Source of the DNA: an uncultured Ectothiorhodospiraceae bacterium
GTDB lineage: Bacteria; Pseudomonadota; Gammaproteobacteria; UBA6429; Thiohalophilaceae
Direction: 5' to 3'
DNA: 35,303 bases
Assembly (NCBI GenBank): GCA_947260005.1
Contig: CAMYOL010000014.1
Span: forward strand, 141,669 to 176,971
Shown piece after piece: positions 1-35,303 of this stretch (its first letter is position 1; the number at the start of each line of letters is the position of its first letter). The position numbers and the translations under genes were made by a program. Below the pieces are notes generated by a model. That model saw only the letters and a program-made list of their open reading frames with translations, was not told the DNA's origin and made no database searches.

Positions 1-360
1 CTCACTGCGTTCGCTCAGAATGACAGGTTTTATTTTGTCATCCTGAACGTAGTGAAGGATCTTATACGGTGATTCCAAGATTCTTCACTCACTGCGTTCA
101 CTCAGAATGACAAACTATAGTGATGTGCGCAGAATGACCGTCTAACGTCTTGTCATCCTAACCGGAGCATCGCGTAGAGAATGACTGTAGCGCAGCGGAA
201 GGAACACTGCGTGATACGCAAAGCGCATCAAGGCAGCGACTGTATGATACGCGAAGCGGTTGACCGGAGCGAAGCGCAGGAAATGCTGGTCGAAACGCGA
301 AGCGGTTCAAGGCAGTGCAAGGCAGTGCAAAGCACGTGGAACGAAGTGAAGGATCTTTCC
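1..360. repeat. Cluster of palindromic intergenic repeats (partial at left edge)
   Basis: This gene-free stretch downstream of the histidine kinase gene is made of repeats. Bases 1-25 are the right half of a unit cut by the window edge. Bases 36-112 form a complete unit: the left arm TGTCATCCTGA...GAAGGATCTT is matched by the inverted right arm AAGATTCTTCACT...CAGAATGACA, so the transcript would fold into a long hairpin. Bases 151-360 hold a larger composite version containing CCGGAGC, GATACGC and GCGAAGCGGTT blocks and a perfect tandem GGCAGTGCAA (311-330). The same composite occurs in inverted orientation at 12260-12394. An open frame at 181-378 is repeat read-through and not a gene. Confidence 0.85.
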
Positions 361-370
361 TGTAATTTTA

Positions 371-1858
371 TTATATAGAACGGCTGGCGCGTTTGTTTTG
401 GTAGGAATCGATTTGAAAAGTAAAGGTTGTGCCTTCGTTGATTTTACTTTTAACATTGATGTCACTGCCGTGTAACTCCAGTATGCGTTTGGTAATCGCA
501 AGTCCCAGACCAGAGCCGACTGTGTTAGTACGGCTTTTATCGACACGATAGAAACGATTAAAAATATGGCTCAGCTCGGCTTTATCGATACCACAGCCAT
601 TATCAGATACATTAACAATGACTTTCTGATCGGTTGTTTTGACCGTGATCATGACCGTACCATCCTTATCTGTATGGCGAAGTGCATTTTCAATCAGGTT
701 TTCAAGTGCACGTTGCATCATCCCAATATCGCCAATCACCAGTCCGGGTTGATTTTTATAGTGATATTTAAGTTGAATGCCTTGTTTGCTGGCAGCTAAA
801 GCAAATTTTTGAATAATGTCCTGTATCAGTTCAGCCAGTGAAAAGGGTTCAGCAGAGATGATGGATTCGCAGGAATCAAGCTTGGCTAGTTCAAATAGTT
901 CGGTGACCAGGCGGCTTAAGTGTTTGCTGTGATTAATGGAGATCTTAAGGTATTGCGCTTTTTGCTTGGTAGTAAGCTCATTATTCTTTAATAATAAGGT
1001 TTCCAGGTAGCCCTGTAAGGTCGTGATGGGGGTACGTAAGTCATGCGAAACGTTAGCGATGAGATCACGCCTCACCTTATCAACATTTTTTAATTCATTT
1101 ATTTGCTTGTTGATGGTTTTGATTAATTTATTAAATTGCAGTGATAGCTGTCCGACTTCATCGTTCCGATATTTTTTATCAATCGTTAAAAGATTAAATT
1201 CGTTACCAGCAATCGAATCCTGCATTTGGCTGGAAAGTTTTCGCAGTCGGCGAGTCATAAAATAGAACACCATCAAACCGACGACAAATGTAATGAGTAA
1301 TATCGCGGTAATCGCCCAGATAGAAAGGCCCAGGATATAGCTGTCTTGAATGACATCCAGAATGCCCGTATAGCGTTCGCCTTCAAGAATGATGTAAATG
1401 TAACCTTTTAATTTTCCGTTTTTCATAATCGGCGCGGCAGAAAAGGCTTTAGGTTGTTGTAAATTTCTCGGGTCATCGCCAAGTATTGGGTAGGGGGCTT
1501 GTTTGTTGATATATCGTTTAATCGGGTTGGTGTCGACGCTCGTTCTTTTTATTTTTTTTACCGGAGCGGCGAAGTTTAAAATCTTACCATTCTCATCCAG
1601 CTGATAAACCTCAATACTTTGGTTGATCACCATCATCATGTGGAAAACATCTTTGATGGCAGCTTTATCTGTTTTGGCATCCTTAAAGAATTCGATTTCA
1701 GCAATGACGTGCTCTGCCAGGCCTTCATTAAGACGCTGGGTAGCTTCTTGCTGGTATTGCACACTGGTGTGGTGAACGATTTGGCTAAAGGCAATACCGA
1801 AAATACATAACAGTATAAATAGAGTAAGTGCGAGTTTGCTGTACAGGGATTTAAACAT
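371..1858 (-). CDS. Two-component sensor histidine kinase
   Basis: Membrane histidine kinase of 495 residues that should phosphorylate the response regulator encoded just upstream. Visible order: membrane segment near residues 10-28, periplasmic sensor region to about 172, second membrane segment 173-200, HAMP-like linker 200-255, dimerisation/H-box with SHDLRTP (phospho-acceptor His272), N-box around LENLIENALRHT (385-396), G1 DNGCGI (419-424) and G2 GSGLGLA (448-454). All catalytic motifs are present, so it should be active. The gene begins 6 bp after the regulator stop, forming a bicistronic unit, and ends against the repeat cluster at 1-360. The periplasmic domain gives no recognisable ligand; family resemblance is to PhoR/BaeS-type kinases. 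The signal sensed is unknown. Confidence 0.93.
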   Translation of the reverse strand: MFKSLYSKLALTLFILLCIFGIAFSQIVHHTSVQYQQEATQRLNEGLAEHVIAEIEFFKDAKTDKAAIKDVFHMMMVINQSIEVYQLDENGKILNFAAPVKKIKRTSVDTNPIKRYINKQAPYPILGDDPRNLQQPKAFSAAPIMKNGKLKGYIYIILEGERYTGILDVIQDSYILGLSIWAITAILLITFVVGLMVFYFMTRRLRKLSSQMQDSIAGNEFNLLTIDKKYRNDEVGQLSLQFNKLIKTINKQINELKNVDKVRRDLIANVSHDLRTPITTLQGYLETLLLKNNELTTKQKAQYLKISINHSKHLSRLVTELFELAKLDSCESIISAEPFSLAELIQDIIQKFALAASKQGIQLKYHYKNQPGLVIGDIGMMQRALENLIENALRHTDKDGTVMITVKTTDQKVIVNVSDNGCGIDKAELSHIFNRFYRVDKSRTNTVGSGLGLAITKRILELHGSDINVKSKINEGTTFTFQIDSYQNKRASRSI

Positions 1859-1864
1859 TAAATC

Positions 1865-2587
1865 TTAAACCGCCTGGGTTTTTTCGAGCTCGGTGGAAAA
1901 TTTATAACCGACGCCCCATACTGTTAAAATAAATTCGGGATTGGCCGGATCGTCTTCAATTTTGGAACGCAAACGATTTATATGTGAATTAACGGTATGC
2001 TCATAACCATCATGGCCATAGCCCCAGACCTGATCGAGTAATTGTGAGCGTGAATAAACTCGGCCTGGGTGAGAGGCGAAATACCAAAGTAAATCAAATT
2101 CTTTTGCGGTTAAATCAATCGCCCGATCTTTTTGTTTTACGATACGAGTATCGGCATCCAGTGAGATGTCACCGATGATAATATTTTTATTTGTTTCGTT
2201 ATCCTGGGCATGCTGATAACACTCGATACGGCGGAAAATGGCTTTTACTCGCGCAAGTAATTCCTGGATGCTAAAGGGTTTTGTTAGATAATCATCTGCT
2301 CCAATTTCCAGGCCCAGAACTCGATCGACTTCAGAGCTTTTTGCCGTCAGCATTAATATTGGAGTATTGATGTGTTGGCCGCGTAGTTCACGACAGATTT
2401 GCAAGCCATCCAGTTTGGGTAACATCAGATCAAGTATGATGAGTTGAAATGCCGAAGATTGAGCTCGCTCGAGGCCGGTTTGGCCGTTATTGGCGGTCTC
2501 GGTAGTATAACCATTATCTTTAAGGTGCATACTGACCAGGTTGGCGATGTCCTGATTGTCTTCAATGATTAAGATTCGATTTTGCAT
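1865..2587 (-). CDS. OmpR/PhoB-family response regulator
   Basis: DNA-binding response regulator of 240 residues, first gene of the two-component operon with the kinase at 371-1858. The receiver domain (1-120) shows the acidic pair in LIIEDN, the phospho-acceptor Asp53 in IILDLMLP and the conserved Lys in LTKPF. The C-terminal half (about 135-235) is a winged helix of OmpR type, with LTAKEFDLLWYFASHPGRVYSR and the HINRLRSKIEDDP recognition region. Divergent from trmL, with a 107-bp intergenic stretch for the promoters. The regulon cannot be inferred from sequence; adjacency to a house-keeping gene is not informative. Confidence 0.94.
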   Translation of the reverse strand: MQNRILIIEDNQDIANLVSMHLKDNGYTTETANNGQTGLERAQSSAFQLIILDLMLPKLDGLQICRELRGQHINTPILMLTAKSSEVDRVLGLEIGADDYLTKPFSIQELLARVKAIFRRIECYQHAQDNETNKNIIIGDISLDADTRIVKQKDRAIDLTAKEFDLLWYFASHPGRVYSRSQLLDQVWGYGHDGYEHTVNSHINRLRSKIEDDPANPEFILTVWGVGYKFSTELEKTQAV

Positions 2588-2694
2588 GGGTCTACGGCTA
2601 TCTATTGTTCTATTTCATAGTAGAAAACAAATATCACAAAAGGTTCACAGTCAGTATATTATTGTCCTGAATTAGTTAATCGGTTGATAATATT

Positions 2695-3159
2695 GTGTTT
2701 CATATCGTTTTGTTCGAACCGGAGATCCCACCTAATACGGGCAATATTATTCGCTTGTGTGCGAATACCGGCAGCCATTTGCATCTGATTGAGCCATTGG
2801 GTTTTGATCTGGATGATAAAAAATTACGACGTGCGGGCCTGGATTACAAAGAATTTGCCGCTGTGAAAGTCTACGCGACCTTTGCCGATTTTTGTGAACA
2901 GGTTAAACCGACAAATCTATACGGATTATCAACTCGAGGGCAACAGACCTTTTATGAAGTAAATTTTATGGCGGGTGATGCTTTTATCTTTGGGCCCGAA
3001 ACGCGGGGCCTGCCAAAGACAATGCTTGACGAGTTGGGTGAAAAAAATGTTTTGCGGATTCCGATGCAGGCGAATAGTCGCAGCTTAAACCTGTCCAATA
3101 CGGCGGCCCTGGTGGTTTATGAGGCCTGGCGGCAACTGGATTTTAAAGGTGGGAATTGA
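2695..3159 (+). CDS. trmL: tRNA (cytidine(34)-2'-O)-methyltransferase TrmL
   Basis: SPOUT-family methyltransferase of 154 residues, the usual size for TrmL (YibK), which 2'-O-methylates the wobble base of certain tRNA-Leu isoacceptors using S-adenosylmethionine. The family N-terminus [20 protein letters not shown] is present, as are the SPOUT knot motifs FGPETRGLP and the C-terminal [21 protein letters not shown]. The chosen start is GTG at 2695, which gives the expected short N-terminus before IVLFEPE. No strong ribosome-binding site is evident. It converges with gpsA, whose stop lies 15 bp beyond. Confidence 0.95.
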
Positions 3160-3174
3160 ACAGTTGAATGTTGA

Positions 3175-4185
3175 TCAGTCGAGTTCAGGTTTTGGTCGAC
3201 GATTTAGTAAGGTATGTACCGCTTGTTTCGGTGATAAGCCTTGATGCAAGACCTTATACACTTGTTCGGTAATCGGCATCTCAACGTCATTATCCTGGGC
3301 GAGCTGGTAAATGGTTTCGGATGTACCAATCCCTTCGATAACCTGGGCGATTTCCTGTTTCGCTTGTTCCAGATCCAGACCTTTACCTAAGGCGAGTCCA
3401 AAGCGACGATTTCTCGATTGATCATCAGAACAGGTTAGTACCAGATCGCCTAAACCGGATAAACCCATAAAGGTTTCCCTATGCCCACCGAGCGCGACAC
3501 CAAGATGCATAATTTCATTCAGGCCGCGAGTGATAAGTGCCGCACGGGTGTTGGTGCCAAATCCCATGCCATCGGCAATACCCGCTGCAATGGCCATGAC
3601 ATTTTTTGCTGCACCACCAATCTCAACACCAATGATGTCTTCGCTGGTATAGGTAAGAAAGTTGTCACTGTGTAGCGCCATGGCCAGTTGTTTTGCAAAG
3701 GTTTGATCCTGTGAGGCAACGGTGATCGCACCAGGCAGGTCGCGGGCGACTTCGCCGGCAAAGGTTGGGCCGGAAATGGCCGCAATCGGAATATCTGTAT
3801 TGAGTTCTTCACGTACAATTTGATGTAACAGTTTACGTGAGCCTTTCTCTAATCCTTTTGTACCCCATGCCAGTCGGTGTTGTTTTGTTAATAACGGATC
3901 GATTTTTCGAATGGTCTCGCGAAACGCATGCGAGGGTACGACTAATAAAATAGTGGTGGCGTCATGAATGCAGTCCGTTAAATTTTCACTGCAACTTAAG
4001 TTATCGTGAAATGGGATGCCGGGCAGGAATTTTTCATTGCTGCGGTCTTTGCGCATCTCAGCAACATGGTCTGGGTTGTGTGACCAAAGTGAGGTGGCAT
4101 GACCGGCTCGTGCGAGTTGCATCGCCAATGCGGTACCCCAGGAGCCTGCGCCAAGCACGGTAAATGTATGGGGTTGTGCGTCCAT
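3175..4185 (-). CDS. gpsA: Glycerol-3-phosphate dehydrogenase [NAD(P)+]
   Basis: Cytoplasmic enzyme of 336 residues that reduces dihydroxyacetone phosphate to sn-glycerol 3-phosphate for phospholipid synthesis. The N-terminal Rossmann motif GAGSWGTALA (12-21) binds NAD(P)H. The motifs AISGPTFAGEVA, GGAAKNVMAIAAGIADG (with the catalytic Lys) and GLSGLGDLVLTC are characteristic of GpsA. It is the last gene of the minus-strand operon and starts 11 bp after secB. The secB-gpsA-trmL neighbourhood is conserved in Gammaproteobacteria. Full length, nothing odd. Confidence 0.97.
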   Translation of the reverse strand: MDAQPHTFTVLGAGSWGTALAMQLARAGHATSLWSHNPDHVAEMRKDRSNEKFLPGIPFHDNLSCSENLTDCIHDATTILLVVPSHAFRETIRKIDPLLTKQHRLAWGTKGLEKGSRKLLHQIVREELNTDIPIAAISGPTFAGEVARDLPGAITVASQDQTFAKQLAMALHSDNFLTYTSEDIIGVEIGGAAKNVMAIAAGIADGMGFGTNTRAALITRGLNEIMHLGVALGGHRETFMGLSGLGDLVLTCSDDQSRNRRFGLALGKGLDLEQAKQEIAQVIEGIGTSETIYQLAQDNDVEMPITEQVYKVLHQGLSPKQAVHTLLNRRPKPELD

Positions 4186-4196
4186 GCGCTAAATAA

Positions 4197-4679
4197 TTAA
4201 TTAGCGGGTTGAGCTTTAGCCGCTTCTGCTTGTTGCTGCATATGTTGCTCATATAAAGCGTCAAAGTTAATCGGCGCTAAAAGTAATTGCGGGAAACCAC
4301 CGCGTGTAACCACATCAGAAATGGCTTCACGTGCATATGGAAATAATATATTTGGACAGAAGCTGCCTAACATGCCGTGCAGGTCAGTGTCTGAAAACCC
4401 TTCCAGATTAAAGATGCCAGCCTGATGGATCTCAACTAAATAGGCCGTTTCTTCTTTAAGTTTGGCGGTTACCGTGACGGATAAAACAACTTCAAATACA
4501 TTATCAGTCAGCTTATGGGCATTGGTGTTAATGTCTAAGTTATTTTTAGGTTCCCAGGTTTCAGTGAAAATCTTGGGTGAGTTAGGTGTCTCAAAAGAAA
4601 TATCTTTCGTATATATTTTCTGAATATTAAAGACATTTTGCGCGCCATCATTGTTGGCCGGTTGGTTTTCATCAGTCAT
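4197..4679 (-). CDS. secB: Protein-export chaperone SecB
   Basis: Cytoplasmic tetrameric chaperone of 160 residues that keeps precursors unfolded and delivers them to SecA. Recognisable family segments are FNIQKIYTKDISFETPNSP near the N-terminus, YLVEIHQAGIF in the middle and CPNILFPYAREAISDVVTRGGFPQL near the C-terminus. The last 20 residues are Gln/Ala-rich as usual. It lies between trxC (21 bp upstream) and gpsA (11 bp downstream) in one operon. No anomalies. Confidence 0.97.
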   Translation of the reverse strand: MTDENQPANNDGAQNVFNIQKIYTKDISFETPNSPKIFTETWEPKNNLDINTNAHKLTDNVFEVVLSVTVTAKLKEETAYLVEIHQAGIFNLEGFSDTDLHGMLGSFCPNILFPYAREAISDVVTRGGFPQLLLAPINFDALYEQHMQQQAEAAKAQPAN

Positions 4680-4700
4680 GATTGTTACTCTTTGAATAAT

Positions 4701-5135
4701 TTAAATATGTGTCGTTGCCCATTGCGTCAGGCTGTTCAGATCCATCGCGCCTGCGCTGCGATTGATCTCCTGGCCGCCTTTAAACATGGCAATCGTGGGA
4801 ATGCTGCGAATATTATATTGGCTAGCTAAGCTTTGTTCGGCTTCTGTATTCACTTTAACAAGAATGAATTTACCTTGTAATTGTTGTGCGGCTTGCTCAA
4901 ACACCGGTGTCATCATTTTACAGGGTCCACACCATGGCGCCCAGAAATCGACAATTACCGGCAGGTCGCTGGCGTTTATATGTTTATTAAAGTTACTTTG
5001 ATTTAGCTCGACAGGTTTACCAGTTAATAAGGCGTTGTGGCATTTACCGCATTTCCCACCAGCGTTGAGCTTTGCTTGCGGGACCCGATTGGTACTGCTG
5101 CAATGAGGGCAAACAATGTGTAATGTTTCGGCCAT
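4701..5135 (-). CDS. trxC: Thioredoxin 2 (TrxC) with N-terminal zinc-ribbon
   Basis: Thioredoxin of 144 residues with the TrxC architecture: an N-terminal zinc finger with two CxxC pairs (CPHC near residue 9 and CGKC near residue 34), then a thioredoxin fold with the active site WCGPCK. Zinc-binding TrxC enzymes reduce protein disulfides and are often induced by oxidative stress. It starts 3 bp after the glutaredoxin stop, indicating translational coupling in a thiol-redox/export operon. All four zinc cysteines and both catalytic cysteines are present. Confidence 0.95.
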   Translation of the reverse strand: MAETLHIVCPHCSSTNRVPQAKLNAGGKCGKCHNALLTGKPVELNQSNFNKHINASDLPVIVDFWAPWCGPCKMMTPVFEQAAQQLQGKFILVKVNTEAEQSLASQYNIRSIPTIAMFKGGQEINRSAGAMDLNSLTQWATTHI

Positions 5136-5138
5136 GAT

Positions 5139-5396
5139 TTAAACCAGTCCTAACTTTGAATCCAGGCCGCCGGTTGCATCAAGTGCGTATAGATCATCAC
5201 AACCACCAATGTGGTCGTCGTCAATAAAAATTTGAGGTACGCTGGTGCGACCAGAGAGCTGCATCATTTCTTCACGCTTTACTCGATCAACGTCAACACT
5301 AATTTCATTAATTTCAACACCTTTGTGTTCAAGCAAACTTTTTGCACGCACACAATAGGGACAAAAACGAGTAGAATACATTACGACATTAGCCAT
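5139..5396 (-). CDS. grxC: Glutaredoxin 3
   Basis: Small dithiol glutaredoxin of 85 residues with active site CPYC (12-15), the TSVPQIFIDD segment holding the conserved cis-Pro and the GGCDDLYAL glutathione-binding end. It reduces disulfides and glutathionylated proteins at the expense of glutathione. The cluster rhodanese-grxC-(trxC)-secB-gpsA is common in Gammaproteobacteria, and only 10 bp and 3 bp separate it from its neighbours. Confidence 0.95.
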   Translation of the reverse strand: MANVVMYSTRFCPYCVRAKSLLEHKGVEINEISVDVDRVKREEMMQLSGRTSVPQIFIDDDHIGGCDDLYALDATGGLDSKLGLV

Positions 5397-5406
5397 GATA
5401 AGTATC

Positions 5407-5832
5407 TTACTTTTTGGTTAACGGGAGGTTGTCAGCCTGCCATGCAGAGACACCGCCGCTGAGGTTGTAGACTTTTTCAAAGCCTGCTTTTTTTAAAATT
5501 GCACAAGCCTGCCCTGAGCGTTGGCCGGTTTTACATCCGACAATAACGGGGTTGGATTTATATTTCTCAAGTTCTTTGAGTCGGTCGCGGAAATAACCTA
5601 ATGGGATGTGTAAAGAATTAATTATGTGCCCACCGACATATTCATTGTCCTCACGAACATCCACGACCACCGCGTTTTCACGATTAATTAATTGGGTGGC
5701 GATAGCAGGGTTTGCATTGGCATAGCCGCGCAGTCGAGCGCCGATAAAGCTATAAATAATCATTATAAATACCGCCGCCCAGCCGGCGGACAAAATGTAA
5801 TGATTCGAGATAAATTCTAAATATTGGTCCAT
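5407..5832 (-). CDS. Membrane-anchored rhodanese-domain protein
   Basis: Protein of 141 residues with one N-terminal membrane segment (about 14-32) and a rhodanese domain that would carry a persulfide on Cys100 in the loop CKTGQRSGQA. The motif VVVDVREDNEYVGGHI is typical of the single-domain rhodaneses (YibN type) found upstream of grxC-secB. It is the first gene of the five-gene operon. The ArsR-type gene 136 bp upstream has a cysteine pattern of persulfide sensors, which suggests sulfane-sulfur handling as a shared theme. Substrate is not established. Confidence 0.92.
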   Translation of the reverse strand: MDQYLEFISNHYILSAGWAAVFIMIIYSFIGARLRGYANANPAIATQLINRENAVVVDVREDNEYVGGHIINSLHIPLGYFRDRLKELEKYKSNPVIVGCKTGQRSGQACAILKKAGFEKVYNLSGGVSAWQADNLPLTKK

Positions 5833-5968
5833 TAAGGTAGTCCGTATAAAATAAGTAATTCACAAAGCGCAGAGACTGAGCTGCCTACCGTGTACATAGT
5901 GCCAGCAAGCAGGACATTCAAGCCACAGGGGCATGAAGTCGAAATTGTTTAATTATATAGTGTTAAAT

Positions 5969-6292
5969 CTAGGCATCGAGCGGTGTATTACAGAAAACTT
6001 CCCGCATCATCCCTATTAAACGTAAGGTTCGCTGGTCGCCTACTTTGTAGTAGACACGATTCGCATCCTTACGGGCAGAAAGTATCCCTTTGTCGCGTAA
6101 AATGGCAAGATGTTGGGATATATTGCTTTGTGAGGTTCCAACATGCTCAACAATATCCTGAACGCTGATTTCACTGTCGCCGAGGGTACACAGGATTTTA
6201 AGTCGTAATGGGTGTGACATTGCCTTAAGGGAGCGCGAAGCTCGGTCGATATCCTCATCACGTGTCATCAGGCCTTCGATTTCTTGCATCAT
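5969..6292 (-). CDS. ArsR-family regulator, SqrR/BigR/YgaV-like (predicted persulfide sensor)
   Basis: Winged-helix repressor of 107 residues. The ArsR signature is clear: MSHPLRLKILCTLGD, then the recognition helix SQSNISQHLAILRDKG and the beta-hairpin ARKDANRVYYKV. No arsenic or zinc motif such as ELCVCDL is present. Instead it has just two cysteines, Cys35 and Cys101, 66 residues apart. As I recall them, SqrR (C41/C107) and BigR (C42/C108) have the same spacing, and in those proteins a tetrasulfide link relieves repression. The start may be either of two adjacent ATGs. It lies upstream of a rhodanese operon and is divergent from gpmI. A minus-strand TATAAT overlaps a palindrome at 6379-6391, consistent with autoregulation. 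Confidence 0.85.
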   Translation of the reverse strand: MMQEIEGLMTRDEDIDRASRSLKAMSHPLRLKILCTLGDSEISVQDIVEHVGTSQSNISQHLAILRDKGILSARKDANRVYYKVGDQRTLRLIGMMREVFCNTPLDA

Positions 6293-6581
6293 TTACTACA
6301 CCATTTGGTTAGCGAGGTTAAGTTGCTGTGTTTTAATTATCTATAGAGTTTTACACAGCTGCCCTTTATTAACAAAACATTATACAATAATCTACCGTTT
6401 GAGAAGGGTATTACCCTATTTAATTAACGAGTATTTACAGGAAAAATATAAGTCATTGAAATTTTTAATATAAACCCCATATACCGATAGTATAATTTTA
6501 CTTAGACTTAGTCTAAACTAGCACTCAAGGCTGTCACGCCCTTGAATTTATAGATGATTTACAGAAAGAACCCGAAAATTC
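6293..6581. promoter_or_regulatory. Divergent regulatory region between the ArsR-type gene and gpmI
   Basis: This AT-rich 289-bp stretch holds no gene. Three perfect palindromes are visible: ATTAT-ACA-ATAAT at 6379-6391, AGGGTA-T-TACCCT at 6405-6417 and TTAGAC-TTA-GTCTAA at 6502-6516. A TATAAT on the minus strand lies inside the first palindrome and could be the -10 of the regulator gene. A plus-strand TATAAT at 6491-6496 lies just before the third palindrome and could serve gpmI. Binding by the neighbouring ArsR-type protein is inference. Confidence 0.45.
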
Positions 6582-8156
6582 ATGTCAAAATATGCAAAAC
6601 CGATGCTACTGGTCATTTTTGATGGCTGGGGTTATTCCGAAATAGTCGAGAACAATGCCATTGCGGCCGCCAATAAGCCAAACTGGGATCGATTGTGGGA
6701 GAAATATCCTCATACTTTTATTAACGGTTCGGGCGCGTCAGTTGGTTTGCCTGCGGATCAAATGGGGAATTCAGAAGTCGGGCATCTGAATTTAGGTGCA
6801 GGGCGGGTTGTTTATCAGGAATTCACCCGGGTTAGCCGTTCCATCAAGACGGGTTCGTTTTTTACCAATCAAACCTTAGTCGATGCCGTTAATTTAGCAG
6901 CGGACAAAGATAAGGCTGTCCATATTCTTGGCCTATTGTCACCTGGTGGGGTGCATAGTCATGAGGATCATATTCATGCGATGGCAGAACTGGCCGCCAA
7001 GCAGGGTGCAAAGAAGATCTACGTCCATGCCTTTCTCGATGGTCGAGATACCGCACCCAAAAGCGCCGGTGATTCAATTAAAAAAATGGATGAAAAATTT
7101 GCCGAGTTAGGTGTTGGCCGCATTGCCTCTGTTATAGGTCGTTATTTTGCGATGGATCGGGATCATCGCTGGCCACGTGTGAAAAAAGCCTATGATTTAA
7201 TGACCCACGGTAAGGGCGAATTTGAGGCTGAGACCGCTCTCGCGGCTCTGGGTCTTGCTTATAACCGGGATGAAACGGACGAATTTGTGCAGGCCACCAG
7301 TATTGTTCCAGCCGGTGAATCCGCGGTTAAAATTGAAGATGGAGACAGTGTTATCTTCATGAACTATCGTTCGGATCGGGCCCGGCAGATTACCCGTCCC
7401 TATATTGAGCCCGATTTTGATGAATTTGATCGGAGTAGCGTACCCGAAATCGCAACCTTTGCCTCGCTGACAGAATACAAATCTGACTTCGATGTACCCG
7501 TAGCCTATCCGCCTGACCGACTCAAGCAAGTGTTCGGGGAATATATTAGTGGCCTCGGCTTAAATCAGTTACGTATTGCCGAAACAGAAAAGTACGCGCA
7601 TGTGACTTTCTTTTTCAATGGTGGTCGTGAAGAACCGTTTGAGTTTGAGGATCGGGTACTCATCAATTCACCTGATGTTCCTACTTATGATTTGCAACCC
7701 GAAATGTGTGCGCCTGAGTTAACCGATAAATTGGTGAGTGCAATTGAGAGTGGTAAGTACGATGCCATCATTTGCAATTATGCTAACCCGGATATGGTTG
7801 GGCATACCGGTAATTTAAAAGCGACCACCAAGGCCATTGAAGCGTTGGATGAATGTTTAGGCAAACTGGTTGCCGTACTTGAAAAGTGTGACGGTGAAAT
7901 GTTGTTAACGGCCGATCATGGTAATGCTGAAATGATGGTTAACCCAGAAACCGGTGAAGTGCACACAGCGCACACAACCAATATGGTTCCATTGATTTAT
8001 GTTGGCCAGGATCGAAAGTTAGTGTCGCAAGGTGTCTTATCCGATATTGCTCCTACTATGCTAGAGCTGATGGGCTTGGATCAGCCCAGCGAAATGAGCG
8101 GGCGTTCACTTATCGACGGTAAAACTGAAGTGGAAGCTGAATCGCAAGCGGACTGA
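6582..8156 (+). CDS. gpmI: 2,3-bisphosphoglycerate-independent phosphoglycerate mutase
   Basis: Glycolytic enzyme of 524 residues (usual about 510-515) interconverting 3- and 2-phosphoglycerate through a phosphoserine with Mn2+. Visible alkaline-phosphatase-superfamily motifs are VIFDGWG (metal Asp14), the nucleophile Ser64 in [27 protein letters not shown], the substrate loop YRSDRARQ and the metal site ADHGNAEMM. The C-terminus runs about 10 residues beyond the family norm. It heads the plus-strand order gpmI-envC-ctpA-yibQ, a standard gammaproteobacterial arrangement. Confidence 0.97.
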
Positions 8157-8247
8157 GTTTTTATCGCTTCTTCACTGACGTTACTAAATATTAGATTTTC
8201 CAGGCGTCATAGTGCGCTTATAGATTGACTCGGGTACACTCGGGTAC

Positions 8248-9408
8248 ATGATCTTTTCTCTTCACAATTTGCGGACTATGTTGATAAGCAGCCTGATCTG
8301 CATTTCAATTTTATCCCCTGTGCTGCTGATTGCGGATGACGATGAAGCCGCTTTAAAACAGGTGCGTCGTGACATTGGCAAGTTACAAACCGATATTCGT
8401 GAAACTCAAATGTTACACGATTCGGTACAGAAAGAAGTGCTGAAGCTGGAGATTGAACTTGCCAGTCTGCAAAAAGAACTAAAAATAGTTAAGTCTAAAA
8501 TACGTCGCCAAAAGCACAAACTCAATAAGCTCTATAAAAAACGTAAAAACCTCAAAAAAGATCTTAAAACACAACATAAACTATTAGCCAGTCAGGTTAA
8601 GTCGGCCTACATGATGGGGCGGCAGGAATACGTTAAGATTATTTTAAACCTCGAAGATACCTCTTCGATTGGGCGTACGATGACCTATTACAATTATTTT
8701 AATCAGGCACGTTTAAATCGAATCAAAGAATCCCGCGACACCCTCATTTCATTAGAGGCGGTTGAGAAAAAAATTAACACCCAAACGGCCTTACTCAAAA
8801 AGACAAAACAACAACGAACGACAAAACGTAAAGCCTTAAAAAGCGTTACCCAGTCGCGGGCGATTGTGGTTGCTCAACTGCATAAACAGCTTAGGACCAA
8901 AGAGCAGGATTTATCGATTCTGCTTGAAGATGAGCGGCGCCTGCAGAAGCTGATCAGTGATCTGGATGAGGTGATGCCGGCGATATTAACGGATCCAGGC
9001 AATCGCACTCCGTTTGCAAAACTCAAAGGAAAGCTGAAATGGCCGACAACAGGGAAACTGAAGAATATTTATGGCAAAAAGCGTAAGGCTGGACGAGTGA
9101 AATGGAACGGGGTCATGATCATGGCCAAGACTGGTCAGGATGTGAAGGCGGTCTCACATGGTCGGGTCGCTTTTGCTGAATTTCTTCGAGGATATGGGTT
9201 ATTGTTAATTCTCGACCACGGCGATGGCTATATGAGCCTTTATGGCCATAACCAAACTATCTATAAGGAAATTGGTGAATGGGTCGAAACTGGTGAAACT
9301 ATCGCCAGTATTGGTACCAGCGGGGGCCAAAAACACTCGGGTCTGTACTTTGAGATTCGTTATAACGGCAAGCCGAGTAATCCAGTACGTTGGTGTCGTT
9401 CCGGCTAG
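8248..9408 (+). CDS. envC: EnvC-like murein hydrolase activator (degenerate M23 domain)
   Basis: Periplasmic protein of 386 residues. It has an N-terminal signal sequence (about residues 10-28), a long charged coiled coil (about 30-250) and a C-terminal LytM/M23 domain. The domain looks catalytically dead: the usual zinc-binding HxGxD is KWNGVMI here and the HLHFE box reads HSGLYFE, although YGHN is kept. This matches EnvC, which activates amidases AmiA/AmiB at the septum rather than cutting peptidoglycan itself. The start at 8248 is preceded by a tandem CGGGTAC; a second in-frame ATG at 8278 would also give a signal peptide. It lies between gpmI and ctpA as in many relatives. Confidence 0.92.
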   Translation: MIFSLHNLRTMLISSLICISILSPVLLIADDDEAALKQVRRDIGKLQTDIRETQMLHDSVQKEVLKLEIELASLQKELKIVKSKIRRQKHKLNKLYKKRKNLKKDLKTQHKLLASQVKSAYMMGRQEYVKIILNLEDTSSIGRTMTYYNYFNQARLNRIKESRDTLISLEAVEKKINTQTALLKKTKQQRTTKRKALKSVTQSRAIVVAQLHKQLRTKEQDLSILLEDERRLQKLISDLDEVMPAILTDPGNRTPFAKLKGKLKWPTTGKLKNIYGKKRKAGRVKWNGVMIMAKTGQDVKAVSHGRVAFAEFLRGYGLLLILDHGDGYMSLYGHNQTIYKEIGEWVETGETIASIGTSGGQKHSGLYFEIRYNGKPSNPVRWCRSG

Positions 9409-9518
9409 TTATCATACTAGCTATATAATGTGAACTTGAGCAAAATGCGGTAATCTACTGATTCACTTTAATCTGATTTGCAACCGGCCCGATAATACGA
9501 GGTAGAGGAAGGAAATAC

Positions 9519-10835
9519 ATGAAGAACTTTACGCGGAACACACTCATTCTAACGACAGGCCTGATTGCAGGGATCACCCTGGCGATAGGTATCGGCGTAC
9601 AGGCCGAGCGTAGCAACAGTGTGAAGACCATCCCGATCGAGGATATTCGTTCATTGAGCGAAGTATTTGGCAAGGTTAAAGACAATTATGTAGAAGATGT
9701 GTCGGATAAAGAACTTCTGGAAAATGCTATTCGTGGCATGATGACCGGTCTGGATCCACATTCAACCTATTTAGACAAAGAAGCCTTTAAAGAGTTACGT
9801 GTTGGCACCACTGGTGAGTTTGGTGGACTGGGTATCGTGGTCGGTATGGAAGATGGTTTTGTAAAAGTTATCTCACCGATTGATGACACACCTGCTCAAC
9901 GTGCGGGCATTAAGGCGGGCGACCTGATTATTCGTTTGGATAAAAAACCCGTTAAAGGAATGAGTCTGGATGACGCGGTTAAGATCATGCGCGGTCGTCC
10001 GGGAACGGATATTGAACTTCTAATTGTACGCGAAGGTGCAGATAAGCCACTCACCTATAAAGTCACTCGCGATAAGATTCGTGTTAAAAGTGTAAAGGCG
10101 AAAACACTCGATAAAGGTTTTGGTTATGTCCGCGTCACCCAGTTTCAGGAGCGTACTAGCGGTGACCTGAAGAAGGCCATCTCAAAACTTAAAAAAGAAA
10201 ATGGTGGTAAGTTGAATGGTATTGTTCTGGATTTGCGTAATAATCCAGGCGGACTGCTGGATTCCGCCGTTGAGATATCGGATATCTTTATTACTAAAGG
10301 TGGAATCGTCAGTGTTAAAGGTCGTGAAGAAGGTTCGAAAATAGTACACAGTGCGACTCCCGGAGACATGCTCGATGGTGCGCCTATTGTAGTTTTGATT
10401 AACGGCGGCTCAGCTTCTGCTTCAGAAATTGTTGCCGGTGCACTGCAGGATCATAAGCGTGCGATTATTATGGGTAACAAATCGTTTGGTAAAGGTTCAG
10501 TGCAAACAGTGGTACCGCTTGGTAATAATACAGCAATAAAACTGACGACTGCCCGCTACTACACACCATCTGAACGTTCTATTCAGGCGAAGGGTATCGA
10601 CCCGGATATTGAAATAAAAGACCTCAAGTTGACGGAGAATACCAAAAAGAGTGTATCGCAAATAAAGGAAGCCGATCTTCAGGGACACCTTGAAAACGAT
10701 AAAGGCAAATCGAAAAAAGACAGCAAAAATAAAAAGAAAGAAGAAGAGAATGGTCAAAAATTATTGAGCGAAGATTATGCGCTCTATGAAGCTTTAAACT
10801 TATTAAAAGGTTTGTATTTAATTAGCCAACGATAG
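9519..10835 (+). CDS. ctpA: S41-family C-terminal processing protease
   Basis: Periplasmic serine protease of 438 residues with an N-terminal signal/anchor (about 7-28), a PDZ domain (about 90-175, with GLGIVVG and GIKAGDLIIRLD) and an S41 domain. The catalytic pair by family alignment is Ser300 in GSASASEI and Lys325 in SFGKGSVQT. CtpA/Prc-type enzymes trim or degrade envelope proteins, and in several Gammaproteobacteria they control peptidoglycan hydrolases, which fits the position after envC. A Lys/Glu-rich tail (about 390-415) precedes the last helix. Good AGGAAGG ribosome-binding site. Confidence 0.95.
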   Translation: MKNFTRNTLILTTGLIAGITLAIGIGVQAERSNSVKTIPIEDIRSLSEVFGKVKDNYVEDVSDKELLENAIRGMMTGLDPHSTYLDKEAFKELRVGTTGEFGGLGIVVGMEDGFVKVISPIDDTPAQRAGIKAGDLIIRLDKKPVKGMSLDDAVKIMRGRPGTDIELLIVREGADKPLTYKVTRDKIRVKSVKAKTLDKGFGYVRVTQFQERTSGDLKKAISKLKKENGGKLNGIVLDLRNNPGGLLDSAVEISDIFITKGGIVSVKGREEGSKIVHSATPGDMLDGAPIVVLINGGSASASEIVAGALQDHKRAIIMGNKSFGKGSVQTVVPLGNNTAIKLTTARYYTPSERSIQAKGIDPDIEIKDLKLTENTKKSVSQIKEADLQGHLENDKGKSKKDSKNKKKEEENGQKLLSEDYALYEALNLLKGLYLISQR

Positions 10836-10869
10836 AATTAATAGTTGGTTTGAGCCGTTGAGGATGGTT

Positions 10870-11661
10870 ATGCGAATATACTTCAGCCTGCTTATGCTAA
10901 CGATGTTTAGCAGCGCCTCGATCGTTGCCGAACAAAACTATCTATACGAGAAACCTCGTCTTGCTATTATTATCGATGACCTTGGTGACCGTCTAAAAGA
11001 CGGTCGTCGGGTCATTGCTTTAAATGGAAACATTACCGTTGGTATCATTCCCTATACGCCCTATGCACGCAAATTAGCGCAACTTGCATCCGAACAAAAT
11101 AAAGAAATCATGTTACATCTGCCAATGGAATCCATTGACCAGCGCTATTTAGGTAAAGCAGGTTTGTACACGAACATGACGGAGGCGGAACTCGATAAAA
11201 GTTTGAGCGCCAGTCTGGGTTCGCTTGTCAATGTGCGTGGTATCAATAATCACATGGGCAGTCGTTTGACCCAGAATACAAAGATGATGCAGTGGTTGAT
11301 GAAGAATATACATTCACGCGGAAATTTGTATTTTGTTGATAGTCGTACGATTGATACCAGTCAGGCCTTATCAATAGCCAAACAAGTCGGCTTAGAACAT
11401 GCCACGCGTGATGTATTTCTAGATCACAATAAAGATTACCGGGCGATGAAAAAACAATGGAAATATTTTTTAAAGCATGCAAATAAAGAAGGTAGTGCGG
11501 TGATGATCGGTCATCCTTATCCTGAGACCATCGCATTTTTGAATCAGCATTTAAATGGCCTGGCAGAAAATTATGAATTGATTAGTGTGTCTGAATTAAT
11601 TCGTTGGCGGAATAACAGGAGTAAGCTGGCATGGCGACGCCCCGCATCCTCGTCCCATTAG
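10870..11661 (+). CDS. YibQ-type divergent polysaccharide deacetylase
   Basis: Secreted protein of about 263 residues with a signal peptide (ending near AEQNYLYE) and a NodB-like fold of the divergent DUF610 class: LAIIIDDLGD at the start, EIMLHLPME, then RGINNHMGSRLT, YFVDSRTID and a late GHPYPETI. ATG at 10870 was chosen because AGGA lies 5 bp upstream; in-frame TTG (10858) and ATG (10864) also exist. The gene follows ctpA by 34 bp and overlaps the next start by 31 bp. The substrate is not established; the conserved envC-ctpA-yibQ linkage suggests an envelope role. Confidence 0.88.
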   Translation: MRIYFSLLMLTMFSSASIVAEQNYLYEKPRLAIIIDDLGDRLKDGRRVIALNGNITVGIIPYTPYARKLAQLASEQNKEIMLHLPMESIDQRYLGKAGLYTNMTEAELDKSLSASLGSLVNVRGINNHMGSRLTQNTKMMQWLMKNIHSRGNLYFVDSRTIDTSQALSIAKQVGLEHATRDVFLDHNKDYRAMKKQWKYFLKHANKEGSAVMIGHPYPETIAFLNQHLNGLAENYELISVSELIRWRNNRSKLAWRRPASSSH

Positions 11662-12194
11662 CGCAAGGTTGCGAAGAACTTGAGGCGGTGACCATTACCG
11701 ATTTGTTGACGCGAGCCGGTTTTGATGTTGTTACTGCTGGTCTGGATGATCAACCTGTAACAGCAAGCCGAGGCATGGTATTCGTGCCGAGCACCACGAT
11801 GCAGGCGGTTATGTCCGAACCGTTTGATTTGATCGTATTGCCCGGTGGACTACCCGGCGCCGATCATCTGCGCGACGATAAATTAGTGCAACAAAAATTA
11901 AAAGAATTAGCGGCAGAGGATAAATTTATCGCAGCGATCTGTGCTGCCCCACAAGCCTTAGCGAGTGCAGGCCTGCTTGATAATAAAACCGCAACAGGCT
12001 ATCCAGGTGTATTAGACAAACTTAACATCACAGGAATGCAGCTATCAAAAGCATCCGTTGTTGTTGATGGTAAGACGATTACCTCACAAGGTCCCGGTAC
12101 AGCTATGGATTTTGCTTTAGAGTTGATTGAATTATTGGCAGGTCCAGAAAAACGTCAGCAAGTAGAGCAGCCTCTCATGCGGCCCGCAACATAA
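11631..12194 (+). CDS. DJ-1/PfpI family protein (YajL-like)
   Basis: Cytoplasmic protein of 187 residues with the DJ-1 fold. The nucleophilic elbow AAICAAPQAL places the reactive cysteine at residue 104, and the GCEELEA segment supplies the conserved Glu. YajL/DJ-1 proteins protect against oxidative and carbonyl stress; the chemistry is debated. Translation probably couples to the upstream deacetylase gene, because the start lies inside its 3' end with a GGAG about 10 bases before the ATG. The last dozen residues extend past the usual family end. It ends next to the repeats at 12260-12450. Confidence 0.93.
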   Translation: MATPRILVPLAQGCEELEAVTITDLLTRAGFDVVTAGLDDQPVTASRGMVFVPSTTMQAVMSEPFDLIVLPGGLPGADHLRDDKLVQQKLKELAAEDKFIAAICAAPQALASAGLLDNKTATGYPGVLDKLNITGMQLSKASVVVDGKTITSQGPGTAMDFALELIELLAGPEKRQQVEQPLMRPAT

Positions 12195-12259
12195 AATAAA
12201 AATAATGATCTCCTAAATGTCATCCAGAGTAGAAACTAGAACGAAACATACATTTGTTG

Positions 12260-12450
12260 TGTCATCCTGAGTGTAGCGAAGGATCTTGTTCGGAAACCTC
12301 AAGATTCTTCACTTACTGCGTTCGTTCCACATGCTTTGAACCGCTTCGCGTATCATGCAGTATTCCCTACGCGATGCTCCGGTTAGAATGACAAGCAAAA
12401 GTTTTGACGGTCTATCATATTGTCATCCTGAGCGAAGCGAAGGATCTTAT
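12260..12450. repeat. Second cluster of the palindromic intergenic repeat
   Basis: Bases 12260-12394 form a composite unit beginning GTCATCCTGAG...GAAGGATCTT and ending ...GGTTAGAATGACAA, with an internal AAGATTCTTCACTTACTGCG arm. Read on the minus strand it matches the composite at 151-360 block by block (CCGGAGCATCGCGTAG, GATACGCGAAGCGGTT, ACGTGGAACGAA-like). A further left arm, TGTCATCCTGAGCGAAGCGAAGG..., lies at 12421-12447 without a partner. The 289-bp gap 12195-12483 holds nothing else visible. Confidence 0.85.
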
Positions 12451-12483
12451 TTTTTTGTCAGTTGAATTAACAGGATAAAATTA

Positions 12484-13470
12484 ATGCGAATGATTGAAGT
12501 TATTGGTGACTGCGGGCATGTCGACACGATACGCGGTATCGCCGAGCAGAATGAAATCATGGATTGCTGGGTTGCCAAAAGTGAAGAGGAAGAACGTTGT
12601 AGTGCGCGCTTGTTGGTGCGTCCAGAAAATCAACAGGCTGTTTTAGACGCGCTGCAGCAAGCATTAACAGCAGTACCGGGTTGGCGTATAATCATTCAAC
12701 CTGTCGAAGGTGTGCTTCCACGTATAGAAGAAATCAAGAGTGAAAAAAAATTCAGTGGCAGCCGTACCCGTGAAGAACTTTATCATGAGGTTGAAGCAGG
12801 GGCGAGACTGGATTCAAATTTTATTTTATTGGTTATCTTTTCTACTATCGTCGCAGCAATTGGTCTGATTGAAGATAATGTTGCGGTGGTAATCGGTGCG
12901 ATGGTGATTGCACCCTTATTAGGCCCCAACATTGCGTTTGCCTTTGGTGCTTCATTAGGCGACAAGGTTTTAATCGCTAAATCCCTTAAAACAAATTTTA
13001 TCGGTTTATCTTTGGCCCTGCTTTTATCTTATATAACAGGTTTAATCTGGCCTAATGATATGACTAGTCATGAATTAATAACGCGCACCGATGTAACTGT
13101 CCCGGCTATGGTACTGGCGTTAGTTGCAGGGGCAGCGGGGGTGTTGTCAATGACCACCGGTATCTCAAGCACACTAGTAGGAGTAATGGTGGCCGTTGCA
13201 TTATTACCACCAACCGCAACTTTGGGTTTAATGCTTGCAAATGGCAATTTTAAATTCGCACTAGGTTCAGCGTTGTTACTGGCAGTAAATGTCGTCAGTG
13301 TGAATTTGGCAGCAAAAATAGTATTATTATTTAAAGGTGTGAAGCCTCGAAACTGGTTAGAAAAACAAAAGGCTCGCCAGTCGATGTTTCTTTATATTAT
13401 TTTCTGGGTGATTAGTTTATCCATTTTGGCAGGTAGTATGCATATCTATCATAACTATTTTCAGCGTTAA
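12484..13470 (+). CDS. DUF389 (TIGR00341-type) membrane protein
   Basis: Protein of 328 residues with a soluble ferredoxin-like N-terminal domain (about 1-75), a charged linker and 6 or so membrane segments from residue 112 to 325. The signatures DSNFILLVIFSTIVAAIGL, VVIGAMVIAPLLGPNIAFA and VGVMVAVALLPPTATLGL identify the DUF389 family. Function is not known. The start has an AGGA about 10 bases upstream. It is monocistronic: repeats lie upstream and the convergent ubiB gene follows. Confidence 0.9.
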   Translation: MRMIEVIGDCGHVDTIRGIAEQNEIMDCWVAKSEEEERCSARLLVRPENQQAVLDALQQALTAVPGWRIIIQPVEGVLPRIEEIKSEKKFSGSRTREELYHEVEAGARLDSNFILLVIFSTIVAAIGLIEDNVAVVIGAMVIAPLLGPNIAFAFGASLGDKVLIAKSLKTNFIGLSLALLLSYITGLIWPNDMTSHELITRTDVTVPAMVLALVAGAAGVLSMTTGISSTLVGVMVAVALLPPTATLGLMLANGNFKFALGSALLLAVNVVSVNLAAKIVLLFKGVKPRNWLEKQKARQSMFLYIIFWVISLSILAGSMHIYHNYFQR

Positions 13471-13530
13471 GGCGAACCAGTATCGTAAAATATATATTCT
13501 ATTCAGATGCTAATCTATTTAGGCGCTATT

Positions 13531-15189
13531 CTATTTAGGATCTCTGGGCCAGGCTGCAAGTAATACGGCAATGCCAATCCCGCCGAGCATCCAGGAAATA
13601 TAGGGTACATTCCAGAGCATGGTTTTGGCATAGCCGTCTAATGCAAAAATAATCGTCGCTGATAAAAATAATCCCGTACCGAGTATAGCGGCATAGTTAC
13701 GTCGACTACTGCGTTTTAATTGTTGCTGGATTGCATTGAATTGTTCGTCGTTGATGGTGGCCTTTAATTTGCCAGATTTGGCCTGATCGATTACATCAAA
13801 TATTAAGTTTGGCATTTTAGGCAGACGTTCTGCCCACATAGGTGCGTTTTCTTTGAGATGCTTTATAAAAGAACGTGGGCCAATCTGTTCCGACATCCAT
13901 TTTTCAAGGAAAGGTTTGGCGGTTTTCCATAAATCAAGATCAGGATAAAGCTCGCGACCCAGGCCTTCAATATTTAACAATGTTTTTTGCAGCAGGACTA
14001 ATTGTGGCTGCACTTCCATGTTAAATCGTCGAGCCACCTGAAATAATCGTAATAACAATTGACCGAAAGAAATATCCTTGATCGGCTTGTCAAAGATTGG
14101 TTCCAGCACCGTGCGAATCGCGGCCTCAAATTCATCGACACGAGTATCTTTATCAACCCAGCCAGAATCAATATGTAACTGCGCAACACGACGATAGTCA
14201 CGATTGAAAAAGGCGAGAAAGTTTTCTGCCAGGTACCGTTGATCCGATTCATTGAGACTGCCCATAATGCCAAAATCAACGGCGATATATTGGCCCTGAT
14301 TTGAAACAAAAATGTTACCCGGGTGCATATCAGCATGGAAAAAGCTATCACGAAAAACCTGAGTAAAAAATATTTCTACGCCATGTTCGGCCAGTTGTTG
14401 CATGTTTATATTGTGTTTTTTGAGTTGTTCAATATCGCTAATTGGAATGCCGCTGATGCGTTCCATAACGAAAACGGATTTATGTGAAAATTCCCAGTGA
14501 ACTTCAGGTACATAAATCAGGTTGGAACCTGCAAAGTTGCGCCTTAACTGTGAGGCGTTGGCCGCTTCACGCATTAAATCGAGTTCGTCGATGATGGTTT
14601 TTTCAAATTCTGCAACCACTTCAATCGCGCGTAATTGTTTGCCGGCGCGCCAATGACGTTCGATGCCAGTCGCTATGGTGTAGAGCAGATTAATATCTCG
14701 TTGGATGGTCGGTAAGATATTGGGCCGCACGACTTTAACCACGACTTCTTCTCCGTTGTGTAAAACGGCGCCATGCACCTGGGCAATCGAGGCAGAGGCA
14801 AAAGGGGTCGCTTCAAAACTGGCAAATAATTCGTTAATGGATTTTCCATAAGCCGACTCAATCAGCTTGCGTGAAACTGAATCAGGAAAGGGAGGTACCT
14901 GGTCTTGTAGTTTCGCAAGCTCATTGGCGATGTCGTCCGGGATTAAATCCCGTCGGGTAGAAATGATCTGGCCAAACTTAACAAATATAGGTCCAAGTTC
15001 TTCCAGTGCCATACGAATACGGGTGCCACGATTGGCCGGCTTGCGGCGAACCCAGTTCCAGGGCAGGGCATGTTGAACCCAGCTGATTGGGCGGAACAAT
15101 GGGCTGGCCAGCAGTAAAACATCCAGTCGATAGCGCACTAACACCCAGCCGATATAGAGGAAACGAAGAAATTGAGTAAGTGTTGACAT
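13531..15189 (-). CDS. ubiB: UbiB, ABC1/ADCK-type atypical kinase for ubiquinone synthesis
   Basis: Protein of 552 residues that supports ubiquinone biosynthesis, probably as an ATPase acting on membrane-bound CoQ intermediates. The family KxGQ motif is at 71-74 (FVKFGQIISTR). The kinase-like core shows EVVVKVVRP, FVMERISGIPI, the catalytic-loop-like HADMHPGNIF and VDFGIMG. Two hydrophobic C-terminal segments (about 500-548) anchor it in the membrane. It stands apart from other ubi genes here and is convergent with the DUF389 gene. Confidence 0.95.
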   Translation of the reverse strand: MSTLTQFLRFLYIGWVLVRYRLDVLLLASPLFRPISWVQHALPWNWVRRKPANRGTRIRMALEELGPIFVKFGQIISTRRDLIPDDIANELAKLQDQVPPFPDSVSRKLIESAYGKSINELFASFEATPFASASIAQVHGAVLHNGEEVVVKVVRPNILPTIQRDINLLYTIATGIERHWRAGKQLRAIEVVAEFEKTIIDELDLMREAANASQLRRNFAGSNLIYVPEVHWEFSHKSVFVMERISGIPISDIEQLKKHNINMQQLAEHGVEIFFTQVFRDSFFHADMHPGNIFVSNQGQYIAVDFGIMGSLNESDQRYLAENFLAFFNRDYRRVAQLHIDSGWVDKDTRVDEFEAAIRTVLEPIFDKPIKDISFGQLLLRLFQVARRFNMEVQPQLVLLQKTLLNIEGLGRELYPDLDLWKTAKPFLEKWMSEQIGPRSFIKHLKENAPMWAERLPKMPNLIFDVIDQAKSGKLKATINDEQFNAIQQQLKRSSRRNYAAILGTGLFLSATIIFALDGYAKTMLWNVPYISWMLGGIGIAVLLAAWPRDPK

Positions 15190-15284
15190 GTAGGTTGACT
15201 GGTTTGTTCTAAGCGTTTGAATAGTCTAGAGAATTGCGCGCAGATTAGCCAGTAAATAAACGCCGAAGCCGTGATTTATTACAA

Positions 15285-15764
15285 TCAGCTGCGTTTTTCA
15301 ATCACGACTGTACCAGCAAGCTTATCGTGCCATCCCTGTTTGCGTCGATCAAAGGCGACCCATAAAAGCCCAAGCAATAGCGGAAAGGAGGAGACATAGT
15401 ATCCAAGATAACGAACAATTAATTGACGGGTGGTTGGTTTGCCGAAAGTGTTTGCATCGACAATCTGTGCATTAATGGCCATCTTGCCAGGTGTGGCCGA
15501 TTTAAACATCCAGAACAGGATAATGGCGATGGCCGGTAAAATATACTTAATAACAAATTCGCCAAACTCCGGGACCATATTCTGTAGAGTTTTAACGAGG
15601 TCGGGATCAATATCGATCGCGAATAGTCCCTTGCCATAGATTAAAAGTAACAAAGGTAAAATCACAGTGGTAACAGCGAAGGTATCGATAATCGCCGCGG
15701 CAAAACGCAACCAAAAACCGACATAAACGACATCTCCATCTTGAGGCTGCAAGGCGTTATTCAT
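15285..15764 (-). CDS. RDD family membrane protein
   Basis: Integral membrane protein of 159 residues with three or four predicted segments. The opening VGFWLRFAAAIIDTFAVT carries the Arg and Asp of the RDD domain, and the later GMMAINAQIVD-like stretch (GKMAINAQIVD) followed by RYLGYYVSSFPLLLGLLW and DRRKQGWHDKLAGTVVI is the family C-terminal signature. Some RDD proteins have been linked to ion transport, but no specific role can be assigned. It follows the 187-residue membrane protein by 14 bp, so the two are probably cotranscribed. Confidence 0.88.
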   Translation of the reverse strand: MNNALQPQDGDVVYVGFWLRFAAAIIDTFAVTTVILPLLLLIYGKGLFAIDIDPDLVKTLQNMVPEFGEFVIKYILPAIAIILFWMFKSATPGKMAINAQIVDANTFGKPTTRQLIVRYLGYYVSSFPLLLGLLWVAFDRRKQGWHDKLAGTVVIEKRS

Positions 15765-15778
15765 AAGAGTAAATTAGG

Positions 15779-16342
15779 TCAGGCCTCAAATTGTTTAAAT
15801 GCGGATTTGTCTTTGCTTAATAACACTATGAACAAGATTACCTCAACCGTCATCGCGAACAGTGTCCCGCCCATCATTAATAACGCCAGAGTATCCAGTG
15901 CTTGAACAGCAATAATAGTCCGCGTGATGGCAAAGGCAATACTCAGTGGTAATGCGATGGCCAGATACCTGGGTGCATAAGGTTTGAGTTGCATCAACCA
16001 GATTGCAGCAAATAAATAAAAGCCATGTATCAACATAGAGATGATGCCAGATAAAATCAGCCAGTTTAAAAACCACTCCGGCATGTTGAGAATATTTTCT
16101 AAAAACTGGGTGAAGGTCTGTATTATATCATTGACTTGTTGATCTTCGGGACTAAGGTGTTGTCCGTTTTCTTCGGTTAACTGATTGAATTCTTCAATGA
16201 TCATCTCATATTCTGCACGCTGAGCTTCCAACATTATGGGGGTGAGAGATTCCTGAAAGCCACCCATAACTCCGAAGCCGCTTAAAACAATGGCAATAAT
16301 ACCCACTGCGGTTACCCATCCAGGCTTTTTAGTTGTATCCAT
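15779..16342 (-). CDS. Hypothetical four-segment membrane protein
   Basis: Protein of 187 residues, family not recognised. It has an N-terminal membrane segment (about 10-28), a soluble Glu/Gln-rich region (about 35-85) and three further hydrophobic segments (about 88-115, 127-150 and 153-177). It lies 14 bp upstream of the RDD gene on the same strand and probably forms an operon with it. The Glu/Gln-rich region presumably sits on one face of the membrane. No catalytic motif is visible. Confidence 0.75.
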   Translation of the reverse strand: MDTTKKPGWVTAVGIIAIVLSGFGVMGGFQESLTPIMLEAQRAEYEMIIEEFNQLTEENGQHLSPEDQQVNDIIQTFTQFLENILNMPEWFLNWLILSGIISMLIHGFYLFAAIWLMQLKPYAPRYLAIALPLSIAFAITRTIIAVQALDTLALLMMGGTLFAMTVEVILFIVLLSKDKSAFKQFEA

Positions 16343-16410
16343 TGCAATGGTCCTTATTGGTTAGTACCGGTTGTTTGTTATCAGGATAAAGAGTTGTATA
16401 TAGTATAGGA

Positions 16411-16815
16411 CTAGTTGCTAGCGTTAAACAGATGCTCGATTACATCAGGGACAAATGGGCGTCCACGCTCATTTAGGGCCGTACCGGTGATTTTTGCCTG
16501 TAGCGCCAGTTTTTCATCCTCAACACGGTAAATGGACTGGATAAAATCAAAACGAACTTTAGAAGATCGTTCTAAATTTAAACCCACCCAGAAGGCGTCG
16601 CCACTGACCAGTGGTGTTTTATAGTCTAACTCAGCCCGGACGACGACTAAATTAATTTGTTGGCGAGCGAGTTCTGCAAAATCAATACCGGTGCTAAGTA
16701 AAAATTCATGTCGAGTATGTTCCAGGTAATTTTGGTAAACACTGTTATTCACGACACCCTGAAGATCACATTCATAGTCGCGCACTTTAAAATCCAGTTT
16801 GAATTGAAAATCCAT
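16411..16815 (-). CDS. Acyl-CoA thioesterase, 4HBT hot-dog fold
   Basis: Protein of 134 residues, typical length for the YbgC/FcbC-like hot-dog thioesterases that hydrolyse acyl-CoA. The N-terminal VRDYECDLQGVVNNSVYQNY carries the conserved Asp (in ECDLQGVV) and the helix Tyr; the RAELDYKTPLVSGD strand is also characteristic. A GGGGG-rich ribosome-binding region (GATCGG on the minus strand) precedes the start. No tol-pal genes are adjacent, so a YbgC assignment is not supported. Substrate unknown. Confidence 0.85.
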   Translation of the reverse strand: MDFQFKLDFKVRDYECDLQGVVNNSVYQNYLEHTRHEFLLSTGIDFAELARQQINLVVVRAELDYKTPLVSGDAFWVGLNLERSSKVRFDFIQSIYRVEDEKLALQAKITGTALNERGRPFVPDVIEHLFNASN

Positions 16816-16905
16816 CCGATCCCCCCTTTGCTATCAGTATATCTATTATGCCGGTTAGTGTGAACTGAAGAAGTCGCGGCGAGATTATACATATATAGTA
16901 TATGT

Positions 16906-17982
16906 TTATTTTAATTGAAAATAACGTTTGGCAATTTCAGTTCCGTTGATAATGACACTAATACTGTGTTTACCGGGGTAATAACGCCGTGTGCTGATTT
17001 TTTTAAAAGAATGTGTTTTAACGACCTGATGTTTTTTGTCCTGATAGTGCCCTTCAGATATTTTAAATATTTTTTCAGAGCGTTTACCGTTAGTCCGTAA
17101 AAAACCCACTGCATATTCGAGTCGAAGCTTACCAAGTTTATTCTGTTGAGTATTCAGTGAAAATGAAAAACTGAGTGCACGGCCACGTTCGACGGACTTG
17201 TCGACTTTAAACAATTTTAAATCAACGTGTGTGGCTTTGTTATAGCCAAATAAGCGCATGATCGCTGGTTCGCCCTGTTTAAGTAAGGTGCGACAGGCAT
17301 GTTTAACCAGCTTATCAGTGTCAGGATGTGAACCATGCCATAATCTGGCAAGGTTAATGACTAATTTAGGGTGATCTTTTGAGATGTCATTCAGGTTATT
17401 GGCAACACTGCGACGCACATATTCACTTTTATCATGTTTTAGTCGTTCAAGAATGTTGAGTATCGGTGTCGGGTCCTGTTTAAACTCAGGTAGGGCCATC
17501 GCCCAGGGCAGGCGAGGTCGGCAGCCTTCACTGGCCAAACGTCGTACATGGTAATTATTTGATTGGGACCAACAATCCATTTGTCCCATCATCTCATCAG
17601 GATATTTAATGATAAAGGGACGAACTGCCATTTCAGAGGTTGAATATTTGGTAAAGTGTTCCAGCGCCTTGATTGATGCATCAAAGTGATCTAATCCATA
17701 TAATTCGACATAATCCGGAAAAAACATATATTCAAACCCCGAAAACTCTTTAGCAACAGGTTTTAAGATAGACAAGGTCTTTGCATAGGAGGATGGAAGA
17801 AATTGATTTAAACCTTTTGTGATATGGCGAAGACGTTGTTTGAGCTCAAGTTGTTGCCAGTTGGAATTAAAAATGTAGTTTTTAAATTTTCTGGAATTAA
17901 ATTCAGGATATCGTGGTTTAATGGCCTTCGACAAATTGTCGATTAATTGTGGAGTGTATAAATTTTTTAATGGTTCTGGCAT
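16906..17982 (-). CDS. AlkD-like HEAT-repeat DNA alkylation repair protein
   Basis: Protein of 358 residues resembling the AlkD/AlkC superfamily of HEAT-repeat DNA glycosylases. Repeats are visible from about 95 to 240 (FIIKYPDEMMGQMDCWSQS, NYHVRRLASEGCRPRLPWA, SEYVRRSVANNLNDISKDHP). The RRLASEG...PRLPW and RRSVANNLND segments are typical of this group. The last 110 residues form a beta-rich extension that is not part of canonical AlkD (about 230 residues) but occurs in longer family members. Its start lies 2 bp past the stop of the TfoX-like gene, so the two are coupled. Glycosylase activity is inferred, not shown. Confidence 0.85.
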   Translation of the reverse strand: MPEPLKNLYTPQLIDNLSKAIKPRYPEFNSRKFKNYIFNSNWQQLELKQRLRHITKGLNQFLPSSYAKTLSILKPVAKEFSGFEYMFFPDYVELYGLDHFDASIKALEHFTKYSTSEMAVRPFIIKYPDEMMGQMDCWSQSNNYHVRRLASEGCRPRLPWAMALPEFKQDPTPILNILERLKHDKSEYVRRSVANNLNDISKDHPKLVINLARLWHGSHPDTDKLVKHACRTLLKQGEPAIMRLFGYNKATHVDLKLFKVDKSVERGRALSFSFSLNTQQNKLGKLRLEYAVGFLRTNGKRSEKIFKISEGHYQDKKHQVVKTHSFKKISTRRYYPGKHSISVIINGTEIAKRYFQLK

Positions 17983-17984
17983 TT

Positions 17985-18341
17985 TTATTTTAAACCAGGT
18001 TTTTTCTTACTGGTTGCTTTAGCAATACCGATACTTTCTTTAGCCCAAATTAATAATTCATCTTGATCTTCAAGTAGTTCAGGTGGGACCTGGTAATAAC
18101 GTTTGACAAACCGTTCCCCCTTTTTTGTTTGATAAGAAAATGGTTTAGAACCGGCCTCTTCATATTCTGGGCGTGTATTATCGTTAACGACAAAATAAAG
18201 AGTATTGCCCATGATCATCGCGAACTGTACGGACTGACTTTTAATACCATAACCGCCAAAGAATTTTCCTGCTTCTATAGCAGAAATAGGTTCGAGCAGT
18301 TCCATAACGAAGGCGATAAAATCTGGACTCGAAGTCCCCAT
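17985..18341 (-). CDS. TfoX N-terminal-domain protein
   Basis: Protein of 118 residues matching the TfoX/Sxy N-terminal domain: FVMELLEPISAIEAGKFFGGYGI, then GNTLYFVVND and the aromatic YQTKKGERFVKRYYQVPPELLED. The C-terminal domain found in full-length competence regulators is absent. Short stand-alone forms are common and of unknown role. A Lys-rich tail ends the protein. Two base pairs separate it from the downstream AlkD-like gene, so a DNA-damage-related operon is plausible but unproven. Confidence 0.88.
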   Translation of the reverse strand: MGTSSPDFIAFVMELLEPISAIEAGKFFGGYGIKSQSVQFAMIMGNTLYFVVNDNTRPEYEEAGSKPFSYQTKKGERFVKRYYQVPPELLEDQDELLIWAKESIGIAKATSKKKPGLK

Positions 18342-18438
18342 ATTAATTCATCCGTGCAGGGTTATTAAAATTTAAACTTGTTGAGTGGTTAGCTTAATTG
18401 AATTTGGGTTACGCGTCACTACTGACATTTGTTGGATT

Positions 18439-18984
18439 TTATGGCGTTAAGTTATCGATTCTATAGAGTACATGCTCTCGTAAGGGGTGACCGGATGGAA
18501 TGAGGGGATGTTCAAAGTTCTGATTTGTATTAGTCATATTTAATCTTTTCATAACATTTATCGATCGTTGGTTGCCCACGGATGCGAATGAATATATTTC
18601 TAAAAGTGCCAATTGTGTGAAACCATAATCTAATGCAAGTCGACCCGCCTCTGTGGCATAACCCATTCCCCAAAATGGTTTGGCGAGCCGCCAGCCAATT
18701 TCAGTGCAGGGTGTTATCGGGAGGTCATAGCTGGGTTGGTTAAGGCCAACGAAGCCGATAAATTGTTTTGAGATTTTTAATTCAACGGCCCAGAATCCCC
18801 AGCCTTGCGCTGCCAGTTTCGTTGTGATCTTATTGGCGAGTTGATTGCTTTCATCCGTCGATAAAGTTGATGGGTAATATTTCATTACCTCAGGATCAGC
18901 ATTAAGTTTGGCAAATTCAGACCAATCTTCCTTTCGCCAATCGCGTAAAAGCAGACGAGGGGTGTGTAATTCGACGATGTTAAT
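18439..18984 (-). CDS. GNAT family acetyltransferase (RimJ/RimL-like) with non-standard start
   Basis: The reading frame is a RimJ/RimL-type N-acetyltransferase. The first ATG (18885) would delete about 33 conserved residues: the same frame upstream encodes IVELHTPRLLLRDW, the classic GNAT opening, and continues to a stop shortly before 18984. No ATG, GTG or TTG is available there; ATT at 18984 is the only plausible start and gives about 181 residues, the normal family length. The acetyl-CoA loop appears as ATEAGRLALDYGF and SVGNQRSINVMKRLNM. Either translation is coupled from the small frame at 18980-19081, or the start codon was lost by mutation. Confidence 0.7.
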   Translation of the reverse strand: MNIVELHTPRLLLRDWRKEDWSEFAKLNADPEVMKYYPSTLSTDESNQLANKITTKLAAQGWGFWAVELKISKQFIGFVGLNQPSYDLPITPCTEIGWRLAKPFWGMGYATEAGRLALDYGFTQLALLEIYSFASVGNQRSINVMKRLNMTNTNQNFEHPLIPSGHPLREHVLYRIDNLTP

Positions 18985-19081
18985 TTGCTGATGGGTCGCT
19001 TAAGCCAATGCAGGTTGCAGCTTCAATAGATTTCCAAACTACACCTACGACCGCATTCCATATGTTTTCAATGTTTACCAT
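18980..19081 (-). CDS. Candidate 33-residue leader ORF overlapping the GNAT start
   Basis: A short frame opens at an ATG preceded by a good GGAG ribosome-binding site (minus strand TTGTGGAGTTGTTATG) and encodes MVNIENIWNAVVGVVWKSIE plus 13 more residues ending in PSAN. Its TAA overlaps the presumed ATT start of the GNAT gene by 2 bases, the geometry of translational coupling. No family is recognised. The alternative is that the frame is chance and a mutation removed the GNAT start codon. Confidence 0.35.
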   Translation of the reverse strand: MVNIENIWNAVVGVVWKSIEAATCIGLSDPSAN

Positions 19082-19084
19082 AAC

Positions 19085-19446
19085 AACTCCACAAGGTAAT
19101 TATTAACCATTCCCATAATGATAGCATTTTACTCAGTGAGACCGGTATATTCGGCGCGATCTTAATTCGGAGTCAACTGCGTCATTTTGCTACTCCTTGC
19201 AATGGATGTGTAGCAATAATCTAAGAAATTTGAGTAACAACTCTTTAGCCAGCAAAAAAAAATCATTAGTCACTAAGTTACTTAAATTGACTTACATTTA
19301 ATCTATATTGTAGGCGAATAACGCGTGTTATTCGCCTTTGCTCAGGGCAGTGGTGGGACTATGGGTGTATTAGAATAATTTTATTTTCTACAATACTATT
19401 GTACGCCTCCTAAAGGGTTGGGAGGCATTAATATTTACTCAGTTAA
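19085..19446. other. Intergenic region with a perfect 10-bp hairpin
   Basis: This gap between the GNAT and SulP genes holds no convincing gene. The main signal is GGCGAATAAC-GCGT-GTTATTCGCC at 19313-19336, a perfect 10-bp stem with a 4-base loop, followed by TTTG. A second inverted repeat, GCCTCC (19405-19410) with GGAGGC (19421-19426), lies just past the SulP stop but lacks a T-run on either strand. A TTGACT at about 19287 might be a -35 element but no well-spaced -10 was found. The hairpins could be terminators of flanking genes or part of a small RNA. Confidence 0.35.
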
Positions 19447-21204
19447 TTAATATCGTTTTAGAGGGCAGGCTGCACCGGAGGCATCCAGGCCCATCCATTC
19501 ATAGATTGAATCTAGCGCCAGGTCTTCATTTGAAAAAATATTTTGTTCACCAACAATGTCATAAAGATTTGTGGCACGCATAACATCAAGGATTTGCCGT
19601 TTTAAACCGCTGAATACGATCGTGATCTGGTTTTCATTTAAACGTTCGACCAGATGATGTAAAACTTCTTCGCCCGAGGCATCAATCTGATTAATGGCGT
19701 CACCCACCACGAGCAGGTATTTTACATTTGGATGATCGGCGACGGCTTTGAGCATCGCTTCTTCAAAATAGGAAACATTAGCAAAGTACAAAGAACCATC
19801 GAATCGTACTGCAGTAATATTCTCATCAACAGGTAAATCTTTATAAACTTCAACATCGCGCAAAGTACCATCTTTATAGCGGCCCAATACGGCTACCCGA
19901 GGATACATGGTGCGATAAAGATAGAGAATAATGGCGAGTACCGCCCCAATCATAATACCGTGATCAAGTTTTGGTGCAGAACCGATTGTGGCAACAAAGG
20001 TCACAATGGCTGCGACACCATCATGCTTGTTGGTATTCCAGATATGTTTAATTGATCGGAAGTTAATTAAGCCAAACACCGCCATAATAACGACCGCAGC
20101 AAGCGTCGCCTTAGGCAGGTGATAAAGTAGCGGTGTTAAGAACAACAATGTAATTAACACTAAAACGGCCGTCACCACTGAAGAAAACCCGGTTTTTGCC
20201 CCGGCATTTAGATTGACGGCCGAGCGTGAGAAGGAACCCGAGGCGGGATATGACTGAAAGAAACTGCCCGCAATATTACCCAGCCCCTGACCGATAAGCT
20301 CCTGGTTAGGATCAATGCGGTGTTTTGTTTTTGCGGCCATTGCCTTGGCGATTGAAATGGCCTCCATGAAGCCAACCATGGCAATAATAATGGCGCCGAT
20401 AAGAAGCCCGGATAAGGCTTCATAACTAAAGCCGGGTAGTTGGAAACCGGGTAAACCTTCAGGGATTTTCCCGACAACTTTTCCACCCATGCCTTCAAAA
20501 TTAAGAAAATAGCTGGCGAGGGTGGTGAGCACGACAGCAACAAGAACGTTAGGGAATCTGGGTAGAAATTTTCTGAGCCCAATCATAATCGCAAAAGCGG
20601 AAGCACCCATGACTAAGGTTGGCATATGAGTATCAACAATATTTTGGATCACGCCCCAAATTCGAACTGTTAAAAAGTGATCGCTGGCCCCGCCCGGCAT
20701 TTCAACGCCAAATACCTTAGAAATTTGAGTCAAACCAATAAAGAGCGCCGCGGCATTGGTGAAACCAACAATAACCGGATGTGATAAAAAGTTAACAATG
20801 GCGCCGAGACGAAACAGACCAAGTGAAAATTGAAAGATACCAACCAGCAAGGTTAACAACATGGCCATCGGTATATAGACGGCCATGAATTGCTCTTGCG
20901 TATATCCGGGTTGTAAGCTCAACACGACTATGGGTGCGAGTGTGGTGGCGGTCATGGTGGAGACGACGGCAACGGGTCCCGTGCCAAGTTGGCGTGAGGA
21001 GCCCCACAAGGCCGCCACAAATACAGGAACAAATGCGATATATAAACCAAATACTTCAGGTAGTCCGGCCAGTGTGGCATAAGCCATCGATTGAGGAATT
21101 AACACTAACGCAACGGTGAGACCGGCAATCGCGTCAGCGCGTAAAATCTGCGGGTTTTTTAATTCATGTATCCAGCTTAAAAAAGGAAAAATTTTCTGTA
21201 GCAT
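19447..21204 (-). CDS. SulP (SLC26) family anion permease with C-terminal STAS domain
   Basis: Inner-membrane transporter of 585 residues. The N-terminal signature DAIAGLTVALVLIPQSMAYATLAGLPEVFGLY is diagnostic of SulP, followed by about 12-14 membrane segments to residue 415, including GQGLGNIAGSFFQSYPASGSFSRSAVN. The STAS domain (about 440-560) shows RFDGSLYFANVSYFEEA and the DASGEEVLHHL loop. SulP members move sulfate, bicarbonate or other anions. No carbonic anhydrase or sulfur-assimilation gene is adjacent, so the substrate is not determined. It is monocistronic; the 247-bp upstream gap shows no clear regulatory motif. Confidence 0.93.
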   Translation of the reverse strand: MLQKIFPFLSWIHELKNPQILRADAIAGLTVALVLIPQSMAYATLAGLPEVFGLYIAFVPVFVAALWGSSRQLGTGPVAVVSTMTATTLAPIVVLSLQPGYTQEQFMAVYIPMAMLLTLLVGIFQFSLGLFRLGAIVNFLSHPVIVGFTNAAALFIGLTQISKVFGVEMPGGASDHFLTVRIWGVIQNIVDTHMPTLVMGASAFAIMIGLRKFLPRFPNVLVAVVLTTLASYFLNFEGMGGKVVGKIPEGLPGFQLPGFSYEALSGLLIGAIIIAMVGFMEAISIAKAMAAKTKHRIDPNQELIGQGLGNIAGSFFQSYPASGSFSRSAVNLNAGAKTGFSSVVTAVLVLITLLFLTPLLYHLPKATLAAVVIMAVFGLINFRSIKHIWNTNKHDGVAAIVTFVATIGSAPKLDHGIMIGAVLAIILYLYRTMYPRVAVLGRYKDGTLRDVEVYKDLPVDENITAVRFDGSLYFANVSYFEEAMLKAVADHPNVKYLLVVGDAINQIDASGEEVLHHLVERLNENQITIVFSGLKRQILDVMRATNLYDIVGEQNIFSNEDLALDSIYEWMGLDASGAACPLKRY

Positions 21205-21451
21205 AAGAATTCCCGAATTATCTATTATTATCGCATTGCAAGAGGGCCCGGTTCAGGATTACAAATGACCAAGTCTGGTTTAGGCATAAAATAATATACT
21301 ATTGAGCGCGTCTAATCACCTATTTTATTTAAGATCAAGGACTTAGAGCCTGAACAGTAGAATACACGTTAGAAGTGTGGGTTATTAGATTAAGTCAGAA
21401 TAGTCAGTGTTCCACGCATTGGTGACCGGCATATGACGGGCGATCCTGTGT

Positions 21452-22993
21452 TTATATTTTCAAATTAAAACCTGAAAAATTGACGCCGGATAACAAGGCC
21501 ATCTCACGATTCCAGGTGGCAAGATCATTATGGTTAAATTTAGTTAGATGATCATGGCCACAGGCGCGCGCCATCACCTGCATTAACTCCACCGATGCGG
21601 AGAAAAAATTATGTAATTGCTTTGCCGACTGATCGACATTTAGTTTTTTACGTAACTCTTCTTTTTGGGTAGCAATGCCAGAGGGGCAATTATTTGAATT
21701 ACACATTCGTGCTGCAACACAACCGATGGCCTGCATGGCGCTATTGGATAGTGCGATACCGTCAGCGCCTAAGGCGAGGGCTTTGACAAAGTCAATCGGG
21801 ACACGCAATCCACCAGTGATGATTAAGGTAACCCGGCCACTGGCACCTTGTTCATCCAGATAACGTCGTGCGCGTGCGAGTGCAGGTATGGTCGGTACAC
21901 TAATATGATTTCGAAACATCTCGGGTGCTGCCCCGGTACCACCACCGCGACCATCAAGGATGATGTAATCTGCACTGGCATCGAGCGCAAATTGAATATC
22001 TTTTTCAATGTGGTTGGCACTCAGTTTAAATCCAACGGGAATACCACCGCTGATCTCACGAACTTGATCGGCAAAACGTTTAAAGTCTTTGACCGAGGTT
22101 AGATTTTTAAAGGTTGGTGGTGAGATCGCCGGTTCACCTTCTGGTATACCTCTTACTTGCGAAATTTTGCCTTTATTTTTTTGTCCGGGAAGATGTCCAC
22201 CGGTTCCGGTTTTAGCCCCCTGGCCACCTTTGAAATGAAAGGCCTGCACCTTTTTGATAAGTTCATCTTTATAACCAAACTGGGCACTGGCTAATTCGTA
22301 AAAATAGTTTGAGTTTGCGGCTTGTTCCTCGGGAAGCATGCCACCTTCTCCAGAGCATATACCGGTGCCGGCTAACTCAGCGCCTCTCGCCAGGGCTATT
22401 TTCGCCTCTTCCGACAGGGCACCAAAACTCATATCCGAAACAAATAAAGGGATTTTTAGGCGCAAAGGTTTTTTACAGTCGGGGCCGATCACGAACTCAG
22501 AGCCAACGTCCTGATCTTCGAATAAGGGTTTCGTGGCCATTTGTGCCGCCATGATTTGTAGATCATCCCAATGCGGTAATTCATGACGGGGTACACCCAT
22601 CGAGGTCATCGGGCCATGATGCCCAAGCTTGCTAAGTCCTTCACGTGCTAATTGATGGATATAAGCGACGGTCGGTTCTTCTTGTGTCGGTTTTGCAGTC
22701 GTTTGTGTTTGTGCTGAGGGTATTGGCGCGGGTTGTCCGACTTGCGCATCCGTAAAGGTTTTATGGCTACCATCACAATAAGGTGCATTTTGAGTTTGTT
22801 TACACCGACATAAATAGGTTTCTCCACTTTCATCGGTTGTAAAAGGTAAAGGAGAAAATGAAGTACCGGCATGCGAGCCATCACAAAAGGGTTGATTCTT
22901 AGACTGACCACACACGCAAAAATAATATTCTTCATCTTTGTTTAGCTCGACACTAATGGGTTTATTGTCGGCAATAATGGGTTGGTCACTCAT
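21452..22993 (-). CDS. Double CDGSH iron-sulfur / FMN-binding glutamate synthase-like fusion
   Basis: Protein of 513 residues with three parts. Two CDGSH-type [2Fe-2S] motifs come first: ligands C26, C28, C37 and H41, then C62, C64, C73 and H77. A Gln/Thr/Pro linker (about 80-108) follows. Residues 110-513 are the FMN-binding synthase domain of glutamate synthase (GltB type), with FKGGQGAKTGTGGHLPG, ILDGRGGGTGAAPE and the [3Fe-4S] cysteines C425, C431 and C436 in CVAARMCNSNNCPSG. The amidotransferase domain of a true GltB is missing, so ammonia- or glutamine-dependent synthesis is doubtful. It probably is an FMN oxidoreductase fed by the CDGSH clusters; substrate unknown. It is flanked by unrelated transporters. 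Confidence 0.92.
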   Translation of the reverse strand: MSDQPIIADNKPISVELNKDEEYYFCVCGQSKNQPFCDGSHAGTSFSPLPFTTDESGETYLCRCKQTQNAPYCDGSHKTFTDAQVGQPAPIPSAQTQTTAKPTQEEPTVAYIHQLAREGLSKLGHHGPMTSMGVPRHELPHWDDLQIMAAQMATKPLFEDQDVGSEFVIGPDCKKPLRLKIPLFVSDMSFGALSEEAKIALARGAELAGTGICSGEGGMLPEEQAANSNYFYELASAQFGYKDELIKKVQAFHFKGGQGAKTGTGGHLPGQKNKGKISQVRGIPEGEPAISPPTFKNLTSVKDFKRFADQVREISGGIPVGFKLSANHIEKDIQFALDASADYIILDGRGGGTGAAPEMFRNHISVPTIPALARARRYLDEQGASGRVTLIITGGLRVPIDFVKALALGADGIALSNSAMQAIGCVAARMCNSNNCPSGIATQKEELRKKLNVDQSAKQLHNFFSASVELMQVMARACGHDHLTKFNHNDLATWNREMALLSGVNFSGFNLKI

Positions 22994-23076
22994 GTTAACT
23001 CCTGATCCTTAAAAAGTTGATTGGTTCTATTGAAATGTCAATGCGGGTTCTAAATTCGGCTAGCCTGCTAAGTTTG

Positions 23077-24240
23077 TTATTCAAGTGTACGCTTTAAAGC
23101 AAGTCGAGTAAAAACAGGGCCGATGATCTCAAAAAAGACCGTTGTACTAATGACAATTGACAAGAGAAGCTGGCGATATTCTGGAAAATGATTTGATGCA
23201 ACTAACGCCATACCGATTGCGACTCCAGCTTGCGGTAATAATGCGAAGCCCATCCAGTGTTTCGTCTGCAGGTCCGCATGACTGAGTTGACTACCGATAG
23301 TCGCGCCAACAATCTTGCCAATCACTCGACATAATATATAGATAATACCAATCAGACCGATATCGACTAAGGTATCGATCTCAAGCGATGCCCCAGCCAG
23401 CACAAAAAACACGACCATAAAAGGTGATTCGATGCCTTCGATAGAGTGAAATGGATATTCATGATGTTTTGCCAGGTTGGCAATAATTGCACCCAGCACC
23501 ATAGAGGTAATTAAAAAAGAGACATCGAGCCAGATGGCCAGTCCGCCGCAGACAAAAACCAGCCCCAGTGCTTCGGTTAAGATAGGTTGACCTGGTTTAA
23601 TTCGGCCGGTTAAATAAGCTGCAGGTAATCCAAGCATGACTCCCAATAAAACGGCCCCACCAATTTCTGTTGTTACCATCAATAATGAGGATGTATCACT
23701 GTGGCTACCATTGAGTGTGGAGACCACGGCGATACCAATACCAAATAAAACTAGTGCCCAAATATCATCCAGCGCAACAACCGATAGCAGTAATTTTTTG
23801 AAGGGGGAGTCCTGTTCTGTTTCCAGGCTGACATCCAATATCGCCGCGGGCGCAGTGGCCGAGGCAATACAACCTAACAAAATTGCGATTTGCTTGGGTA
23901 CGCCTGCCCAGATCAATCCCAGGCTAACGATGATCGTGGTAACGACCGCCGCACTAATTGAGATCCAAAGGACTTTACCAGCAGATTGTTTTAGTGAGGA
24001 AACCGTTAACTTGCCACCTAATAGAAAACCGACCATCACCAAGGCCATATTAGCGACGAGTTCGAAATGGTTTATGAATGCCGAGGGTATGATGTTTAGG
24101 GCCTGGTGACCGATAATCACACCAAAAATAAGTAACAAGGTGACTCTAGGTAAAAAAGTATGTCGGCCCAGTGAGGAGGTGACCAGGCCAAGCAGGAGGA
24201 TGCCTCCCAATGTTAATAGAAATTGAGCGGTAGGATTCAT
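23077..24240 (-). CDS. CPA2-type cation:proton antiporter
   Basis: Membrane protein of 387 residues with about 11-12 hydrophobic segments. It matches the Na+/H+ exchanger (PF00999-like) fold: FLLGGKLTVSSLKQSAGKVLW, then ASATAPAAILDVSLE (the unwound-helix region) and VVALDDIWALVLFG, which carries the acidic pair used for ion coupling. There is no RCK/TrkA-N domain, unlike KefB/KefC. The ion cannot be decided. The gene ends 83 bp upstream of the CDGSH fusion start and is followed upstream by a 148-bp gap without visible features. Confidence 0.9.
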   Translation of the reverse strand: MNPTAQFLLTLGGILLLGLVTSSLGRHTFLPRVTLLLIFGVIIGHQALNIIPSAFINHFELVANMALVMVGFLLGGKLTVSSLKQSAGKVLWISISAAVVTTIIVSLGLIWAGVPKQIAILLGCIASATAPAAILDVSLETEQDSPFKKLLLSVVALDDIWALVLFGIGIAVVSTLNGSHSDTSSLLMVTTEIGGAVLLGVMLGLPAAYLTGRIKPGQPILTEALGLVFVCGGLAIWLDVSFLITSMVLGAIIANLAKHHEYPFHSIEGIESPFMVVFFVLAGASLEIDTLVDIGLIGIIYILCRVIGKIVGATIGSQLSHADLQTKHWMGFALLPQAGVAIGMALVASNHFPEYRQLLLSIVISTTVFFEIIGPVFTRLALKRTLE

Positions 24241-24388
24241 ATTAACTACAACAAAAAGAGATACTAATGACCAACAGGCTTCCTTCTTGATTAGTCAGGG
24301 TAAAATAACAATATGTTTAGCTAATTGTAGTTTGTTCGACCGGAGTTATCCTGAATGTCGGTATTATATTATAGTCATTAGAATGATT

Positions 24389-24979
24389 TTATTTGCAGTC
24401 ATTGTGTTTTTTCCACATATCGGCATCATGTCCAGCCGGTATATTTAGACATGGATCACCCGATTGATAGCCACGTAGTCGATTATATTTTTCTATCTGC
24501 TGATGCGACAGGATGTTAGGTGTTTGTAAATGCGTGGCAAGATGTACATAACGAAGCTGTTTATGTACCTGCGAGATTGAATCTAATAATAAATTCAACT
24601 GAGTATCGGTAATGCTTTTATTTTCAAAGGCGTCATTTAATTGTTTTTCATATTCAATAAGTTGTTTCCCCAGAGGGATCGCTTTTGATTTCATGTCCGT
24701 AAATAAGCTATTAATTTTTAGCTCCTGATCTTTACTCAGCGATATTTCGGTTTTCATTTGTAAGACATGAGAAGGGCCGGGCATCCCATTCAGTTCAGCC
24801 GCTTTAGCCAGGCCCCATCCTTTGCCATTTTCGAGTTGCTGGATATCGTCCCTGGACAGGCTCTTTATTAAACGTTTTTCCTGACCGGTATAATTCGATT
24901 GATAGGATGGAGTTTCGGTTGAGTTGGCATAAATAGAAAAAACAAACAACATAACAACAATACTGATACGAAATTTCAA
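24389..24979 (-). CDS. Spy/CpxP-like periplasmic protein
   Basis: Secreted protein of 196 residues: signal peptide (about 1-20, ending SIYANST), then a helical region with LSKDQELKINSLFTDMKSKAIPLGKQLIEYE and SITDTQLNLLLDSISQVHKQLRYVHLATHL, reminiscent of the paired helices of Spy/CpxP/ZraP proteins (metal stress or chaperone). A Cys occurs only in the C-terminal GDPCLNIPAGHD tail. The motif GKGWGLAKAAELNGMPGPSHVL near residue 55 is shared by a subgroup without assigned function. Monocistronic. Confidence 0.65.
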   Translation of the reverse strand: MKFRISIVVMLFVFSIYANSTETPSYQSNYTGQEKRLIKSLSRDDIQQLENGKGWGLAKAAELNGMPGPSHVLQMKTEISLSKDQELKINSLFTDMKSKAIPLGKQLIEYEKQLNDAFENKSITDTQLNLLLDSISQVHKQLRYVHLATHLQTPNILSHQQIEKYNRLRGYQSGDPCLNIPAGHDADMWKKHNDCK

Positions 24980-25121
24980 ATGAATTCTCCTGTTTTATTA
25001 ATATCGAAATGTAATGTTAATGATGACTTATATTCCAGTGTGGACTTTCATTAAAAGTTATGACAATTCAATTTGATTTAGTTGCAGATAAGATAAATAT
25101 ATATAGTTTAATTTACCGTTG

Positions 25122-25496
25122 TTATGTTAATAAACTGGCTAACCCAAGTAGTGATGTAATGGCAAATAAAGTCGTTGACGGGAAACGCAATGGGTTGATG
25201 TTTCCTTTGAGGGCAACCGCGGCGCTTAATAATGAAAAGGCCGCTGTATTGGCCGTTAAGTAAATGACTAATTCCGGGCGATCAGGATTTAATGCGACAT
25301 ACGCATAACCGGCCCCCATTAGAAAAGTAAAAATAGTCGTAATATGCCAGCAATAATAGTTAAGCCACTTAGACGCCTTTGGTAAATCGGTATTTGCTAA
25401 TAGTGGACCAGCGACCACAGGACCACCGATAAAAGTATGAACGTAAAAAGTGATGACACTCATTACGACTGCTGACCATAAAAAAATAACTTGCAT
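25122..25496 (-). CDS. Hypothetical four-segment membrane protein
   Basis: Protein of 124 residues with four hydrophobic stretches (about 4-24, 47-69, 77-95 and 106-123). The N-terminal TFYVHTFIGGPVVAGPLL and the mid-protein YYCWHITTIFTFLMGAGYA contain His residues that might coordinate a ligand, but no family was recognised with confidence. A 16-bp perfect palindrome, TATAGTT-GG-AACTATA, sits at 25558-25573, about 62 bp before the start, and could be an operator. The gap up to 25682 is otherwise featureless and AT-rich. Confidence 0.65.
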   Translation of the reverse strand: MQVIFLWSAVVMSVITFYVHTFIGGPVVAGPLLANTDLPKASKWLNYYCWHITTIFTFLMGAGYAYVALNPDRPELVIYLTANTAAFSLLSAAVALKGNINPLRFPSTTLFAITSLLGLASLLT

Positions 25497-25557
25497 TGCA
25501 TTAATCCCGAAAAATTAAGTAATTTGATGTAAAAGTTAAGGGTGGTTAATATTATTG

Positions 25558-25573
25558 TATAGTTGGAACTATA
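25558..25573. promoter_or_regulatory. Perfect 16-bp palindrome upstream of the membrane-protein gene
   Basis: TATAGTT and AACTATA arms of 7 bp flank GG. Position and size fit a dimeric regulator site for the gene at 25122-25496. No cognate regulator is encoded next to it, so this is inference only. Confidence 0.3.
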
Positions 25574-25681
25574 TCATTTGTTCTACCATATTAACGACAT
25601 AAGCTGAGATGTAAAATACATTAAAAGTTTATATTCCTGGATATCGACGGGTAGCGTATACCAAAAAGTAAAGTACCAGTC

Positions 25682-25918
25682 TTATGGAATATCAATAGTT
25701 TTTAAAGAAGATTGAGCATCCATGCCATGAAGAATCCAGCTAGTAGACAGGCCGCTACCTGTACCAAGCTCAAGAAAATTTGCTTTTGGTTTAGTCGCTG
25801 AAAGAGTAGACAGGAGTGAACCCAACTGGGTGTCTGATACCTGGTCAAAATTGAGGCTATATGTAGCTTCTAATATACTTGTATAGGAATAAGGGAAAAC
25901 TTCAACCAGGTCTTTCAT
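25682..25918 (-). pseudogene. Truncated class I SAM-dependent methyltransferase
   Basis: Frame of 78 residues containing the start of an O-methyltransferase-like protein: an N-terminal helix region and the SAM-binding motif I, NFLELGTGSGLSTSWIL, ending at LKTIDIP where the second Rossmann strand would begin. A functional domain would need about 120-150 more residues. No continuation was found in the next 40 bases before the neighbouring gene. It is most likely a 5' gene fragment left by a deletion or insertion. Confidence 0.7.
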
Positions 25919-25965
25919 TTATGTTAGTGCTCCATCCATTTACGAGCAGTCACTCGAAGTGACTT

Positions 25966-26382
25966 TTAGGAGTAATTTACATCCCGTTTTACCATAAATC
26001 TTTCTGGATTATCCAGGTTGGCAAAACCAAATTTTTTATATAGACCATGAGCGCTAGCCGTACCTAAAAGCCATAATCTGACCTGTAGGTCTGGTTGTTC
26101 AACGATGTGTTTTACTAGCTTTGTACCTAATCCTTTACCGCGATGGTCTTCAAAAATAAAGCAATCCATTAGATATGCAAAAACGACGTTGTCAGTAACC
26201 ACTCTGGAAAAACCAAGCATATTATTTTTTGAGTCATATAAACCGAAACAAATCGAATTCTCGATAGATTTCTTTACTCTTTTGAGGCTTCGACCTTTGG
26301 CCCAATAGGATGTATTACATAAATATTCATGGATAGCCCCAACATTGAGTTTAGATTTGTCCTTCGAAATATAATATTCCAT
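25966..26382 (-). CDS. GNAT family N-acetyltransferase
   Basis: Small acetyltransferase of 138 residues when started at the ATG at 26382, which opens MEYYISKDKSKLNVGAIHEY as in the family; the frame stays open to 26517 but that part overlaps the decayed methyltransferase. The acetyl-CoA loop is DHRGKGLGTKLVKHI and the end AHGLYKKFGFANLDNPERFM is the classic GNAT C-terminal strand-helix. It resembles YjaB-like or single-domain GNATs of unknown substrate. The gene is very AT-rich and lies between two broken methyltransferase genes. Confidence 0.85.
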   Translation of the reverse strand: MEYYISKDKSKLNVGAIHEYLCNTSYWAKGRSLKRVKKSIENSICFGLYDSKNNMLGFSRVVTDNVVFAYLMDCFIFEDHRGKGLGTKLVKHIVEQPDLQVRLWLLGTASAHGLYKKFGFANLDNPERFMVKRDVNYS

Positions 26383-26462
26383 ATTATAAAGTCTGCTGTT
26401 TAGGTTTAATGAATATATATGCCAAATAATTTCAAAGTTTGAATAAGATATTTTAATAATGT

Positions 26463-26932
26463 TTAGTTGTGTTTTATTCCAGAGTATACAGCATACCGGT
26501 AATACTGATACCAGCAATTTTTATTCAAACAAGCATATAGCTTTGTAAAAACAGATTGAAGTTCTGGTTCAGTAGAATGATGTAATGATAAACCTGATAT
26601 GATGACATCATATTCACCCTTAATGGGTTCATGTATATAGTCAGTGTGGTTGTAGCTTATAGCCGGATCGCCAGAAAACCGCTGTTTGGCTTTTTCAAGA
26701 ATCTCATTAGAGATGTCGATGAGAGTTATTTCGCAGTTCGGAAACACATGCCTTACCAGAGATGAAAATAAGCCTGTTCCCGCACCAAGATCAAGTATCT
26801 TAAAACCAGCATCAGTAGCAAAAGGTATTTGACCGATTGCAATACCATAAAATCATCGAAACAGCTGATATATTTCTTCCTGGTGGCATCATAGTCTTGA
26901 GCAGCAACATCAAAGATCATGGAAAGATTCAT
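26463..26932 (-). pseudogene. Frameshifted SAM-dependent methyltransferase
   Basis: Two frames together spell one methyltransferase. From ATG 26932 the first reads MNLSMIFDVAAQDYDATRKK and ends near CFDDF. The second resumes as GIAIGQIPF..., then motif I KILDLGAGTGLFSSLV, TLIDISNEILEKAKQRF and YDVIISGLSLHH. Adding one T in the T4 run at 26849-26852 (minus strand) would join them as DDFYGIAIGQ. After LYACLNKN the C-terminus is also unlike the family and stops early. A recent single-base deletion plus loss of the 3' end fits; a sequencing error at the homopolymer is the alternative for the first lesion. Confidence 0.75.
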
Positions 26933-26963
26933 TAATTGGCCTTAATGAATCGTTAGCGTGTCG

Positions 26964-27647
26964 TTATGGTACTTTGCCATAAATGGTGACCATATCAGGA
27001 CGTTCAGTAAAGTAATAATGCACCCAGATATAGACATGATTGAATAGCGCAACCAAAAGTGCCGCCTCAGATAAAAAGAGTAGCCCCGGTAAATAGAGAA
27101 TCATAAGGCCATAAACATACATGCCGTTATCAGTATATTTGAATATCCCTTTTTTTACATAAGGCTCGTTATAGTTTTTATCAAAGTGATCAATGCCGTA
27201 CGCTCGCGCAATCGTAAAATATTTTTTTATGGAATAAAAAAGATAAATTATCGGTATCGCTATTACTACCGCTAATACATATGAGAGTACAGGAACGATA
27301 GGTAGAGAATTTTTATTACTATATGCAAGAAATATAATTGCAATTAGCCGGCTTACAAATAATAACGAAAACCCAATCGCATATAATTTGAATGCCCGAT
27401 TTAGACCATAGCGTTTTGTAAATGTTTTTTTATAGAGTTCAAGCCGCCAGACTAACCAGACATAAATTTGATGAATAATGGGGACGGCTATCGCCAGCCA
27501 TAACCACTCGTTCGTACCTATCCCCCATAATGACCCATTGAGTACCTCAGGCCGATTGTATATGTATAACTTTATAGACAGTAATAAAACTATTAATGAA
27601 AAAAAATGCCAGATTTGAAGTTCAAATATCTTTTGAGTTGTATTCAT
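26964..27647 (-). CDS. Membrane methyltransferase-like protein (PEMT/ICMT fold)
   Basis: Integral membrane protein of 227 residues with about six hydrophobic segments. The C-terminal part YTDNGMYVYGLMILYLPGLL followed by HVYIWVHYYFTERPDMVTIYG matches the SAM- and phospholipid-binding end of the phosphatidylethanolamine methyltransferase / isoprenylcysteine methyltransferase superfamily, with the paired acidic residues in TERPDM. Substrate not predictable. Low GC compared with the core part of the window. Confidence 0.8.
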   Translation of the reverse strand: MNTTQKIFELQIWHFFSLIVLLLSIKLYIYNRPEVLNGSLWGIGTNEWLWLAIAVPIIHQIYVWLVWRLELYKKTFTKRYGLNRAFKLYAIGFSLLFVSRLIAIIFLAYSNKNSLPIVPVLSYVLAVVIAIPIIYLFYSIKKYFTIARAYGIDHFDKNYNEPYVKKGIFKYTDNGMYVYGLMILYLPGLLFLSEAALLVALFNHVYIWVHYYFTERPDMVTIYGKVP

Positions 27648-27724
27648 ATACTGAACCTTAGACTAAATGCTTAGTACAATATTTTTCAGTTAGGCTACTG
27701 GTCTGGTTTCAACTGAACCGGTTT

Positions 27725-28045
27725 CTACTGGGTTGGCATCTGCATCATCTCTGACACTTCTAGTGAACCATCAATTTCAAGAAAAGGGCATTCTTGTGCT
27801 ATCGAGAGTGCGGCCTCCATCGAGTCTGCTTTTATAATCGAGAACCCGGACATTGCACTACTTCCTCCTTCTCTAGTTGTCCCATCAGGACTGACTGTAG
27901 TGGTATCCTTTAATGGAATGGTCGGGATGACAACAGCGTCACCGAGTGATGATAACCATCCTATATATTTCTCAAAATGTTTTTTGGCTTCTTCCGGGTT
28001 TGATGGGTGGTCACCGCCCAGATAAACTAATACGAATTGCTTCAT
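27725..28045 (-). CDS. YCII-related domain protein
   Basis: Protein of 106 residues with the YCII/DGPF fold: FVLVYLGGDHPSNPEEAKKH, a central GGSSAMSGFSIIKADS and SMEAALSIAQECPFLEIDGSLEV. Stand-alone proteins of this type are often encoded near sigma factors or oxidoreductases; function is mostly unknown. The start lies within the last 35 bp of the upstream GNAT_6 gene and has a good AGAGGAA ribosome-binding site, so the two are translationally coupled. Confidence 0.88.
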   Translation of the reverse strand: MKQFVLVYLGGDHPSNPEEAKKHFEKYIGWLSSLGDAVVIPTIPLKDTTTVSPDGTTREGGSSAMSGFSIIKADSMEAALSIAQECPFLEIDGSLEVSEMMQMPTQ

Positions 28046-29165
28046 TGTAAATTCCTCTTAATTTCCTCTTGATCCCCTCAGGGAATAAAAAATTAAATCC
28101 TTGTCGTTTTTTCAGTATACGCTTAAGTGATTCAACAAGCTGTCCATACCACCCTGTGGGCTTTACATTTTTCACACAGCTCAAGGCGAAACGTTCTCTG
28201 CGATCAGACATCCAGTCCTGTTTGTAACGGTCATTCCCCGTCAGGAAGTCGATCTCCTCCACCTTATCGGTATCAATCACGTATTGCATCAGGAAACTGG
28301 TCAGTATTGATCCCGGTGAATACGGCTTCCACGCCTCGTCATACGCCAGCCTGAATATACTTGCTTTAGCGTGAAGTACAAACCAAAGCTGGGCAGCAAC
28401 AGGCTGCCCGTTTACATAAAGAACCGCGAGTCTAGACCAACCCGGCCTTGAAAAGTTTTCCACCATGCCATCTAGAAAGTCGACATACTGTTCATTCGCC
28501 TTCCAGCTAGCCGTGTAGACCGCATAGTAATCTGACATGGCCTGTGGCACTTCGTCGCCGGTAAAAAGACGAATTTCATAACCGTGTTCACGGTCGAGTT
28601 TGCGCTGTTTACGGGATATCGTATTACGCAGCCTGGCAGGGCGGGCTGCCAAATAGTCCTCATAGGACTGCCCCTGCACCCGATAAATCCAGTTATACAC
28701 CCGAAAATATCGTTCACAGTGATACCCAGCGGTTTCCATAATCTGTTGCAAGCCGACTATCCCGTTGTCATTGTCAGCGATTGGTTCCAATAGCAATGAA
28801 CGAAGTGGCAGCTGATCCAAACCCTGAACCAGGCAAGTGAGAATCTGCTGCTGATGATGTTCTTGGGTCGTAAGCAGAAGGCTATAATGGGTAGTATATC
28901 GATGCGTGAGTGAGTGAAAGTTATTCCCGGCACGCTTTATCAGAGGCAGGATGGCCAGCACTTTGTTTTCTGCCACTACACTATCAACATCAACTACACT
29001 ATCGATTACACAGGCCAGCAGCATTGCATCATCATCATCAAGTGTTTTGGCCAAATTAGCAAACCACGGGCGCGAGTAAAAGATACTGTCTTTCTCGCCT
29101 TGCTCAAAGAGTGCACTAGCACTGTCGGGTAGCTGCTCCCAGTCGGTGTAACATACAAACTCCAT
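28011..29165 (-). CDS. GNAT_6 / FemAB-like acyltransferase
   Basis: Protein of 384 residues resembling the BioF2/CelD-like GNAT_6 (PF13480) group: an N-terminal pseudo-GNAT half, then RPARLRNTISRKQRKLDREHGYEI, the core segment YYAVYTASWKANEQ, VNGQPVAAQLWFVLHAKASIFRLAYDE and PGSILTSFLMQYVID with DFLTGNDRYKQDWM. Members are found in exopolysaccharide and lipid pathways and transfer acyl or aminoacyl groups. It follows the 99-residue unknown gene by 18 bp and overlaps the YCII gene by 35 bp. GC is higher than in flanking genes. The substrate is unknown. Confidence 0.88.
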   Translation of the reverse strand: MEFVCYTDWEQLPDSASALFEQGEKDSIFYSRPWFANLAKTLDDDDAMLLACVIDSVVDVDSVVAENKVLAILPLIKRAGNNFHSLTHRYTTHYSLLLTTQEHHQQQILTCLVQGLDQLPLRSLLLEPIADNDNGIVGLQQIMETAGYHCERYFRVYNWIYRVQGQSYEDYLAARPARLRNTISRKQRKLDREHGYEIRLFTGDEVPQAMSDYYAVYTASWKANEQYVDFLDGMVENFSRPGWSRLAVLYVNGQPVAAQLWFVLHAKASIFRLAYDEAWKPYSPGSILTSFLMQYVIDTDKVEEIDFLTGNDRYKQDWMSDRRERFALSCVKNVKPTGWYGQLVESLKRILKKRQGFNFLFPEGIKRKLRGIYNEAIRISLSGR

Positions 29166-29183
29166 TAAGAAACTCAGCGAATG

Positions 29184-29483
29184 TTAATCGCCGAACGGAT
29201 CATCAGAGACAAAGATGTTGAGATAGGGCGCATAGGTTAATACCGCGCCTTGCAGGGTCCCCAGGTCATCGAAGGCGTCTATGACTTGTATCTGGTAGTT
29301 TTCATTTTGGGTGTCTGTTTTCAGTGTTTCCAGGGCAGTGAGTAATGGACTGATTTCCTGGTTATCCAGATACCTGTTCAGCATCTGCAGTGCGATGTCG
29401 ATATCAGCAATCTTAATGGATTGGCCCTTGTTTTTAATTTTCGCTACGGTTTTACTCGAATCGTTTTGTGTTTTACTAACCAA
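29184..29483 (-). CDS. Hypothetical 99-residue protein, first gene of the GNAT_6-YCII set
   Basis: Family not recognised. The N-terminal 25 residues are Lys/Ser-rich, followed by a helical segment (about 28-56, LQMLNRYLDNQEISPLLTAL) and an acidic C-terminus ending SDDPFGD. No signal peptide or membrane segment. It sits 18 bp upstream of the GNAT_6 gene on the same strand and is likely cotranscribed with it. A TATAAT-like element on the minus strand near 29545-29550 could be its promoter. Confidence 0.65.
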   Translation of the reverse strand: MVSKTQNDSSKTVAKIKNKGQSIKIADIDIALQMLNRYLDNQEISPLLTALETLKTDTQNENYQIQVIDAFDDLGTLQGAVLTYAPYLNIFVSDDPFGD

Positions 29484-29589
29484 TGTTAATTACCCCGTGC
29501 AACAGTCTTTATCGAAAAGGAAAAATGGTATAACAATTATCGATTATATAATACCTTTTTACATACAACGTAAAAGATTAAACCGCTAA

Positions 29590-29721
29590 TTAAGCAATTT
29601 CAAAGGAGCCGTAGAAAACTAATATTGGAGGTGCGACAATAAGAGCAATCAAAACAAAGAGGCGCAAGCTTTCAAACCGCGCCCGAAACCACATAGCAGT
29701 TGAAGGTCCGAACAGTGCCAT
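29590..29721 (-). CDS. Possible 43-residue membrane peptide at the distal end of the cassette array
   Basis: The frame from ATG at 29721 encodes 43 residues with a single hydrophobic helix (LFVLIALIVAPPILVFYG). It begins immediately after the truncated attC half site. No clear ribosome-binding site and no family. It could be the remnant of a cassette or a chance frame; the longer version opening at 29775 overlaps the FxsA-like gene and is less likely. Confidence 0.2.
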   Translation of the reverse strand: MALFGPSTAMWFRARFESLRLFVLIALIVAPPILVFYGSFEIA

Positions 29722-29752
29722 TGACCCAATGTGATTGAGTTCCTTGTTAGAG
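29700..29752 (-). repeat. Probable truncated attC half site
   Basis: On the minus strand the FxsA-like gene stops inside CTCTAAC (TAA shared with the motif), followed by AAGGAACTCAATC, which is how attC left halves look (R'' = RYYYAAC then AAGG...). The matching R' core GTTAGAG was not found in the following 160 bases. The array therefore appears to end here in a damaged attC. Confidence 0.4.
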
Positions 29753-30175
29753 TTTTGGTTTATAATTTGGATCAAAGTTTCGAACGATTGGACTAGTTAC
29801 CCAGACAAAAAGAATTATTAAACCTAGTGCATCTGTGACTACACCGGGAATAACTATAAGTATAACCGCCCAAAAAAATAGCCCAACCAATATTCCCACC
29901 TTACCAAAGTACTGTACACATGGAGCATTGGGATCTTTTTTACTTTTATCTGATATGGATTCCCAATCCACGTTTTTCATTGCTCCAAGCATTTCTTTTT
30001 TTCGGGATCGATTTATCCAGATAAATAACAATCCTACTGCTGTAGTCACTATATATACAAAAATTAAATTTAAAATGCCGAGTTTTTCAACTAAGTATGC
30101 AGTTACAGATACCTCTGCAATAGCTGCAATTAACATGATTATTGTAAATACGACAATTTTATTTTTGGTAAACAT
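29747..30175 (-). CDS. FxsA-like membrane protein (cassette 6)
   Basis: Inner-membrane protein of 142 residues with three or four hydrophobic segments. The signature is the C-terminal VGLFFWAVILIVIPGVVTDALGLIILF, as in FxsA, and the N-terminal VEVSVTAYLVEKLGILN-like helix pair. The E. coli protein is known because its overproduction relieves exclusion of phage T7 in F-plasmid cells; a normal role is not defined. The gene starts 8 bp from the attC R' core and ends inside another R''-like motif, the compact layout of an integron cassette. Confidence 0.8.
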   Translation of the reverse strand: MFTKNKIVVFTIIMLIAAIAEVSVTAYLVEKLGILNLIFVYIVTTAVGLLFIWINRSRKKEMLGAMKNVDWESISDKSKKDPNAPCVQYFGKVGILVGLFFWAVILIVIPGVVTDALGLIILFVWVTSPIVRNFDPNYKPKL

Positions 30176-30182
30176 TGAAAAA

Positions 30183-30243
30183 CTCTAACGCCTAGCTAAG
30201 CAGCCGACGACAGGGAGCTCGCGACATGAGCACTTTGTTAGCC
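30183..30243 (-). repeat. attC site (cassette 5/6 junction)
   Basis: On the minus strand the 61-bp site opens with R'' GGCTAAC (30243-30237) and closes with R' GTTAGAG (30189-30183), which fits RYYYAAC...GTTRRRY. Near R' it reads TTAGCTAGGC, almost the same as in the attC at 34201-34257. It lies 2 bp from the stop of the double SnoaL gene and 8 bp from the next start. Confidence 0.85.
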
Positions 30244-30245
30244 AA

Positions 30246-31115
30246 TTAAAACTTACCATTATTATTTTTCCACTCACTGCGAGGCGGGATTGCTTCGGTT
30301 GTATCCCAATGCTCAACAATTTTTCTATCTTTTATGCGATAAAGATCAAAGAAGGAAGAATAAATTTGGTTAGCGTAACCATCGCATACAGAGAGAACAA
30401 AATTTCCTTCTGCTAATAGCTGATGGCATTTTTTATACTCAACAGAAGCTGATCTACCACTTTTTGCATTAGATAGAACGCTTTTTAATTGAGTTAAATC
30501 ATCGCCTAAGTATGGGTTGTGTTCCGTGTAGTGATCTTGACTGATGTAATCATTCAATTTATCGAGATCACCTTGAATCAGTATTTCTTCAATAAATGAT
30601 TCAATTAGCTTACGATTGCTTTCTGTGTCTTCAAGGTCTGTCGCTTCGGTTACCCCATCTACCATAGAGTGCCCGGAGTTATTAAGTTCCTCTCTATTTT
30701 GAATATTATCCCAATGTTCAACAGCTTGACCGTTTTCAAAGCGAAATATTTCGAAACCAATATTTCGTGTAGTAAAGTCATATTCCGTGTGGGCGAAGAC
30801 ATAATCACCATCTTCAAATACTCTGACGATATTTACTCGCGGTGATGTTTGAGATAGCCGCTCAAATAGCTCTGCCAACCCTTCACTTCCCTCATGTGTT
30901 TGCGGATTGTGTTGAATGTATTTAGCTTCATTGACGACAGATACTGATGCTGGATCACCCGTTTCGATGCCTTTCAATAATTTATTAATTTGTTCTTTCT
31001 TATTCGACAAGATTTGAGCTCGATAACGGATTTTAGTGGCCAACGTATAAGCCATGTGGTCGCCAAAATACGAAGCGGTTTGGCGGCCCAGGCGCGACCT
31101 TGGTTGACTTGTCAT
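30246..31115 (-). CDS. Double SnoaL-like (NTF2-fold) protein (cassette 5)
   Basis: Protein of 289 residues made of two SnoaL-like domains. The first (about 40-150) contains NEAKYIQHNPQTHEGSEGL, VFAHTEYDFTTRNIGFEIFRF and AVEHWDNIQ. The second (about 165-285) contains YISQDHYTEHNPYLGDD, FFDLYRIKDRKIVEHWDTTEAIP. Such proteins are of unknown substrate. The first 30 residues of the open frame are encoded by an inverted-repeat stretch and are probably not native; ATG at 31055 or TTG at 31010 are alternative starts. It ends at an attC site and starts 4 bp past the Sel1-like gene stop. Confidence 0.82.
   Translation of the reverse strand: MTSQPRSRLGRQTASYFGDHMAYTLATKIRYRAQILSNKKEQINKLLKGIETGDPASVSVVNEAKYIQHNPQTHEGSEGLAELFERLSQTSPRVNIVRVFEDGDYVFAHTEYDFTTRNIGFEIFRFENGQAVEHWDNIQNREELNNSGHSMVDGVTEATDLEDTESNRKLIESFIEEILIQGDLDKLNDYISQDHYTEHNPYLGDDLTQLKSVLSNAKSGRSASVEYKKCHQLLAEGNFVLSVCDGYANQIYSSFFDLYRIKDRKIVEHWDTTEAIPPRSEWKNNNGKF
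31038..31105 (-). repeat. Possible degenerate attC between the Sel1-like and SnoaL-like genes
   Basis: On the minus strand GGTCGCGCC pairs with GGCGACC with one bulged base, bracketed by AGTCAAC-like and GTTGGCC core-like motifs (the latter at 31044-31038). Core spacing on the two sides is unequal, so this may be a decayed attC or chance. If real, the two genes were once separate cassettes. Confidence 0.25.
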
Positions 31116-31119
31116 GAGT

Positions 31120-31668
31120 TTATTCTTTACTCATTTTTTCTTCTATTTTCTTTTTTAGATCAGTAAATTGACCTGGATTGAAATATCTTCCACCTGCAAA
31201 CTCACAACAGAAGAAAACAGAATAACCGTTTGATTCTTTGATAACATTATTAATGTAATTCATGGCTTCATCTAAGTTTTTATTATTCTCGTAATAAAGT
31301 TGTGCTAGATTAAATTCAGCAATAATGGCATCACTGTTTTGGTTAAAATACCCTGACTTACCTGTTGCGCCAACTAGTTTACCCTCAGCCCAGTCCCCCT
31401 CTGCCTTTTGTACACTAGCTTTTTTATACCAATACTCAGCTTTAGCTAAGTCAACATTAGTTCCCCACCCGTTCGCATAAAATATCCCCATACGCAACTG
31501 CGCCCAAGGCTCGTTGGCCTCAGCTCTAGGCTTCGTAATTTCAAATGCACGCTGGTAATTACCAGAGTTCCATGCCTTATCAGCAGTCCGTTCACCTGGG
31601 TTGGGGTTAGGACCTGCACAACCCGTCGCAATTAAAAACATTGTGGATACGATAACTAACTTAAACAT
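31120..31668 (-). CDS. Sel1-like repeat lipoprotein (cassette 5)
   Basis: Predicted lipoprotein of 182 residues: N-terminal hydrophobic segment and lipobox ending TGC-A (Cys17 in LIATGCAG). Residues 35-75 and 105-140 are tetratricopeptide/Sel1-like helices, with the Sel1 signature AQLRMGIFYANGWGTNVDLAKAEYWYKKA. Likely anchored in the outer or inner membrane as a protein-interaction scaffold; partner unknown. The start lies about 17 bp from the attC core at 31685, so it is the first gene of its cassette. Confidence 0.82.
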   Translation of the reverse strand: MFKLVIVSTMFLIATGCAGPNPNPGERTADKAWNSGNYQRAFEITKPRAEANEPWAQLRMGIFYANGWGTNVDLAKAEYWYKKASVQKAEGDWAEGKLVGATGKSGYFNQNSDAIIAEFNLAQLYYENNKNLDEAMNYINNVIKESNGYSVFFCCEFAGGRYFNPGQFTDLKKKIEEKMSKE

Positions 31669-31684
31669 ATTTCCCCCTTTAGAC

Positions 31685-31769
31685 TTATAACGCTCTCAAA
31701 CTTCTGACGATAGTGGCGTGGTTCTTGTGAATCAGCAAGAGGTACGACACTTTTGGTTGTCTGTTGAAT
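31685..31769 (-). repeat. attC site (cassette 4/5 junction)
   Basis: On the minus strand R'' ATTCAAC (31769-31763) and R' GTTATAA (31691-31685) fit RYYYAAC...GTTRRRY. Between them AGTGTCGT pairs with ACGCCACT around an inner CTTG-CTGATT-CAAG hairpin, giving the imperfect stem expected of a folded attC. Length is 85 bp. The exact R'' is less certain than R'. Confidence 0.6.
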
Positions 31770-31789
31770 GTGCAAATAATATGTATATT

Positions 31790-31826
31790 TTGACCTTTGC
31801 TTAATATGCGCATATACTATACGCAT
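31790..31826 (+). promoter_or_regulatory. ccdAB promoter with overlapping inverted-repeat operator
   Basis: TTGACC (31790-31795) and TATACT (31813-31818) are separated by 17 bp, close to a consensus sigma-70 promoter. The inverted repeat ATGCG (31806-31810) / CGCAT (31822-31826) flanks the -10 box and is a likely site for autorepression by the antitoxin or the CcdA-CcdB complex. The start codon follows 20 bp after the operator. Confidence 0.7.
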
Positions 31827-31846
31827 TAAATATAGGAGTAAAGACT

Positions 31847-32089
31847 GTGAAAGCGTTTGATAGCCAGGCCCCAAAGAAGCCAACAAATCTCTCCATAAAC
31901 AGTGACTTACTCTCGAAAGCACGCCAAATGAATATCAACCTCTCTGCCACGCTAGAAAATGAGCTTGCCAGACTATTACAAATTAAACAACGTGAGCAGT
32001 GGCTTCAAGAAAATGCAAAAGCCATTCAGGCATACAATGATTTTGTTGAAAGTGAAGGTGTTTTTAGTGATGGCGTCAGGAGTTTCTAA
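31847..32089 (+). CDS. ccdA: CcdA-like antitoxin (cassette 4, inverted)
   Basis: Antitoxin of 80 residues. The N-terminal half holds a ribbon-helix-helix DNA-binding fold (PTNLSINSDLLSKARQMNINLSATLEN) and the C-terminal half the toxin-binding tail ending WLQENAKAIQAYNDFVESEGVFSDGVRSF, the common CcdA signature. It uses a GTG start at 31847 with AGGAG 8 bp upstream. It is transcribed opposite to the other cassettes, from its own promoter. Its stop overlaps the toxin start (TAATG). Confidence 0.93.
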   Translation: MKAFDSQAPKKPTNLSINSDLLSKARQMNINLSATLENELARLLQIKQREQWLQENAKAIQAYNDFVESEGVFSDGVRSF

Positions 32090-32406
32090 TGAGCCAATTT
32101 AACGTTTATAAAAACAAAAATTCCAGAACCAGCAAAACCTTTCCATATTTACTAGACGTCCAGTCTGACTTACTCGATCAACTCCGCACAACAGTAGTCA
32201 TCCCTCTTGGTAAATACTCGATAGTAAAAGATCAGGTCATTACAAAACTTTGTCCAATTGTTGAAATTGACGGTAACAAATATGCGGCTCTCACTCAGCA
32301 GATCGCTGGAATCGAGAAATCAATATTAGGCGATAACGTTTCAAATATTTCGGATTATCGATCAGAGTTTATTGATGCTATTGATCTTATTATCACTGGC
32401 ATATAA
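32089..32406 (+). CDS. ccdB: CcdB-like gyrase toxin (cassette 4, inverted)
   Basis: Toxin of 105 residues with the CcdB fold: FNVYKNKNSRTSKTFPYLLDVQSDLLDQL, TVVIPLG, LCPIVEIDGNKYAALTQQIAGI and the C-terminal RSEFIDAIDLIITGI. CcdB inhibits DNA gyrase; the C-terminal region needed for poisoning is intact though the classic terminal Trp-Gly-Ile is TGI here. One-base overlap with ccdA gives coupled translation. Its stop codon is part of the attC R' core at 32401-32407, so the cassette is cut tightly. In integrons such pairs are thought to stabilise the array. Confidence 0.92.
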   Translation: MSQFNVYKNKNSRTSKTFPYLLDVQSDLLDQLRTTVVIPLGKYSIVKDQVITKLCPIVEIDGNKYAALTQQIAGIEKSILGDNVSNISDYRSEFIDAIDLIITGI

Positions 32407-32578
32407 CGGGGCTGTAGAATAACTGGAAATTTCATTTTTCTGCCCTCATAACTATTTGTTTTTGATCAAATTTATTTGCTTGCAATTTACGATATTGGGG
32501 TTTTTCTACAGCCTCAACGTCCCAATTAACCGGTGCCACGTTTTTTTGCGGCGTCAGTGTTAAATTACCTTGTTATGC
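32401..32578 (-). repeat. attC site interrupted by a 107-bp element (cassette 3/4 junction)
   Basis: On the minus strand R'' is GCATAAC (32578-32572), overlapping the thioesterase stop, and R' is GTTATAT (32407-32401). Without the inserted element and one 4-bp repeat the site would be about 67 bp, with GCCGC and GTGGC forming an inner stem. The element at 32409-32515 sits directly beside the R' core. Confidence 0.75.
32409..32515. mobile_element. MITE-like element, copy A
   Basis: Element of 107 bp, AT-rich and non-coding. The inner ends GGCTGTAGAATAAC (plus strand, from 32410) and GGCTGTAGAAAAAC (minus strand, ending 32513) are 14-bp inverted repeats with one mismatch. AACG occurs at both flanks (32405-32408 and 32516-32519). 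It differs from copy B at about ten positions and has exactly the same length. No transposase is encoded in it or nearby. Confidence 0.8.
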
Positions 32579-33010
32579 CTTGTACCCCAATGCCTCTGTT
32601 AATTTGAATTTACCTCTGACAAAAATGCCACTTCCGCGTGCGATTTCTTTACCTTCTGAATTGTATCCTATTGACTCTGCTATAAATTGAGACTTGGTAC
32701 TATTAACCACTTTACCAACGGCCCTCATACTCCCTGAAGAAACTGGACGTGTCAGATAGATCGTAAATGATGTCGTTAATACAAATACTTCTCTCTCTAG
32801 AGAGTTTGACGCAAAGAATGCAGCATCATCCAGCATTTTAAAATAGACTGAGCCATGCACAGCACCTGCCGCATGATAATAATTTTCATTTAGTTCAATC
32901 TCTATTTCAGATTGACCCTCAGATACATTTATTCGGGGTTTATAGAAATTATTTATTGGCGCCGCCAAATACATATTTTCTAGAGCCATAAAATGCTTAT
33001 CTTTATTCAT
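32573..33010 (-). CDS. PaaI-like hot-dog thioesterase (cassette 3)
   Basis: Protein of 145 residues with the PaaI/YiiD_C-type hot-dog fold: HAAGAVHGSVYFKMLDDAAFFASNS contains the conserved His-Gly and Asp of the active-site region, followed by TSFTIYLTRPVSSGSMRAVGKV. It probably hydrolyses an acyl-CoA. The stop codon lies inside attC R''. The start lies about 30 bp from the previous attC core. Its distance from a chromosomal acyl-CoA pathway is typical of cassette cargo. Confidence 0.85.
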   Translation of the reverse strand: MNKDKHFMALENMYLAAPINNFYKPRINVSEGQSEIEIELNENYYHAAGAVHGSVYFKMLDDAAFFASNSLEREVFVLTTSFTIYLTRPVSSGSMRAVGKVVNSTKSQFIAESIGYNSEGKEIARGSGIFVRGKFKLTEALGYKA

Positions 33011-33038
33011 CTATAATACTTCACAATTTAATTTTTGG

Positions 33039-33212
33039 GCATAACGAGGAGGTAGATTAACTGGAAATTTCATTTTTCTGTACTCATAATTAATTGTTTT
33101 TGATCAAATTTATTTGCTTGCAATTTACGATATTAGGGTTTTTCTACAGCTTCAACGCCTTTGTTCAGGGGTGCGAGCGATAGCGAGCATCCCTTGGGAC
33201 TAATTGTTAGGT
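33039..33212 (-). repeat. attC site interrupted by a 107-bp element (cassette 2/3 junction)
   Basis: On the minus strand R'' is ACCTAAC (33212-33206) and R' is GTTATGC (33045-33039). Without the inserted element the site would be about 63 bp, with an inner GGGATGCTCGC...GCTCGCACCCC imperfect palindrome. The element at 33047-33153 lies at the same position next to R' as in the 32401-32578 site. Confidence 0.75.
33047..33153. mobile_element. MITE-like element, copy B
   Basis: Element of 107 bp, about 90% identical to copy A over its full length and in the same orientation. Flanks are again AACG (33043-33046 and 33154-33157). The left terminal repeat has drifted (AGGAGGTAGATTAAC), whereas the right end is close to copy A (TTTTTCTACAGCTTC). 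No coding capacity. Confidence 0.8.
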
Positions 33213-33218
33213 TATTCA

Positions 33219-34190
33219 TCATGTTTCCAAAGTTAAAATTACTTTACCCGTATGCTTCCCCTCTCCAAAATACTGTATTAATTCAGGGGTTTCGCTTAAC
33301 TTGTATGGACCATCAATAACAGGCTTAATTTTTCCAGACTTATAAAGTTTATTAATATAATCCAAGTCCTTATTCGGCTTTAGACCTACAACAGCCATGC
33401 TCTTCTTATAAATTTTTGAAATCCACGGTTTCAATAAAACCATTTGAAGAATTCGATTTAAATAGCCCCCAACTGTGACATATTTTCCATGTGTTGAGAG
33501 TGAACAAATATAATCAAATGGAGATCGATTCGTCTTGGTGTCCAGAATAAGATCATAACACTGCCCATTTTTAGTAAAGTCTTTTTTCTTGTAATCAATG
33601 ACGTGGTCAAAACCTATTGATGTCATCATCCTTAATTTGTCTCCAGTATCTACGCCAGTAACTTCGGCACTATATAATTTAGCGATATATAGACCAAAAG
33701 TACCCACGCCTCCACCAGCCCCATTAATCAGGACTTTTTGATTTTTTTGAATTCCCCCGACATCAACCAGCCCCTGTACTGCTAACATCGCTGCGTGTGG
33801 AATTGAAGCGGCCTCCTCAAAGCTCATCTGAGGTGGCTTGTGAACTAACGCCTGCTCGTTGATACAGACGTACTCAGCAAAAGCGCCAAAACCATACCCT
33901 GAAATATCACCATACACCGCGTCTCCTTCTTCAAATTTTGTTGCATTTTCACCAAGCGCTTCAATGGTTCCAGAAAGTTCCATCCCCGGAATATTTTTCT
34001 TAGGCTTCGTTATGCCAAACATTAAGCGATAGAGATATGGTTTGCCCCTCATCAAACTCCAGTCGTAGTCATTTATGGCTGCAGCATGGATTTTTATTAA
34101 TACCTCATTCTCGCTTGGAATTGGTTTATCGACTTCCTTAAGTTGGAGCGCGTCAGGGCCTCCATATCTTGTTAGTACGATTGCTTTCAT
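33219..34190 (-). CDS. MDR-family NAD(P)-dependent oxidoreductase, quinone-reductase-like (cassette 2)
   Basis: Medium-chain dehydrogenase/reductase of 323 residues. The N-terminal GroES-like half has IPGMELSGTIEALG and FEEGDAVYGDISGYGFGAFAEY; the Rossmann half starts with the nucleotide motif INGAGGGVGTFGLYIAKL and ends with PELIQYFGEGKHTGKVILT. Structural-zinc and catalytic-zinc cysteines are absent, so it belongs to the zinc-independent quinone oxidoreductase-like group. It lies in a cassette, 10 bp from attC R' upstream and 7 bp from attC R'' downstream. Substrate unknown. Confidence 0.9.
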   Translation of the reverse strand: MKAIVLTRYGGPDALQLKEVDKPIPSENEVLIKIHAAAINDYDWSLMRGKPYLYRLMFGITKPKKNIPGMELSGTIEALGENATKFEEGDAVYGDISGYGFGAFAEYVCINEQALVHKPPQMSFEEAASIPHAAMLAVQGLVDVGGIQKNQKVLINGAGGGVGTFGLYIAKLYSAEVTGVDTGDKLRMMTSIGFDHVIDYKKKDFTKNGQCYDLILDTKTNRSPFDYICSLSTHGKYVTVGGYLNRILQMVLLKPWISKIYKKSMAVVGLKPNKDLDYINKLYKSGKIKPVIDGPYKLSETPELIQYFGEGKHTGKVILTLET

Positions 34191-34200
34191 AGTTTATAAA

Positions 34201-34257
34201 ACCTAACGTCTAGCTAAAGCGCGCGTTTTTGCGTCGCTTTTGAGCGTCTTGTTAGGC
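34201..34257 (-). repeat. attC site (cassette 1/2 junction)
   Basis: A compact 57-bp site on the minus strand: R'' GCCTAAC (34257-34251) and R' GTTAGGT (34207-34201) are near-perfect complements. The interior GACGCTC and TTAGCTAGAC flank a GC-rich stem with the loop GCAAAAACGC. The TAA stop of the upstream gene falls within R''. Confidence 0.9.
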
Positions 34258-34542
34258 ATTTTTATGTCCGGTGCCTGTAGACATGTGCTTGCGTAATTTG
34301 AAACGCTCCCACAACAATCTTCCACCAAGGTTCCATGCAACAAGTGGCCACAACAACAACATCAATACCCAACTAAACAACTGAACACTCGTAATAAATG
34401 GTACACCGGTTTTCAAACACTCAGCATTTGGGTTGCTGATCCCCCATAAAACAAAATCCACATATAGATTCTGTAATACAAACGGCAAACAAGCGATAGC
34501 CCCCCAATATAAAATACGCAGTAATAACCAAATTGCATTCAT
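34252..34542 (-). CDS. Hypothetical two-segment membrane protein (cassette 1, nearest attI)
   Basis: Protein of 96 residues with two hydrophobic segments (about 4-26 and 50-72) and a basic C-terminus (RLLWERFKLRKHMSTGTGHKNA). Family not recognised. It is the cassette next to attI, so it is the most recently captured one under the standard model and should be transcribed most strongly from the integron promoter. The start is 7 bp after the attI/attC junction and the stop lies in attC R''. Confidence 0.75.
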   Translation of the reverse strand: MNAIWLLLRILYWGAIACLPFVLQNLYVDFVLWGISNPNAECLKTGVPFITSVQLFSWVLMLLLWPLVAWNLGGRLLWERFKLRKHMSTGTGHKNA

Positions 34543-34635
34543 ATTTATGCCTAACTAGTATATAGGTCTCCGAACTGCAATATATCACTCCGGCTTGACC
34601 TGTTGTTTAAGTATTTTGTTGTTCAATATCAACTC

Positions 34636-34664
34636 TTTATGCCTTATAAACTTCCTAATTTCAA
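34636..34664 (-). promoter_or_regulatory. Candidate cassette promoter Pc
   Basis: Minus-strand TTGAAA (34664-34659) and CATAAA (34641-34636) with a 17-bp spacer point toward the cassettes. The position between attI and intI fits Pc, but the -10 is weak and other AT-rich options exist nearby. Confidence 0.3.
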
Positions 34665-34744
34665 GGGGATACTAGTCTGCAATGTGCATACTAATCTTTT
34701 TAATTACTTGTAAAACAAAGCCTTACAGCACGTGATAAACGTTT

Positions 34745-34773
34745 TTTACGCTTTGTAGGAATATCCCTATATT
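34745..34773 (+). promoter_or_regulatory. Candidate intI promoter
   Basis: TTTACG (34745-34750) and TATATT (34768-34773) are spaced by 17 bp, about 68 bp before the intI start. No canonical LexA box (CTGT-N8-ACAG) was seen, although SOS control of intI is common in other integrons. Confidence 0.4.
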
Positions 34774-34841
34774 AAAATTAATACTTTCCACGTAAAGTTA
34801 CCTTGTTCATTTATTTTACCTCCAAGGATGGGAGTTGAGTT

Positions 34842-35303
34842 ATGGAAAACACAGTATCTACTGTGGATAATAAGCCACGTCTTTTAGAGCAAGTTCGTTT
34901 ATCGCTGCGCGTACAACATTATAGCCTAAGAACGGAAGAGGCTTACCTTTATTGGATTCGTTACTTTATTCGTTATCATAAAAAGCGACACCCGAAGGAA
35001 ATGTCTAAGCCTGAAGTGGAGGCGTTTTTAACTTTTCTCGCGGTTGATAGAAAAGTTTCGCCAAGCACACAAAATCAAGCATTAAGTGCAATTTTGTATT
35101 TGTATAAAAAAGTGCTCAAGGTTGAGCTCCCCTGGCTAAATGATGTGGTACGGGCAAAACGGAAAAAATATATTCCGGTTGTATTTACCCGAAATGAGGT
35201 TAAGCAAATATTAGCCCAATTTGAAGGAACTTACTGGTTACTTTTTTCGTTAATATATGGAGCTGGCTTGAGGACATCTGAATGTGCAAGGTTACGTATT
35301 AAA
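34842..35303 (+). CDS. intI: Integron integrase IntI (tyrosine recombinase), 3' end beyond window
   Basis: The first 154 residues are present. The core-binding domain opens LLEQVRLSLRVQHYSLRTEE, followed by YLYWIRYFIRYHKKRHPKEM and VEAFLTFLAVDRKVSPSTQN, all close to IntI1 at the same places. The catalytic domain begins RNEVKQILAQFEG and the first catalytic Arg is residue 144 in YGAGLRTSECARLR. The IntI-specific patch and the remaining catalytic residues (His, His, Tyr) lie beyond the window, so integrity cannot be judged. The ATG at 34842 has GGAG 8 bp upstream. The gene is divergent from the cassettes, the usual integron layout. Confidence 0.95.
   Translation, partial: MENTVSTVDNKPRLLEQVRLSLRVQHYSLRTEEAYLYWIRYFIRYHKKRHPKEMSKPEVEAFLTFLAVDRKVSPSTQNQALSAILYLYKKVLKVELPWLNDVVRAKRKKYIPVVFTRNEVKQILAQFEGTYWLLFSLIYGAGLRTSECARLRIK

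Follow-up and report, generated by a model that had tools for sequence, protein, structure and literature searches.

Proteins that join CDGSH iron-sulphur motifs to a glutamate synthase (GltS) domain were named 'type 5 CISD' by Lin et al. in 2011, who aligned examples from Vibrio splendidus and Pelagibacter ubique (PMC3174974). An association of CDGSH with Glu_synthase is also mentioned in PMC5859297. Neither a function nor a Rieske counterpart nor any gene neighbourhood is described for type 5 proteins in the parts of the 2011 paper available to us (PMC3174974), and we found no biochemical study of them in the open-licence literature. More generally, the cellular job of NEET/CDGSH clusters is disputed between electron transfer, cluster transfer and sensing.

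Here, we describe a 513 aa protein encoded in a stretch of 35 303 nt from an uncultured Ectothiorhodospiraceae bacterium, the whole of which is referred to below as the window. The protein is a further type 5 CISD member with an identical architecture, and the idea that its fusion is a new architecture was rejected because the type has been in print since 2011 (PMC3174974).

A type 5 CISD gene and its distribution

The gene runs from an ATG to a stop codon on the minus strand, and the plus-strand reading of the same interval is closed by many stops. The features of the gene are collected in Table 1.

Table 1. Features of the type 5 CISD gene, in window coordinates
Feature	Position	Strand	Basis
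Tandem CDGSH + GltS-type FMN/[3Fe-4S] CDS (type 5 CISD), 513 aa	21452..22993	-	ORF; 75-84%-identical full-length relatives
Tandem CDGSH module, residues 4-79	22757..22984	-	3tbn_A match E 2.8e-22; Pfam zf-CDGSH
CDGSH ligand set 1: C26, C28, C37, H41	22871..22918	-	
CDGSH ligand set 2: C62, C64, C73, H77	22763..22810	-	
Glu_synthase domain (FMN barrel), residues 169-479	21557..22489	-	PF01645; GltS chains 7mfm, 1ea0, 1llw
Active-site loop QGAKTGTGGHLPG, residues 258-270 (GltS: QGAKPGEGGQLPG)	22184..22222	-	Alignment with GltS
[3Fe-4S] ligand motif C425-x5-C431-x4-C436	21686..21721	-	Alignment with GltS cysteines

Three Pfam families were matched: zf-CDGSH in two stretches (4.9e-21, 75.2 bits against a cut-off of 29.5), Glu_synthase (9.4e-93, 311.7 bits against a cut-off of 20.4) and, as a weak overlapping match, FMN_dh. 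Pfam thus confirmed both halves of the original prediction, the pair of complete CDGSH motifs and the FMN/[3Fe-4S] domain of GltS type, and no glutaminase family was amongst the three, in agreement with its claim that the glutamine amidotransferase domain is missing. The eleven ligand residues were all as it had claimed: both CDGSH sites read C-x-C-x8-C-x3-H, with 20 residues between H41 and C62, and C425, C431 and C436 align with the GltS cysteines as C-x5-C-x4-C. None of the eleven varies across a 54-row alignment that combines the query with 53 relatives 75-84% identical to it, and this, together with the Pfam scores, rules out a chance domain match. The tandem module aligns to residues 11-86 of the 87-residue chain 3tbn_A, which we take to be MmCISD, a type 6 CISD from Magnetospirillum. 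Residues 185-479 find glutamate synthase chains at E 3.4e-37 to 1.4e-33. Homology therefore predicts that the protein would bind FMN and the iron-sulphur clusters.

An AlphaFold model built from 54 close sequences was weak (pLDDT 63, linker <50) and of no use for cluster-to-cluster distances. When this model was searched with Foldseek, GltS chains came first, followed by flavocytochrome b2 and hydroxy-acid oxidases, and no CDGSH chain was amongst the best 50 matches listed. A promoter and terminator scan of positions 20900-24500 gave three promoter-like sites (7.2 in shuffles) and four terminator-like sites (3.0 in shuffles, sd 1.7), no clear excess in either case.

The survey of frequency suggested by the original prediction argues against rarity. 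With the 513 aa protein as query at E<=1e-140, 57 of 370 genomes in a sample of the class matched. The match began at query residue 1-7, and so included the CDGSH part, in 44 of the 370 (one of them, G292, with a cut copy), at residue 101-106 only in 12 of the 57, and at residue 169 in G090. The core was also matched in 39 of 397 genomes of a phylum sample (E<=1e-100). The CDGSH-GltS gene is patchily distributed, even in near relatives. A pattern scan of 84 980 species genomes returned 323 stretches encoding a relative, the best 80 of which were kept as the 80 named loci used below. Two genomes carry two CDGSH fusion copies each (G001, L121 and L122; G037, L123 and L124), and CDGSH pairs in long frames of 601 and 704 codons (G026:C114 and G053:C18, respectively) may represent further CDGSH fusions.

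Exchange of the N-terminal module and the active-site loop

The 12 class genomes in which the match began at residue 101-106 encode open frames of 499-619 aa, and in all 12 loci (L130-L141) the N-terminus carries a Rieske motif (C-x-H...C-x2-H). Rieske-GltS proteins (L130-L141, L173-L179, L181 and L182) occur in the class, in the phylum and on haloarchaeal plasmids, where the motif is present on copies from Halorubrum and Salinirubellus, and their cores are 61-71% identical to the query. Pfam Rieske scores were well above the cut-off of 20.3 bits in representatives of all three groups (43.3 bits for L135 from the class, 44.0 for L174 from the phylum and 48.1 for the haloarchaeal L181, the Halorubrum copy). 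More distantly, a clostridial relative on a Monoglobus plasmid (L183:5935-7362) has a rubredoxin-like N-terminus that reached 23.0 bits, short of the 26.5-bit cut-off, and a Pseudoalteromonas plasmid copy (L184:5875 onward) has a long C-terminal extension and neither module recognized. We found no description of a Rieske-GltS or rubredoxin-GltS fusion in the open-licence literature.

Amongst 173 core-bearing frames, a total that includes the same gene repeated from two collections, 152 had two CDGSH motifs, 19 had a Rieske module, one had a single CDGSH motif with letters missing and one had another N-terminus; in L074, one CDGSH motif is incomplete owing to X letters. At L142:6244-7356, neither a CDGSH nor a Rieske module was found upstream of the core in any frame, possibly reflecting a degraded gene. 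In L135, L138, L149 and L182, a few kb at most separate the GltS fusion gene from a gene for a thiamine-pyrophosphate-type enzyme (so named in L182), and one of these enzymes has a Rieske-like N-terminus as judged by eye.

For the trees and loop counts, cores with X or with an aligned query span of <381 residues were excluded and identical cores were counted once. In a tree of 76 cores thinned at 86% identity, the bootstrap of which had not converged, the Rieske forms make up one clade (100/99) placed among the CDGSH forms. The topology in which the CDGSH forms are held together was not rejected (p-AU 0.199) in a 45-row tree from which the long branches L126 and L184 had been dropped, with every third remaining CDGSH-group row kept. 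The exchange of CDGSH and Rieske modules on one core is therefore clear, and its direction is not fixed by the trees.

Because the same core carries a Rieske domain, and in one clostridial relative a rubredoxin-like one, the CDGSH part is a probable electron-transfer module, and we suggest that it probably carries electrons for the enzyme. The swap of CDGSH for Rieske on one conserved catalytic core, in proteins that are predicted to be soluble in both forms, amounts to a natural experiment favouring electron transfer. The proposal in the original prediction of an electron relay within one chain, from [2Fe-2S] to [3Fe-4S] to FMN, gains support from this exchange on an otherwise conserved core.

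The two forms also share an active-site loop. The loop QGAKTGTGGHLPG is present in 112 of 126 CDGSH cores and in 21/21 Rieske cores; seven of the other CDGSH cores carry close variants and seven fall outside the loop pattern, as does one paralogue. The [3Fe-4S] pattern is similarly widespread (125/126 CDGSH cores and 21/21 Rieske cores). In GltS, K972, Q978 and R992 (Synechocystis numbering) contact 2-oxoglutarate. Alignment with the Synechocystis ferredoxin-dependent enzyme (Fd-GltS) showed that K972 and R992 are kept, as Lys261 and Arg281, and that E975 and Q978 are substituted by Thr264 and His267. Within the 54-row alignment Thr264 is invariant and His267 at least 90% conserved. The shared loop with these substitutions leads us to suggest that the CDGSH and Rieske forms probably act on one substrate, and that this is probably not 2-oxoglutarate.

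The same genome encodes a separate glutamate synthase (GOGAT) with the normal loop QGAKPGEGGQLPG and two paralogues that have a GltS domain, without a CDGSH or glutaminase domain, and the loops KPGRGGV and KPGKGGI. The 513 aa protein scored 148.9 bits against the NCBIfam equivalog for the GOGAT large subunit, the cut-off of which is 1047. Given the Thr/His substitutions and the genome's own GOGAT, ordinary glutamate synthesis by the 513 aa protein appears unlikely.

Gene neighbourhoods of the fusion and of stand-alone CDGSH genes

In the window, the fusion gene lies between a Na/H exchanger gene 83 bp upstream (23077-24240) and a SulP transporter gene 247 bp downstream (19447-21204). No gene cluster that includes the exchanger has members at any of the 80 named loci (the best 80 of 323). 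SulP and the three genes that follow it (17985-18341, 16906-17982 and 16411-16815) are common, amongst the same 80, to L008 only, the nearest named relative (84% identical), in which positions 10335-15216 are the counterpart of window positions 16411-21204. The SulP run therefore reflects local gene order kept between close relatives, with no link that holds across the family, and we rejected the window neighbours as a pathway. An ABC1-type kinase-like gene at 13531-15189 of the window (Pfam ABC1, 277.7 bits) reads like UbiB.

The picture differs in part of the relatives, so that the statement in the original prediction that the gene has no obvious pathway neighbours stands for the window, with its SulP and Na/H exchanger genes, and fails for those relatives in which pirin, glutathionyl-hydroquinone reductase (GSHQR) and LysR genes are close by. 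Within 6 kb at the 80 named loci (the best 80 of 323; 718 kb of flank), LysR was found at 31 loci (2.0 expected), pirin at 17 (0.25 expected), GSHQR at 16 (0.15 expected), cytochrome b561 at 12 (0.7 expected) and YceI at six. Expected counts follow from gene densities across the genomes of 58 relatives (163 Mb). It should be noted that the loci are kin and the background is a different set of genomes, so only the size of each excess counts, and Poisson tails overstate independence among loci related by descent.

Pirin or GSHQR was present at 20 of the 80 loci, both at 13, and both with LysR at 12. Of 33 LysR occurrences, 24 lay upstream of the fusion gene in divergent orientation. Loci with pirin or GSHQR include those of gammaproteobacterial MAGs, Mariprofundus, Ghiorsea and Nitrosomonas; those of Sulfurimonas and Sulfurovum have pirin alone. 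The remaining 60 loci, many on short contigs, had neither gene within 6 kb, and of the 37 loci flanked by 5 kb in either direction, ten had pirin or GSHQR and 27 had neither. With the same profiles, pirin, GSHQR and LysR were found in none of the 12 Rieske-form loci L130-L141, four of which have at least one flank of <2.1 kb. Both pirin and GSHQR are absent from the window, the genome's single pirin gene (with LysR) lying on contig C26 and its single GSHQR gene on contig C16, neither of which is the window's contig. The pirin/GSHQR/LysR neighbourhood of part of the relatives suggests a role in quinol or electrophile stress for part of the family, and it provides a first concrete candidate substrate class.

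A similar set of genes accompanies stand-alone CDGSH genes. In seven relatives (L190-L195 and L120), an ORF of 85-103 aa encoding a stand-alone tandem CDGSH protein directly adjoins GSHQR, and LysR is near the pair in 7/7. Pirin is adjacent in L191, L192, L194 and L120 and lies ~5 kb away in L195, and the run of stand-alone CDGSH, GSHQR and pirin genes in L120 also contains the type 5 gene. These seven loci were selected because CDGSH and GSHQR were already placed together, and they account for at least seven of 34 GSHQR genes. Stand-alone CDGSH, GSHQR and LysR, joined in four cases by pirin, are candidates for a set of quinol-stress genes to which type 6 CISDs would belong. In the open-licence literature, we found no paper that places CDGSH together with hydroquinone reductase.

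A proposed oxidoreductase with a built-in electron module

From the domains, ligands, module exchange, loop substitutions and relatives' neighbourhoods described above, we infer a model that makes predictions on cofactor occupancy, electron transfer and its direction, acceptor, substrate and stress role. The protein would be an FMN/[3Fe-4S] oxidoreductase of the glutamate synthase superfamily with its own electron-transfer module, a tandem CDGSH domain holding two [2Fe-2S] clusters. The substrate, a small molecule and probably one other than 2-oxoglutarate, would exchange hydride with FMN, single electrons would move between FMN, [3Fe-4S] and a CDGSH cluster, and CDGSH would meet an external partner. 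We favour the direction in which electrons might pass from substrate to FMN, [3Fe-4S] and CDGSH, and from there to a quinone or other acceptor. Some members of the family may have been recruited to a quinol/electrophile-detoxification gene set beside a LysR regulator. This combination of a GltS-superfamily oxidoreductase, its own tandem-CDGSH electron module and recruitment in part of the family to quinol/electrophile detoxification is put forward tentatively, at a little short of an even chance.

The direction is suggested by redox data for related systems. MitoNEET is reported to accept electrons from FMNH2 and to hand them on to oxygen or ubiquinone, and its midpoint potential is given as about -30 to 0 mV (PMC9490426; PMC9737848). 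The GltS [3Fe-4S] centre is placed near -280 mV, or -190 mV with 2-oxoglutarate (PMC8097209). Outward flow, towards CDGSH, would therefore be downhill if these values carry over. A more specific version, in which a GltS-like family with exchangeable modules (CDGSH, Rieske and rubredoxin-like) oxidizes what is probably a quinol- or electrophile-derived metabolite and sends the electrons out via CDGSH, we consider possible and decidedly more doubtful.

Three other readings compete with the proposed oxidoreductase. The names given by NCBI to relatives ('glutamate synthase-related protein'), the alignment of the core with GltS chains (E 1.5e-37 to 4.7e-34) and the retention of the K972 and R992 equivalents would all suit an ammonia-dependent glutamate synthase, in which CDGSH replaces ferredoxin or GltD and glutamate is made from 2-oxoglutarate and free ammonia. 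Against this stand the change of E975/Q978 to Thr264/His267 and the conservation of both new residues across the 54 rows, the separate GOGAT with its normal loop, the lack of a glutaminase domain in the protein, and the potential of CDGSH, which, if it is near 0 mV here as well, would be ill suited to reducing a centre at ~-280 mV; we regard this reading as improbable. Little probability attaches, too, to an enzyme of the N-methylglutamate synthase kind, whether a synthase or a dehydrogenase for amino acids or amines, whose GltS domain would use an imine different from 2-iminoglutarate and which would have no connection with quinone stress. N-methylglutamate synthase does use a GltS domain, GltS-domain proteins without CDGSH or glutaminase do occur (this genome has two), and the conserved Lys261 and Arg281 would fit a carboxylate. 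However, the loops of those two paralogues differ from that of the fusion, and the annotated clusters common to many named loci are redox, quinol and regulatory ones, a weak objection given that not all clusters are annotated.

The CDGSH part could also be a sensor, storage or regulatory domain (for redox state, pH, NO or cluster donation) that gates the flavoenzyme without carrying electrons. We consider this unlikely, if somewhat less so than the two preceding readings, as CDGSH is replaced on the same core by a Rieske domain and, more distantly, by a rubredoxin-like domain, and what Rieske and rubredoxin-like domains have in common is one-electron transfer. Rieske clusters are, moreover, described as steadier than those of mitoNEET across a wide pH range (PMC9737848). 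Gating would be consistent with reports that the clusters of mitoNEET are sensitive to pH and can be transferred in vitro (PMC9737848) and that reduced mitoNEET binds NO (PMC9490426), and with the position of stand-alone tandem CDGSH proteins next to the same genes. Since NEET clusters can also be transferred whole, conserved ligands alone are no proof of electron transfer. If the more specific version described above, with exchangeable modules and a quinol- or electrophile-derived substrate, is correct, a defined enzyme would have a NEET domain as its own electron carrier, linked to quinone defence under LysR.

The gene sets of part of the relatives resemble the yqjFG-yhaHIJK region of Escherichia coli, in which a GSHQR gene (yqjG), a LysR gene (yhaJ) and a gene for a pirin-type protein (yhaK) sit together, and where hydroquinone is reported to act on YhaJ-dependent promoters (PMC5031710). 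All 17 members of the GSHQR cluster match E. coli YqjG, at a median identity of 58%. The LysR (25/35) and pirin (7/16) members match their E. coli counterparts at medians of 25-26%, the superfamily level. The LysR proteins are thus unsupported as YhaJ orthologues (median identity 25%), and a small membrane protein (cluster c18) considered as a YqjF relative gave no match at E<=1e-3. Unlike the relatives' gene sets, the E. coli stretch has no annotated CDGSH gene, and E. coli is not amongst the control genomes with a CDGSH match in the matches listed.

With GltB and Fd-GltS (1ea0, 1llw and 7mfm) the 513 aa protein has in common the FMN barrel and the [3Fe-4S] cysteines, at 23-32% identity in structure alignments; it differs from them in having no glutaminase domain, its own predicted [2Fe-2S] module, and Thr/His in place of E975/Q978. 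Type 6 CISDs (3tbn_A; human CISD3/Miner2) are stand-alone proteins, whereas the tandem CDGSH of the window is fused to a flavoenzyme. To the type 5 architecture of 2011, the present analysis adds the exchange of modules, the pirin/GSHQR/LysR context and the loop substitutions.
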